39,393 bases of DNA from a virus: positions 1-39,393 of IMG/VR virus record IMGVR_UViG_3300032829_000025, one strand, 5' to 3'. The position numbers were made by a program, and so were the translations under genes. Below the pieces are notes generated by a model, which was not told the DNA's origin, made no database searches, and worked only from the letters and a program-made list of their open reading frames with translations. Below are positions 1-39,393 of the stretch, piece after piece. The first letter of the stretch is position 1, and every line of letters starts with the position of its first letter.

Positions 1-9
1 AACGCATGT

Positions 10-39
10 ATGTTACCACGGCGCGAGTCTCGTTGTCAA
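10..39 (-). promoter_or_regulatory. Leftward sigma70-type promoter
   Basis: Read leftward, a perfect -35 TTGACA (34-39) is followed after 18 bp by TAACAT (10-15), which matches TATAAT at four of six positions. The gene it would serve lies beyond the left edge of the window. The sequence around the -35 (GGTAAT, then CCCTTGACAAC, then AG) is nearly the same as the sequence upstream of the IS1595 transposase at 14675-14697. Confidence 0.45.
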
Positions 40-400
40 GGGATTACCCACCCGGAGGCCAGCTACAGACTTAAACTCAATCGCGTTAACCATTTACTTC
101 ATTCTCGCGCTAGTTCTCTTCTCTAATCGCCTGCTATTGCGATATTCTAACGGAGTGCGATCCTCTTTCTAATCGCCTTTCCAGTTCGCATCTATTCTCT
201 TGCCGATGTGTTGCCGATTTCCGGCCAGTTCTCTTTCGCTCGCGGCATCGCCTGGTAGCTTCTCGCCTGTCTGCTATCCTCTTATATGGCATTGCAGCGC
301 GATTGTAGGCACATCGGCGCGTATTTGGCAAGGCATCGGCGCGAGTGTTTATAGATTGAGCACTAGTACTCTCAATTTTGCCTTAGTACTCGTTTTTAAC

Positions 401-430
401 TTGACAACAGTACTCCACTAGGCGCATTGT
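401..430 (+). promoter_or_regulatory. Rightward promoter for the early block
   Basis: A perfect -35 TTGACA lies at 401-406. The best -10 is weak: CATTGT at 425-430 with an 18-bp spacer. Three AGTACTC copies flank or overlap the -35 (365-371, 385-391, 409-415), spaced 20 and 24 bp apart. Their core AGTACT is self-complementary, so they could be operator half-sites for a dimeric regulator that helps or blocks a promoter with a poor -10. It precedes the block 480-4444. Confidence 0.4.
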
Positions 431-436
431 CGCCTT

Positions 437-455
437 GTCAGACTGATTATCTGAC
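437..455 (+). promoter_or_regulatory. CTGATTA-loop leader hairpin 1
   Basis: GTCAGA (437-442) and TCTGAC (450-455) form a perfect 6-bp stem enclosing the 7-nt loop CTGATTA (443-449). The Shine-Dalgarno GGAGA and the ATG at 480 follow, with 24 nt between hairpin and start codon. A small hairpin AGGCG/CGCCT (420-424 with 431-435, loop CATTGT) sits just upstream. An alternative pairing of TGACAA (402-407) with TTGTCA (435-440) would compete with the CTGATTA hairpin. The same loop and placement recur before the genes at 852 and 1937, and nearly so at 2220. Confidence 0.6.
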
Positions 456-479
456 TAGACTCTCAGGAGAAAACAAACC

Positions 480-761
480 ATGAAACGTCAAACGATTCGC
501 CTTGCCGATGGATACAACGGGGATACCGTGCTTTTGTTCGCTGATCCTATCGAAGTAGAAGGGCATCTAGTCAAGTTGCAAGTTGCTGAACCGGGTCGCG
601 GCCATCTTTTCCGCTGGGCATCTAAAGAGGAATTGAAGAATGCGCGCCAAAAGGCAACACGGGAACGCGCTAACAAGATTCGCCGCGAACGAGATCAGGT
701 TATGCGCGATATGGGGTTGAAACGTGTTCGTGGCGCGTTGGGCGGAGTCTACTGGGAATAG
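480..761 (+). CDS. Hypothetical phage protein, 93 aa
   Basis: First gene of the rightward early block. The ATG follows a GGAGA ribosome site by about nine bases, and the start lies 24 nt after the CTGATTA hairpin. The N-terminal half is mixed beta-like (MKRQTIRLADG, then LVKLQVAEPG). Residues 50-80 form a strongly charged, probably helical Lys/Arg/Glu-rich stretch that could bind nucleic acid. I do not recognise the family. It is followed by a structured 90-nt leader before the next gene. Confidence 0.75.
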   Translation: MKRQTIRLADGYNGDTVLLFADPIEVEGHLVKLQVAEPGRGHLFRWASKEELKNARQKATRERANKIRRERDQVMRDMGLKRVRGALGGVYWE

Positions 762-762
762 A

Positions 763-835
763 TTGTCCTGCTAGTTTGCCGTGCTACGGTACGGCAAGCG
801 CGGTACAAACTAAACTCGGGTCTGATTAACCTGAG
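763..835 (+). promoter_or_regulatory. Structured leader 2 with CTGATTA hairpin
   Basis: This leader starts directly after the stop of the upstream gene and folds into three elements. The outer stem pairs 763-771 (TTGTCCTGC) with 800-808 (GCGGTACAA), with one C/T mismatch and one G-T wobble. Inside it, TTGCCGT (776-782) pairs with ACGGCAA (791-797). Downstream, CTCGGGT (815-821) pairs with ACCTGAG (829-835) around the loop CTGATTA (822-828), including a G-T wobble. The ATG at 852 follows after 16 nt containing GGAGAAAA. No U-tract follows, so it is not a simple terminator. The fold parallels leader 4. Confidence 0.6.
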
Positions 836-851
836 AAACGGAGAAAAGGCA

Positions 852-1166
852 ATGGAACAAAGAGAAACATGCGGTTATAAAGGGCATTACTGTATGCCCG
901 GAAGCGTACGCTTCATTTCTCGCTATCGTTTGGTAAATGATTACTGCGTAGGCGGGAAGAGGGTTTCAGTAAATGACAACGGCGAAGTGTCCGCGAATGC
1001 GACAAACGAAGATTTGCAAGCCATTCTCGCGTTTGAGTGTGCAAAGTATGAAGCATACGTCAAGGAACACAATCAAGGGCAATTTGCTGATCTCCCATTG
1101 CAACCATTCGATTGTGGGATAGTTAACACGCGCATTTGCGTGCTTGACTATGAGAGGGGGATATAA
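852..1166 (+). CDS. Hypothetical phage protein, 104 aa
   Basis: The gene starts 16 nt after the CTGATTA hairpin, with GGAGAAAAGGCA before the ATG. It ends directly before the ATG of the AAA+ ATPase (TAA then ATG with no gap), so the two are probably translationally coupled. The protein is soluble, with five cysteines, no membrane segment and no motif I recognise. The C-terminal region after residue 60 is rich in aromatic and acidic residues. Confidence 0.75.
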   Translation: MEQRETCGYKGHYCMPGSVRFISRYRLVNDYCVGGKRVSVNDNGEVSANATNEDLQAILAFECAKYEAYVKEHNQGQFADLPLQPFDCGIVNTRICVLDYERGI

Positions 1167-1832
1167 ATGTCTCTCTTTCCTACTCCACAAAGCACGCTAG
1201 ACTTTCCGCAACCTTTGAGCGAAAAATACCGGCCACGCGCCATTGCCGATTTTATCGGCTTGGAAAAGCAAAAAAAAATACTCTCAGGATTCGCCCGTGC
1301 TCCTAAAAATGGCGCATGGATATTCTATGGTCCCTCTGGCGTAGGCAAGTCTACAATGGCAATGGCACTCTGCGATGCTATCGGTGGAGAATTGCACCTA
1401 ATTCCCTCACAAAAAGCGAACATTCAAACGCTAGAGGATACGATTAGAATGTGCTGGTACGTTCCCAAAAATGGCACGTTCCACGTAGTTCTCTGCGATG
1501 AACTAGACCAATGCTCGAACGCTTTCCAGCTTGCGCTATTGAGCAAACTAGACTCCACGGATCGCGTGCCTAACACAATTTGGATCTTCACATCAAATTG
1601 GACCAATGAGGAACTGCAAGCCAAGTTAGAAAAGCGTTTCCTCTCTAGGTGTTGGATGCTCGAGTTTTCCAGCTACGGTATGCGTAGCGAAATAGCTGGC
1701 CTACTGGCCGATGTATGGCAAAAGGAAACCGGCAAACCTGGCGAATTGAACTGGGAGCGAATTGCAAAAGATTCTGGTACTAACGTGCGAGCAGCACTCT
1801 CCGCACTAGAACTAGAACTGTTAGCGAATTGA
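1167..1832 (+). CDS. Clamp-loader-like AAA+ ATPase (RFC small-subunit type)
   Basis: The 221-residue protein has the core of a clamp-loader ATPase, which opens a sliding clamp and places it on primed DNA. Residues 17-31 (LSEKYRPRAIADFIG) match the N-terminal RFC box. Walker A is GPSGVGKST (55-63), Walker B is VVLCDELD (107-114) and sensor 1 is TSN (142-144). The SRC arginine-finger motif typical of RFC and phage gp44 proteins lies at 160-162. A sensor-2-like GTNVRAAL follows near 204. The usual RFC or gp44 subunit is about 320 residues; this one stops after the lid and lacks the C-terminal collar that holds the pentamer together. No sliding clamp or polymerase gene is seen in this window. A RuvB-like role is less likely given the SRC motif. 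Confidence 0.85.
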   Translation: MSLFPTPQSTLDFPQPLSEKYRPRAIADFIGLEKQKKILSGFARAPKNGAWIFYGPSGVGKSTMAMALCDAIGGELHLIPSQKANIQTLEDTIRMCWYVPKNGTFHVVLCDELDQCSNAFQLALLSKLDSTDRVPNTIWIFTSNWTNEELQAKLEKRFLSRCWMLEFSSYGMRSEIAGLLADVWQKETGKPGELNWERIAKDSGTNVRAALSALELELLAN

Positions 1833-1855
1833 GCAAGTTTTTACGGTACTGGGTC

Positions 1856-1917
1856 TTGACACACGCTGGCCACTGGCGAATAGTGGCAAACACAGCGGGC
1901 GACCTGATTAGTCGCTC
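1856..1917 (+). promoter_or_regulatory. Leader 3: possible promoter and CTGATTA hairpin
   Basis: TTGACA (1856-1861) is followed after 17 bp by AATAGT (1879-1884), a four-of-six match to TATAAT, so a promoter may start here. The RNA or ssDNA can also fold: CGCTG (1864-1868) pairs with CAGCG (1893-1897), enclosing GCCACT (1869-1874) with AGTGGC (1882-1887). The last hairpin pairs 1897-1903 with 1911-1917 (seven pairs, one G-T wobble) around the loop CTGATTA (1904-1910). The ATG at 1937 follows after 19 nt that include AAAGGAGAA. The outer stem shares base 1897 with the loop hairpin, so the two may compete. Confidence 0.55.
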
Positions 1918-1936
1918 CGACAAAGGAGAAAAACGA

Positions 1937-2125
1937 ATGACAAACACTCTCACAGAATACAAAGCGTTAGTGGATGCAGCTCGCGTGATCGAGCAGATTA
2001 AAATAGCGATCTCCCGCGAAGATGGAGCAGGTTACATTTCGCCGGCGTGGTCTAAACTGCATCGCGTCCAAAAGCACATTACCGAGCAGGCAGCCCTTCT
2101 GCTGAATCCGGCAGAACCGAAGTGA
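1937..2125 (+). CDS. Small phage protein, 62 aa (paralogue of 3580-3768)
   Basis: The reading frame is open from 1829, but I chose the ATG at 1937. It has an AAAGGAGAA ribosome site, it lies after the leader hairpin, and its product aligns end to end with the 62-residue protein at 3580. The shared pattern is EY-AL, AA, an Ile-rich helix, EDG and SPAW-K. Both are predicted helical with no signal peptide or membrane segment. The function is unknown. The SPAW motif in the middle is the best family signature. Confidence 0.7.
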   Translation: MTNTLTEYKALVDAARVIEQIKIAISREDGAGYISPAWSKLHRVQKHITEQAALLLNPAEPK

Positions 2126-2204
2126 CTGTCCTGCCCGGTTCGCCTTGAGTGAGAGGCAAGGCGAGCGCAGTACAGACACCACGCGCCAGCGTGATTAACT
2201 GGCG
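2126..2204 (+). promoter_or_regulatory. Structured leader 4 with GTGATTA hairpin
   Basis: The outer stem pairs 2126-2134 (CTGTCCTGC) with 2167-2175 (GCAGTACAG), leaving one C/T mismatch. The inner 8-bp stem pairs TCGCCTTG (2140-2147) with CAAGGCGA (2157-2164). The last hairpin pairs CGCCAG (2184-2189) with CTGGCG (2199-2204) around a loop containing GTGATTA (2191-2197). The ATG at 2220 follows after 15 nt with AAGGAGAA. Relative to leader 2, the outer stem changes T-A to C-G and G-T to A-T while keeping pairing, and the C/T mismatch is kept at the same place. Confidence 0.6.
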
Positions 2205-2219
2205 AGAAGGAGAACAGTT

Positions 2220-2813
2220 ATGACGCTTAAAAGGCAGTTGAAAGCTCTTGGCGCTTGCACGGATGCGGTGGAGTGGGTCGCTGACCGCGATCTGCTCACC
2301 GCTTGGGCAGAGTGCGAACGCGGCGATTGGATGCTTTGGCTTGTAGGTCGAATGCAGGGAAAAGAAGGCTGGCCAAATCGCCAAGCGATTGTGTTGGTCG
2401 CGTGCGATTGCGCCGAACTCGTTTTGCCGATCTACGAGAAACGTTATCCCAACGATGACCGCGTGCGAAACTGTATCGCCGTAACACGTCAATGGGCCTC
2501 TGGCGAGGCGTCCATTGACGACGTAAGAACCGCTAGGAATGCTGCTGCTTATGCTGCTGCTACTGCTGCTGCTGCTGATGATGCTGCTGCTTATGCTGCT
2601 GCTTATGCTGCTTATGCTGCTGCTGCTGCTGCTGCTGATGATGCTTATGCTGCTTATGCTGCTTATGCTGCTGCTGCTGCTGCTGCTGATGATGCTTATG
2701 CTGCTTATGCTGCTTATGCTGCTGCTGCTGCTCGGCTCCGCACTTGGAAACAATGCGCGGATATTTGCCGTAATCGCCTGACCATCCCTGATTCGGTCAA
2801 GGTGGGCGCATGA
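2220..2813 (+). CDS. Imm-5-like Ala-rich protein, copy 1
   Basis: The 197-residue protein begins with a compact domain (about residues 1-100) of the kind found in putative Imm-5-like immunity proteins. It has the conserved sequence CERGDWMLWLVGRM at about 37-50, then a helical VLVACDCAELVLP. Residues 108-175 are a low-complexity run of Ala with Tyr and Asp-Asp, coded almost purely by GCT, TAT and GAT. A short Trp/Cys-containing tail ends the protein. Family members often have Ala-rich helical arrays here, but without such codon monotony. The name does not prove immunity activity; its role in a phage is unknown. It lies directly after leader 4. Confidence 0.7.
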   Translation: MTLKRQLKALGACTDAVEWVADRDLLTAWAECERGDWMLWLVGRMQGKEGWPNRQAIVLVACDCAELVLPIYEKRYPNDDRVRNCIAVTRQWASGEASIDDVRTARNAAAYAAATAAAADDAAAYAAAYAAYAAAAAAADDAYAAYAAYAAAAAAADDAYAAYAAYAAAAARLRTWKQCADICRNRLTIPDSVKVGA

Positions 2814-2881
2814 GGCAAGTTGCTTGGCGTGTGGGAGTCGTTCTGCTGGCTGGTAAAAAGGAGAACAGTTATGACGCTTAA
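2810..2881 (+). pseudogene. Truncated copy of the small membrane protein gene
   Basis: ATGA overlaps the stop of the first Imm-5-like gene, as in the intact copy at 3461. The first 14 codons (MRQVAWRVGVVLLA) are identical to that copy, but the frame then runs across the duplication junction into the ribosome site and start of copy 2. It stops after 23 codons with a hydrophilic tail (GKKENSYDA), and the membrane segment is cut in half. Confidence 0.6.
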
Positions 2882-3464
2882 AAGGCAGTTGAAAGCTCTT
2901 GGCGCTTGCACGGATGCGGTGGAGTGGGTCGCTGACCGCGATCTGCTCACCGCTTGGGCAGAGTGCGAACGCGGCGATTGGATGCTTTGGCTTGTAGGTC
3001 GAATGCAGGGAAAAGAAGGCTGGCCAAATCGCCAAGCGATTGTGTTGGTCGCGTGCGATTGCGCCGAACTCGTTTTGCCGATCTACGAGAAACGTTATCC
3101 CAACGATGACCGCGTGCGAAACTGTATCGCCGTAACACGTCAATGGGCCTCTGGCGAGGCGTCCATTGACGACGTAAGAACCGCTAGGAATGCTGCTGCT
3201 TATGCTGCTGCTACTGCTGCTGCTGCTGATGATGCTGCTGCTTATGCTGCTGCTTATGCTGCTTATGCTGCTGCTGCTGCTGCTGCTGATGATGCTTATG
3301 CTGCTTATGCTGCTTATGCTGCTGCTGCTGCTGCTGCTGATGATGCTTATGCTGCTTATGCTGCTTATGCTGCTGCTGCTGCTCGGCTCCGCACTTGGAA
3401 ACAATGCGCGGATATTTGCCGTAATCGCCTGACCATCCCTGATTCGGTCAAGGTGGGCGCATGA
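2871..3464 (+). CDS. Imm-5-like Ala-rich protein, copy 2
   Basis: This is identical in sequence to the protein at 2220-2813. The frame is open further upstream, but the start at 2871 is fixed by identity with copy 1 and by the AAGGAGAACAGTT ribosome site. Unlike copy 1 it has no CTGATTA-type leader hairpin, because the duplication began just downstream of it. If the hairpin is regulatory, the two copies should be controlled differently. The stop overlaps the ATG of the next gene. Confidence 0.7.
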   Translation: MTLKRQLKALGACTDAVEWVADRDLLTAWAECERGDWMLWLVGRMQGKEGWPNRQAIVLVACDCAELVLPIYEKRYPNDDRVRNCIAVTRQWASGEASIDDVRTARNAAAYAAATAAAADDAAAYAAAYAAYAAAAAAADDAYAAYAAYAAAAAAADDAYAAYAAYAAAAARLRTWKQCADICRNRLTIPDSVKVGA

Positions 3465-3577
3465 GGCAAGTTGCTTGGCGTGTGGGAGTCGTTCTGCTGG
3501 CTGTCGTCCTTGCTACGTTAGCAGGGGCGGCAGCTGGCGCGGTGATCGCTGAATCTTTGAAAGCATGGAGGGATTGA
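3461..3577 (+). CDS. Small membrane protein, 38 aa
   Basis: ATGA overlaps the stop of the upstream gene, indicating translational coupling. The 38 residues hold one hydrophobic segment, about residues 8-28 (GVVLLAVVLATLAGAAAGAV), after a short N-terminus with two arginines, and end in a charged tail (ESLKAWRD). It looks like a single-pass inner-membrane peptide. It is too short to assign; a holin-like or accessory role is possible but unsupported. A truncated copy exists at 2810. Confidence 0.6.
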   Translation: MRQVAWRVGVVLLAVVLATLAGAAAGAVIAESLKAWRD

Positions 3578-3579
3578 AC

Positions 3580-3768
3580 ATGAAGCAAGAGTATGATGCA
3601 CTGATGACCGCTGCAAAGGATCTCGCACGAATCGAGCGGATACTGTCCGATGAAGATGGGCCGCTTGTTTCTTCCCCAGCGTGGCGCAAGGTGAACCACG
3701 CAAAAGCCTATGTTGTAACGATGGCTGAAAACCTGCTCAAGGAGGAAATTGCGCCGTGCCAAGCCTAA
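3580..3768 (+). CDS. Small phage protein, 62 aa (paralogue of 1937-2125)
   Basis: The ATG at 3580 follows GGAGGG by seven bases. An in-frame ATG at 3565 exists, but the paralogue at 1937 supports the later start. The alignment spans the whole length: EY-AL, AA, RIE-I, EDG, SPAW-K and A--LL. The two paralogues flank the duplicated region, so the locus has expanded by duplication at least twice, once long ago and once recently. The function is unknown. Confidence 0.7.
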   Translation: MKQEYDALMTAAKDLARIERILSDEDGPLVSSPAWRKVNHAKAYVVTMAENLLKEEIAPCQA

Positions 3769-4010
3769 ACCATCCATCACGAATTGACGTTGACGAAGCT
3801 CTCCGCGCACTTGAACGCGAAGAGGAAGCACGCGCCGAAGCGGTTCGCCAGTTCTACTTGCGCCACCGCACAGCGCGGGAACTGTGGCAGGAGTTCCCAC
3901 TGTGGAAGCGTTTGCTATTCTCTGCTATCGGCGGGTTTGTTTTCGCCGGCATCTTCGTTGCCCTGATTCTGTGGGGTATTGACGCAGCACTCAAAAGTTT
4001 GGGACAGTAA
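3756..4010 (+). CDS. Membrane protein with one C-terminal transmembrane helix, 84 aa
   Basis: A GTG start with an AAGGAGGAA ribosome site 12-14 bases upstream overlaps the end of the previous gene. Residues 10-45 form a charged helix rich in Glu and Arg (ALEREEEARAEA). One transmembrane segment follows at about 52-74 (LLFSAIGGFVFAGIFVALIL), then a short tail. The layout, a cytosolic charged helix then one membrane helix, fits many phage membrane proteins. I cannot assign a role. Confidence 0.7.
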   Translation: MPSLNHPSRIDVDEALRALEREEEARAEAVRQFYLRHRTARELWQEFPLWKRLLFSAIGGFVFAGIFVALILWGIDAALKSLGQ

Positions 4011-4033
4011 GCACAAAAAAAGGAGAAACGGAA

Positions 4034-4198
4034 ATGGCGACCATGACAGGCAAGAAAGCACGTAGGACTGGCGGCAATCGTTACGCATGCAAAAAAACGA
4101 ACCGCCACACTAATCCCGTGAAAGCTGCTCGCTGGCAAGCTCAGCAGCGGGATACGAAGAAATTCTCAGACAAAACAAAAGAAAAATACGGACTCTAA
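4034..4198 (+). CDS. Small basic protein, 54 aa
   Basis: The ATG follows AAAGGAGAAACGG, a good ribosome site. The product has 54 residues and is very rich in Lys, Arg and Thr, with a single Cys and no hydrophobic segment (MATMTGKKARRTGGNR at the start, EKYGL at the end). It resembles small nucleic-acid-binding or ribosome-associated phage peptides, but no family is recognised. Confidence 0.55.
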   Translation: MATMTGKKARRTGGNRYACKKTNRHTNPVKAARWQAQQRDTKKFSDKTKEKYGL

Positions 4199-4239
4199 CG
4201 ATCTTCGCGGCCTCTCTGCTACCCGTCCTGGGTGGCTCT

Positions 4240-4296
4240 CCGGGCTGCAAGCCTTCGGCCTAATCAACCGTCACGCGCCAGTAGGCAAGCTGGCGC
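4240..4296 (+). promoter_or_regulatory. Leader 5: hairpin with the leader-4 stem but a different loop
   Basis: GCGCCAG (4275-4281) pairs perfectly with CTGGCGC (4290-4296) around the loop TAGGCAAG. The stem matches leader 4 (CGCCAG/CTGGCG), but the loop lacks TGATTA. An upstream hairpin CCG-GGCT/AGCC-CGG lies at about 4240-4259. It precedes the small ORF at 4325, with GGGAGG between. The stretch 4199-4324 holds no other gene. Confidence 0.35.
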
Positions 4297-4324
4297 ACTT
4301 TTCGCGTTTGGGAGGCTCTAGGAC

Positions 4325-4444
4325 ATGCTCAGTTTACTTTTGGCTCTGGTAGGTCTTGCGAACGCCTTCCGCGTGCTGTGGCTGGAAGCCAAGCGGCCTA
4401 GCGATGATGCTGTGTGGGATGCCTGCTTGCTACGCTCAAAATAG
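4325..4444 (+). CDS. Small hydrophobic protein, 39 aa
   Basis: The ATG lies nine bases after GGGAGG. The first 20 residues are hydrophobic (MLSLLLALVGLANAFRVLWL), and the rest is polar. It could be a membrane peptide or a short exported one; VGLANA resembles a signal peptidase site. Its last nine bases overlap the 3' end of the convergent gene at 4436, so the two transcription units meet here with no visible terminator. It is supported only by ribosome site and composition. Confidence 0.45.
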   Translation: MLSLLLALVGLANAFRVLWLEAKRPSDDAVWDACLLRSK

Positions 4445-4651
4445 CTTAGGGTTTTGTTTCTCGCGTGTTTGCCGTTCTTCTTCTTCGATGCCCTTCTTGA
4501 TCCGTTCGAATTCGTTTTGCAGTTCTAGCCGCTTGATACACTCCAAGCATGGGCCGCGCCTTCCGCCGTCTACGCGGTGCTGCGTGTCCTTGCCGCAGCG
4601 TTTGCAGTAGACGGTACACTCTAGCGTGTTCCGAGTGTAGTGCTCGGGCAT
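4436..4651 (-). CDS. Zinc-ribbon protein, 71 aa
   Basis: Last gene of the leftward operon. CKRCG (about residues 16-20) and CLEC (about 35-38) form two CxxC knuckles of a small zinc ribbon, with an HRVDGG stretch between them. The C-terminal half is a charged helix rich in Glu, Arg and Gln. Such proteins are common in phage early operons and may bind nucleic acid or RNA polymerase, but the target is unknown. The gap to the upstream gene is three bases. Confidence 0.7.
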   Translation of the reverse strand: MPEHYTRNTLECTVYCKRCGKDTQHRVDGGRRGPCLECIKRLELQNEFERIKKGIEEEERQTREKQNPKLF

Positions 4652-4654
4652 GGC

Positions 4655-5002
4655 TCACCTTGCGTCGAAACTCCGCTCATCCCCGCAGATGCTCCACAAC
4701 GCTTCCACGTTAAAGTGTGGGCCGAACACTGCGCGGTCTTTATAGCGGAACCATTCCCGCGTCCGATGCTCCATGCTTGTCATCGCGCATTTGAAAACCG
4801 TCTGCACGATCTCGCTGTGCGTCATTTGTGGAGATAGAAACCATCGACGCGTGGATTGCAACTCTGGCTTGCCTGTCACCGTGTCTTTTTCCAAGTAGTG
4901 AGCCTGCAAGTAAATCTCGCCGCGCCCGTCCACGAATACCTCGAACTTGTATTCGCCAAACTTGCACAGAGCGACAACGTCCTGCATCTGTTCTGCGTTC
5001 AT
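4655..5002 (-). CDS. Conserved phage hypothetical protein, 115 aa
   Basis: The ATG overlaps the upstream stop as ATGA. The sequence has the feel of a widely spread phage family of unknown function. Its marks are RRWFLSPQMTHSEIVQTVFKC, followed by MEHRTREWF and FGPHFNVEALW. It has no membrane segment. Conserved His, Arg and Glu residues in the C-terminal half could form a metal or nucleic-acid site, which is only a guess. Confidence 0.7.
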   Translation of the reverse strand: MNAEQMQDVVALCKFGEYKFEVFVDGRGEIYLQAHYLEKDTVTGKPELQSTRRWFLSPQMTHSEIVQTVFKCAMTSMEHRTREWFRYKDRAVFGPHFNVEALWSICGDERSFDAR

Positions 5003-5172
5003 CGGTACGTCTCCACGATCTGCTCAATGGTCTGAGCAAGCCAGCGAGCAGCGTTAACCTGCGCGGCTGTCGGATGCGCTGGCGCAAGCGTGCGCTTTAG
5101 GTGCTGGGCGAGCACGTCAATGGTTTGCAGTTCTAGCGTGAGATTTTTTAACCGCTTTTCCGCGTCGCTCAT
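4999..5172 (-). CDS. Small helical protein, 57 aa
   Basis: The ATG follows GAGGGAGAA by about ten bases. The stop overlaps the next ATG as ATGA, giving tight operon spacing. The product begins MSDAEKRLKNLTLELQTIDV and ends EQIVETYR, and is predicted to be almost fully helical, probably a small coiled coil. I do not recognise a family. Confidence 0.65.
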   Translation of the reverse strand: MSDAEKRLKNLTLELQTIDVLAQHLKRTLAPAHPTAAQVNAARWLAQTIEQIVETYR

Positions 5173-5287
5173 GTGTGCGCTTCTCCCTCTCGGATCTTCT
5201 GCCTAGCTTGAAAACCTTTGCCCGAGTCCTGCACGGTATCTCTCTGATAAACGCGCAAGCAGGGCAGCGTGGCCCATCAAAGTACAC
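5117..5287 (-). other. Possible zinc-finger ORF without a clear start
   Basis: One leftward frame between 5313 and 5117 encodes a Cys-rich segment just where a gene would be expected between 5313 and 5172. It reads CCRQHPAPVYFDGPRCPACAF, with a C-x-H and CPAC pair, followed by a basic tail. The only in-frame ATG is far upstream, at 5548, inside the neighbouring gene in another frame. The nearest conventional start is GTG at 5287, which would cut off the first cysteines. A sequencing error, a rare start or ribosomal slippage from the upstream gene would explain this. The given span is the GTG version; the motif itself extends to about 5325. Confidence 0.3.
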
Positions 5288-5312
5288 AGGCGCGGGATGC
5301 TGGCGGCAGCAT

Positions 5313-5657
5313 CTAGGCTTGCACGTTTCTGACGGGGATAATTTTGTTCCGATTAGCTTCGTGAATTTCCCGGCAGAGATACAGCGAACAAGCTGGGCAA
5401 TCGCAGCGTCGTCCGCCTTTGGACTTTGAATTGTGGTGCCACTCGCCCTTTGGTGCGCCTTCGCCGTTCCATGAGATAGCGTGCGGTTCGACGCAGCCTT
5501 GACACGTCGCCGGCTTGAGATCAACAACGCTACTCGGGTCCGACTCATCTAGCCAGTCAGCCTCTCCGCCTGCGTTACGGTACACCTGCAAGCGCATCCG
5601 CGTCTTGTCCAGAATGCCTTCCACGAAAATGTACTCGTGCCCATCCCTACGATTCAC
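5313..5657 (-). CDS. HNH-like zinc-binding protein
   Basis: The C-terminal half carries CQGC, then HAISW, WHHNSKSKGGRRC, CDCPAC and LCREIHE, a Cys/His pattern like that of small phage HNH or recombination-associated zinc proteins. The frame is open up to 5738. I chose GTG at 5657, which overlaps the ERF gene end by 11 bases and begins at the apparent domain edge (VNRRDGHEYIF). The ATGs at 5702 and 5738 would give longer Lys-rich N-termini and larger overlaps. Nuclease activity is not certain. The position next to ERF suggests a recombination or replication accessory role. Confidence 0.6.
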   Translation of the reverse strand: MNRRDGHEYIFVEGILDKTRMRLQVYRNAGGEADWLDESDPSSVVDLKPATCQGCVEPHAISWNGEGAPKGEWHHNSKSKGGRRCDCPACSLYLCREIHEANRNKIIPVRNVQA

Positions 5658-6126
5658 CGTTCGCGTTTCTTTCTTCTTTTTTCGCTCTGGCTTCGGGAAC
5701 ATCAGTGGCACGTTGCACCTCTTCCGGCTCATCGCCAAACTTTAGATTGAAGATCAGCACCATCGCGTACTTGCGCGAGCCAGTCAGTGAGCGGTAGATA
5801 CCTTTTCCCGCTTCATCCGAGCCAGCGCCAGGCACGCGGTATACTTTCGTCTCTCCGCTATCCACGTCGGTCAACGTCCACTCGACCAGCGTTTCTGTCA
5901 CAGCGCCAAACTTGCTCACATGCGTAATCGGCTCTTTGGGTACGCTGCCCTGCAAAATGAGCTTGTACCGCTTTAGCAGTGGGTTCACCACGTCCAACAC
6001 GTCCTCGATCTTGACGTAGGAATATAGCGGCTTGTTTGGGTCGCTGGACTCGCCTACGCCCTTGCGCTCAATCGTGGAGCACTTTTGCGTGATGGCGAAT
6101 ATCTTCTGGCTAAGCGTGAGTTTCAT
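5647..6126 (-). CDS. ERF-family ssDNA-annealing protein
   Basis: ERF proteins are ring-forming single-strand annealing recombinases used by phages for homologous recombination. The ERF core is visible as YSYVKIEDVLDVVNPLL (residues 35-51). It continues in GSDEAGKGIYRSLTGSRKYA (102-121) followed by FNLKFGDEPE, which matches the usual 'A-T-ARRYAL...GI-DDD' segment. The acidic and basic C-terminal tail is typical. The start at 6126 is set by an ATGA overlap with the upstream stop; the longer frame to 6243 is not needed. At 159 residues it is a short member. No exonuclease partner was recognised beside it. Confidence 0.8.
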   Translation of the reverse strand: MKLTLSQKIFAITQKCSTIERKGVGESSDPNKPLYSYVKIEDVLDVVNPLLKRYKLILQGSVPKEPITHVSKFGAVTETLVEWTLTDVDSGETKVYRVPGAGSDEAGKGIYRSLTGSRKYAMVLIFNLKFGDEPEEVQRATDVPEARAKKEERNANGES

Positions 6127-6428
6127 TTCTGGCGGTCCTCTGCCTCTCCTATGCTCATCGTTTCCTGAAACTCTTCCATTTCCGTTCGCGTGAGCAGGCG
6201 ACCGTGGTACTTGTGATCTTGCGGAACTTCGCTGCCAGAACATTCGATGATGGCGATTTCCTTGATAGGCACGGGCGGCAGGTCTTTAATAACCCAGCAC
6301 CGCAAATCCGGTCTGAGAAATTCGTTGCGGCCACTCTGTAGATACATTGTCCCAAGATGTCCGCTAGGCTCACCGACTACGCTCAAGCAGAGCCACTTGG
6401 GTTTAGGGATTACGACGAGCTTTGGCAT
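6123..6428 (-). CDS. Hypothetical phage protein, 101 aa
   Basis: The ATG at 6428 lies six bases after GGAGAA; an ATG at 6434 would sit almost on top of the ribosome site. It overlaps the end of the upstream gene by 19 bases and ends in an ATGA overlap with ERF. The N-terminus is beta-rich (MPKLVVIPKPKWLCLSVVG) and the C-terminus is an acidic helix. No family is recognised. The operon position beside ERF suggests a replication or recombination role. Confidence 0.65.
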   Translation of the reverse strand: MPKLVVIPKPKWLCLSVVGEPSGHLGTMYLQSGRNEFLRPDLRCWVIKDLPPVPIKEIAIIECSGSEVPQDHKYHGRLLTRTEMEEFQETMSIGEAEDRQK

Positions 6429-6811
6429 GTACATTTCTCCGTTTCTTGATTGCACGTAAGGCAGAACCTCACGCCGTTCTCCACGCCTACCGTGAACGGC
6501 TCCGGCGCTGGCTTGTAGGCTGTGCGTAGCTGCCACTGCGGGAGCCAACGGCAGCGGGAACTAGGCCGCTTGGACTTCACGCGGCCAACGCATACCCACT
6601 TCTTGCGCGGGAACAGACTTCCCATCGCGTTGCCGATGTTCAACTCGCGTCCCTGGTGGACCTTGAACGCCTCGCGTACATCGTCGGCGGTGATTGTGCC
6701 TTGAAAGCCAGCGATGAACTCCGCGATCTGCTGCGCACGCAGCAAGTCTACCTTGTGGTGTGAGGCTGCGGATTCGATGCCCTGCAATTTAAGTTGCGTT
6801 CCCGTGCTCAC
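6410..6811 (-). CDS. Winged-helix-like protein with C-terminal zinc knuckle, 133 aa
   Basis: A GTG start overlaps the upstream stop (GTGA). Residues 25-75 look like a helix-turn-helix or winged-helix fold (FQGTITADDVREAF, then GNAMGSLF), followed by the beta-hairpin WVCVGRVKSKRP. The C-terminus carries CLTCNQETEKCTC, probably a zinc knuckle. The pattern is familiar from phage early genes, but the function is unknown; DNA binding is inferred. Confidence 0.6.
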   Translation of the reverse strand: MSTGTQLKLQGIESAASHHKVDLLRAQQIAEFIAGFQGTITADDVREAFKVHQGRELNIGNAMGSLFPRKKWVCVGRVKSKRPSSRCRWLPQWQLRTAYKPAPEPFTVGVENGVRFCLTCNQETEKCTCQSSS

Positions 6812-7158
6812 GGTTCCACCACCTTTGCAAAATCCTGCTTGGGAAAGAACCAGTCGTCTTTAACGATATGGCCTATGCCCTCGACCCCTGAATGTGATGC
6901 CTTCACTCGGATGGTTTTTCCGGGCAACTGATTCCACTCGCTCACGCCAGCAATCTCCATCACGCGCCAAATGAAATGGCCAGCAACGGATTCCAGTTTG
7001 TGATGCGTGAAGGACTTCGGCAAATAGAGGCAGTAGCCGCCAAAGCCCTGTCCAGAGCCACCGTAATCAAGGAATAGCCACGCTGAAAGTAGCCCGTGGT
7101 CCTCATTGGTAAGTTTCACCGATTCGATAACCGCGTTTCTGATTGTGGCTTCGCTCAC
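6808..7158 (-). CDS. Conserved phage hypothetical protein, 116 aa
   Basis: A GTG start with GGAGAA upstream and a two-base gap to the previous gene. The segment LDYGGSGQGFGGYCLYLP (about 30-47) is a recognisable mark of a phage family of unknown function, followed by a conserved HFIWRVMEIAGV helix. The fold is probably alpha/beta. Both ends overlap or abut neighbours, so it belongs firmly to the leftward operon. Confidence 0.7.
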   Translation of the reverse strand: MSEATIRNAVIESVKLTNEDHGLLSAWLFLDYGGSGQGFGGYCLYLPKSFTHHKLESVAGHFIWRVMEIAGVSEWNQLPGKTIRVKASHSGVEGIGHIVKDDWFFPKQDFAKVVEP

Positions 7159-7160
7159 GG

Positions 7161-7466
7161 TCAGTTCTCCGGGGAAGTCTCATGGACTCGCGTGCAGGCC
7201 GCTTCCCAGTGGTCCATGCAGCGTTTCAGGTGCGCTTCGGCCTGCTGGACTAGCTCGTAGGCTTTGCGCTCTTGCGCTACCGCGCCAACGTGTTCAATGG
7301 CGCGGGACTCGCGTGCGGCAGCGATCCGAGCATCCCAGTTTTCTAGCACCCTTTCCATCGGCTCACCTGCTACGGATGGGTGCTCTTTGGTGAGGCCCAG
7401 CAGGTATTCGTTAACGTCGAATCCCTTGATTAGCGCCTTTTCCACTTCCTCATCGAACCGTTCCAT
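7161..7466 (-). CDS. First gene of the leftward operon, helical protein, 101 aa
   Basis: The ATG at 7466 follows GGAGGTGGCAC. The frame is open back to 7571, but that would cross the promoter. The product is predicted largely helical (MERFDEEVEKALIKGFDVN, then a long Ala/Glu-rich helix up to HLKRCMDHWEAACTRVHE) and may be a coiled coil. No family is recognised. It lies about 20 bp downstream of the leftward promoter. Confidence 0.7.
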   Translation of the reverse strand: MERFDEEVEKALIKGFDVNEYLLGLTKEHPSVAGEPMERVLENWDARIAAARESRAIEHVGAVAQERKAYELVQQAEAHLKRCMDHWEAACTRVHETSPEN

Positions 7467-7484
7467 GTGCCACCTCCACGCGGG

Positions 7485-7513
7485 ATAGTGGCACAAAGTA
7501 GAAAGCGTGTCAA
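7485..7513 (-). promoter_or_regulatory. Leftward promoter for the 7466-4436 operon
   Basis: A perfect -35 TTGACA (7508-7513, read leftward) is followed after 17 bp by CACTAT (7485-7490). The transcript would start near 7478 and give a short leader with GGAGG before the ATG at 7466. The -35 lies only 12 bp from the -35 of the rightward promoter, so the two polymerases would compete or share regulators. Confidence 0.6.
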
Positions 7514-7525
7514 GCAAAATTTCAC

Positions 7526-7553
7526 TTGACAACGCCATGCCGTGTGGTAATGT
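7526..7553 (+). promoter_or_regulatory. Rightward promoter, apparently leaderless
   Basis: TTGACA (7526-7531), a 16-bp spacer and TAATGT (7548-7553), with TG at 7543-7544 upstream of the -10. The expected start of transcription is about 7 nt after the -10, at 7560, which is the A of the first ATG. No Shine-Dalgarno lies before that ATG. This promoter would serve the operon from 7560 onward. Confidence 0.6.
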
Positions 7554-7559
7554 GTGCCC

Positions 7560-7730
7560 ATGAAACGTCAAGCGCGTATGGAGATCAAGCGGCTGAAAGC
7601 TGGTTTATGCGCGAAATGCGGAAAAGTCAAGCGCCGTCCGGGTCGCCGCCACTGCGAAGCGTGCGCGGTAAAAGTGTCCAATGCAGCACTGGCGCGGTAC
7701 TACGAAAAGAAGGCCGACCAATGTGGGTAA
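7560..7730 (+). CDS. Small zinc-ribbon protein, 56 aa
   Basis: The ATG lies exactly where the upstream promoter should start transcription, so translation is probably leaderless. Residues 18-43 contain CAKCG and HCEAC, two CxxC-type knuckles of a zinc ribbon. Basic residues surround them and a helical Ala/Tyr/Lys tail follows. Such proteins often bind DNA or RNA polymerase in phages. The stop overlaps the next start (ATGTGGGTAA). Confidence 0.6.
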   Translation: MKRQARMEIKRLKAGLCAKCGKVKRRPGRRHCEACAVKVSNAALARYYEKKADQCG

Positions 7731-8140
7731 GGCACAATCACACTCGGGTCGGTTGGATGTCTCCGACGTATCGCAGTTGGGTATCAATGCGGTCGCGGTG
7801 CCAAAACCCAAGCGCACCTGGTTACAAGGAGTGGTATGGCGGCAAGGGAATAAAGGTTTGTAAGCGTTGGAATGACTTCGTTAACTTCCTTGCGGACATG
7901 GGCGTGCGACCTGCGGGACACACGCTAGATCGGATAAACAGCAAAGGAAACTACACGCCCAAGAACTGTCGCTGGGCAACCCCTAAAGTTCAATCTATGG
8001 TCAACATCAAGACTCGCTGTATCCGGGGGCATTATTTTGCAAAGACTGAATATTGGAATCGTCGAGGAGATAGGTGCTGTAAGCTCTGTGTGCGCATCAG
8101 AAATCGGAAATGGGCAAAGAAACGTGCCAAAAAGAGATAA
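7721..8140 (+). CDS. Phage HNH/AP2-type protein, 139 aa
   Basis: I chose the ATG at 7721, which overlaps the upstream gene by ten bases; the frame is open from 7526, but that would include the promoter. The core is a familiar phage pattern: SPTYRSWVSMRSRCQNP, GGKGIKVCKRW, FLADMGVRPAGHTLDRI, and NGNY-like SKGNYTPKNCRWAT. Proteins with it are variously labelled HNH endonuclease or AP2-like DNA-binding, and some are mobile. A CIRGH and CCKLC pair near the C-terminus may bind zinc, and a basic tail follows. The catalytic mechanism is not established from sequence. Confidence 0.7.
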   Translation: MWVRHNHTRVGWMSPTYRSWVSMRSRCQNPSAPGYKEWYGGKGIKVCKRWNDFVNFLADMGVRPAGHTLDRINSKGNYTPKNCRWATPKVQSMVNIKTRCIRGHYFAKTEYWNRRGDRCCKLCVRIRNRKWAKKRAKKR

Positions 8141-8462
8141 AAGAAGCGAGGCACAAGTGTTGCTGGGTATTCATCTACGGGAACTGTCCAAGTCTTTGCG
8201 CATTGAGTACGAGGTCGAGTTTAATCCTGACCGAAAGTGGAGAGCCGATGTCTACCTGCCCGACCTACGCATTCTTATTGAGGCAGATGGTGGCGTCAGG
8301 CCGGGAGGCAAAGGGCACAAGCGAGGCGCAGCCTTGGAAGATGACTACGTTAAGCAGAATACCGCACAGATGCAAGGTTTTAGGCTGCTACGCTTCTCTA
8401 ACGGGCAGATCGAGCGGGGAGAGGCCAAAGAGTTTCTGCGTAGGTGGGGAGTCGGACGCTGA
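8124..8462 (+). CDS. Vsr/DUF559-like nuclease-fold protein, about 112 aa
   Basis: The fold resembles the PD-(D/E)XK nucleases of the Vsr/DUF559 group. It shows a helix with Glu (SEAQVLLG), strands YEVEFNPDRKWRADVYLP and ILIEADGG, then a helical segment and FRLLRFSNGQIE. Asp42 and Glu53 (numbering from the GTG at 8124) are the candidate metal ligands. The frame is open to 8037; I chose the GTG because it leaves only a 17-base overlap with the upstream gene, but the start is uncertain. Stand-alone versions in phages are of unknown role, perhaps DNA processing or anti-host nucleases. Confidence 0.65.
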   Translation: MPKRDKRSEAQVLLGIHLRELSKSLRIEYEVEFNPDRKWRADVYLPDLRILIEADGGVRPGGKGHKRGAALEDDYVKQNTAQMQGFRLLRFSNGQIERGEAKEFLRRWGVGR

Positions 8463-8692
8463 TGCCCTACAAGGACCCAGCGAAGGCGCGGGAAAACTTG
8501 ATGCTGCGGAGTCGTGCATTCCGCGAACGCAAGGCGTGGGCGTTGGTCGGCAGGTGGGAAAAGGGCCTAGAGGGGCTTGGCGAATTGAGTATCGTTACCG
8601 ATGGGCACATGGAGTCACCGATCTTTACTTGGGTGCCTCCGCGTGGCAAGCGAAGGAAGGAATCTTTGAGCGAGCCACTGCCGAAGTGGTGA
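8462..8692 (+). CDS. Hypothetical protein, 76 aa
   Basis: The ATG overlaps the TGA of the upstream gene by one base. The N-terminus MPYKDPAKARENLMLRSRAF is a pattern often seen at the start of phage HNH or zinc proteins, but no Cys/His cluster follows here. The rest is a charged helix and a Pro-rich end. It may be a fragment or a small DNA-binding protein. Confidence 0.55.
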   Translation: MPYKDPAKARENLMLRSRAFRERKAWALVGRWEKGLEGLGELSIVTDGHMESPIFTWVPPRGKRRKESLSEPLPKW

Positions 8693-8705
8693 GGGGGTGA
8701 GCGAA

Positions 8706-8972
8706 ATGGGACACACAGCGGGACCAGTGAGAGCACTTACGCAGGAATATGTTTTGGCTTTGGAGGCCGAGCGTGACCGGCTGCGGGAGAGCAACAAGAG
8801 CTTAGCTGCCGATTTGCAATTCGAGCGGCAAAGCTATGAAAACTTGAAAGCGCAAATGGTTGCCACACTCGAATACATTGTCGCGCATCCACCTTCTGGT
8901 GAGTGGCTAGCAGGGCTGAACGAAGTACGCGAGGCTGCCGCCACGAGCGGGGGAGCGCAGGAGGGAAAATGA
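8706..8972 (+). CDS. Coiled-coil protein, 88 aa
   Basis: The ATG at 8706 lies at a good distance from GAGGGG; an in-frame GTG at 8697 would be too close. The centre (ALEAERDRLRESNKSLAADL and on to about residue 60) is a classic heptad coiled coil. The last residues, GGAQEGK, are encoded by a repeat that also holds the ribosome site of the next gene. The stop overlaps the next ATG. No family is recognised. Confidence 0.6.
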   Translation: MGHTAGPVRALTQEYVLALEAERDRLRESNKSLAADLQFERQSYENLKAQMVATLEYIVAHPPSGEWLAGLNEVREAAATSGGAQEGK

Positions 8973-9376
8973 GCATCGGTCAACCACAGGGAATGTTACT
9001 AAACGAGTTCGGTATGCGCCTATGGGACGCCTTTGGCGAGTGCGCCTATCACGTAGGCTCTTCACTTACCACGGAGAAAACAACTCACTGGCGCGATGTG
9101 GACGTGCGACTCATGCTGGACGATGAGGTGTGGGAAGCGATGCAATTAGGCAACCCCGCGAATCCTCACAGCAATGCGAAGTGGAGAGCGTTGTGCATCG
9201 TGTTTTCGGATTACGGGCGACACCTGACAGGTCTTCCGATTGACTTTCAGCTACAGCAGCGAACTCACGCAAATGCGAATTACTCGCCTTCCGGGAAAAA
9301 TGGCAAGCCAAGGTGCCAGCGTTCGGCGTTGATAACAGTGAATACGGAGCATGTCAGCGGGGGAGCGCAGGAGGGA
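8946..9376 (+). repeat. Direct repeat pair carrying a ribosome site (8946-8966, 9356-9376)
   Basis: The 21-bp sequence at 8946-8966 is repeated without change at 9356-9376. Its core is GGGGGAGCGCAGGAGGGA. In both places it encodes the C-terminal GGAQEG of one gene and supplies the Shine-Dalgarno of the next. A degenerate version lies near 9653-9676, where the upstream gene ends GAQGQEGASK. The span given covers both copies and the DNA between them. Confidence 0.7.
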
Positions 9377-9391
9377 GCAAGCGATGTGTAA
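8969..9391 (+). CDS. Nucleotidyltransferase-like phage protein, 140 aa
   Basis: The ATG overlaps the upstream TGA (ATGA) and follows the repeat-borne GGAGGG. The pattern of a minimal polymerase-beta-type nucleotidyltransferase is visible: GSS (30-32), then DVDVR (43-47) and a third acidic residue at IDFQLQ (Asp92). The segments RLMLDDE and FSDYGRHLTGLPIDF match phage proteins labelled nucleotidyltransferase-like. The usual spacing G-S-x(9-13)-D-x-D fits. The substrate is unknown; MNT-type antitoxin-like or nucleotide-modifying roles are possible. The C-terminus GGAQEGASDV comes from the repeat. Confidence 0.65.
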   Translation: MSIGQPQGMLLNEFGMRLWDAFGECAYHVGSSLTTEKTTHWRDVDVRLMLDDEVWEAMQLGNPANPHSNAKWRALCIVFSDYGRHLTGLPIDFQLQQRTHANANYSPSGKNGKPRCQRSALITVNTEHVSGGAQEGASDV

Positions 9392-9686
9392 CTTCATGGG
9401 CCAGGATTTTGGAGCGCAGTATCCTGATTCTGTTTGTATTGATGGCTATTTGTGGGATGCGGATTCTGGTGATGCAGACCCGAGTGGCGATGGCTGGCTT
9501 TACACAGTTGGCGGAGAAATACCCTGCCCATCCTGCAACACCAAAGAAGCGGCGAGGTATTCAGGAAAGACGCAGAAAAAAGTTCGTGAGTATGTTGCGG
9601 CGATGAAGGCGAAGTGGGGAACGTTTGGAAATCCGGCATCAGGTGTGAGCGTAGGCGCGCAGGGGCAGGAAGGGGCGAGCAAGTGA
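9384..9686 (+). CDS. Hypothetical protein with CxxC motif, 100 aa
   Basis: The ATG at 9384 follows the repeat-borne GGAGGGA and overlaps the previous gene by eight bases. The N-terminus is acidic and aromatic (DGYLWDADSGDADP), then EIPCPSCN offers a CxxC pair, and a Lys-rich helix follows. A Gly-rich tail (GAQGQEGASK) resembles the tails of the two upstream genes. No function is assigned. Confidence 0.6.
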   Translation: MCNFMGQDFGAQYPDSVCIDGYLWDADSGDADPSGDGWLYTVGGEIPCPSCNTKEAARYSGKTQKKVREYVAAMKAKWGTFGNPASGVSVGAQGQEGASK

Positions 9687-9949
9687 AAACGAAAGTGAGA
9701 ATCGCTCCGACTGAGCAGTGGTGCAAGTTTCACGCGAAGCACTTAAGTGATGCAAGGAAGCGTGCGATTTGCCTAAGCATTGTCGGCCTGCAAGTTGAGA
9801 TTGAGACGAGCACCATGCGCAACTCAGTTACGCCGGAATGCTTGGGACGCATTTGGAGCGAGACGGAAGCCACCAGAAAACTCTTGCAGTCAAAGGGCTG
9901 CTCGCCGGATGGCAACGGAATTTGCGAGCACATGCTGGAGATGGACTAG
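9683..9949 (+). CDS. Hypothetical protein, 88 aa
   Basis: I chose GTG at 9683, which forms a GTGA overlap with the upstream stop and lies just after GGAAGGGGCGAGC. The product begins VKTKVRIAPTEQWCKFHAKH and is mainly helical, with four Cys (one in FHAKH-adjacent WCKF, two in the C-terminal CSPDGNGICEH). A loose zinc site is possible. No family is recognised. Confidence 0.55.
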   Translation: MKTKVRIAPTEQWCKFHAKHLSDARKRAICLSIVGLQVEIETSTMRNSVTPECLGRIWSETEATRKLLQSKGCSPDGNGICEHMLEMD

Positions 9950-9969
9950 CTGCGCGGAGAGGAGCACTG

Positions 9970-10191
9970 ATGCGAACGCTGGGCGAGACGATTAAAAGCT
10001 GGTTGAGCATTGCGAACGACGCGGAGCCAGCAGATGAGTGCAAGTCACTGGAAGTGGCTCACGGGTGCGGAGCAAGCCCTCACGAAAGCTGGCTTGGCTT
10101 CGTCGGATGTCTACTACTTTCCTGCCTCCTCGCTGCCACGGTGCTTACTTTCGTTGAGCGAGACTGGCAGCGGAAGGAGCCGCCACGGTGA
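9970..10191 (+). CDS. Small membrane protein, 73 aa
   Basis: The ATG at 9970 follows GGAGAGGAGCACTG. The polar N-terminal half is followed by one transmembrane helix, about residues 43-63 (SWLGFVGCLLLSCLLAATVL), and a charged tail (ERDWQRKEPPR). It lies before the lipoprotein and protease-like genes and may be part of an envelope-directed set. It is not long enough to call a holin or spanin. Confidence 0.55.
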   Translation: MRTLGETIKSWLSIANDAEPADECKSLEVAHGCGASPHESWLGFVGCLLLSCLLAATVLTFVERDWQRKEPPR

Positions 10192-10256
10192 ACGAATTTG
10201 GCCCTAGCTTTTCAATTCCCGAGTAGTAAAATCTCACACAAAGGAGAATCACGAAC

Positions 10257-10880
10257 ATGAAGGTAAATTGGAAGAAGTTTGCGGTTGTATTCCTGCTGTG
10301 CAACGCCCTGTTTTTGCTGAGTGGGTGCACGGCTACTTGGATCGGCGCGGTTCAGGCTCTCATGCCGGCCATTCAAGCGGCTATCTCTGCGGTGTTCGCG
10401 TTCATTGCTGCGCTTTCCGGCAAGACGATTCCGCCAAGCGTGCAAATGGCCATCCAGAAGATCGAGGCTGACGTCAGCGCATCCCTTAGCACGCTTTCCA
10501 GCCTAATCTCTGCCCTTAGCCAGAACGCAAGTGCCACGGTGTTGCAGCAGATCCAGACGGCATTTCAGTTCATCACCACGAACCTCAACAGCATCCTGCA
10601 AGGTTTGAGTATCAGTGATTCCGCAACCATCGCCAAGATTACGAACCTAGTCGGGCTGGCGATTGCAGCTATCGAAGCAGTCCTGGCGCTACTCCCGCTG
10701 GCCGCGAAAGCGGACCTGCTGAGCGACGAAGAGAAGTTGCATGCAGATAAGGCAGCCACCACAAACATCAAGGCTACGCACAAGGCGATCCGCGAAGCCT
10801 ACCACGTCACCGTAACCACGCCGACGAGCAACGCAGTTGTGAACGAGGCGCTGGCGGCGCTACCCCAGCAACTTCCATGA
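10257..10880 (+). CDS. Phage-encoded lipoprotein, 207 aa
   Basis: An AAAGGAGAATC ribosome site precedes the ATG. The N-terminus is a lipoprotein signal peptide: MKVNWKK, a hydrophobic core, and the lipobox LLSGC with Cys at about 24. The mature part is Ala/Ser/Ile-rich and helical, with hydrophobic stretches near 30-55 and 130-150 that may sit in or on a membrane. It would be lipidated and held in the envelope. Phage lipoproteins serve in superinfection exclusion or as outer spanins; the length here is unlike an o-spanin. The stop overlaps the ATG of the protease-like gene, suggesting joint function. Confidence 0.7.
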   Translation: MKVNWKKFAVVFLLCNALFLLSGCTATWIGAVQALMPAIQAAISAVFAFIAALSGKTIPPSVQMAIQKIEADVSASLSTLSSLISALSQNASATVLQQIQTAFQFITTNLNSILQGLSISDSATIAKITNLVGLAIAAIEAVLALLPLAAKADLLSDEEKLHADKAATTNIKATHKAIREAYHVTVTTPTSNAVVNEALAALPQQLP

Positions 10881-11635
10881 ACCAGTTCACTCACGTAACG
10901 CATGGCCCTGTAAAGCTAGGTAGAAAGCGCGGATTCAAGTTCGCATTTTCCATTGGCCATTACATGACGGGAGCCGTGATTGCGCCAACAAAAGTGGCGT
11001 GGGAGCGGTCAATCGCTTGGCTAATGCTGGTGAATGACCGACTTGGTTGCTGCGTGATTGCGTGGATGTTCCACTACATTATGGCGTGGAAGTCCGTAGC
11101 CCATGCTGGCGACCCAACGCCTACTTTCACCGACGACCAAATCATCGCGGTCTACTCGGCCATCACCGGCTACAACCCGAGTGATCCGAATACTGACCAA
11201 GGCACAGACCCAGACGCGGCACTCGCCTACTGGAAGTCCACAGGATTGTACGGCGACAAAATCGCTGGCTACGTAAACCTTGACATCACGGACATTGAGC
11301 AAATCAAGTGGGCTATCGCCACATTCGGCGGCATCGGGCTTTCGTTCGATGTTCCCGCCTACATCATGCAAGTTCCCGCTGGCGAATCATGGAGCGAGCC
11401 TCCGGAAGCAGATACTTCCATCCTTGGTGGCCATCAGGTGCTTGTGATCGGCTACGGGGCTTTGGGCTTCACAGTGGTATCGTGGGGCGCAATCTACCAC
11501 GCAAACTGGGCGTTCTGGCAGAAGTATGCTGTAGCGGCTCAGGTTGCGGTATCAACGGACTGGATAAAACAGAGTGGCACAGCGCCTAGCGGCCTCGACG
11601 TAACGACTCTCTTGGCGGACTTGCAGCAGGTGTGA
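10877..11635 (+). CDS. Papain-like (C1-type) cysteine protease homologue, 252 aa
   Basis: ATGA overlaps the lipoprotein stop. The order of motifs fits a papain-like fold. LGCCVIAW (56-63) resembles the 'LGSC-A-A' active-site Cys helix, GGHQVLVIGYG (184-194) carries the catalytic His, and FTVVSWGAIYHANWAFW (198-214) holds the SWG segment after it. C58 or C59 would be the nucleophile. No signal peptide is seen, so it would act in the cytoplasm unless released by lysis. Phage homologues are mostly uncharacterised. A peptidase of this type could process a virion or host protein. Peptidoglycan activity (NlpC-like) is an alternative but fits the motifs less well. Confidence 0.65.
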   Translation: MNQFTHVTHGPVKLGRKRGFKFAFSIGHYMTGAVIAPTKVAWERSIAWLMLVNDRLGCCVIAWMFHYIMAWKSVAHAGDPTPTFTDDQIIAVYSAITGYNPSDPNTDQGTDPDAALAYWKSTGLYGDKIAGYVNLDITDIEQIKWAIATFGGIGLSFDVPAYIMQVPAGESWSEPPEADTSILGGHQVLVIGYGALGFTVVSWGAIYHANWAFWQKYAVAAQVAVSTDWIKQSGTAPSGLDVTTLLADLQQV

Positions 11636-11681
11636 CGATGCTTTCGTAAATTCTCAAGAAAGGAGGTTTGTAACGGGGGGA

Positions 11682-11714
11682 GGGGCCGTTTCTCCTTGCG
11701 GTGATAGCGGCCCC
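11682..11714 (+). terminator. Hairpin between the protease-like and methyltransferase genes
   Basis: GGGGCCG (11682-11688) pairs with CGGCCCC (11708-11714) across a 19-nt loop. It is followed by TACTTAAATTTTCC, so a true U-tract is lacking. It may act as a weak or Rho-assisted terminator, or isolate the methyltransferase start, which has no clear ribosome site. The rest of 11636-11728 holds no gene. Confidence 0.25.
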
Positions 11715-11728
11715 TACTTAAATTTTCC

Positions 11729-12397
11729 ATGAAGCCTTACTACCAACACGCTGGCATCACGATCTACCACGGGGATTGCAGGGAAGTGCTGCCCAGCCTC
11801 GAGGTTGCCGATTTGCTGCTTACCGACCCGCCCTATGGGATTGACCGCGCCAATGGAATGGGCAGTCAGGGGTATGACGGTTTTGGAAATGGCATCAAGC
11901 GTCAGCCTCGAGTATACGAAGGCGAATGGGACAAAGTACGGCCCGATGCGTCGACGCTGGATCTTTGCAGGAATCGCGGCGTGAGCGTGATTGTTTGGGG
12001 CGGAAATTATTTCTCCGATGCGCTGCCGCAGAAAAACAAGTGGCTGGTATGGGATAAGTGCCAAACGATGCCGTCATTTAGTGATGCAGAACTGGCATGG
12101 ACCAATCTGGGCGGGACGTCGGTAAAGATGTTTCGCTATAACGGCTCTGGCCTTATGGCAGAGGAGCAAGAACGCTGGCACCCCACACAGAAGCCTGTCG
12201 CGCTGATGAAATGGTGTATTCAGCAGATGCGGGGCGATGACATTTGCCTCGAGGTCCTCGACCCCTTCATGGGCAGCGGCACAACGCTGCGAGCGGCTAA
12301 AGATTTAGGGCGCCAGGCCATCGGCATAGAAATCGAAGAGAAGTATTGCGAGATCGCAGCCAAGCGGCTCAGCCAAGAGGTTTTGGAGTTCAAGTGA
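11729..12397 (+). CDS. Type II-like DNA methyltransferase (N6-adenine or N4-cytosine)
   Basis: The 222-residue protein has motif IV TDPPYG (32-37), the HPTQKP box (151-156) and motif I DPFMGSGTT (178-186). This order (IV before I) is that of beta-class amino-methyltransferases. DPPY favours adenine-N6. It has a short target-recognition region and no restriction endonuclease partner nearby. Phages use such orphan enzymes to protect DNA from host restriction or to mark packaging or replication sites. The ATG lacks a clear Shine-Dalgarno. The TGA overlaps the next start, tying it to the DUF2778 gene. Confidence 0.88.
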   Translation: MKPYYQHAGITIYHGDCREVLPSLEVADLLLTDPPYGIDRANGMGSQGYDGFGNGIKRQPRVYEGEWDKVRPDASTLDLCRNRGVSVIVWGGNYFSDALPQKNKWLVWDKCQTMPSFSDAELAWTNLGGTSVKMFRYNGSGLMAEEQERWHPTQKPVALMKWCIQQMRGDDICLEVLDPFMGSGTTLRAAKDLGRQAIGIEIEEKYCEIAAKRLSQEVLEFK

Positions 12398-12834
12398 TGT
12401 TCACCTACATCCAACTCACCGGAGAACTTCTGGACCCCACGGGTAAGCTACTGGCGCAAGGCTATTCAGGTCTGGGTATCGCTAAGAACGACCCTGCCGC
12501 GCAAATGCTCCCCAATCAAGGACCCATCCCGTGCGGCAAATACCTCATCCTCCAGCCTGAGAACTCGCCTACGCATGGCCCCTACGCAATACCGCTGTCG
12601 CCCTACGCATCAAACGAGATGTTTGGCAGGTCGGGCTTTATGATGCACGGAGACTCGCGGGAGCACCCCGGAGCGGCCTCAGAGGGTTGCATCATCATGC
12701 CGCGTGCTGTGCGGGAAGCAGTGTGGCAAAGTGGCGATCGAGAACTGCAAGTGTTGAGCGGCGTGGATGTGCCTACGACGACTTCGGACCTGGTAAGTAT
12801 CCCCTCTGGACAAGTACAGCGAGGGGGTGAATAA
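12397..12834 (+). CDS. DUF2778 / Tlde1-like L,D-transpeptidase-fold protein, 145 aa
   Basis: The ATG overlaps the TGA of the methyltransferase. The family pattern is clear: GYSGLGIAKNDP (22-33), GPIPCGKYLI (42-51), GRSGFMMHGDS (77-87) and ASEGCIIMP (94-102). His84 and Cys98 are the catalytic pair. DUF2778 proteins such as the type VI effector Tlde1 cut or exchange the peptide stem of peptidoglycan. In a phage this suggests an envelope-damaging or lysis function, but no signal peptide is present, so export would need help. It is not next to a recognised holin. Confidence 0.75.
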   Translation: MFTYIQLTGELLDPTGKLLAQGYSGLGIAKNDPAAQMLPNQGPIPCGKYLILQPENSPTHGPYAIPLSPYASNEMFGRSGFMMHGDSREHPGAASEGCIIMPRAVREAVWQSGDRELQVLSGVDVPTTTSDLVSIPSGQVQRGGE

Positions 12835-13667
12835 TGCCTTCTAGGGAGGACCTCTTTGTGTATCTGGCCTATATTGACGATTCCGAGACCCAGCGAAGGG
12901 GTAGTAACTTCGTGGTTCTGGCTGGCGTTCTTATTTCTGACTTGATTCTTTCTAAATTGGAAACTGTGATTGGCGCATCTATTCAATACTTATTGCCACC
13001 TGAAAAATGGGAGGATTTTGTTGAATTTAAAGCGTCAGATTTGTTCGGCTGTCATGGAGCATTTGAAGGAGTCGAGGAATTTAGGAGGCATGGAGTTATC
13101 AAAATATTATTGAACCAGCTTAGCGCTTTGAAGATTCCGGTTTTCTATGGTGCCGTGAGTAAGAAAGAGTGGGACGCCAAATATTTTTCGCACGGTTCGG
13201 CGAGCAAGGAAGACATTTGTTTTAGAAATTGTTTGCAGGGGGTCAAGGCATGGGTAAATACGCCTAAATTATTAAGCGGCTTTGAGGTTAATTCTTACAC
13301 CGAACGATCTACGCTGGTTGTCATGGATGATTGCGAGGATAAGGGAAAAAGAAATCAGTCCAGAAAATCATTTCGTGAATTTCGCGTCCAACTTCGCCCA
13401 CATAAGGTGGATTTGCAGAATCCTGACTTTTCCAATGTCGCATGGCATCTACATGATGATATGTACTTCGGAAGTTCCAGGGATTCCATCGGCTTACAAT
13501 TAGCTGACCTATGCGCTTACTTCATTTCTCGGCATTTACAGAAATGGGATGATTCGGAACATTTTTACAAGCAGATAGAACCACATATTCTGTTCTCAAA
13601 GATTGAGCCAGAGGGGGTAGAATCAAGCAATGACGTCTCAAACCAGGAAGGCAAAACCACGCAATGA
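12834..13667 (+). CDS. DUF3800 protein, 277 aa
   Basis: The start overlaps the stop of the DUF2778 gene. The DUF3800 pattern is present: an N-terminal strand ending in Asp-Asp (YLAYIDDSE), a central MDDCEDKG acidic site and the C-terminal SIGLQLADLCAYFISRH. The family has an RNase H-like fold with conserved Asp residues, occurs in defence-related and mobile loci, and is untested in most cases. The gene is visibly richer in A and T than its neighbours (especially 12930-13440), which suggests recent transfer. It ends where the transposase gene converges on it. Confidence 0.75.
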   Translation: MPSREDLFVYLAYIDDSETQRRGSNFVVLAGVLISDLILSKLETVIGASIQYLLPPEKWEDFVEFKASDLFGCHGAFEGVEEFRRHGVIKILLNQLSALKIPVFYGAVSKKEWDAKYFSHGSASKEDICFRNCLQGVKAWVNTPKLLSGFEVNSYTERSTLVVMDDCEDKGKRNQSRKSFREFRVQLRPHKVDLQNPDFSNVAWHLHDDMYFGSSRDSIGLQLADLCAYFISRHLQKWDDSEHFYKQIEPHILFSKIEPEGVESSNDVSNQEGKTTQ

Positions 13668-13764
13668 GAGCCGCAAGAAAATGCGGCCCTACACGCAGAG
13701 CGCATTCCACGCCCTGCTCAACAAGGCTATCAAGACGCCCTCTTCGAAGCCCTCTCCAAAATAG
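13630..13764 (+). CDS. Possible small basic protein, 44 aa
   Basis: This ORF starts within the end of the DUF3800 gene, with GAGGGGG upstream, and its last 35 bases overlap the end of the convergent transposase gene. The product is basic (MTSQTRKAKPRNESRKKMRP, then a helix SAFHALLNKAIK) and ends in a Ser/Pro/Lys tail. The tail may come from the insertion element, so this could be a gene cut short by it. Confidence 0.35.
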   Translation: MTSQTRKAKPRNESRKKMRPYTQSAFHALLNKAIKTPSSKPSPK

Positions 13765-14638
13765 CCTTGAACTGCTGATTGCCTTTGTATCTCCGGTTAT
13801 AGCGGAAGCAGAACTCATCCACGTAGCTCTGCAAGTATTTCTGGCCTACGGAGTGGTAGACTCCGCCGATTCCCCGCTTGAGCAAGCTGAAAAATCCCTC
13901 GACGCTATTGGTGTGAATGTCGCCGCGAACGTAAACGCGGGAGCGGTGATTAATTGTCCGATGCCGATACCGCTTGTCATGGCCCACTGTGTTGTAAGAG
14001 TTCAATTCGTCAGTGTAGACAGTGCTGCCGGGAACAACATGCTTGTCAATAGTCCCAACAAGGTTCTCGGCGGTGACGGCTGCAATCACTTTCGCAACCG
14101 CCATTCCCCGGCGCTGTACGACGGCGACGATCGGAGTCTTTTTGCGGTCGCCGCGCATCGGTCGGCCAGTTCCATACTTGCGAACGCCACCGTAGTAAGT
14201 TTCGTCTACCTCAACCGTCGGCCCCTCCAGTTGCAGGTCTCCATCGGAAAGAAGAGTACGGACCTGCCGGAAAATGCGCCAAGCGGTTTTGTAGGTGACG
14301 CCAGTTTCCCGCTGAATTTGTTTTGCGGAGATGCCACAACGAGTGGAACCCATCAAGTACATTGCATAGAACCAAGTCTTGAGCGGAGTTGTGGTCTTTT
14401 CAAAGATGGTCCCGGCCAACGGGTAGATATGATTACCGCAATGGTCACAGGCATAAGCGGTGCGGCCACTCACGCGGTAGTGCTTGCGTTCTTTGCGGCA
14501 CTTCTCGCACTTGGTGACGCCATCGGGCCAGCGCTGCTCTTTGATGTATTCAAGGCAGGCTTCATCGTTCGGAAACTCTTCATTGAAGTCGGCCATTGTG
14601 TAACGCAGGTGCTTTGGGATGTGTTGCGGAACTCGCAT
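13730..14638 (-). CDS. IS1595-family transposase, 302 aa
   Basis: The N-terminus has the family zinc ribbon, CEKC (44-47) and CDHC (64-67). It is followed by a linker with LKTWFYAMYLM and a helix-turn-helix (SAKQIQRETGVTYKTAWRI). The ISXO2-like DDE domain shows VDETYYGG (Asp145), YTDELNSY (Asp210) and HTNSVEGFFSLLKRG (Asn244 to Glu247), as expected. The ATG at 14638 has GAGG six bases upstream; a TTG at 14665 is a less likely start. The frame looks intact, so it may be active. IS elements are uncommon in strictly lytic phage genomes. Confidence 0.9.
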   Translation of the reverse strand: MRVPQHIPKHLRYTMADFNEEFPNDEACLEYIKEQRWPDGVTKCEKCRKERKHYRVSGRTAYACDHCGNHIYPLAGTIFEKTTTPLKTWFYAMYLMGSTRCGISAKQIQRETGVTYKTAWRIFRQVRTLLSDGDLQLEGPTVEVDETYYGGVRKYGTGRPMRGDRKKTPIVAVVQRRGMAVAKVIAAVTAENLVGTIDKHVVPGSTVYTDELNSYNTVGHDKRYRHRTINHRSRVYVRGDIHTNSVEGFFSLLKRGIGGVYHSVGQKYLQSYVDEFCFRYNRRYKGNQQFKAILERASKRAS

Positions 14639-14655
14639 ATCAGCCTCACATCCAG

Positions 14656-14685
14656 AGAGTACCAAAGGAGCTTACTTGTTGTCAA
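14656..14685 (-). promoter_or_regulatory. Leftward promoter for the transposase
   Basis: Read leftward, TTGACA (14680-14685) is followed after 17-18 bp by a weak -10 (TACTCT at 14656-14661). The sequence around the -35 matches that at the left edge of the window almost base for base. Only 60 bp separate the transposase and the next late gene (14666-14726), and nothing else is seen there. Confidence 0.4.
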
Positions 14686-14726
14686 GGGATAATTACCTCG
14701 GACCTTGATACGGGCGACCTGTAGAC

Positions 14727-14969
14727 CTACTTGAAATTGGTGAACATCGTTTTGGGATAGCGCAGTTTGGATTCAGTCAGCGGCTCACCTGAACCCTTTT
14801 CCTCGTCATGGCTGTGAAGCGGATGCTCCTCCAGCGTGTAAATCAGGCGCTCCCATAGTGCTTTAGCTTCCTTCTTGTGCGCAGCCGCTTGGAGCCAGTT
14901 GGCCACAAGGACCGCTGCTATCGTGGCCGCTGAGACAATTACCGTATCCAGTGAAGGAATCTGCATCAT
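14727..14969 (-). CDS. Small membrane protein, possibly holin-like, 80 aa
   Basis: The ATG pair overlaps the upstream TGA (ATGA). Residues 9-29 are a transmembrane helix (VIVSAATIAAVLVANWLQAA), then a charged region and a polar tail. As the last gene of the late operon, paired with another small membrane protein, it could be part of the lysis cassette. The link to lysis rests only on position and topology. Confidence 0.55.
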   Translation of the reverse strand: MMQIPSLDTVIVSAATIAAVLVANWLQAAAHKKEAKALWERLIYTLEEHPLHSHDEEKGSGEPLTESKLRYPKTMFTNFK

Positions 14970-15148
14970 GGGATACGTTGACCTGCCGGGGTGAAGAAGT
15001 GGTTATAGAGTCCCAAGAGAGCCTGCACGACGCTCAGCCCGCACATCACCCACGGCTGATACTTGGGTGGGACTGTGCCGGACGCCCAGTTGAGTACCTG
15101 CCCCAACGTCAAAAGCACTTGCCCTACAACATGCCAGTTGAACTTCAT
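14966..15148 (-). CDS. Small membrane protein, 60 aa, holin-like
   Basis: The ATG at 15148 lies after GAGGGAGGAAAAGGC, a strong ribosome site; the longer frame is not needed. Two hydrophobic stretches (GQVLLTLGQVLNWA, and WVMCGLSVVQALLGLY) are followed by a NHFFTPAGQ end. This resembles a common short phage membrane protein whose tail reads '-H-NPDGT-'. That group is often placed near lysis genes, but its function is not proved. Confidence 0.6.
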   Translation of the reverse strand: MKFNWHVVGQVLLTLGQVLNWASGTVPPKYQPWVMCGLSVVQALLGLYNHFFTPAGQRIP

Positions 15149-15161
15149 GCCTTTTCCTCCC

Positions 15162-15512
15162 TCATTGGATTGTCGTAGTCGTTGTTGCTGTCGTGCTCGA
15201 AATCGCTTTCGTTGGAACCGTGATGGAGCAGGCCGGTCCCGTGCAAGGCGTCCCACCGTTCACGCTGATGGACTGGATGCCGGTAGTTCCCCCAACACTT
15301 GCTACCTGCACGTAGGCCGATCCGTTCGCTGAAAACCATAGGCCATCCGAGGCAAAGCAGATTTGCGTGGTATTTGCTGTGACCGTGCAGGATGTGTGCG
15401 GCCCAGGATTTACGGCCCCTGAAATCTGCGAAGGGCTAGAAGTCGTAGTCTGCGCCCTGCCGATGAACACCCCGGCGAGAATTGCTGCAATCAAAAATAT
15501 CGCTTTCTTCAT
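15162..15512 (-). CDS. Exported small protein with Sec signal peptide, 116 aa
   Basis: MKKAIFLIAAILAGVFIGRAQT is a textbook signal peptide with cleavage likely before Gln. The mature part is Thr/Ser/Gly-rich with four Cys, and includes short strands (ICFASDGLWFSANGSAYVQV) like segments of phage fibre or collar proteins that describe a single beta-hairpin. It is the last of five consecutive exported proteins. The ATG overlaps the upstream stop as ATGA. Confidence 0.65.
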   Translation of the reverse strand: MKKAIFLIAAILAGVFIGRAQTTTSSPSQISGAVNPGPHTSCTVTANTTQICFASDGLWFSANGSAYVQVASVGGTTGIQSISVNGGTPCTGPACSITVPTKAISSTTATTTTTIQ

Positions 15513-18502
15513 TCGACAACCACCGTCCCTTCCACTTGAACTGTACCAAGAACTTTGTGAGAAATGCTAACACCTACTCCCGTACCGGAAAGCGTCGAGG
15601 TCTGCGGCGATGCTCCGTCGCCACCCGAATAGGAAATGCTGAGACTCGCCGATCGTGATCCCGCCGCGCCTGGCGTAAACGTCACATTCAGCGTACAAGT
15701 CGCCCCACCATTCGCCAGTGTGCCCGTGCAGGTATTGGAACTGATCGAGAAGTCTCCCGAGTTGGTCCCCGTGATCGTCGCCGAAAGGCTCGTCGCCGAC
15801 GCGGAGGAGTTGTTCGTCAGCGTGAAAGTTGTGGGGCCGGAGTTGCCGCCTACGTTCACGGAGCCGAAATTGTACGAATAGGGAATTAGCGTGACAGAGC
15901 CGCCAGTGCTGGCACTATAGATGGATGCATCAAACTGCCGAACATCAGGATACAGCACCGAACCTGTGCAACTTACGCCGGGATTGATGGGCAGTGAATA
16001 AGTGAACTGTCCAGATGAGGCGTTGGAGGTCGTCATCAGGATTTCGTTGTCGGACCTGCCCGTGTATGACACGCCACTAGTGGGGATGCACGCGGAGTTT
16101 GCGCCGCTAAACCGGAAACCGCCCTCGAAGTAGTTGTTTGTCGGGAGGCCGCTAATGGTGATGGTTTCAACCCCACCAGCCCAGCTTGAGCCAGAGATGG
16201 AATAGGTGAACTGATAGTTTGTATCCACGGGAAGATTGGCATAAGCGACGCGAGCAGGGTTGTCGTAAGCGTGGCCATTCACGTAAGGTCCACCAGTAAC
16301 ATCGGGGCCAGCGTAGGGCCACGGTTGCGTGGTTGTTCCTGTGCAAGTCGGGAACGTGCTAAAGGACGTACATACTTTCCAGAATGGCGGCGGTGTGCCT
16401 GAATTGTGGAAGTATGACTTCGGCAATGTTTGGCTGCTGGGCACGGGATTCTGAAAGAAGCTGCTGCCGCCAACGTTTTTGACGGTGTTGACCATAATGG
16501 CCGTGCCGTTCGCTGGGGCGCTCTGGAACGTAACGCTCACTGCTCCTGTTGTGCAATTAATGGACCCGCTACTGCTTCCTGTTCCGCTCAGGCTGCCATT
16601 TAGTCCAGGGTCATTTACGGCCTGTGTTGGTTCAGCTACTACTGTTTCATTGCCGTAGATGCAGGGGAGTCCACCACTGGCAACCGTGCCACTGAATGAT
16701 GTGGTGCTTCCATTACCCGTGCCGATTTGCGTCTGCGTCCCAGCATAGGCTGGCAGTGTCGAGGGAACCTCCGAACTCACGAAGCGGATACCGGAGTTTG
16801 CTGGCGTATCGCTTCCCTGCGTGATGTTCGTTACGTTGCCCCAGAACATGCTGGTAGGAGTGGCCAGCGTGTCCACTGGAGCGATTTCGCCGCCTGTCTG
16901 ATTGACGCAGCCAAGCAAGTAGACGTAGTTAGTGTTGGGTGAGCAGCCCGTAGAAGTATCCGTGCGGTAGGTGCTGATTTTCGTGCTGGAACTCGTTGTC
17001 GGATTCCCGCAGACGTTGCCGATGAGGTTCTCGACACGTCCAGAAGCGAGGTCGAAACATCCCGGCCCAGTCGAGACATACGGCGGGTCGTAACCAACCT
17101 GATAGTTGCGAAACCACAGGTTCATGGTATGGATGGCGTGCGCCCCATCCTCATCAAAGCGAATCCCCTGATTGCCCTCATAGAGCAAATAGCGCCCGCC
17201 GACTACGTGATTGAATGAGCCTTCGTAGTAGGCCGTGTGCGTGTGGCTGAAATAGTTGTAGGCGATGACGTGCCCGGTCATGTGGCCAAAGCCTTCCCAC
17301 TGGATGTGACCTTCCATGATGTTGTTGAAGTCCATGCTCAGGCCAGCGTGCTGCTGAATCTCGGAAATAACCGATTCGTGGTTGACGTTTGCCGGGGGCC
17401 AGTCGGGAACAATATAGTTGTTGCCAATGATGGAGTTCATCAGCACGTTGGCGTAGATGTTCTGCGTGACTGTGGAGCTTCCGCTGACCACGTTGTTGCC
17501 AATGATGCGATTGCCATAGATATAACAGCCGTAGCAGTTCTGAAATTCCAGTTGATGTCCAGCGGGAGAGAGCGTGGACTGGCTGAAATCCAGCGTGAAG
17601 CCGGTGATACCGTCGCCATACATCGCGTGGCCGAGTGTCGAAGGGGCGTACCATGTGATTTGAGGGCTATTCGCGGTTGACCAGGCAGAATCCACCAATG
17701 GAGGCGTGAAGGTAATAACGCAGTTTGTCGTGCAGTTCGATGGGCTGACATTTGTGACACGCACAACTTGAAGAATACCTCCAGCCCCACTGCTCAAGCC
17801 CTCACCGGGATAAATCTGGCAGATCACATTCTCACCGCAGTTGAAGTCCCCGCCGTTGTCGTAAGGGACGCCAGTCGTGCAACCGCTCCCACTTACGCCA
17901 TTCGCGCACTGGCTGATTTCTGCAATCATCCCTACGCTGATTCCTGGACTTCCATTGGTGGCGATTGTGACTGTGGTAGAACCCTGCGCCGGAGTCGAAG
18001 TAATTGCCTGGCTGACGATGTTGTTGATAGCGCCAAACGTAATCTGACCGTCGCCTATCATCTGCATCGTGGCCTGCATCGGGCCGCTGCCGCGCAATTC
18101 CACATAGTTATTGCCCGTCCCAAAGGGATTGAACGATAGGTTGGAGTTTACGGTGAATGTCCCCGGCCCGATGAGCACGTAGCCTTTGCCACCGCCGCTA
18201 CTACAATTATTGATGGCAGTTTGCACCGTTGCCACCGAGCTTGATGCCGGGAGCGTAGACCCGCATTGCGTGCGGACCGGAGGCGTGTAGCGGTCCACTG
18301 GCGTTTCCCCATTCGGATACGACGCGGGAAGTCCGTACTGCGAATAATCCACAGGGTCACGTGAGGGACAAAGCTGATTGGTCTGAAGCGTGCTCGTCAG
18401 TCCGAGCGTGCAACTCTGGCCGTAGCAGGTGGGAGCTACGAGCAGCAGAAGCAGAAGCAATTTTCTCAATTTGGCACCAGCGTCATGTAGGCTGAATAGC
18501 AA
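15509..18502 (-). CDS. Exported beta-helix protein with choice-of-anchor-D-like C-terminus, 997 aa
   Basis: A signal peptide (KLLLLLLLVAPTCYGQ) lies at about residues 13-29. The ATG at 18502 is 36 bases inside the upstream gene; a TTG at 18469 would give a cleaner signal peptide. Residues 90-650 look like a pectate-lyase-type right-handed beta-helix (AINNCSSGGGKGYVLIGPG at the start; many Asn/Gly turns; NIYANVLMNSIIGNNYI). Residues from about 875 are a choice-of-anchor-D-like Ig domain (YNFGSVNVGGNSGPTTFTLT, and later TCTLNVTFTPG), a type usually found in bacterial surface proteins. It may bind or cut a surface polysaccharide. Whether it is a virion spike or a secreted protein is open. Confidence 0.65.
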   Translation of the reverse strand: MLFSLHDAGAKLRKLLLLLLLVAPTCYGQSCTLGLTSTLQTNQLCPSRDPVDYSQYGLPASYPNGETPVDRYTPPVRTQCGSTLPASSSVATVQTAINNCSSGGGKGYVLIGPGTFTVNSNLSFNPFGTGNNYVELRGSGPMQATMQMIGDGQITFGAINNIVSQAITSTPAQGSTTVTIATNGSPGISVGMIAEISQCANGVSGSGCTTGVPYDNGGDFNCGENVICQIYPGEGLSSGAGGILQVVRVTNVSPSNCTTNCVITFTPPLVDSAWSTANSPQITWYAPSTLGHAMYGDGITGFTLDFSQSTLSPAGHQLEFQNCYGCYIYGNRIIGNNVVSGSSTVTQNIYANVLMNSIIGNNYIVPDWPPANVNHESVISEIQQHAGLSMDFNNIMEGHIQWEGFGHMTGHVIAYNYFSHTHTAYYEGSFNHVVGGRYLLYEGNQGIRFDEDGAHAIHTMNLWFRNYQVGYDPPYVSTGPGCFDLASGRVENLIGNVCGNPTTSSSTKISTYRTDTSTGCSPNTNYVYLLGCVNQTGGEIAPVDTLATPTSMFWGNVTNITQGSDTPANSGIRFVSSEVPSTLPAYAGTQTQIGTGNGSTTSFSGTVASGGLPCIYGNETVVAEPTQAVNDPGLNGSLSGTGSSSGSINCTTGAVSVTFQSAPANGTAIMVNTVKNVGGSSFFQNPVPSSQTLPKSYFHNSGTPPPFWKVCTSFSTFPTCTGTTTQPWPYAGPDVTGGPYVNGHAYDNPARVAYANLPVDTNYQFTYSISGSSWAGGVETITISGLPTNNYFEGGFRFSGANSACIPTSGVSYTGRSDNEILMTTSNASSGQFTYSLPINPGVSCTGSVLYPDVRQFDASIYSASTGGSVTLIPYSYNFGSVNVGGNSGPTTFTLTNNSSASATSLSATITGTNSGDFSISSNTCTGTLANGGATCTLNVTFTPGAAGSRSASLSISYSGGDGASPQTSTLSGTGVGVSISHKVLGTVQVEGTVVVE

Positions 18503-19101
18503 TTCCCAATGTTCGTATTTGATCCAAATGATGCAGGCAGCGTGGCGCTTCCTTGAGTTGTACCGTACTTTGAGCCGCCACCGTATCCGGGGCAGCTTCC
18601 TGTGTTGTACTTTTCCGCGTTCGCGCTATCGCTAGTGATGAACCCTATCCAGTAAGTTATCCCATTAGTCAACGTGCCACATCCGCTTAACGAAAGCACA
18701 TTAAAGCCAACCGAAGGCGAGCTGATAGTAGCTGATTGGCAGAGTAGTGTATTGGGATTCCCGCTGCTATCGGTATATACGCCGCATCTTCCCGCGTTTG
18801 AAGTTGCGACCGCATAGTAGGAACAGGACTGCACGGTGTAACCGGAAGGATCGGAGCCAGTCACGCAAGGAGTAGCAAAAGGAATGTCCGCGTTCCCACC
18901 GTCAGTATTTGATCCTGCCGTAGTCAAGCCACAGGTAACGGTGGTTACTCCGCTCCCACCACCAACAGAAGCCTTTCCGCCTAGTATTGCCTTTCCCCCA
19001 ACTACTACGGGGTTTTGCGCATATCCAGAAAGCGGCGCGAGAACAAGGATCGCACTCGCCAGCCATACGGAAATTGTACGGTTCCAGTTCACAAGTTTCA
19101 T
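18466..19101 (-). CDS. Exported Cys-containing protein, 211 aa
   Basis: The N-terminus (NWNRTISVWLASAILVLAPL, then SGYAQN) is a signal peptide with cleavage expected after GYA. The mature chain has about eight Cys and many Gly, Ser and Thr. After a Gly-rich start (VVGGKAILGGKASVGGG), it resembles short beta-sandwich domains found in secreted or fibre proteins. I do not recognise the family. It lies one base from the upstream fibre gene, so it may form a complex with it. Confidence 0.6.
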   Translation of the reverse strand: MKLVNWNRTISVWLASAILVLAPLSGYAQNPVVVGGKAILGGKASVGGGSGVTTVTCGLTTAGSNTDGGNADIPFATPCVTGSDPSGYTVQSCSYYAVATSNAGRCGVYTDSSGNPNTLLCQSATISSPSVGFNVLSLSGCGTLTNGITYWIGFITSDSANAEKYNTGSCPGYGGGSKYGTTQGSATLPASFGSNTNIGNCYSAYMTLVPN

Positions 19102-19102
19102 G

Positions 19103-22024
19103 CTATTGCACCTTTGCTTTGAGTTCTTCGACTTGCCGCTTGAGTTCTTCTACCTGAGCCTGCTGCTGCTTCACAGCGTTCCAGAGCGTAGCAATAAGAG
19201 CGCGGTCAGATTTGATGGTTCGGTAATCCACTCCATCGTGATTTTCTGTTCCCACAATTTCCGGCATCACGCTTTGCAACTCTTCCGCGTTGAAACCAAT
19301 TTGGGAATCATCTTGCAAGCCATAGATTAGGTTGTGGGCCAAGTCGTTCCACTTGAAAGTGATTGGCGTGACGGCATTGACTTCTTTTAGGCCGTATTTC
19401 AAAGTTCCTTCGATGTTTTTAAGTCGAGGATCAGAAGTGTTTGTGCAGGTGGTGACGAGTCCGTTGGTTGAGCCGAACGTGCTGTTGCATACCACTGCGG
19501 CAGTGATGCCTGCCGTTGCTCCCGTCCCGGCATAGTAATTGTTGGAGTAGACCTTTGAAAGGTAGTTTGTCGCATCGCCAATCGTCTGCGTGCCCACCGC
19601 TACTGGCTGCAACTCCCCTCCGGTGGTGAATGTGAATGTCGCTGCATCGTTCGGTTCCATGTAGATATTTCCCGAACCGCCAGCACTCAGGACCAAGTGG
19701 CTTGACCCGTTGATAACCCACATTCCGCAGAAAACGGTTGCGCCACAGGAGGAGAAACTGTATCCCGCCGTGGAATGCACTCCATCGTTCTGCGGCACTT
19801 GAATAACATTGCTGGAGACGATTGGGTTAGTGGCTGTCCCCGCAACTGCTGGCCAGGTGAGGGTTGCGGTTCCACTGGTTGAGCCTTGCCCGGTAATCAC
19901 GCAGGCCGTTGTGGATGCTACGCCGCAGTTCAGCGCAGAGAAGCTAGGTGCCGTGCTGATGCTCTCCGTCACCGTTCCCGAAGAGTTTGACCATACAGGA
20001 ACGCCGCTCGCTGCCGCCGAAGGCAGGGCAAGCGTATACGAAGTGACAGACGTAGGTGCCTGAATCGTGATGTTGGTTGTGCCAGCAGAGTTTGCAGTCC
20101 CTTGCGTGAGGACTAGTGCTCCAGCCGAAGAACCAGTCGTGGTCAGTGATTTGGCTGAAATTCCCGCGCTTCCTGCATAGGTCAGCGTGTTAGCCGTGGT
20201 TGCGCCGTCGTCAAGGTTGGAGTCGGAGGTTGGTGCTCCGCCCGCACCGCCGCCAAGCAGGACGTGGTTTGTCGCCAGCAAAGCAGACGAGGTAAGCGTT
20301 GTCGTGTTGCTGAAATATGGAATGCCGCCTGAGGTTGTTGTACCTGAGACGGTGATAGGGAAAGCAAAAGACCCGCTGCCGCACGAAGCCCATGATGCCA
20401 CGCCGGATGAGTTTTCCTGCAAGCAGTTAGTCCCTGATGCGTTGCCTGCAAATTTTGTCCACGTAGTCCCGTTGCCTACCACAAGGTCGCCAGCCGCAGC
20501 GGAAGCCAGAAGGCTTTGCGCCACCACTCCCGCGCTGTTTGTCCACAGGTTGAGGCCCGTTCCCGCCGCCGTAGGCAGTTGGACTTCGTAAGCTGTCACC
20601 GAAGTAGGAGCTTCCAGCGTCACGGTGCTTGCTGTCGCGTGCCCTTGTGCCGTGCCCGCCGTAAACACGTCCGCGCCAGCGTTGGAGCCGCCTGTCACCG
20701 TCACCTCAGCGAACGATGCGCCCGCTGTATCCGAGCACGTGAAAGTGTTCGCCGTGGAGATGCCGCTGTCGCACGTTCCATTGACGATGGAGTTTGCGCC
20801 GTTCGCCTTTGCATAGTAGCCAGAGGTCAATGACGTTGACGTTGTGTTGCCACCACTTGTGCATCCTGATGTCGTCGCGCCGCCGTTCGCATCAGTGCAA
20901 AGGTTTGCTGCCGTCCCGCTCACCGTCCCGGCTGTCAGAAGTTTGGTGTCCGTTCCTTGCGTCCCTGTCTGGGCAGTCCCGCCGTTAAGGGTAAAACTAG
21001 TATTGGCCGTCAGCGTAGTAAACGTGCCCGCCGCTGGCGTTGTTCCACCGATAGCGCCGGGGCTTGGGAAAGATGAAGTGGAACCTCCAAGTGAAATCGG
21101 CGTTCCCGCAATAGTGATGGAAGAGAAGGCCAGTGCGTTATTTGGAATCGAACTCGCCGCCACCGCCAGTGATGGCGTGGTTGTAGAGTTTGTGACCGTT
21201 GGGACCAACCAAGATGGCCAACTCCCCGATGGAGCCGCAAAACTTGTGACAGTGCCACCCCCGCCACTCCCGCACGTTGCCCATGAGGGCACACCGCTTG
21301 TGTTTTCAGTCAAGCAGTTCGTTGCTCCGCTATTCCCCGCAAACTTTGCCCACGCAGAGCCGTTATAGTAGATCAGGTCGCCAGCCGCCGCGCCTGTTAG
21401 GGTAGTACCCCAAGCAGAGCCGCCCGTGACAGTCGTAATGCCAGTTCCAGACGGATACACCGTACTGCCGCCTGTTCCGTTGTTCGCCCACGTCGAGCAC
21501 GCACCGCTAGTCAGCGCCGTGCAAAGCCGTTGCAACGAACTAGTCAAATTGAAATAAGTTGATCCAAGAATAGCGCCGCTAATCTCACCGTCCACATAAG
21601 CACTCGCCGTGGGATTTGCCACCAAATTAATGCTGATGGCCGGAGGAGTCACATTGATTGTCTGCGTGGCTCCCGTGATCGTCGCCGGCGTAGTGGTATA
21701 GCAGGGGAATGTGGCAAGCGAGCACACCTTAATCGTCCACTGCGAACCACCAGGCGTGATGGCGCTGTTTGTTGGCACGCTTACGCTGTACGTCCCAGAG
21801 CCTCCTAACGTTCCCTTGACCGAATAGCTTAGCGTCCCTCCGGTCCACGTGTACTGCGGGAGACTCGGGTACTGCGGGTTTGGCACGAAGTCAAATTCGA
21901 TACTGCCGTTATTCCATGTTTGGCTTCCCAGGTCTTGGACTGTTCCGCTGACCGTGGTGCTCTGCCCGAAAGCGGGGAGTGCCGCCACGAACAAGAGCAG
22001 ACCGAGCAGGGTTATTTTCTTCAT
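19103..22024 (-). CDS. Fibre-like exported protein with C-terminal S74 chaperone, 973 aa
   Basis: I chose the ATG at 22024, which has GAGGTAATT before it; the frame is open 114 bases further. MKKITLLGLLLFVAALPAFG is a signal peptide. The next 175 residues match the start of the protein at 22032. The central part repeats modules such as GDLVVGNGTTWTKFAGN and SGVASWASCGSG, typical of a long trimeric fibre. The last 110 residues are an intramolecular chaperone (peptidase S74): SDPRLKNI, then the helices DGVDYRTIKSDRALIATLW and a coiled coil. S74 domains trimerise tail fibres and then cut themselves off at the Ser-Asp. This strongly suggests a receptor-binding fibre; the signal peptide is unusual for one. 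Confidence 0.8.
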   Translation of the reverse strand: MKKITLLGLLLFVAALPAFGQSTTVSGTVQDLGSQTWNNGSIEFDFVPNPQYPSLPQYTWTGGTLSYSVKGTLGGSGTYSVSVPTNSAITPGGSQWTIKVCSLATFPCYTTTPATITGATQTINVTPPAISINLVANPTASAYVDGEISGAILGSTYFNLTSSLQRLCTALTSGACSTWANNGTGGSTVYPSGTGITTVTGGSAWGTTLTGAAAGDLIYYNGSAWAKFAGNSGATNCLTENTSGVPSWATCGSGGGGTVTSFAAPSGSWPSWLVPTVTNSTTTPSLAVAASSIPNNALAFSSITIAGTPISLGGSTSSFPSPGAIGGTTPAAGTFTTLTANTSFTLNGGTAQTGTQGTDTKLLTAGTVSGTAANLCTDANGGATTSGCTSGGNTTSTSLTSGYYAKANGANSIVNGTCDSGISTANTFTCSDTAGASFAEVTVTGGSNAGADVFTAGTAQGHATASTVTLEAPTSVTAYEVQLPTAAGTGLNLWTNSAGVVAQSLLASAAAGDLVVGNGTTWTKFAGNASGTNCLQENSSGVASWASCGSGSFAFPITVSGTTTSGGIPYFSNTTTLTSSALLATNHVLLGGGAGGAPTSDSNLDDGATTANTLTYAGSAGISAKSLTTTGSSAGALVLTQGTANSAGTTNITIQAPTSVTSYTLALPSAAASGVPVWSNSSGTVTESISTAPSFSALNCGVASTTACVITGQGSTSGTATLTWPAVAGTATNPIVSSNVIQVPQNDGVHSTAGYSFSSCGATVFCGMWVINGSSHLVLSAGGSGNIYMEPNDAATFTFTTGGELQPVAVGTQTIGDATNYLSKVYSNNYYAGTGATAGITAAVVCNSTFGSTNGLVTTCTNTSDPRLKNIEGTLKYGLKEVNAVTPITFKWNDLAHNLIYGLQDDSQIGFNAEELQSVMPEIVGTENHDGVDYRTIKSDRALIATLWNAVKQQQAQVEELKRQVEELKAKVQ

Positions 22025-22031
22025 AATTACC

Positions 22032-25000
22032 TCAGTAAAACGAGCATTGGAAAAGCAACTGGTCCCCGTTCGTAAAGTTTTGATTGGCCCAAGTCGTACC
22101 GAAAAGCGCAAACGCAGTGGCCGTGGAACTGCCTTCAATTACAGCGGCGTTGTTAGCCAGCGTCACCGTTTTTGCCCCGAGATTCACCGCCGTTACGATG
22201 TACGCGCCGTTGTTCGCATTGTTCACCGCGCCGTTGACCACCACTATCGAATTGACTGCGATATTCGCGGGAGTCGAAGTGAACGTGTAAACCGCTACCC
22301 CACCGCTTGAGGCAGCGATGCTGGAGATGGCTTGGCTGCCTCCGGCATATGTAGAATTGAGTGTTTGCTGCTGACTGCTAAAGCTGGCCGTGTTGACGCT
22401 GGAAAAAGTTTGAAAGATAGCGCGTGAAAAGTTTGTTAAATTCGATACCGCACAATTCCATCCATTCTGCGCGTACCACGGCATCGCAAGGTCTGCGCTA
22501 TTGCCAGGGCTAACACTCCCCACAGTGATCTTGAACGCGCAGGGACTTGGGCCAGTGACGGTCCCAGTGTTGAATCCCGTTCCAAAAATTGCGGGAGCAC
22601 CCTGGCACGGTCCCGGTGGAATCATGTTGACCAGCGCAAAAGCGGCAGAAGCGGAAGCTGTTTCGCTTACACCGCTTGAGTTGGAAACCGTCATCGTTCC
22701 ACTGCCAACCCCAGGAACGCAGGAAACAAACGGGAAGTAGCCGTTATTGGCGGAAGTAGAAAATCCAGAAATGTTGACCAAGATGCCCACGGCAGGACAT
22801 ACGCTCACGGTTCCCGTGTACGTGGTATGCCCACCAGATGCGTTAGCTACGGATGTGAATACCGCCACCCCCGCATTGCTGTAGGTCCACGATCCACGTT
22901 CGCCACCATCATAGAGATTTACCGTGCAAAGTGTTCCGCAGGTGTTGAGCGCCGGGGCCACGTATGCCGTTCCACTCATGGAGTTGCCGCTGCTGTATAC
23001 GTTTATTGTGCCGCCAGCCGGACCAATGTCCACTGCACCATTGACCATTCCGGTCATGGTGTTGTCACGCAGTATGTAGGTGCGGTTTACCGCAGTGGCG
23101 GTTGTGTTCAACAGAACCGCCTCGTAAGCGTTGAACGTGCTGTCCTTGATAATCGTGATCATTGCCGTGTTTTCTAGCGACCCGTCAACCACCACGGCAG
23201 GCGTTATGAAGGTTGGCCCCATCATAAGGCGCGAGATGTTTAGTTTGACGATCTGGGAACTGACGCCGGGGATTCCGTTGATTTGAATGAACGTAATGGG
23301 AGCGCCTATGCCAGAAGGCTGCACGTTCGCATCAGTCACATCCATTTCTTGAATGTTCGCTCCAGACTCGATTACGGGGACGCTGCCAACCGCGTGCGAG
23401 GTGCTGGTGTACGTGAGCTTTTCAATTTCGACTTTGCCGATAGTCACATAGCCCGTGAACTGAATGCACTCTTCGCCTTCGCCGCCAGAACTTTGCTGCG
23501 GATTGCAGGTGACGTTTTTTACCGTAAGGTGATTGACCTTCGTGGTGTCGGGCGAAGTCGCAGCAATGCGCACCTGCCAAGTGCAGGAACCGTTCACGTT
23601 TTCAATGTCTACGGTATCAATCGTGGTGTTGGGAAAAAGTGATGCCACTCCGACGCACGCCACGTCATTTGTTCCCCCCGCTCCACCCTGCAAACTTGGA
23701 GATCCGCCGATGTCCCGCGCATAGACGCCGCCCATGTATTCAAACTGGCTGCCGTAGAACATCACTTCGCCGGTGGCACCCGAATTGACGTTGTTTGGAT
23801 TGAGCCGATTGATGTGGCGGAAGCCAGAGTTTTGCACGTCACCATAGGACAGAATGACGTTTGAGTAATAGCCGGAAGAGATGCGCGTCAACATAGACAT
23901 CCCATCATCCCATCCGGTTGAAGTGATGTGGTCAACTTCGCCGTTGTAGCAAGGTCCCTGGCACTCGAAAAACTGCACGGCACCGCTACCCTCATCCGTA
24001 AGATCGTGCAGGTGGAAGTCGGAAACCGCGCCGAATAGGACAGTGTTGTACTTGGGCTGGATGAAATTGATGTCGCGGATTTCCACGTTCTGCGCCGCAA
24101 ACATTACGATGGTGGACCCGATGGTGTAGCCGTTTGCCGAGCTATTGTTTGGCCCGTTGTAGTCCCACTGTCCGCCTTCGATGATGATATTTTGGTCCGC
24201 TTGCATGGCGACAACAGAGCCGCCGTGGTCCGTAGTGACACCGTTTAGGGCAACGACGCCGTTGGTGGTCGCGCTGCCGTTGGCGTGCGTCAGCGCGTAA
24301 GTGATCTGCGTCGAAGTGACCGTGGAGATCGTGTACGTCCCATTGAAGTAGGTATCGCTCCCGCTGAATCCGGTCACTGAGATAGATTGCCCTGCCGCGA
24401 AGCCAAGCAGTTGCGGGTTACTTCCTGCTGTCAGTGTCGCCACATTGCTTGTCACGGAAGCAGCAGTCGTCTGCGTGGTGAAAATCGGGTTGCGGCGTAG
24501 CCGGTAGGTGTAGCTGCTGCTGGATGGAACTGTCTCGACCAAACAGGTGCAATTCAGCGCGGAAGGGTAAGCGTTAGAAATTGTGGAGTACGCTTGCTGC
24601 GCCAGCGTGTTTCCGCCATTGTAGAACGTGGAGCATGGGGCGATTGCAGCGCCGCAGTTGACTGTGACCTGCTCGGGAGTGGACGCACTCCACGTGAGAG
24701 TAACGGGCGTAGTCGGGTTAACCACGGTCCCGCCAGAGAACGTCGCAGGGTTTGTCTGCGTTGCCGTGCTGCCGCAGGCGTAGGTGCCGCTGGAGTTGTA
24801 GATCGCCGCTGTGGTCGGTGTGGTGCTGCTGTAGTACGCACCCGGATTGTCGAGCGTGACGTTCCCCGTGGGGACGCCGCTGTTGTTAATTGAGATTGTC
24901 CCGTGGCCACCCACACCGTTGCCGTTGATGAAAGCCACATATTGCGTGGTGTTCGCTGGACAACCGCTTGCTCCAGAAACATACGTGAAGGTTCCAGACA

Positions 25001-25847
25001 GGTAGCCGCGCTGCGTGAACGCATGGCTCACGATCATATTGTTGTTGGTGCCGTTCGCCTGGAAGAGTTCCACGCACGGCGCGACAATAAAGCGCGTATT
25101 GCTGCTAATCACCAGCGGGGCGTTGACCTGGTAGGTCCCGCAGGTGGATAAAGTGTCCGTGCCGCCCACATTTAGCGCACTCTGAATTGCTGCCGTGTTG
25201 GTGGATGCGGAAGCGGACGGACTCGCACCAAATTGCTCCGCCGTGGCGGAAGCCGTAACCTGTCCCGTGCTAGAGCTTCCCCCGATGTTCTGCCATGCCG
25301 TGCACGCCTGATTAGCAGTGTTGACCGCTGTGCATTGCCGGGAGATGGACGAAACGAGGTTGTAGTAGATGGACCCAATCGCTGCCGCTGAAATTTCCGA
25401 ATCAGAGTATGCGCGGACAGGTCCCTCAAACGGGAGGATCAGACTGATGCTGATGCCGGGAGGCGTTGGCGAGTACGTTTGCGTAGCCCCGGTTACGGTG
25501 ATGCCTTGCGGCATCGTGTAGCACGTCGAACTGGCAAGCGGACAAAAAGTGAACACCCAAGTCGAACCAGCCGGCTTAATCGCTGTGTTGCTGGGCAGCG
25601 ATTGGCTGTAGGCCGCTGAGCCGTTGAGCGAGCCATGATAGCTCTGGAACGTGTTGAACGGCGCACCTTGGTAATAGTACGGCCCAAAAGGGTTTGAAGG
25701 TGAAGGCTTGAAAGAAACTGAGTAGGTTCCACCAAACCACGCCTGCCCACTGGCGTCAGTGATCGTCCCGGAAACGGCTGTGGTCTGACAAAAGGCTAAG
25801 GGGCACAACAGTAGGAGGGCTAGGGCGAGATAAAGTGGACGCCACAT
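22032..25847 (-). CDS. Tailspike-like exported protein with beta-helix, 1271 aa
   Basis: The N-terminus MWRPLYLALALLLLCPLAFC is a signal peptide (not a proper lipobox, because Phe precedes the Cys). Residues 22-195 match the N-terminal module of the S74 protein: VSGTI, Y-S-S-P-N-AI-P-GS-W, CYT, ITGATQT, EIS and NLVSS. Residues 210-900 form a pectate-lyase-like right-handed beta-helix (DTLSTCGTYQVNAPLVISSN, then Asn/Gly-rich rungs such as NIIIEGGQWDYNGPN and NVEIRDINF), as in tailspike depolymerases. The rest is Ig- or fibronectin-like. It probably binds or cuts surface sugars; no catalytic residues can be named by eye. Confidence 0.7.
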   Translation of the reverse strand: MWRPLYLALALLLLCPLAFCQTTAVSGTITDASGQAWFGGTYSVSFKPSPSNPFGPYYYQGAPFNTFQSYHGSLNGSAAYSQSLPSNTAIKPAGSTWVFTFCPLASSTCYTMPQGITVTGATQTYSPTPPGISISLILPFEGPVRAYSDSEISAAAIGSIYYNLVSSISRQCTAVNTANQACTAWQNIGGSSSTGQVTASATAEQFGASPSASASTNTAAIQSALNVGGTDTLSTCGTYQVNAPLVISSNTRFIVAPCVELFQANGTNNNMIVSHAFTQRGYLSGTFTYVSGASGCPANTTQYVAFINGNGVGGHGTISINNSGVPTGNVTLDNPGAYYSSTTPTTAAIYNSSGTYACGSTATQTNPATFSGGTVVNPTTPVTLTWSASTPEQVTVNCGAAIAPCSTFYNGGNTLAQQAYSTISNAYPSALNCTCLVETVPSSSSYTYRLRRNPIFTTQTTAASVTSNVATLTAGSNPQLLGFAAGQSISVTGFSGSDTYFNGTYTISTVTSTQITYALTHANGSATTNGVVALNGVTTDHGGSVVAMQADQNIIIEGGQWDYNGPNNSSANGYTIGSTIVMFAAQNVEIRDINFIQPKYNTVLFGAVSDFHLHDLTDEGSGAVQFFECQGPCYNGEVDHITSTGWDDGMSMLTRISSGYYSNVILSYGDVQNSGFRHINRLNPNNVNSGATGEVMFYGSQFEYMGGVYARDIGGSPSLQGGAGGTNDVACVGVASLFPNTTIDTVDIENVNGSCTWQVRIAATSPDTTKVNHLTVKNVTCNPQQSSGGEGEECIQFTGYVTIGKVEIEKLTYTSTSHAVGSVPVIESGANIQEMDVTDANVQPSGIGAPITFIQINGIPGVSSQIVKLNISRLMMGPTFITPAVVVDGSLENTAMITIIKDSTFNAYEAVLLNTTATAVNRTYILRDNTMTGMVNGAVDIGPAGGTINVYSSGNSMSGTAYVAPALNTCGTLCTVNLYDGGERGSWTYSNAGVAVFTSVANASGGHTTYTGTVSVCPAVGILVNISGFSTSANNGYFPFVSCVPGVGSGTMTVSNSSGVSETASASAAFALVNMIPPGPCQGAPAIFGTGFNTGTVTGPSPCAFKITVGSVSPGNSADLAMPWYAQNGWNCAVSNLTNFSRAIFQTFSSVNTASFSSQQQTLNSTYAGGSQAISSIAASSGGVAVYTFTSTPANIAVNSIVVVNGAVNNANNGAYIVTAVNLGAKTVTLANNAAVIEGSSTATAFALFGTTWANQNFTNGDQLLFQCSFY

Positions 25848-25891
25848 GCTCCAATACTAGTAGTAATGGGACCGTCTTTCAATGGGAAAAG

Positions 25892-25990
25892 TCAGTCGTC
25901 CTCTTCTTCCATCTCGGGAATGCTATCGCTCTCCGCGCCTTCGTCTTGCTGGAGGATAAGTTCGGAGTCGTCAATCGCGTCCGGCATCAT
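25892..25990 (-). CDS. Acidic 32-residue peptide after the ATP-grasp gene
   Basis: ATGATG overlaps the TGA of the ATP-grasp gene, so the two are coupled. The peptide has 32 residues, of which about half are Asp or Glu (starts MMPDAIDDSELILQQDEG, ends in EEEDD). It has no Cys, no membrane segment and only two Ser. It could be a substrate, a cofactor binder or just a short DNA mimic. The DNA from 25848 to 25891 holds nothing I can name. Confidence 0.45.
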   Translation of the reverse strand: MMPDAIDDSELILQQDEGAESDSIPEMEEEDD

Positions 25991-27270
25991 GTTCCGTAGC
26001 TTGTCCTGAGCCAACCACCGTCTCTGAGTTCAAGATACCTTTTCACGAAATTGGGTTCAAGATCGTTTCGGTACATCATGTCTGGAATTTTTAGCGCCTT
26101 CACCATGTCGGTTGCAGCCGAGAATGAATTGTGTAGCGTTGGTCCCACAGCGAGCACGGACCCGATCCAACCGTCCACGCCCGCCGTTTCAAGTCGGTCC
26201 TCATTATTTTCTTCCAAGCGAACGTCTCTGGCGAAGAAATGCTCTAACTTATCAGGAGATAATCCTTCGATTGGAACGCCCTCTCGGTAAAGTTTTTTAG
26301 GCAGTTCGGATAGCGGGTAAGGAGGGATGCCGATTCGGATGGAGGAGCAGAACGCTTCTTTCGGCGTGAGCGTTGGCATGGGTGCGTTTTCAGCGATGCG
26401 CCCCATGAATTCCCCAAAGTCTATCGGTAGAAGGCGCGTCAGATTGCATGTTCCTTCGTAGCCAAAACGCGGCGTCCATTCAAGCCCAAACACATCTTCG
26501 TCGGTGACGATTGAATTCAAGTCAATCATCCCGACGTAGCCAAGTTCCCTCAGCGGCTCAAACGCCTTTTTTAATCCACGCTGGAATACGGTTGGCTCAC
26601 CAAGCCCCGCCATCCACAACACATTCCCGGCGCATCCGGTAGCAGGGCCAATATTGCCTGCCATGAGCTTCTTCGCTTCCAGTGTCATGTTGACAGCGTA
26701 GAAGCCGCTCTCGTTCATCCACATCTCTACGGAAACTTCGGTCCCCTTCACAACTTCTTGCAGTACAAATTCCTTCTGCGGATTCTTCCGGTAGAGCACG
26801 TCGATGTACTGGAGCATGTCTTCCGCCGACGTTGATACGTAGGTGCATGATGTATCGGCTCCATCCCCGCAAGGCTTAAAAACTACAGGCCGTTTTCTTT
26901 GCTTGATATATCTGATGCCGTCAGCAACGTCCGTGAAGTGCTCCCACGGAGGCACACGAATGCCGCAGCGTTCCATAAATTCAAGGCCCGCTACGCGATC
27001 ATGTTCAAGAGTGTCTGCTAGTTTGCTGCCACCGATGGTGGGGGTAATCAGGCGGGATTCGTCTGCATCTTCACCAAGACCGCTGGTGTCGTAAACAATG
27101 AGATCGTAGTCGGCTGCGTTTCCGGGAGACGGCTTTGCATCAATTAGGCCGGAGAGGGCTTTGGCGTAATGGTCGTCCTCAACGACAAGCATAACGTCAT
27201 GGCCCGCTTGCTTACAGAGCCAAGCGAACCATCCGCCCTCATTCCAGCGAGAAATGAAGCAGATGCGCAC
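25987..27270 (-). CDS. ATP-grasp enzyme, GARS (PurD)-like, 427 aa
   Basis: ATP-grasp enzymes join a carboxylate to an amine or thiol through an acyl-phosphate. The layout fits glycinamide ribonucleotide synthetase. There is an N-terminal Rossmann-like domain (MRICFISRWNEGGWFAWLC to YDLIVYDTSGLG), then DRVAGLEFMERCGIRVPPW, the ATP-binding lysine strand RPVVFKPCGDG, and the acidic strand EFVLQEVVKGTEVSVEMW. GMIDLNSIVTDEDVFGLEWTPRFGYE supplies the metal site. Homologues occur in phage genomes without a known substrate. Its place between structural genes, and next to a tiny acidic peptide, is odd. It could act in purine supply, in base modification or on a peptide. Confidence 0.75.
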   Translation of the reverse strand: MRICFISRWNEGGWFAWLCKQAGHDVMLVVEDDHYAKALSGLIDAKPSPGNAADYDLIVYDTSGLGEDADESRLITPTIGGSKLADTLEHDRVAGLEFMERCGIRVPPWEHFTDVADGIRYIKQRKRPVVFKPCGDGADTSCTYVSTSAEDMLQYIDVLYRKNPQKEFVLQEVVKGTEVSVEMWMNESGFYAVNMTLEAKKLMAGNIGPATGCAGNVLWMAGLGEPTVFQRGLKKAFEPLRELGYVGMIDLNSIVTDEDVFGLEWTPRFGYEGTCNLTRLLPIDFGEFMGRIAENAPMPTLTPKEAFCSSIRIGIPPYPLSELPKKLYREGVPIEGLSPDKLEHFFARDVRLEENNEDRLETAGVDGWIGSVLAVGPTLHNSFSAATDMVKALKIPDMMYRNDLEPNFVKRYLELRDGGWLRTSYGT

Positions 27271-27277
27271 AAGAGAT

Positions 27278-27514
27278 TTACTTTACCGGACCAACCCCTT
27301 CGGTTGGGAACGTGCGCCGCACCTCGCCGCGTGCCTTCCAGTTGGGCCGCGTCCGCGAGTGGGAGAACTTGTTCTCACCCTGCATCGGCGCCATACCCGC
27401 CGTCGAGGAGCCTTTCAGCACCGGACTGGTGTTGCTGGGATCGTTTCCGTCAATCTGAATATCCGCTGCCATGCAGTCAGCTTTCGCTTCTGCCATACGT
27501 CCGTAGTAGCCCAT
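27278..27514 (-). CDS. Small hypothetical protein, 78 aa
   Basis: The ATG follows TAGGAGGAAACG, a very strong ribosome site. The product begins MGYYGRMAEAKADCMAADIQ and ends EGVGPVK, with a Pro/Ser-rich middle and no membrane segment or motif I recognise. A GC-rich hairpin lies just upstream of its ribosome site. It lies 7 bp upstream of the ATP-grasp start. Confidence 0.65.
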   Translation of the reverse strand: MGYYGRMAEAKADCMAADIQIDGNDPSNTSPVLKGSSTAGMAPMQGENKFSHSRTRPNWKARGEVRRTFPTEGVGPVK

Positions 27515-27533
27515 CGTTTCCTCCTAAAATTTC

Positions 27534-27561
27534 GCGGGGCACGGTCGCCATCGTACCCCGC
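27534..27561 (-). terminator. GC-rich hairpin upstream of the 78-residue gene
   Basis: GCGGGG (27534-27539) pairs with CCCCGC (27556-27561), with further pairing of ACGGT against ATCGT in the loop. In the direction of transcription it is followed by GAAATTTT and then the GGAGG ribosome site. It could be a weak terminator or an mRNA stabiliser between virion genes and the ATP-grasp set. The rest of 27515-27611 is empty. Confidence 0.3.
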
Positions 27562-27611
27562 TGCCCAGTTCACTCAACCTTACCGCATGCAGACCTTAAC
27601 GTACCACAAAG

Positions 27612-29510
27612 TTAGGGTACAGGGGGAGTTTTTTTCCCCAGAAGTTCGTACAAATATCCGCCGCCCGCCGCCGCGCCGCCGTACATAATCGCTTTCTTGA
27701 TACGGTCTGCAAGAATCGCCCGTGCCACCGCTTCACGGTCAAATGGCGTGAGTTGCGGAGGTTCTGGAGCCTTTGGTATATCCCTAAGTGTTGGCGCTTT
27801 TGGCTTATACGGAGCCTCTGGTGCTTTCGGTGCTGCGCCCCGTTCCGGCTCTTTAGGAAACGACGGACGGGATGGCGCTTTCGGCAATTCCGGCGCAGTG
27901 GATGGAAACGATTCCACTTTTTCAATAAAGCCTTTTAGCTGACCAGCGAGGGCCTTGTCCCCTCCATATTTTGCATACTTCCCGATGTCATCTACTAAAC
28001 GGTCCCCCGCTTTTCCCTTGAATTGGTCAATCACATAAGCGGGATCTTTTGCGTCAAGAACTTTTCGGATGGGCGAACCACCTTTAGCGATTGCGGAAGT
28101 ATCATCCCACACATCCTTAAAATCTCCGTAATCGGCCATCACCTTGCTATATTTCCCGCCAAGCCCAACTTTATTCGCCGCCGCCTGCAAGTCCTTGCCG
28201 AGTGAGTCTCTAACGACTTTCACCGCTTGATAAAGATCGGGAGGCAATTCCCTGTTTCCATAGAGGATTTCATTCAAATTAGAATATGCTTTACGTAGAA
28301 TACCGAAGTCGGTCATTTTCAACTTCCCTGACACATTCTCCATTATATTGTTGAACGCTGCCACGCTGTCGGGATTGTAAAGATGGCCACGCGCTTCGCG
28401 CTCCGCATTGGCAACCTTGACCGTTGGATTTCTTTTTTGTACTGCGTCGTTCACTGCATCAAATTCCGCACCAAGTTCTTTGTTGATTTTCTCTTTGGTA
28501 AGTTCCAGATTTTCTTTGACCAGTCCAGCCATTTCATTTTGATGCTCTAAGGCCAACCCCTGCTTTGCTTGCGCTTGCGATTGTTTTACAGACACATCCT
28601 TAGTTGCCTTCTCATGCTGTGCCAATTTTTGCGCATAGTCTCGTTTTACGTCGGCAACCTTTTGCTTGTGTTCTTCGACGCGCTTTTTGTATTCCAAGTC
28701 TGCTTCTTGCACCTTTGCCTGATGCTCCGCAACTTTCTTTTGATAGCGTTGCTCAATTCGGTTTAATCTCTCTTGGTGCTCCGCCATCTTCTGTTCGTTT
28801 ACTTTCTGAATTTTAGACACTTCTTCTTGATGGGCGGCCAGTTCTTTATCGTAGTCGGCCTTGATTTGCGCGGCTTCCGCTGCGTGTTTTTCCTCTAACT
28901 GGGTTACCTTGCTTTTCAAAACTTCCTTAACGAGTTTAGACCCAGCCACTTTTTCTGTTGCTTTCAAAACTCCAGCAGTTGCGCCTTCCGCAGCGCCAGT
29001 GAATAGCGTTCCAACGGCAGCATCATGCAGTGCTTCTTTAGGTTTTTCTCCAGTAACCAGACCACCTACTCCCATACCGGCACCAGCTCCCGACGAAGAA
29101 GCGAGCAACCGCATGAGCCACGGCAATCCTTTGGATGCTCCTGCGAAAAATTCTCCGCCCGCCATCCCACCAGCAAGTTCAGCCACGTTCCTGCGAACGC
29201 CATGAATGTATGGGTCCACCATCGGCAATCGCTTATTGACGTAATCTTCTTGTGCTTGCGTCGGATTAGGATGCGGCCCACCCATTAACCCAGGTATGGG
29301 TAGCCATTGCTCCATTCTGTAAGGCGTCGCTACTTTTGAATCGTACTCTTTCATTAACCCAGTTGCCGTGGGGTCGGGTTTTGTCGGGTCAGGTGTTTCA
29401 ACTGCTGCTGCTTTTGAAGAAAAAAAGTCCGGTGGAAGCGTTTGCGGCGTTTCCGTAGCCTGCTTCTGAAAGAAGTCAGGCGGCAGCGTCTTGGGAGTAT
29501 CGTTCGGCAT
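27612..29510 (-). CDS. Large internal-virion or ejection-like protein, 632 aa
   Basis: The start (MPNDTPKTLPPDFFQKQATE) carries the motif TLPPDFF twice (8-14 and 24-30). Residues 105-190 are Gly/Ala-rich with hydrophobic stretches (LAGGMAGGEFFAGASKG, GAGAGMGVGGLV). Residues 200-350 are a long charged coiled coil (KHAAEAAQIKADYDKELAAH). The C-terminus has a Pro/Lys-rich linker and a hydrophobic IMYGGAAAGGGYLYELL end. This layout resembles proteins ejected with phage DNA that form a channel. No lytic transglycosylase motif is seen. The function is inferred from layout and from its place next to two similar proteins. Confidence 0.55.
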   Translation of the reverse strand: MPNDTPKTLPPDFFQKQATETPQTLPPDFFSSKAAAVETPDPTKPDPTATGLMKEYDSKVATPYRMEQWLPIPGLMGGPHPNPTQAQEDYVNKRLPMVDPYIHGVRRNVAELAGGMAGGEFFAGASKGLPWLMRLLASSSGAGAGMGVGGLVTGEKPKEALHDAAVGTLFTGAAEGATAGVLKATEKVAGSKLVKEVLKSKVTQLEEKHAAEAAQIKADYDKELAAHQEEVSKIQKVNEQKMAEHQERLNRIEQRYQKKVAEHQAKVQEADLEYKKRVEEHKQKVADVKRDYAQKLAQHEKATKDVSVKQSQAQAKQGLALEHQNEMAGLVKENLELTKEKINKELGAEFDAVNDAVQKRNPTVKVANAEREARGHLYNPDSVAAFNNIMENVSGKLKMTDFGILRKAYSNLNEILYGNRELPPDLYQAVKVVRDSLGKDLQAAANKVGLGGKYSKVMADYGDFKDVWDDTSAIAKGGSPIRKVLDAKDPAYVIDQFKGKAGDRLVDDIGKYAKYGGDKALAGQLKGFIEKVESFPSTAPELPKAPSRPSFPKEPERGAAPKAPEAPYKPKAPTLRDIPKAPEPPQLTPFDREAVARAILADRIKKAIMYGGAAAGGGYLYELLGKKTPPVP

Positions 29511-31295
29511 TTATTTAGGCTTAGGCTGCAAAGTCCACGGATCGTTGGAACCCTTCTTCCGCTGATACACCGCGCCATTGTAAGTCTTTGTTTCCATGCC
29601 GCCAGCAGCGTCGCCATCCTTGTTGGAAAACTTCGCTTCGGGCCGTCCCTTGAACAAACTCTCAGACGTGCGCTGCGCCGCTTCCATCTGCATCTTTGCT
29701 TCCTTGACAGAACTGGAGCCGGGGCCGGGAATCAATCTCATCATGGCTGCGCGCATCATGTCGGAACCCTGTCCCATGCCGCCAACGTTGCGAAGCACAA
29801 GAATATCTTCCTGCATCGCCTTCATGTCGGTGATGTAGCGAAGCACTTCATCAGGTGCTCCCTGCTTCACTTTGTTCACCAAAAGCGTTTCCAACACTCC
29901 GGGGTTGTCGCTGCGCAAGGCGAGAGCAACTGTCGCCTGCGTCTCTGTGTCGAGGCCGTTTGGCAGTTTGTCCAAGTCCTTGCCAAGTGCGCCAAAGTTT
30001 GCGGTCAAACTGCGATGCACGGAATCACGCGCTGCGATCTTCTCAGATTCTCCAGGAGCTACGTACTTGCTGGGATTTCGCGCCACGTCCAGCATGGTTG
30101 CATAAGTGGACTCCCCGGTTTCATTGTCCGTGACAGCGATGGGAGTGTTGGCCGCACGCGAGGCCGCATACGAAGCGCCGCGAATAGAAGCCAGTTTTTC
30201 CTTTTCTTTGTCTCCCAAGCCCTGCGCATTCATGGCAAGGTCAACAGCCGCCTTATCGTCTGGGGTGTAGCCCGATTGCCCCGGCCTGATATATTGCCCG
30301 CCGTGCATCACACGGCCAGTGGGGATGCCATTTACAATTTCCAATTTCCCTTCGTTTTGGTAATGCTTGCCCCCCGGCGTAACCTTTTCACCGGAAGATG
30401 ACTTAACTTCAATGTAAGGCTTTGTCGGGTCCGTCTGATCGAGCGCAACAATTTTTTCGCTACCATCCTTGTCCTTAACAGCTTGGAATTTATACTTTTC
30501 AGGACTGGACTTTACCGCCTTAATCAACTCCGCTTCTGCCCGCATCGTCTCCGCAGCAACCTTCGGGTCAAGTGCGCCCTGCGTCGTCGGAGCCTTCGCC
30601 TGGATCTCCGCAGCCATGCGCTTCTGTTCGTCCAGCGAGAGTTGCAACTTCTGTTTCTCGCCAAGCACCTTCATAAACATCTGCTTGAGCTTCTGTGCCG
30701 CCACCTGCTTCTGCTGGTTCTGCGCATCGGCCTGCTGCTGCTTCGCCGTAACCTTTTTCAGCGCCTCGCCGTACACCGTGGTCTTTTCCGGGTTGAGCCA
30801 GTCTTGGTTCAGCGCCTTCGCCATGTTCTTTAGCTTCTTCGGGTCGGTCAGTGTAACATCCACTTTTGCCTGTGCCGCCTTGATTGCTTCCGGGTCGCCG
30901 CTCTGTTGTGCGGAATAAAGTTCGTTCAGCGAAGATTGCAAATAAGTCCAGTCGCCTTCCGCCTTGAGCAGTTGATTTTCTTTTTGCTGTTTCACCGCAT
31001 TCTTGATTCCAGCACCAATCATCGCTAGCGCCCGCGTGTGGCTCCACGCGCTAGGCCATGCGGTATTCATGCCAAGACTGCGTGCGGCCTGCATATCGCC
31101 ACCTGCCGGGATTGCGGATGGGACAGCGGTATTTGCCACCTGCTTGCGCTGCGCAACCTGCTTCAACATCTCAAGAATCTGCTGTGCTTTCGCGTTCGGG
31201 TCCTGCTGTGCAGCAGGCACACCCGGAACTGGAGCACCCGAAAAAGAAGGTGTGGTCATTCCGCCGACTTGTGGTACCTGTGCCTGTGTTTCCAT
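29511..31295 (-). CDS. Internal-virion-like helical protein, 594 aa
   Basis: Residues 1-70 are Pro/Gln/Ala-rich and probably disordered, then a long Lys/Gln/Ala helical region (VTAKQQQADAQNQQKQVAAQ) up to about 260. A mixed region follows (DKDGSEKIVALDQTDPTKPY, HYQNEGKLEIVNGIPTGRVM) and a helical C-terminus ends in a Gly-rich tail. No catalytic motif is visible. It abuts the 632-residue gene directly (stop and start are adjacent), so the three large proteins probably work together in the virion. An ejection or internal-core role is inferred. Confidence 0.55.
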   Translation of the reverse strand: METQAQVPQVGGMTTPSFSGAPVPGVPAAQQDPNAKAQQILEMLKQVAQRKQVANTAVPSAIPAGGDMQAARSLGMNTAWPSAWSHTRALAMIGAGIKNAVKQQKENQLLKAEGDWTYLQSSLNELYSAQQSGDPEAIKAAQAKVDVTLTDPKKLKNMAKALNQDWLNPEKTTVYGEALKKVTAKQQQADAQNQQKQVAAQKLKQMFMKVLGEKQKLQLSLDEQKRMAAEIQAKAPTTQGALDPKVAAETMRAEAELIKAVKSSPEKYKFQAVKDKDGSEKIVALDQTDPTKPYIEVKSSSGEKVTPGGKHYQNEGKLEIVNGIPTGRVMHGGQYIRPGQSGYTPDDKAAVDLAMNAQGLGDKEKEKLASIRGASYAASRAANTPIAVTDNETGESTYATMLDVARNPSKYVAPGESEKIAARDSVHRSLTANFGALGKDLDKLPNGLDTETQATVALALRSDNPGVLETLLVNKVKQGAPDEVLRYITDMKAMQEDILVLRNVGGMGQGSDMMRAAMMRLIPGPGSSSVKEAKMQMEAAQRTSESLFKGRPEAKFSNKDGDAAGGMETKTYNGAVYQRKKGSNDPWTLQPKPK

Positions 31296-31299
31296 AATC

Positions 31300-32106
31300 C
31301 TATGCCAGAGCCAAGCTGCTTACAATTTCCATCAGCGATTGCCCTATCCCACCGCCTCCGCCACTGCTTGACCCGCCGCCTCCGCCGCCACCCGTAATAT
31401 CAACAAGGGGGCTAACTATTTTTTCAAAAAGGCTTGGTTCAGCGGCCTTCCGGTTCATGTTCTTGTTCGCTACATCCATCAGCGTATTGATGTAGTCTTG
31501 CACCGATGTTTCATACATCTGTGCTTCAATCTGCCCTTCGTTAAGGTTCACCTGAGACAGATAATCGGCCAACCCGATTTGTGCTCCACTGCTAAAGCGG
31601 TTCCCGCTGGTGGAGAACTGCTGCATTAAATCTTCCTCGCCCCGGTTGATTCCCGGCTGCAAGGCCGCGAACAGGTTATTGATAGCCTGCTGGTTGAATC
31701 CCGCGCCGCCCTGCAAGAACGACATAATCATGTTCCCAAGCCCTTCACCGTAGGTCCGGTTGAGGTCGCGCTGTGCGCTCGCAATCTGGCTGGGTGAGAG
31801 ATTCGCAAAACTGCCAACAGGGGATGCTCCGCCCGATCCGCTGCTTGCCAAATTCGTTGACGTGTACGGTCCAGAGTTCGCACCGAACGAAGGGATTACG
31901 CTGGTAGGGTCGTAGGCGTTTGTTGCCGGCGCTCCGCTGGGAATATTAGTAGCAGGCAGCACGGGGTTCGCTCCGCTGCTGGAACCGATGGAAGGCACTG
32001 TAGACGCCGTAGGTGCTCCCGCGCCGCCAGTGGGGTTGCGGTTCGGCAGAAGGGCAGCGTAGTTCGGATTTTGCATGGCCAAGACTGGATTTGCTATTCC
32101 CGCCAT
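31300..32106 (-). CDS. Virion-associated protein, 268 aa
   Basis: The first 105 residues are low-complexity (Ala, Gly, Pro, Ser). A helical core follows (LSPSQIASAQRDLNRTYGEG, NQQAINNLFAALQPGINRGE, and a QFSTSGNRFSSGAQIGLADYL stretch). The end holds runs of Gly and Ser (GGGGGGGSSSGGGGG) and a hydrophobic last helix. It lies directly upstream of the two larger internal-virion-like proteins. The core resembles helical phage proteins that assemble around the portal, but this is a guess. Confidence 0.5.
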   Translation of the reverse strand: MAGIANPVLAMQNPNYAALLPNRNPTGGAGAPTASTVPSIGSSSGANPVLPATNIPSGAPATNAYDPTSVIPSFGANSGPYTSTNLASSGSGGASPVGSFANLSPSQIASAQRDLNRTYGEGLGNMIMSFLQGGAGFNQQAINNLFAALQPGINRGEEDLMQQFSTSGNRFSSGAQIGLADYLSQVNLNEGQIEAQMYETSVQDYINTLMDVANKNMNRKAAEPSLFEKIVSPLVDITGGGGGGGSSSGGGGGIGQSLMEIVSSLALA

Positions 32107-32108
32107 AA

Positions 32109-32582
32109 TTACCTCACATGCGTCCAGATTTTCCCACGAAGTATCTGGCCAATCAACGCAACGGACACATTATACCTCTGGGCGATGTTTTGTTGCGTGT
32201 ATTTTTGCCGCCTGTAGAGCCTAATTCCCCTAATCTTAGCAGGGTCAAGTTTCCTGCTTTTGTTCAATTCGCCATTCTGCGTCCTACGTCCCTTCTCCAT
32301 CGCATCTCGAACGTTGTCCATCCCTGTCCCCTCAAAAAGATGGCGGGGATTAACGCACTTCGGGTTGTCACAGGTATGGCAGCACTGTTTTCCAGCATCC
32401 ATTTTCCCTTTATGCAATTCAAACGAAAATCTGTGGACTGAAATTTTTCGCGGCCTCCCATCTTCGTGATGCTTGAAAAACCCGTATCCCTTCCTGAGTG
32501 AGCCTTGCCATTCCCAACACTCGTCAGTCCCCTTCTTATCGACGTGACGCCAGAATTTTTCTTCTTGTGTAGTTGGCCTCAT
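32109..32582 (-). CDS. HNH homing-type endonuclease, 157 aa
   Basis: The core shows the phage HNH pattern: CWEWQGSLRKGYG (22-34), then HRFSFELHKG, CCHTCDNPKCVNPRHLFEGT and NVRDAMEKGR. The zinc Cys residues and the catalytic His are present. A C-terminal helix-turn-helix (YTQQNIAQRYNVSVALIGQI) gives extra DNA binding. It starts one base from the stop of the upstream structural gene and ends close to the next, so it is a free-standing mobile gene dropped between structural genes rather than in an intron. Confidence 0.85.
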   Translation of the reverse strand: MRPTTQEEKFWRHVDKKGTDECWEWQGSLRKGYGFFKHHEDGRPRKISVHRFSFELHKGKMDAGKQCCHTCDNPKCVNPRHLFEGTGMDNVRDAMEKGRRTQNGELNKSRKLDPAKIRGIRLYRRQKYTQQNIAQRYNVSVALIGQILRGKIWTHVR

Positions 32583-33368
32583 TCAGTACCTCGAATACCC
32601 GACTTGCAACATCATCGGACTCAATCGGCGGTCACGCTCCGGTTGCAGCAGGTGTTTTGCAATCAACCCCGGCTTTTCCGGGTCCTCGGGATCGCCATAC
32701 AAAATGTTGTGCAAATACGAGCTTTGGTCATTCCACCTCAATTTTACTGCTCCGCGCTCCGCGGCTGCAATAACTGCAATTTCATGCCAGTCGGAAGGAA
32801 GTAAAACCGGAGAAGAAGTCAGATTGTCGTCGTCAAACGGATGCCGTACCTGATAGGGCAAGTAGACTTGATAAATACTCCCCGGTTGAGTGCCGAATAG
32901 CAGTTGATTCCCGTGCCTACAGTACTTGAAGGGTACCCCTCCCGGAATAAAGAGGAGCGGTTGGATTGCCTTCATATCAACAAAATCCATCGAATAGCCC
33001 ACGACATTTGCCGTGCTTGTAGCGATGCCTGCTTGCTGTGCTTGTGCAGGAGACAGGAAGATTACTGGGTCGAACGTCAGCGTCACATCGTCGCCGGGGT
33101 TCAGAAAGTAAGAAACTTGGTAGGCGTAGTTGGACCCTTCAAAACCGAGATTGGGTCCAATGTTTACAACTGGTCCGCTAACTTTCAGTTCTTCAAACTC
33201 GTAGTTCGCGGTCAGTTCTTGCAAGGCACGCTTGAGCCAGAACGAAGGCCGCATGGTTGCATTGGTCTGCGACTCGCTCGCATCCTGCCGATTCTGCAAC
33301 CACCCTTGAACCTCAGTGATGAGGTCCTGAATGGTGATGTTCGTTGATGCTGGGGGTGCGCTGGCCAC
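32583..33368 (-). CDS. Adaptor or tail-tube-like structural protein, 261 aa
   Basis: The N-terminal helices (TIQDLITEVQGWLQNRQDAS, PSFWLKRALQELTANYEFEE) are followed by a beta-rich middle with FLNPGDDVTLTFDPVIF. The C-terminus (LLPSDWHEIAVIAAAERGAV, ending MLQVGYSRY) is helical. This matches the type of phage head-to-tail adaptor or tail-tubular protein in which a helical bundle flanks a beta domain. The exact family is not certain. Its position between small structural genes supports a connector role. Confidence 0.6.
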   Translation of the reverse strand: MASAPPASTNITIQDLITEVQGWLQNRQDASESQTNATMRPSFWLKRALQELTANYEFEELKVSGPVVNIGPNLGFEGSNYAYQVSYFLNPGDDVTLTFDPVIFLSPAQAQQAGIATSTANVVGYSMDFVDMKAIQPLLFIPGGVPFKYCRHGNQLLFGTQPGSIYQVYLPYQVRHPFDDDNLTSSPVLLPSDWHEIAVIAAAERGAVKLRWNDQSSYLHNILYGDPEDPEKPGLIAKHLLQPERDRRLSPMMLQVGYSRY

Positions 33369-33372
33369 GTTT

Positions 33373-33783
33373 TCACCCTGCCAAGTAAACTTCCACGGGA
33401 CACGTGCTCGAAAGTCCGGTTAGCGTCAGGGCAGTGTATCCGCCCGTGAGTTTCGACGCTGCATCGTACACAAACAAGTCTCCCGGCCCGAGCGTGAAGA
33501 TGCTCGCATTCCCCGGCGAGACGAAAGTGATTCCAACCTGCACGTATATTGGCGATGTTACCGTGGATCGGTTGCGAATCCAGCAGACGTAGCACGTCGC
33601 AGCCGGAAGGCTAGGCGTTACTCCGCCCACGGTAGCCTGCAAAAACTCGTTGTAGAAGTCTGTCGTTGCGCCAAAGGTAGGGTTGCCAGCGGACAGCTTG
33701 GCAAGCAGCGGCGTGTTTGCCTGCGTGTTGTCGTAGGTCGCTAGGCTTGCGCTCAGCAGGACGTTTAGGTTTGGAGTAGACAC
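33373..33783 (-). CDS. Minor structural protein, 136 aa
   Basis: It begins MSTPNLNVLLSASLATYDN and is beta-rich throughout, with an ASIFTLGPGDLFVYDAA hairpin near the end of the middle part. There is no signal peptide or membrane segment. Composition (Thr, Ala, Val, Gly) and neighbours suggest a virion protein, perhaps a decoration or tail-collar component. No family is recognised. Confidence 0.6.
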   Translation of the reverse strand: MSTPNLNVLLSASLATYDNTQANTPLLAKLSAGNPTFGATTDFYNEFLQATVGGVTPSLPAATCYVCWIRNRSTVTSPIYVQVGITFVSPGNASIFTLGPGDLFVYDAASKLTGGYTALTLTGLSSTCPVEVYLAG

Positions 33784-33793
33784 GCTTTTTCTC

Positions 33794-34144
33794 CTAGCTC
33801 ACGATGATGTTATACGTGGCGGACGCCGTAGTACAGCGGAATGTCACATGGGTTTTCGACCACGCCACAGAACCCCGGTAGACCAAGCCGCCATTGTTCG
33901 TATCCTGCCCAACTATCGTATTGGGAATTCTTCCTAAACTGTGCGCCAGCGTAAAATCTGTGTTTGCGGACCCCGGTGAGGTTCCTTGAAATTTTGCGCA
34001 ACTGATGTTTATGTCGCCGTCTTGGTTGCTCATCGTGGAGCCAAACGACACGTTGGTATTCAGCACCAGCGCAAGGCGCTCAATCCACCGCGTAATGTCC
34101 AGTGGATTCCGTGGGCTTCCGAGAATCGTCGGTTGTGCGCGCAT
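33794..34144 (-). CDS. Minor structural protein, 116 aa
   Basis: An N-terminal helix (NPLDITRWIERLALVLNT) is followed by a beta-rich C-terminus that ends in SLGRIPNTIVGQDTNNGGLVY and CTTASATYNIIVS. The segment 'HSLGR-P--I-G-D--N-G-VY' is a beta-sandwich pattern seen in many phage baseplate or fibre-tip proteins. It lies one base from the IPT/TIG gene and probably works with it in the tail. Confidence 0.6.
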   Translation of the reverse strand: MRAQPTILGSPRNPLDITRWIERLALVLNTNVSFGSTMSNQDGDINISCAKFQGTSPGSANTDFTLAHSLGRIPNTIVGQDTNNGGLVYRGSVAWSKTHVTFRCTTASATYNIIVS

Positions 34145-34145
34145 A

Positions 34146-35114
34146 TCAGTACGTTGTGTCCTCTATCTTCCCTTCCATCCGAAGTTTCGTGATAGACACT
34201 GGCCCAGCGTTCGGCGCTCGCGTCACACTCGCTTGCAGGTTACACCCTGTCAGCGCAAGGCCAAGAACTATCGTGCAAATCTTTTGCGATGCTGCCACGG
34301 TACCAATGACGATCTGCTGCGAGTTGGACACTGGCGTATCTGCGTTGTTCGAGTCCTTCTCGCCTGATACCCCGTTCAGCCCCACCGTGATTGTCGCTAC
34401 GCCCAGATCCCGGTAAGACAGAATTACGCGGTTGATCGTCATCACGCGGCCTGCAATCCCGTCCTCTACTTTCCAGTAGTAGTAGCTGCCGTTTGCAGGA
34501 TCATTGAAGTTTGTCGGGTCCAGCGTGAACACGTTTGGCGTTCCGCCGTTTTGCGCGGGAATCAGCAGCAAGCCCAGCGGCCCACTCACTCCGCCATTAG
34601 AAGGCGTGGAGATTGTGAACGTAGAAGAGTTGCTGGCTACTCCGCCAACGGTCACAACCACCGGCCCTGTAGTGGCAGTAGATGGCACTACGGCGGAAAT
34701 GCTTGTCGAGGACCAAGACACGATAGCAGCCACAACACCGTTAAACGTGACTGTGCTTGTTCCCTGTGTGGCCCCAAAGTTTGTCCCCGTGATGCCTACC
34801 AACTGCCCAGGATTTCCCGAGCTTGGGCTTAGCCCTGAGATGGTAGGCGGGGAAAGCGTCAAATACGTGAAGGTGATGCCGCCGCTACTCCCGTAGGCGT
34901 TGTGCACGACCACAGGACCCGTGGTTCCGCCCACCGGAGCAGTTACCACCATGCTTGTGTTGTTCTGCGAGAGGAATGCTGCCCCTACCCCATTGAATGT
35001 GACGTAGGCTTGGCCGTAGGCGGTGAAGTTATTTCCGTTGATGGTTACGTGCGTTCCCGCAATCCCTGATGTGGGACTGATGGAGCCGATGGTTGGATTC
35101 TTAGGTATCGGCAT
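34146..35114 (-). CDS. IPT/TIG-domain tail protein, 322 aa
   Basis: I chose the ATG at 35114, right after the stop of the upstream gene; the frame extends back to 35135. Two Ig-like IPT/TIG domains are clear: PTIGSISPTSGIAGTHVTI (about residues 5-23) and PTISGLSPSSGNPGQLVGI (about 85-103). Each has the ITGTNF/INGNNF and VTFNG marks. Residues 160-322 form a further beta domain (YYYWKVEDGIAGRVMTINRV). Such domains decorate phage tails and often bind carbohydrates. There is no signal peptide, unlike the exported group further downstream. Confidence 0.75.
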   Translation of the reverse strand: MPIPKNPTIGSISPTSGIAGTHVTINGNNFTAYGQAYVTFNGVGAAFLSQNNTSMVVTAPVGGTTGPVVVHNAYGSSGGITFTYLTLSPPTISGLSPSSGNPGQLVGITGTNFGATQGTSTVTFNGVVAAIVSWSSTSISAVVPSTATTGPVVVTVGGVASNSSTFTISTPSNGGVSGPLGLLLIPAQNGGTPNVFTLDPTNFNDPANGSYYYWKVEDGIAGRVMTINRVILSYRDLGVATITVGLNGVSGEKDSNNADTPVSNSQQIVIGTVAASQKICTIVLGLALTGCNLQASVTRAPNAGPVSITKLRMEGKIEDTTY

Positions 35115-35115
35115 A

Positions 35116-36393
35116 TCACACCACGTTTGGAGCACAGGTCAGAACTGGATAGTTGGGGCTGTTGATGAGTCCCAGGTCCCACGTTGACCAGTTCTGATCC
35201 TCGAAAGAGTACACGTACAGGCGCACGAAATTGTTCACGGTGACGTAAATCTGATACGTCAAGTAGGTGTAGCCTGCTGCGAAAAAAGGCACGATGGTTG
35301 CGAACGGCGTGAATTGCGAGTTTGCAATGTCCGCGAAGATGGCGTCTCTTGCTGTCCCGCCAATCGGCTGCGATGTAGTGATGCTCAGCGTGTAGATGTT
35401 ATCTGTGGAGATGAACGCACAGTTTGGCCCGTACTGCGCGATGGACCACGGGAGCACGTTGCCAATGCCGTGCTCGCTGGCCCACATATGATTGAATTGC
35501 CACGGCAAGATACTGCTCCCGGTTGGAGCAAACTGTGTGATGCCGTTTGTGCGGAACAAGTAGCCGGCCACGCCCATTGTAGCCAGTCCGGTAATCACGT
35601 CCGGAACGTCCAGAAAAGCGTTGAATCCAGCGGATGTGTTTTGTGTCGGGTCCCACTGTAGCGGCAGGCCGTTCGCGCTCCACCACATCAGGTTTGGGTA
35701 GTTGCGGATGATGCCCGTGCCTTCGTCCTTCACGTTTACGTTGGCAAGGATTAGATAGTTGTTCAGTTCCCCGAGGTATGCGCCGCCGATGTCCAGCGGC
35801 CCTGTCATGGTTGGAGCACCAGGCAGCGATCCGCCCACTGTCGGTGAATCAGTTTTGGAAATTCCTGCTACGGAATTTGATGTCGAGGCATCGCCGTAAG
35901 TCTGCTGATACACCGGAGCCGATGATAGTCCGTCCCAATAGGCAAGAAACGGAGTGAGTATGCTGCGCCCGCTGCGCACGTATTGAAAGCCTGTATTGCC
36001 ATAGAAAATCTGATTTGCGAATGCGCGGTACGTGACAGTGTTCTGTCCCATGTCGCCGGGAGACGCTGTGCCCACTGTCGCCCACGGGTTCCCCGGCAGC
36101 AGAGCAGGGTTGAACTGGTAGAGTGTGCTGCCTTCCCACATAACGATGTGCGTGGTGCCGTTGATGTCACCAAAGGAAGTAACGCCCAGCGCCCACCCTT
36201 GCGTGGAAGGTCCGGGGTAGATTTGCGTAACAGCAGGCCGCGAGCGGAGTTCCGCGTTGCGCAGCATGAAGTTATTGAAGGAAGGGGAAGCCTTGTCGGA
36301 GATTAGGGTTTCTGGATTCTCTACATCCAGGCCGGCGTATTTGCCCTCGTACTCGATGGAAACCGCGCCATTTGCCTTAATGGAGATTGCCAC
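35116..36393 (-). CDS. Tail/stabilisation-like beta-propeller protein, 425 aa
   Basis: The GTG at 36393 has GAGGAA six bases upstream and lies after the upstream stop; the frame runs back to 36576, but the extra part is a shadow of the neighbour. The protein starts VAISIKANGAVSIEYEGKYA and continues with repeated beta blades (HIVMWEGSTLYQFNP, VTYRAFANQIFYGN, GITQFAPTGSS, FISTDNIYTLSI). This resembles tail-tubular or P22 gp10-like DNA-stabilisation proteins that form beta-propellers near the portal. It is not certain. The TGA lies one base before the IPT/TIG start. Confidence 0.6.
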   Translation of the reverse strand: MAISIKANGAVSIEYEGKYAGLDVENPETLISDKASPSFNNFMLRNAELRSRPAVTQIYPGPSTQGWALGVTSFGDINGTTHIVMWEGSTLYQFNPALLPGNPWATVGTASPGDMGQNTVTYRAFANQIFYGNTGFQYVRSGRSILTPFLAYWDGLSSAPVYQQTYGDASTSNSVAGISKTDSPTVGGSLPGAPTMTGPLDIGGAYLGELNNYLILANVNVKDEGTGIIRNYPNLMWWSANGLPLQWDPTQNTSAGFNAFLDVPDVITGLATMGVAGYLFRTNGITQFAPTGSSILPWQFNHMWASEHGIGNVLPWSIAQYGPNCAFISTDNIYTLSITTSQPIGGTARDAIFADIANSQFTPFATIVPFFAAGYTYLTYQIYVTVNNFVRLYVYSFEDQNWSTWDLGLINSPNYPVLTCAPNVV

Positions 36394-36404
36394 ATTGATT
36401 TCCT

Positions 36405-36905
36405 CTACACGCTGATTTGCAGTTTCCCCGAAGGAATCGCGTTCAAGACCAGCCCAAAAATTGGAAACGACTTCATGTAAGTGTACGATCCGCCCGTTAC
36501 CGCTGTCGGGTTCCACACCAGCCGTCCAGTCAAGTCGGTCAGCGAAAGCACATCCGCCGCCGTAGGCCCGTCCCAAAGCATCTGCGTCACTTCGATAAGT
36601 TGCGTGTAGGCCGCAGTGAGCACGGTTCCATTCGCGCCGTTGTTGGCAAGCAGCGATTGCTGCGGCGTGATTCCCACAAGCAGCGTTGTAGTGCTGGGCA
36701 CCATGAGCACGCGGTATCCACCGCGCCAGCCCTTTTCTGTGGTAGTGCCCTGCACGGAGATGTACGCATCCACGGCGATGCCGTGTGCACCGGAAGTCGT
36801 AATCAGCGCGGAGCCTTGCCCATTTCGCACAATCGAAGAGATTGACGCGGACGTAGCCTGGTCGCTACTCGTGAAGCTCCAAGGATTGCCTGAAATTTCG
36901 GCCAC
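36405..36905 (-). CDS. Structural protein, 166 aa
   Basis: The first half is a beta-rich domain (SISSIVRNGQGSALITTSGA, AYISVQGTTTEKGWRGGYRV, PSTTTLLVGI) of the Ig or ubiquitin-tail type seen in phage collars. The second half has VTQMLWDGPTAADVLSLTDL, a segment often found in small phage tail-associated proteins. The function is unknown. It starts two bases after the upstream gene. Confidence 0.6.
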   Translation of the reverse strand: MAEISGNPWSFTSSDQATSASISSIVRNGQGSALITTSGAHGIAVDAYISVQGTTTEKGWRGGYRVLMVPSTTTLLVGITPQQSLLANNGANGTVLTAAYTQLIEVTQMLWDGPTAADVLSLTDLTGRLVWNPTAVTGGSYTYMKSFPIFGLVLNAIPSGKLQISV

Positions 36906-36907
36906 GG

Positions 36908-37174
36908 CTACAGTCCTCCGCTACTCGCCGGCAGAGAGAAAAGTTGCTGGCTTGGGTCAACCGGGTTGATGATTTTTGGATCTGGTGTTAGCTCGCGCCG
37001 GTCCCGTGAAGCCTCGATCGCTGTTCGAAATTCAAACGAGCCATTTATTGCGCCGTCTTTTGCCCAGTTGCAGACCAAAAGCCCGTCATCCCACGACATA
37101 TCTTCAAGCGGCCATTTTCTGTTGGTCCGCATGCACGTGTAGTAAACAAAGTCCCCGCAGCCCCTCCAAATCAT
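36908..37174 (-). CDS. Conserved small phage protein, 88 aa
   Basis: The ATGA overlap links it to the upstream gene. The product begins MIWRGCGDFVYYTCMRTNRK, with two Cys and a WDDGLLVC strand in the first half, possibly a small metal-binding or Ig-like domain. The second half is polar, with a Pro-rich end (ELTPDPKIINPVDPSQQ). Phages often carry such proteins beside tail genes. No function is known. Confidence 0.6.
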   Translation of the reverse strand: MIWRGCGDFVYYTCMRTNRKWPLEDMSWDDGLLVCNWAKDGAINGSFEFRTAIEASRDRRELTPDPKIINPVDPSQQLFSLPASSGGL

Positions 37175-37458
37175 GCGTCACCGCCTACAGTTTCAGTGTG
37201 AGGAACGGCTTCTGCTTCTTTTTTTTTATCTCCCTCCGGCACCGACTCCTTTTCGGGAGTCGGCTCAGAGGGTTGGTTGGGGGTGGCAGAGAGAAATTCG
37301 CCGTAGGCAATTCCGGTCAGCTTGGCAAAGTGCTGGGACTCCATCCAGTCGCGTGCTTCCGTCTCGGAAGCAAAATCCCCGGCCACTCCACACGAACACT
37401 CAACGTGGGACGGCTTGCGCTCGAAGCGCCCTTCGGAGATTGTCGCCAGATGCTTCAA
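37171..37458 (-). CDS. Small protein with Cys pair and acidic tail, 95 aa
   Basis: The N-terminal half (RKPSHVECSCGVAGDFASET) carries a CxC pair followed by a helix, EARDWMESQHFA. The rest is a disordered Pro/Glu/Lys tail (TPEKESVPEGDKKKE). It overlaps the next gene by four bases. It is likely cytoplasmic or a minor virion component. No family is recognised. Confidence 0.6.
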   Translation of the reverse strand: MKHLATISEGRFERKPSHVECSCGVAGDFASETEARDWMESQHFAKLTGIAYGEFLSATPNQPSEPTPEKESVPEGDKKKEAEAVPHTETVGGDA

Positions 37459-37469
37459 GGTCCCTCACT

Positions 37470-38000
37470 TTAGAACAGGCAGTACACATTGTATTCGAGG
37501 TACAGATTCACCTTGCCGTCGCCAAGCGTAAGCGCCGGGGTGGTTCCAATCAATTTTACTTCCAAGCCCAGGTTGGCGCAATTGGCTTTTGCGATCTTGG
37601 ATCCGGGAGAGGTTACGGAGTTTCGCGCAACCGTCACCGCCGTCTGGTCCACAAGCCCGGTCACCAGCATGGAAAGTAGCGCCGTGCTCTTGCCCACGTA
37701 CTCGATCTGGAAAGCGTTGTCCGCGTTCCCGATGGTGTACGCCGTGGTGTTGTAGACGTACTCCGCTTCCAGCGCCGTTGGGTAGAACAGATACCCGTTG
37801 GGCGGCGCGGGGATATTGCTCGTCACCGGAGCAGGCACCAGCGTAACTGCCGTGGTCTGCAAGGCAAGCAACTGTGCACTCGTCAACTGATACGAGACAG
37901 CTAGCTTCGTGATGCCCTGCGTCTCAATCCCGTTGGGAAAGCCTGTGGGACGAAACTGGTCAAGCCACTGACTGAATGTGCTGTTTGCAATCTGAGTCAT
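37470..38000 (-). CDS. Structural protein near the capsid gene, 176 aa
   Basis: The N-terminal helix (FSQWLDQFRPTGFPNGIETQ) is followed by beta strands and a LQTTAVTLVPAPVTSNIPAP stretch. The pattern PPNGYLFYPTALEAEYVY and YTIGNADNAFQIEYVGKSTA suggests a beta-barrel decoration or vertex protein. It ends LYLEYNVYCLF. It overlaps the HNH start by one base. Its place next to the capsid gene supports a head-associated role. Confidence 0.6.
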   Translation of the reverse strand: MTQIANSTFSQWLDQFRPTGFPNGIETQGITKLAVSYQLTSAQLLALQTTAVTLVPAPVTSNIPAPPNGYLFYPTALEAEYVYNTTAYTIGNADNAFQIEYVGKSTALLSMLVTGLVDQTAVTVARNSVTSPGSKIAKANCANLGLEVKLIGTTPALTLGDGKVNLYLEYNVYCLF

Positions 38001-38731
38001 CAGTTCACCCGCAATTCCTTCCAGCGCTTATCAGACCACAACAGACCAACGAGTGCCCTACTCACGCCATATTGCTCGGCAACTTCTCGTTGGAACTTCC
38101 CAGTTCCGCGCAGCATCTTTATCTCTCGAACCTGGTCGGCAGTCAAGTGCGCAGCGAACTTGTTTCCCTTCATCTCTGGGCGGCGTGGGTCGGGGCCGCC
38201 AGTAAACCGCGTCACCTTTCCGCCCTCGACCATCGCTTTAACAGAACGCTCATAACCGATTCCGACACGCGCCGCTTCTAGTGAAGTAAGCACCTGCTCC
38301 TTGGTTACCCCGGTTCTGTGTGGGCACTGTCCGTAGTGCCCCTTCGCAAAATTGCAGTTGATGCAGAGCACCTCGTACTGCGTCCTATCCCACCCGCTTC
38401 TGCGGGCCTTGCGCAACTCAACGTAGGTGTTCGACTGTTCCCGATGCGCAGGCTTCATATCCTTGCGACCGTAAAAATGCTTACTCGAATCCCCGTTGAT
38501 GTGTTCAAGCGTCAAGAAATATGGATGAGATTCTCCGCAGCACGCGCAGCGGTCGCCAAGATGCTCAAACATCTGGAGTCGCAGATTGGCGCAATCGCGC
38601 TTCGCGTGGCAAGATTTACAGATATTGTCTATGTGAAGAACGCCACGCTTGCTTACGCGAGTACGTATCTTCCCCAGAGGCAACATCCTCTCGCATTTCT
38701 TGCAGAAATAAAGTTTGCTCTCTTCGCTCAT
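38000..38731 (-). CDS. HNH endonuclease with N-terminal zinc ribbon and C-terminal HTH, 243 aa
   Basis: An N-terminal zinc ribbon (FCKKCERMLPLGK and ICKSCHAKR) precedes the HNH core. The core reads CACCGESHPYFLTLEHINGD, then YEVLCINCNFAKGHYGQCPH. The C-terminus has LTADQVREIKMLRGTGKFQR and a helix-turn-helix (EVAEQYGVSRALVGLLWSDK), as in homing enzymes. It sits between the capsid gene and the 176-residue structural gene and is probably mobile. It is distinct from the HNH at 32109. Confidence 0.85.
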   Translation of the reverse strand: MSEESKLYFCKKCERMLPLGKIRTRVSKRGVLHIDNICKSCHAKRDCANLRLQMFEHLGDRCACCGESHPYFLTLEHINGDSSKHFYGRKDMKPAHREQSNTYVELRKARRSGWDRTQYEVLCINCNFAKGHYGQCPHRTGVTKEQVLTSLEAARVGIGYERSVKAMVEGGKVTRFTGGPDPRRPEMKGNKFAAHLTADQVREIKMLRGTGKFQREVAEQYGVSRALVGLLWSDKRWKELRVN

Positions 38732-38755
38732 ATTTCCGTAAGTTACTGAAAATAA

Positions 38756-39393
38756 TCAACTTCCGAAAGACCACCAGGTCCCACGCCAGCTCGTCGCGCC
38801 CACGCTGAAACGTTGCGTCGATTTGAAGAGCAAAACTTCTGTCTTGAAGTCGTCGTCGGTTGCCGCCATCAACGGCTCTCTATCGTAAAGTTTGAGCATG
38901 TGCCCTTCCTTGTCGGTGAGCAACCCCCACCCGAACGGGGTGGTCAGGTAGTTCAACTCAAGGCCCGTCAGCGACTCGCCCTGGAGCCAGTTCAATTCGT
39001 TGTTCGCAGATCCCGGCACGCCGCCCGAGCCAAGCAGTTCGCGCACGTTGCGGCGGTTCTGCTGCGCGTGGACCAGATACTTCGGTTTCACGTGGATGGG
39101 GATGCCGCGGTCATCCGGTTGCAGCGCGATCATCGTGATGGCTTGCTGCAAGGCAGTATTGGTCAGGTCCGAGTCGGGGGTGGGCCGGTTCGGATAGGTG
39201 CCAGCCGAATTGATGATCGTGGAAATGTTCGGGGCCAGCGTGGTTGCCTGCGACCCGCCCATCAAGGGCTGCGCGGTGTTGAACAGCGTCGCACCGTTGG
39301 TGGTGGTGATGGAGGTCCCGCCGAGGTTGAACAGCGAGGCCGCAACCGCTTCCTTCGCGTACAGCGCGGAGCGTGCGTGAGACTTCGGCACGT
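38756..39393 (-). CDS. Major capsid protein, C-terminal part (partial)
   Basis: The frame runs off the right edge, and the apparent GTG at 39391 is probably internal, so the N-terminal part is missing. The visible 211 residues show a capsid pattern: HARSALYAKEAVAASLFNLG, TNTALQQAITMIALQPDDRG, then IPIHVKPKYLVHAQQNRRNV, the turn LYDREPLMAATDDDFKTEVL and the C-terminal FSVGATSWRGTWWSFGS. This fits the HK97-fold capsid proteins of the Mu gpT-like or environmental podovirus type. The order capsid, HNH, small structural genes is consistent with the late operon being read leftward from here. Confidence 0.8.
   Translation of the reverse strand, partial: VPKSHARSALYAKEAVAASLFNLGGTSITTTNGATLFNTAQPLMGGSQATTLAPNISTIINSAGTYPNRPTPDSDLTNTALQQAITMIALQPDDRGIPIHVKPKYLVHAQQNRRNVRELLGSGGVPGSANNELNWLQGESLTGLELNYLTTPFGWGLLTDKEGHMLKLYDREPLMAATDDDFKTEVLLFKSTQRFSVGATSWRGTWWSFGS

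Follow-up and report, generated by a model that had tools for sequence, protein, structure and literature searches.

Four early genes in a 39,393-nt window of an uncultured phage (IMG/VR record IMGVR_UViG_3300032829_000025, positions 1 to 39,393) are each preceded by a hairpin that keeps its loop while its stem sequence changes. This constant-loop hairpin family is real, and chance is a poor explanation for it. Our best reading, held tentatively and at somewhat less than an even chance, is that the hairpins are mRNA operators, with a loop read by a single trans factor that tunes early translation and is most likely an RNA-binding protein encoded by the phage.

All four hairpins lie on the plus strand. 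The first, GTCAGA-CTGATTA-TCTGAC (437..455), pairs 437-442 with 450-455 and ends 24 nt before the ATG at 480. The second, CTCGGGT-CTGATTA-ACCTGAG (815..835), pairs 815-821 with 829-835, one pair being G.U, and ends 16 nt before the ATG at 852. The third, GGGCGAC-CTGATTA-GTCGCTC (1897..1917), pairs 1897-1903 with 1911-1917, again with one G.U, 19 nt ahead of the ATG at 1937. The original prediction that these three stems enclose exactly CTGATTA was borne out at 443-449, 822-828 and 1904-1910. It had also described a fourth stem around GTGATTA: the heptamer is present, but the stem of this weak hairpin, CGCCAG-C-GTGATTA-A-CTGGCG (2184..2204; 2184-2189 with 2199-2204; 15 nt before the ATG at 2220), really encloses 9 nt (C-GTGATTA-A), the outer C and A of which face each other unpaired as a C.A mismatch. 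Thus, TGATTA is kept in all four copies and CTGATTA in three. The predicted placement 15-24 nt 5' of an ATG, with an intervening Shine-Dalgarno (SD), likewise holds for every copy, with GGAG inside the gap each time. The two wobbles, in copies 2 and 3, read as G.U on the mRNA strand.

The CTGATTA heptamer itself is not rare, as the window has six copies on both strands against a shuffle mean of 3.13, and 5 of 100 shuffles reach six; what is rare is its placement. A stem of at least six pairs surrounds it at only three of the six sites, the other three allowing at most two pairs. Among plus-strand 7-nt loops on stems of at least six pairs, CTGATTA has three copies, as many as ACCGCTT; two of the ACCGCTT copies fall inside a gene duplication (2220/2871). 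Dinucleotide shuffles of the first 2220 nt had no repeated loop in 1999 of 2000 cases, a pair in one and a triple in none, and in whole-window shuffles (n = 100) the commonest loop was at most a pair. The claim that no hairpin elsewhere in the window has such a loop stands at six or more pairs; below that, the minus strand has TTGATTA at 38758 on five pairs with wobbles. Covariation among the four copies supports the further claim that the stems differ almost wholly while the loop is kept: seven of seven stem pairs changed on both sides, and 92.9% of cells are paired. None of 500 shuffles equalled the real data in cells paired or in covariation score, one did so in doubly changed pairs and 17 in the count of further pair types. 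The signal was lost when the partner strand was slid.

Within their own leaders, hairpins 1 and 2 are predicted to form with pair probabilities of 0.83-1.0 and 0.92-0.99, respectively, and hairpin 3 with 0.72-0.99 for its inner five pairs and 0.02-0.27 for the outer two. Hairpin 4 folds at -8.0 when taken alone; in its 43-nt leader it reaches -9.3 versus -12.5 kcal/mol for a competing fold, leaving a pair probability of about 0.01. Leaders 2-4 have a further stem I upstream on the same strand, at 763..808 (with a mismatch near its base; leader z -4.54), 1864..1897 (z -3.54) and 2126..2175 (z -3.21), separated from the constant-loop hairpin by 1 to about 8 nt. In leader 1, the stability of which is not unusual (z -0.96), a small hairpin at 420..435 lies immediately 5' of hairpin 1. 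Leaders 2 and 4 are homologous, with 59 of 101 columns identical over a span of about 95 nt. An Rfam search of positions 1-5000 (E up to 5) gave nine weak matches, all below the gathering score, and ARAGORN found no tRNA genes in the whole window. A hammerhead was also considered and set aside: its core is CUGANGA, from which the loop differs, and the GAAA partner is absent.

The genes behind these leaders, all on the plus strand, are the first early gene, an ORF of 93 aa (480..761), ORFs of 104 aa (852..1166) and 62 aa (1937..2125), and an Imm5-like ORF of 197 aa (2220..2813). The first three belong to no known family, and searches found no homologues for them, that with ORF 480 returning the same virus only. 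Relatives of the 2220 gene lack the hairpin. A clamp-loader-like ATPase (1167..1832) also sits in this cluster with no family hairpin in front, an observation that we counted against the operator reading. A TTGACA at 401..406 is a possible -35 element 5' of leader 1, with a weak -10, and is absent from the promoter scan list. The scan lists a site for leader 3 only, TTGACA-17-AATAGT at 1856..1884 (10/12 match) 5' of hairpin 3, and the number of promoter-like sites in positions 1-5000 is not above that in shuffles. A candidate reader was sought by family and homology searches and with a structure model of ORF 480, and no RNA-binding protein was named by these; the model, of low confidence, has a basic C-terminal helix and gave no match in a PDB fold search.

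We then searched relatives for further copies of the same loop, a check that found no such leader family outside this virus. Ten of the 38 head-protein relatives examined are at least 44 kb long, and the others are shorter; at E ≤ 0.5 the CTGATTA-type family appeared only in another record of this same virus, and neither these relatives nor the clamp-loader and 2220-gene relatives gave a second genome with the hairpin family. Two DNA-pattern searches gave none among the matches listed. Across 238 loci scanned, a single-copy AAAAGTT-CTGATTA-AACTTTT stands 5' of an SD in a sequence that the contigs L033, L050 and L141 share; one such stem is near chance given so many pattern-chosen stretches. 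The remaining TGATTA hairpins have different loops, no SD, or a GGAG preset by the search pattern; for example, contig L016 has a seven-pair stem around AGTGATTAC and no SD. The early region is a mosaic, of which structural relatives share no gene except the clamp loader. The CTGATTA loop thus appears, from the relatives searched, to be an orphan private to this virus.

Around the same clamp-loader gene, three further records (G002, L270 and G003) have hairpins of like design with different loops. G002 has the loop TTCCAG twice, on the stems CTCCC/GGGAG and TCTAGA/TCTAGA, with the flanks CTA and ATGGCGCACA common to both leaders; L270 has TCCC and ACCC, on TCTCTCAA/TTGAGAGAG and GACCGTA/TACGGTC; and G003 has ACCC once. 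Each L270 and G003 hairpin has a GGAAAGG-like SD immediately 3' of it, and in L270a and G003 a longer, imperfect stem likewise comes directly before the hairpin. Among 39 viral stretches with the ACCC-plus-SD pattern, a 7-bp stem is found only in the two from L270/G003, the other 37 having at most 3 bp. The chance of the TTCCAG pair is about 0.8% (159/20000); the stability of the G002 leaders is unremarkable (z -1.35 and 0.00), and under looser counting 5-6 nt loops repeat by chance (GAAGCA, CCTACA, CACGA, CAGCG). Leaders of ArdC-type genes in two other lineages also have hairpins with different loops; hence, the loop differs from lineage to lineage. Pairing between loop and SD was considered and rejected: TTCC or CCCTT in G002/L270/G003 is complementary to GGAA/AAGG, but the stem leaves too little room before the SD, and in the window the CTGATTA loop does not, by eye, match its SD.

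Under the operator reading, each early mRNA leader would fold a 6-7 bp stem of free sequence presenting the fixed loop (C/G)UGAUUA, which one trans-acting factor, probably a phage-encoded RNA-binding protein, would read. As the hairpin lies about 15-45 nt 5' of the AUG, where the initiating 30S subunit could reach it, a factor bound there would either prevent or modulate the start of translation at the four early genes jointly. We infer that the hairpins act as RNA, that their loop is recognised by a protein, that the outcome is repression, and that loop and reader change together between lineages. Two hallmarks of operators are seen here: a hairpin beside the ribosome-binding site in 4/4 leaders and a kept loop on a variable, paired stem. 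The like-designed hairpins of G002, L270 and G003 were also counted in favour of this reading. The proposal of a site read by one factor is upheld in part: loop, stem and position go beyond chance and copies 1-3 are predicted to fold, but copy 4 is poor, no binding protein was named and no relative has the same loop. These last three points, i.e., the lack of a named reader, the energetically disfavoured copy 4 and the absence of a CTGATTA-type leader family outside this virus, were counted against the operator reading, as were the low-confidence model of ORF 480 and the reservations about the G002 pair.

Lambda nut sites pair a boxA with a boxB hairpin, the loop of which has 5 nt against the 7 nt seen here. 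Closer precedents are found in T4. Its gp43 operator is a hairpin about 40 nt 5' of the start codon in which the loop is important, and the T4/RB69 versions resemble the present hairpins in standing 5' of the start codon, keeping loop bases and being linked to the ribosome-binding site (excerpts of PMC3014915). However, gp43 acts on its own mRNA, whereas the hairpins here precede several genes and combine a 7-nt loop, free stems and a putative reader. RegA of T4 resembles the present proposal in being a single factor that targets many early mRNAs at their initiation regions (PMC3014915, in excerpt). Its sites, as far as those excerpts describe them, lack a clear conserved sequence or structure, both of which are clear here.

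Among the rivals of the operator reading, cis-acting antiterminators like HK022 put RNA, whose tandem stem-loops bind RNA polymerase directly so that terminators are read through, are doubtful. Put RNAs, as portrayed in excerpts of PMC9378689, are about 70 nt long with two stem-loops, lie downstream of early promoters and need no dedicated protein; the leaders here may resemble them in opening early transcripts with stem-loops in tandem, and the longer imperfect stems 5' of the hairpins in leaders 2-4, L270a and G003 fit this picture. However, put elements are not linked to start codons and number two per phage, whereas here four elements lie in 1.8 kb, each tied to an SD and an ATG in a translation-like layout, and their inter-stem spacing is not constant. 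Alternatively, hairpins at 5' ends or in SD spacers could stabilise the mRNA or keep the SD open, with the loop kept merely because the leaders are recent copies. That the SD directly adjoins the hairpin in several lineages, that leaders 2 and 4 are homologous and that the TTGACA elements would put hairpins 1 and 3 near +1 all agree with this, but nearly all stem positions have diverged while six loop bases have not, and in neutral copies the loop should be the first part to go; we regard it as unlikely. Recombination shuffling early genes on mobile regulatory cassettes would account for the span of the leader 2/4 homology, the mosaic early region and the common flanks of the G002 leaders. The PeSL cassettes of T4-type phages (Arbiol 2010) are reportedly of this kind, with stem-loops 5' of early genes in a plastic region, as here. 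A fixed loop on a free stem is not known to be a feature of PeSLs; as recombination needs like sequence, while the stems are unlike and the fixed loop is left unexplained, such cassettes are quite unlikely.

A complementary RNA with the loop UAAUCAG could pair with the loops in trans, in the manner of ColE1-type control, where complementary RNA loops kiss. An acidobacterial element beside a 61% clamp-loader relative indeed has a hairpin with the coding-strand loop exactly TAATCAG, the reverse complement, as do a second locus of the same genome and one locus of another genome. However, the window is without any TAATCAG-loop hairpin, and the acidobacterial ones are themselves gene leaders; their orientation may reflect chance or a DNA-level element, and we give this explanation a slim probability. 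A general acidobacterial element was rejected, the R1 model matching 30/299 class genomes (E ≤ 0.5) and 3/41 family genomes (E ≤ 0.3), neither above chance; TGTAATCAGCA seemed enriched, in 193/299 genomes, but 7 of 30 loci read resemble tRNA genes by eye. RNase processing sites would suit the intergenic position of the hairpins in an early cluster, but RNase III would be expected to need stems longer than 6-7 bp, common nucleases need no fixed 7-nt loop, and the location goes with ATGs and not with intergenic gaps in general, making this slimmer again. The least probable rival is a single-stranded or extruded DNA hairpin such as an N4-type promoter. The strands do fold as DNA (-2.9 to -5.7 kcal/mol), and a reverse-complement loop elsewhere would suit a DNA element. 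Nevertheless, the promoter alternative raised in the original prediction is disfavoured because no RNA polymerase gene was recognised among the proteins scanned (about 50 of the 50-kb record, small ORFs in part); moreover, the loop has 7 nt rather than the 3 nt of N4-type promoter hairpins, and the wobbles fit the mRNA strand.

Extending the operator reading, we propose with little confidence a private loop code, in which phage lineages with the clamp-loader early module would keep leader hairpins at corresponding sites, each with its own loop and co-evolved reader, insulating the early regulon from related phages and mobile elements; the reverse-complement TAATCAG loop of the acidobacterial elements would then let one element reach another's mRNAs through pairing of the loops. 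Such a code would be an RNA counterpart of immunity groups. Our findings suggest that what is new here is a set of operator-like hairpins in which the loop is fixed and the stems are free, a variant of the known phage operator type with a private loop. The regulon signal came from sequence, as covariation between copies in one genome and not between species. If the operator reading is true, a compact phage regulon would be under post-transcriptional control in an uncultured phage group with few annotated genes, and the 7-nt loop would be a defined bait for catching its putative RNA-binding regulator and a means of comparing RNA operator specificity between related phages. Fixed-loop, free-stem hairpins could also serve as orthogonal RNA tags.

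The four leader hairpins that precede the ATG codons at 480, 852, 1937 and 2220 stand as originally described: three enclose exactly the loop CTGATTA and one GTGATTA, each lies 15–24 nt from its ATG, and all four have a GGAG in the gap. Shuffling the first 2220 nt 2000 times and the whole window 100 times never produced a loop repeated three-fold. The claim that the stems differ while the loop is kept also held, with 7 of 7 stem pairs doubly changed over the four copies and 92.9% of the cells paired. Among 500 shuffles, none matched the real family in cells paired or in covariation score, one did so in doubly changed pairs, and 17 in pair types. Copies 2 and 3 each contain a single wobble, a G.U pair in the mRNA that would be A.C on the opposite strand. 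Copies 1–3 are predicted to form, with pair probabilities of at least 0.83 in copies 1 and 2 and, in copy 3, of at least 0.72 across the five inner pairs. Copy 4 (~0.01 in its leader) is not predicted to form because an alternative fold of that leader is better by 3.2 kcal/mol. The constant-loop hairpin is a real, orphan feature.

Leaders 2 and 4 share homology across ~95 nt (59 of 101 columns identical), each with a longer upstream stem that has a mismatch near its base; the upstream stem of leader 3 is of a different sequence and that of leader 1 is small. Leaders 2, 3 and 4 fold better than their shuffles (z −4.5, −3.5 and −3.2), which leader 1 does not (z −0.96). Leader 3 features a promoter-like TTGACA-17-AATAGT, with a predicted transcription start a few bases 5′ of the hairpin, and in leader 1 the TTGACA at 401 is followed by a poor −10; promoter-like sites in positions 1–5000 number 5 versus 3.3 in shuffles, i.e., not above chance. 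Around the TTGACA before leader 1, all three window copies of AGTACTC (365–371, 385–391 and 409–415) fall within 51 bases, a cluster that is possibly a repressor operator. The untranslated left end carries CTAATCGCC twice (123–131 and 169–177), and the TAATC of these repeats is a potential pairing partner for the GATTA in the hairpin loops.

A second IMG/VR record, G001 (50,097 bases), agrees with the 39,393-base window at 100% over 20,000 and 9,265 bases and at 99.3% over 10,325; it is the same virus, and the four hairpins it carries therefore add no independent evidence. Late genes resemble those of tailed phages (SU10-type portal and adaptor, a terminase and a capsid protein), and the left-end early cluster comprises ORFs of 93, 104, 221 (clamp-loader-like), 62 and 197 aa (Imm5-like). 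A ~651-bp tandem duplication (2212–3464) repeats the Imm5-like gene 2220 at 2871, where a Shine-Dalgarno is present and the hairpin leader absent; GCT-type repeats are abundant. Other products include an ERF-type recombination protein (5647–6243), a Tlde1-domain protein (12346–12831, + strand; 69% identity over 119 aa to a protein of contig L019), a DUF3800 protein (12834–13667) and, in the late region, a 427-aa protein (25990–27270, − strand) that matches the GARS (PurD) ATP-grasp domain at a Pfam E of 1e-10 and relatives of which are present in many structural relatives. The 913-aa terminase large subunit of G001 (L006:2659–5400, + strand) has an internal LAGLIDADG domain, perhaps an intein.

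The expectation of more same-loop copies in relatives was not borne out. A model built in part from the window hairpins recovers those of G001, and otherwise its best match is at E = 0.91 across 38 further head-protein relatives, 10 of them at least 44 kb and the remainder shorter, such that the early region may be missing. Across 27 clamp-loader loci, CTGATTA in a 7-nt loop with at least 5 pairs is found in the window virus and only one other locus, L291; two more (L270 and L283) have 5–6 pairs around TGATTA in different registers. ORFs 480, 852 and 1937 are without a homologue in the sets searched, which were fewer for the latter two. Among the sequences examined, the CTGATTA loop is private to the window virus. 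A single-copy sequence, AAAAGTT-CTGATTA-AACTTTT followed by GGAGAAAAACGATG, is shared by three contigs (L033:445, L050:5372 and L141:677).

L291 is an acidobacterial genome contig (clamp loader 61%), in which a small element (L291:4852–7250) comprises a ribbon-helix-helix gene, the hairpin, an ArdC-type gene, the clamp loader and a resolvase-like gene. Here the coding-strand loop, 5′ of the ArdC-type gene (Pfam ArdcN), is TAATCAG, the exact reverse complement of CTGATTA. The same genome has two further TAATCAG hairpins at another locus (L333:8215–8277), where they again follow a ribbon-helix-helix gene and lie 27 nt upstream of an ATG, and another genome has one directly 5′ of a serine recombinase gene (L338:1270–1303). 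In the former genome, 42 of 176 CTGATTA sites were read, and a model search of the whole sequence gave no additional good match. These hairpins could reflect an element shared at the level of DNA, a complementary partner or a chance likeness. Their longest pairing including G.U is on the CTGATTA strand, opposite the genes, the strand towards which the search was biased. At a threshold picked post hoc of at least 12 pairs with a 7-nt loop, 26 clamp-loader loci (256,505 bases) hold 8 strand-hairpins, that of L291 among them, and ~0.001 such matches are expected by chance; at 6 pairs or more there are 1477 hairpins, with ~0.18 matches expected and 1 observed.

As to function, the leader hairpins may be mRNA operators whose constant loop would be read by one factor, a reading we hold tentatively and at somewhat less than even odds. 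A constant loop, a freely covarying stem and a place beside the Shine-Dalgarno are the features to be expected of such an operator. Precedents for phage translational control appear in PMC3014915. No factor reading the loop was found in this analysis. For the product of the first gene, ORF 480, a predicted model of low confidence (mean pLDDT 61.4) shows a basic helix at the C terminus and gave no fold match at E ≤ 0.001. The main rival to the operator reading is antitermination in cis like that of the HK022 put RNA, as presented in PMC9378689. Scanning of the proteins brought up no recognisable RNA polymerase, which weakens the idea of promoter hairpins. No such hairpin family is described in the literature searched, which left out most subscription papers; read as operators, the hairpins are a variant of leader operator hairpins, a known kind, rather than a new class.

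We scanned 23 genomes or loci, the window included and some of them fragments, for leader hairpins with a repeated loop of at least 5 bases on different stems. Two had one: the window and G002, a genome with a common clamp loader (65%) and structural genes. The G002 leaders, which have short flanks in common, both lie upstream of the clamp loader: CTCCC-TTCCAG-GGGAG at 2.3 kb, preceding a DUF932 gene, and TCTAGA-TTCCAG-TCTAGA at 1 kb, preceding a 192-aa ORF. This pair is moderate evidence for a common design, because a simple model expects such a pair in 0.8% of trials and looser counting yields chance pairs. In L270, leaders A-TCCC-T and A-ACCC-T with unlike stems flank the clamp loader, each followed by a GGAAAGG-like Shine-Dalgarno, and G003 has one leader hairpin, A-ACCC-T. 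The ACCC and Shine-Dalgarno pattern occurs in 39 stretches of viral contigs, with a 7-bp stem in 2 (the L270 and G003 records) and 3 pairs or fewer in 37. The leader scan found no such family in L268, G004, L273 and more distant clamp-loader lineages. Judged from these sequences, the leader-hairpin design is probably common to a few related lineages, with loops that differ between them.
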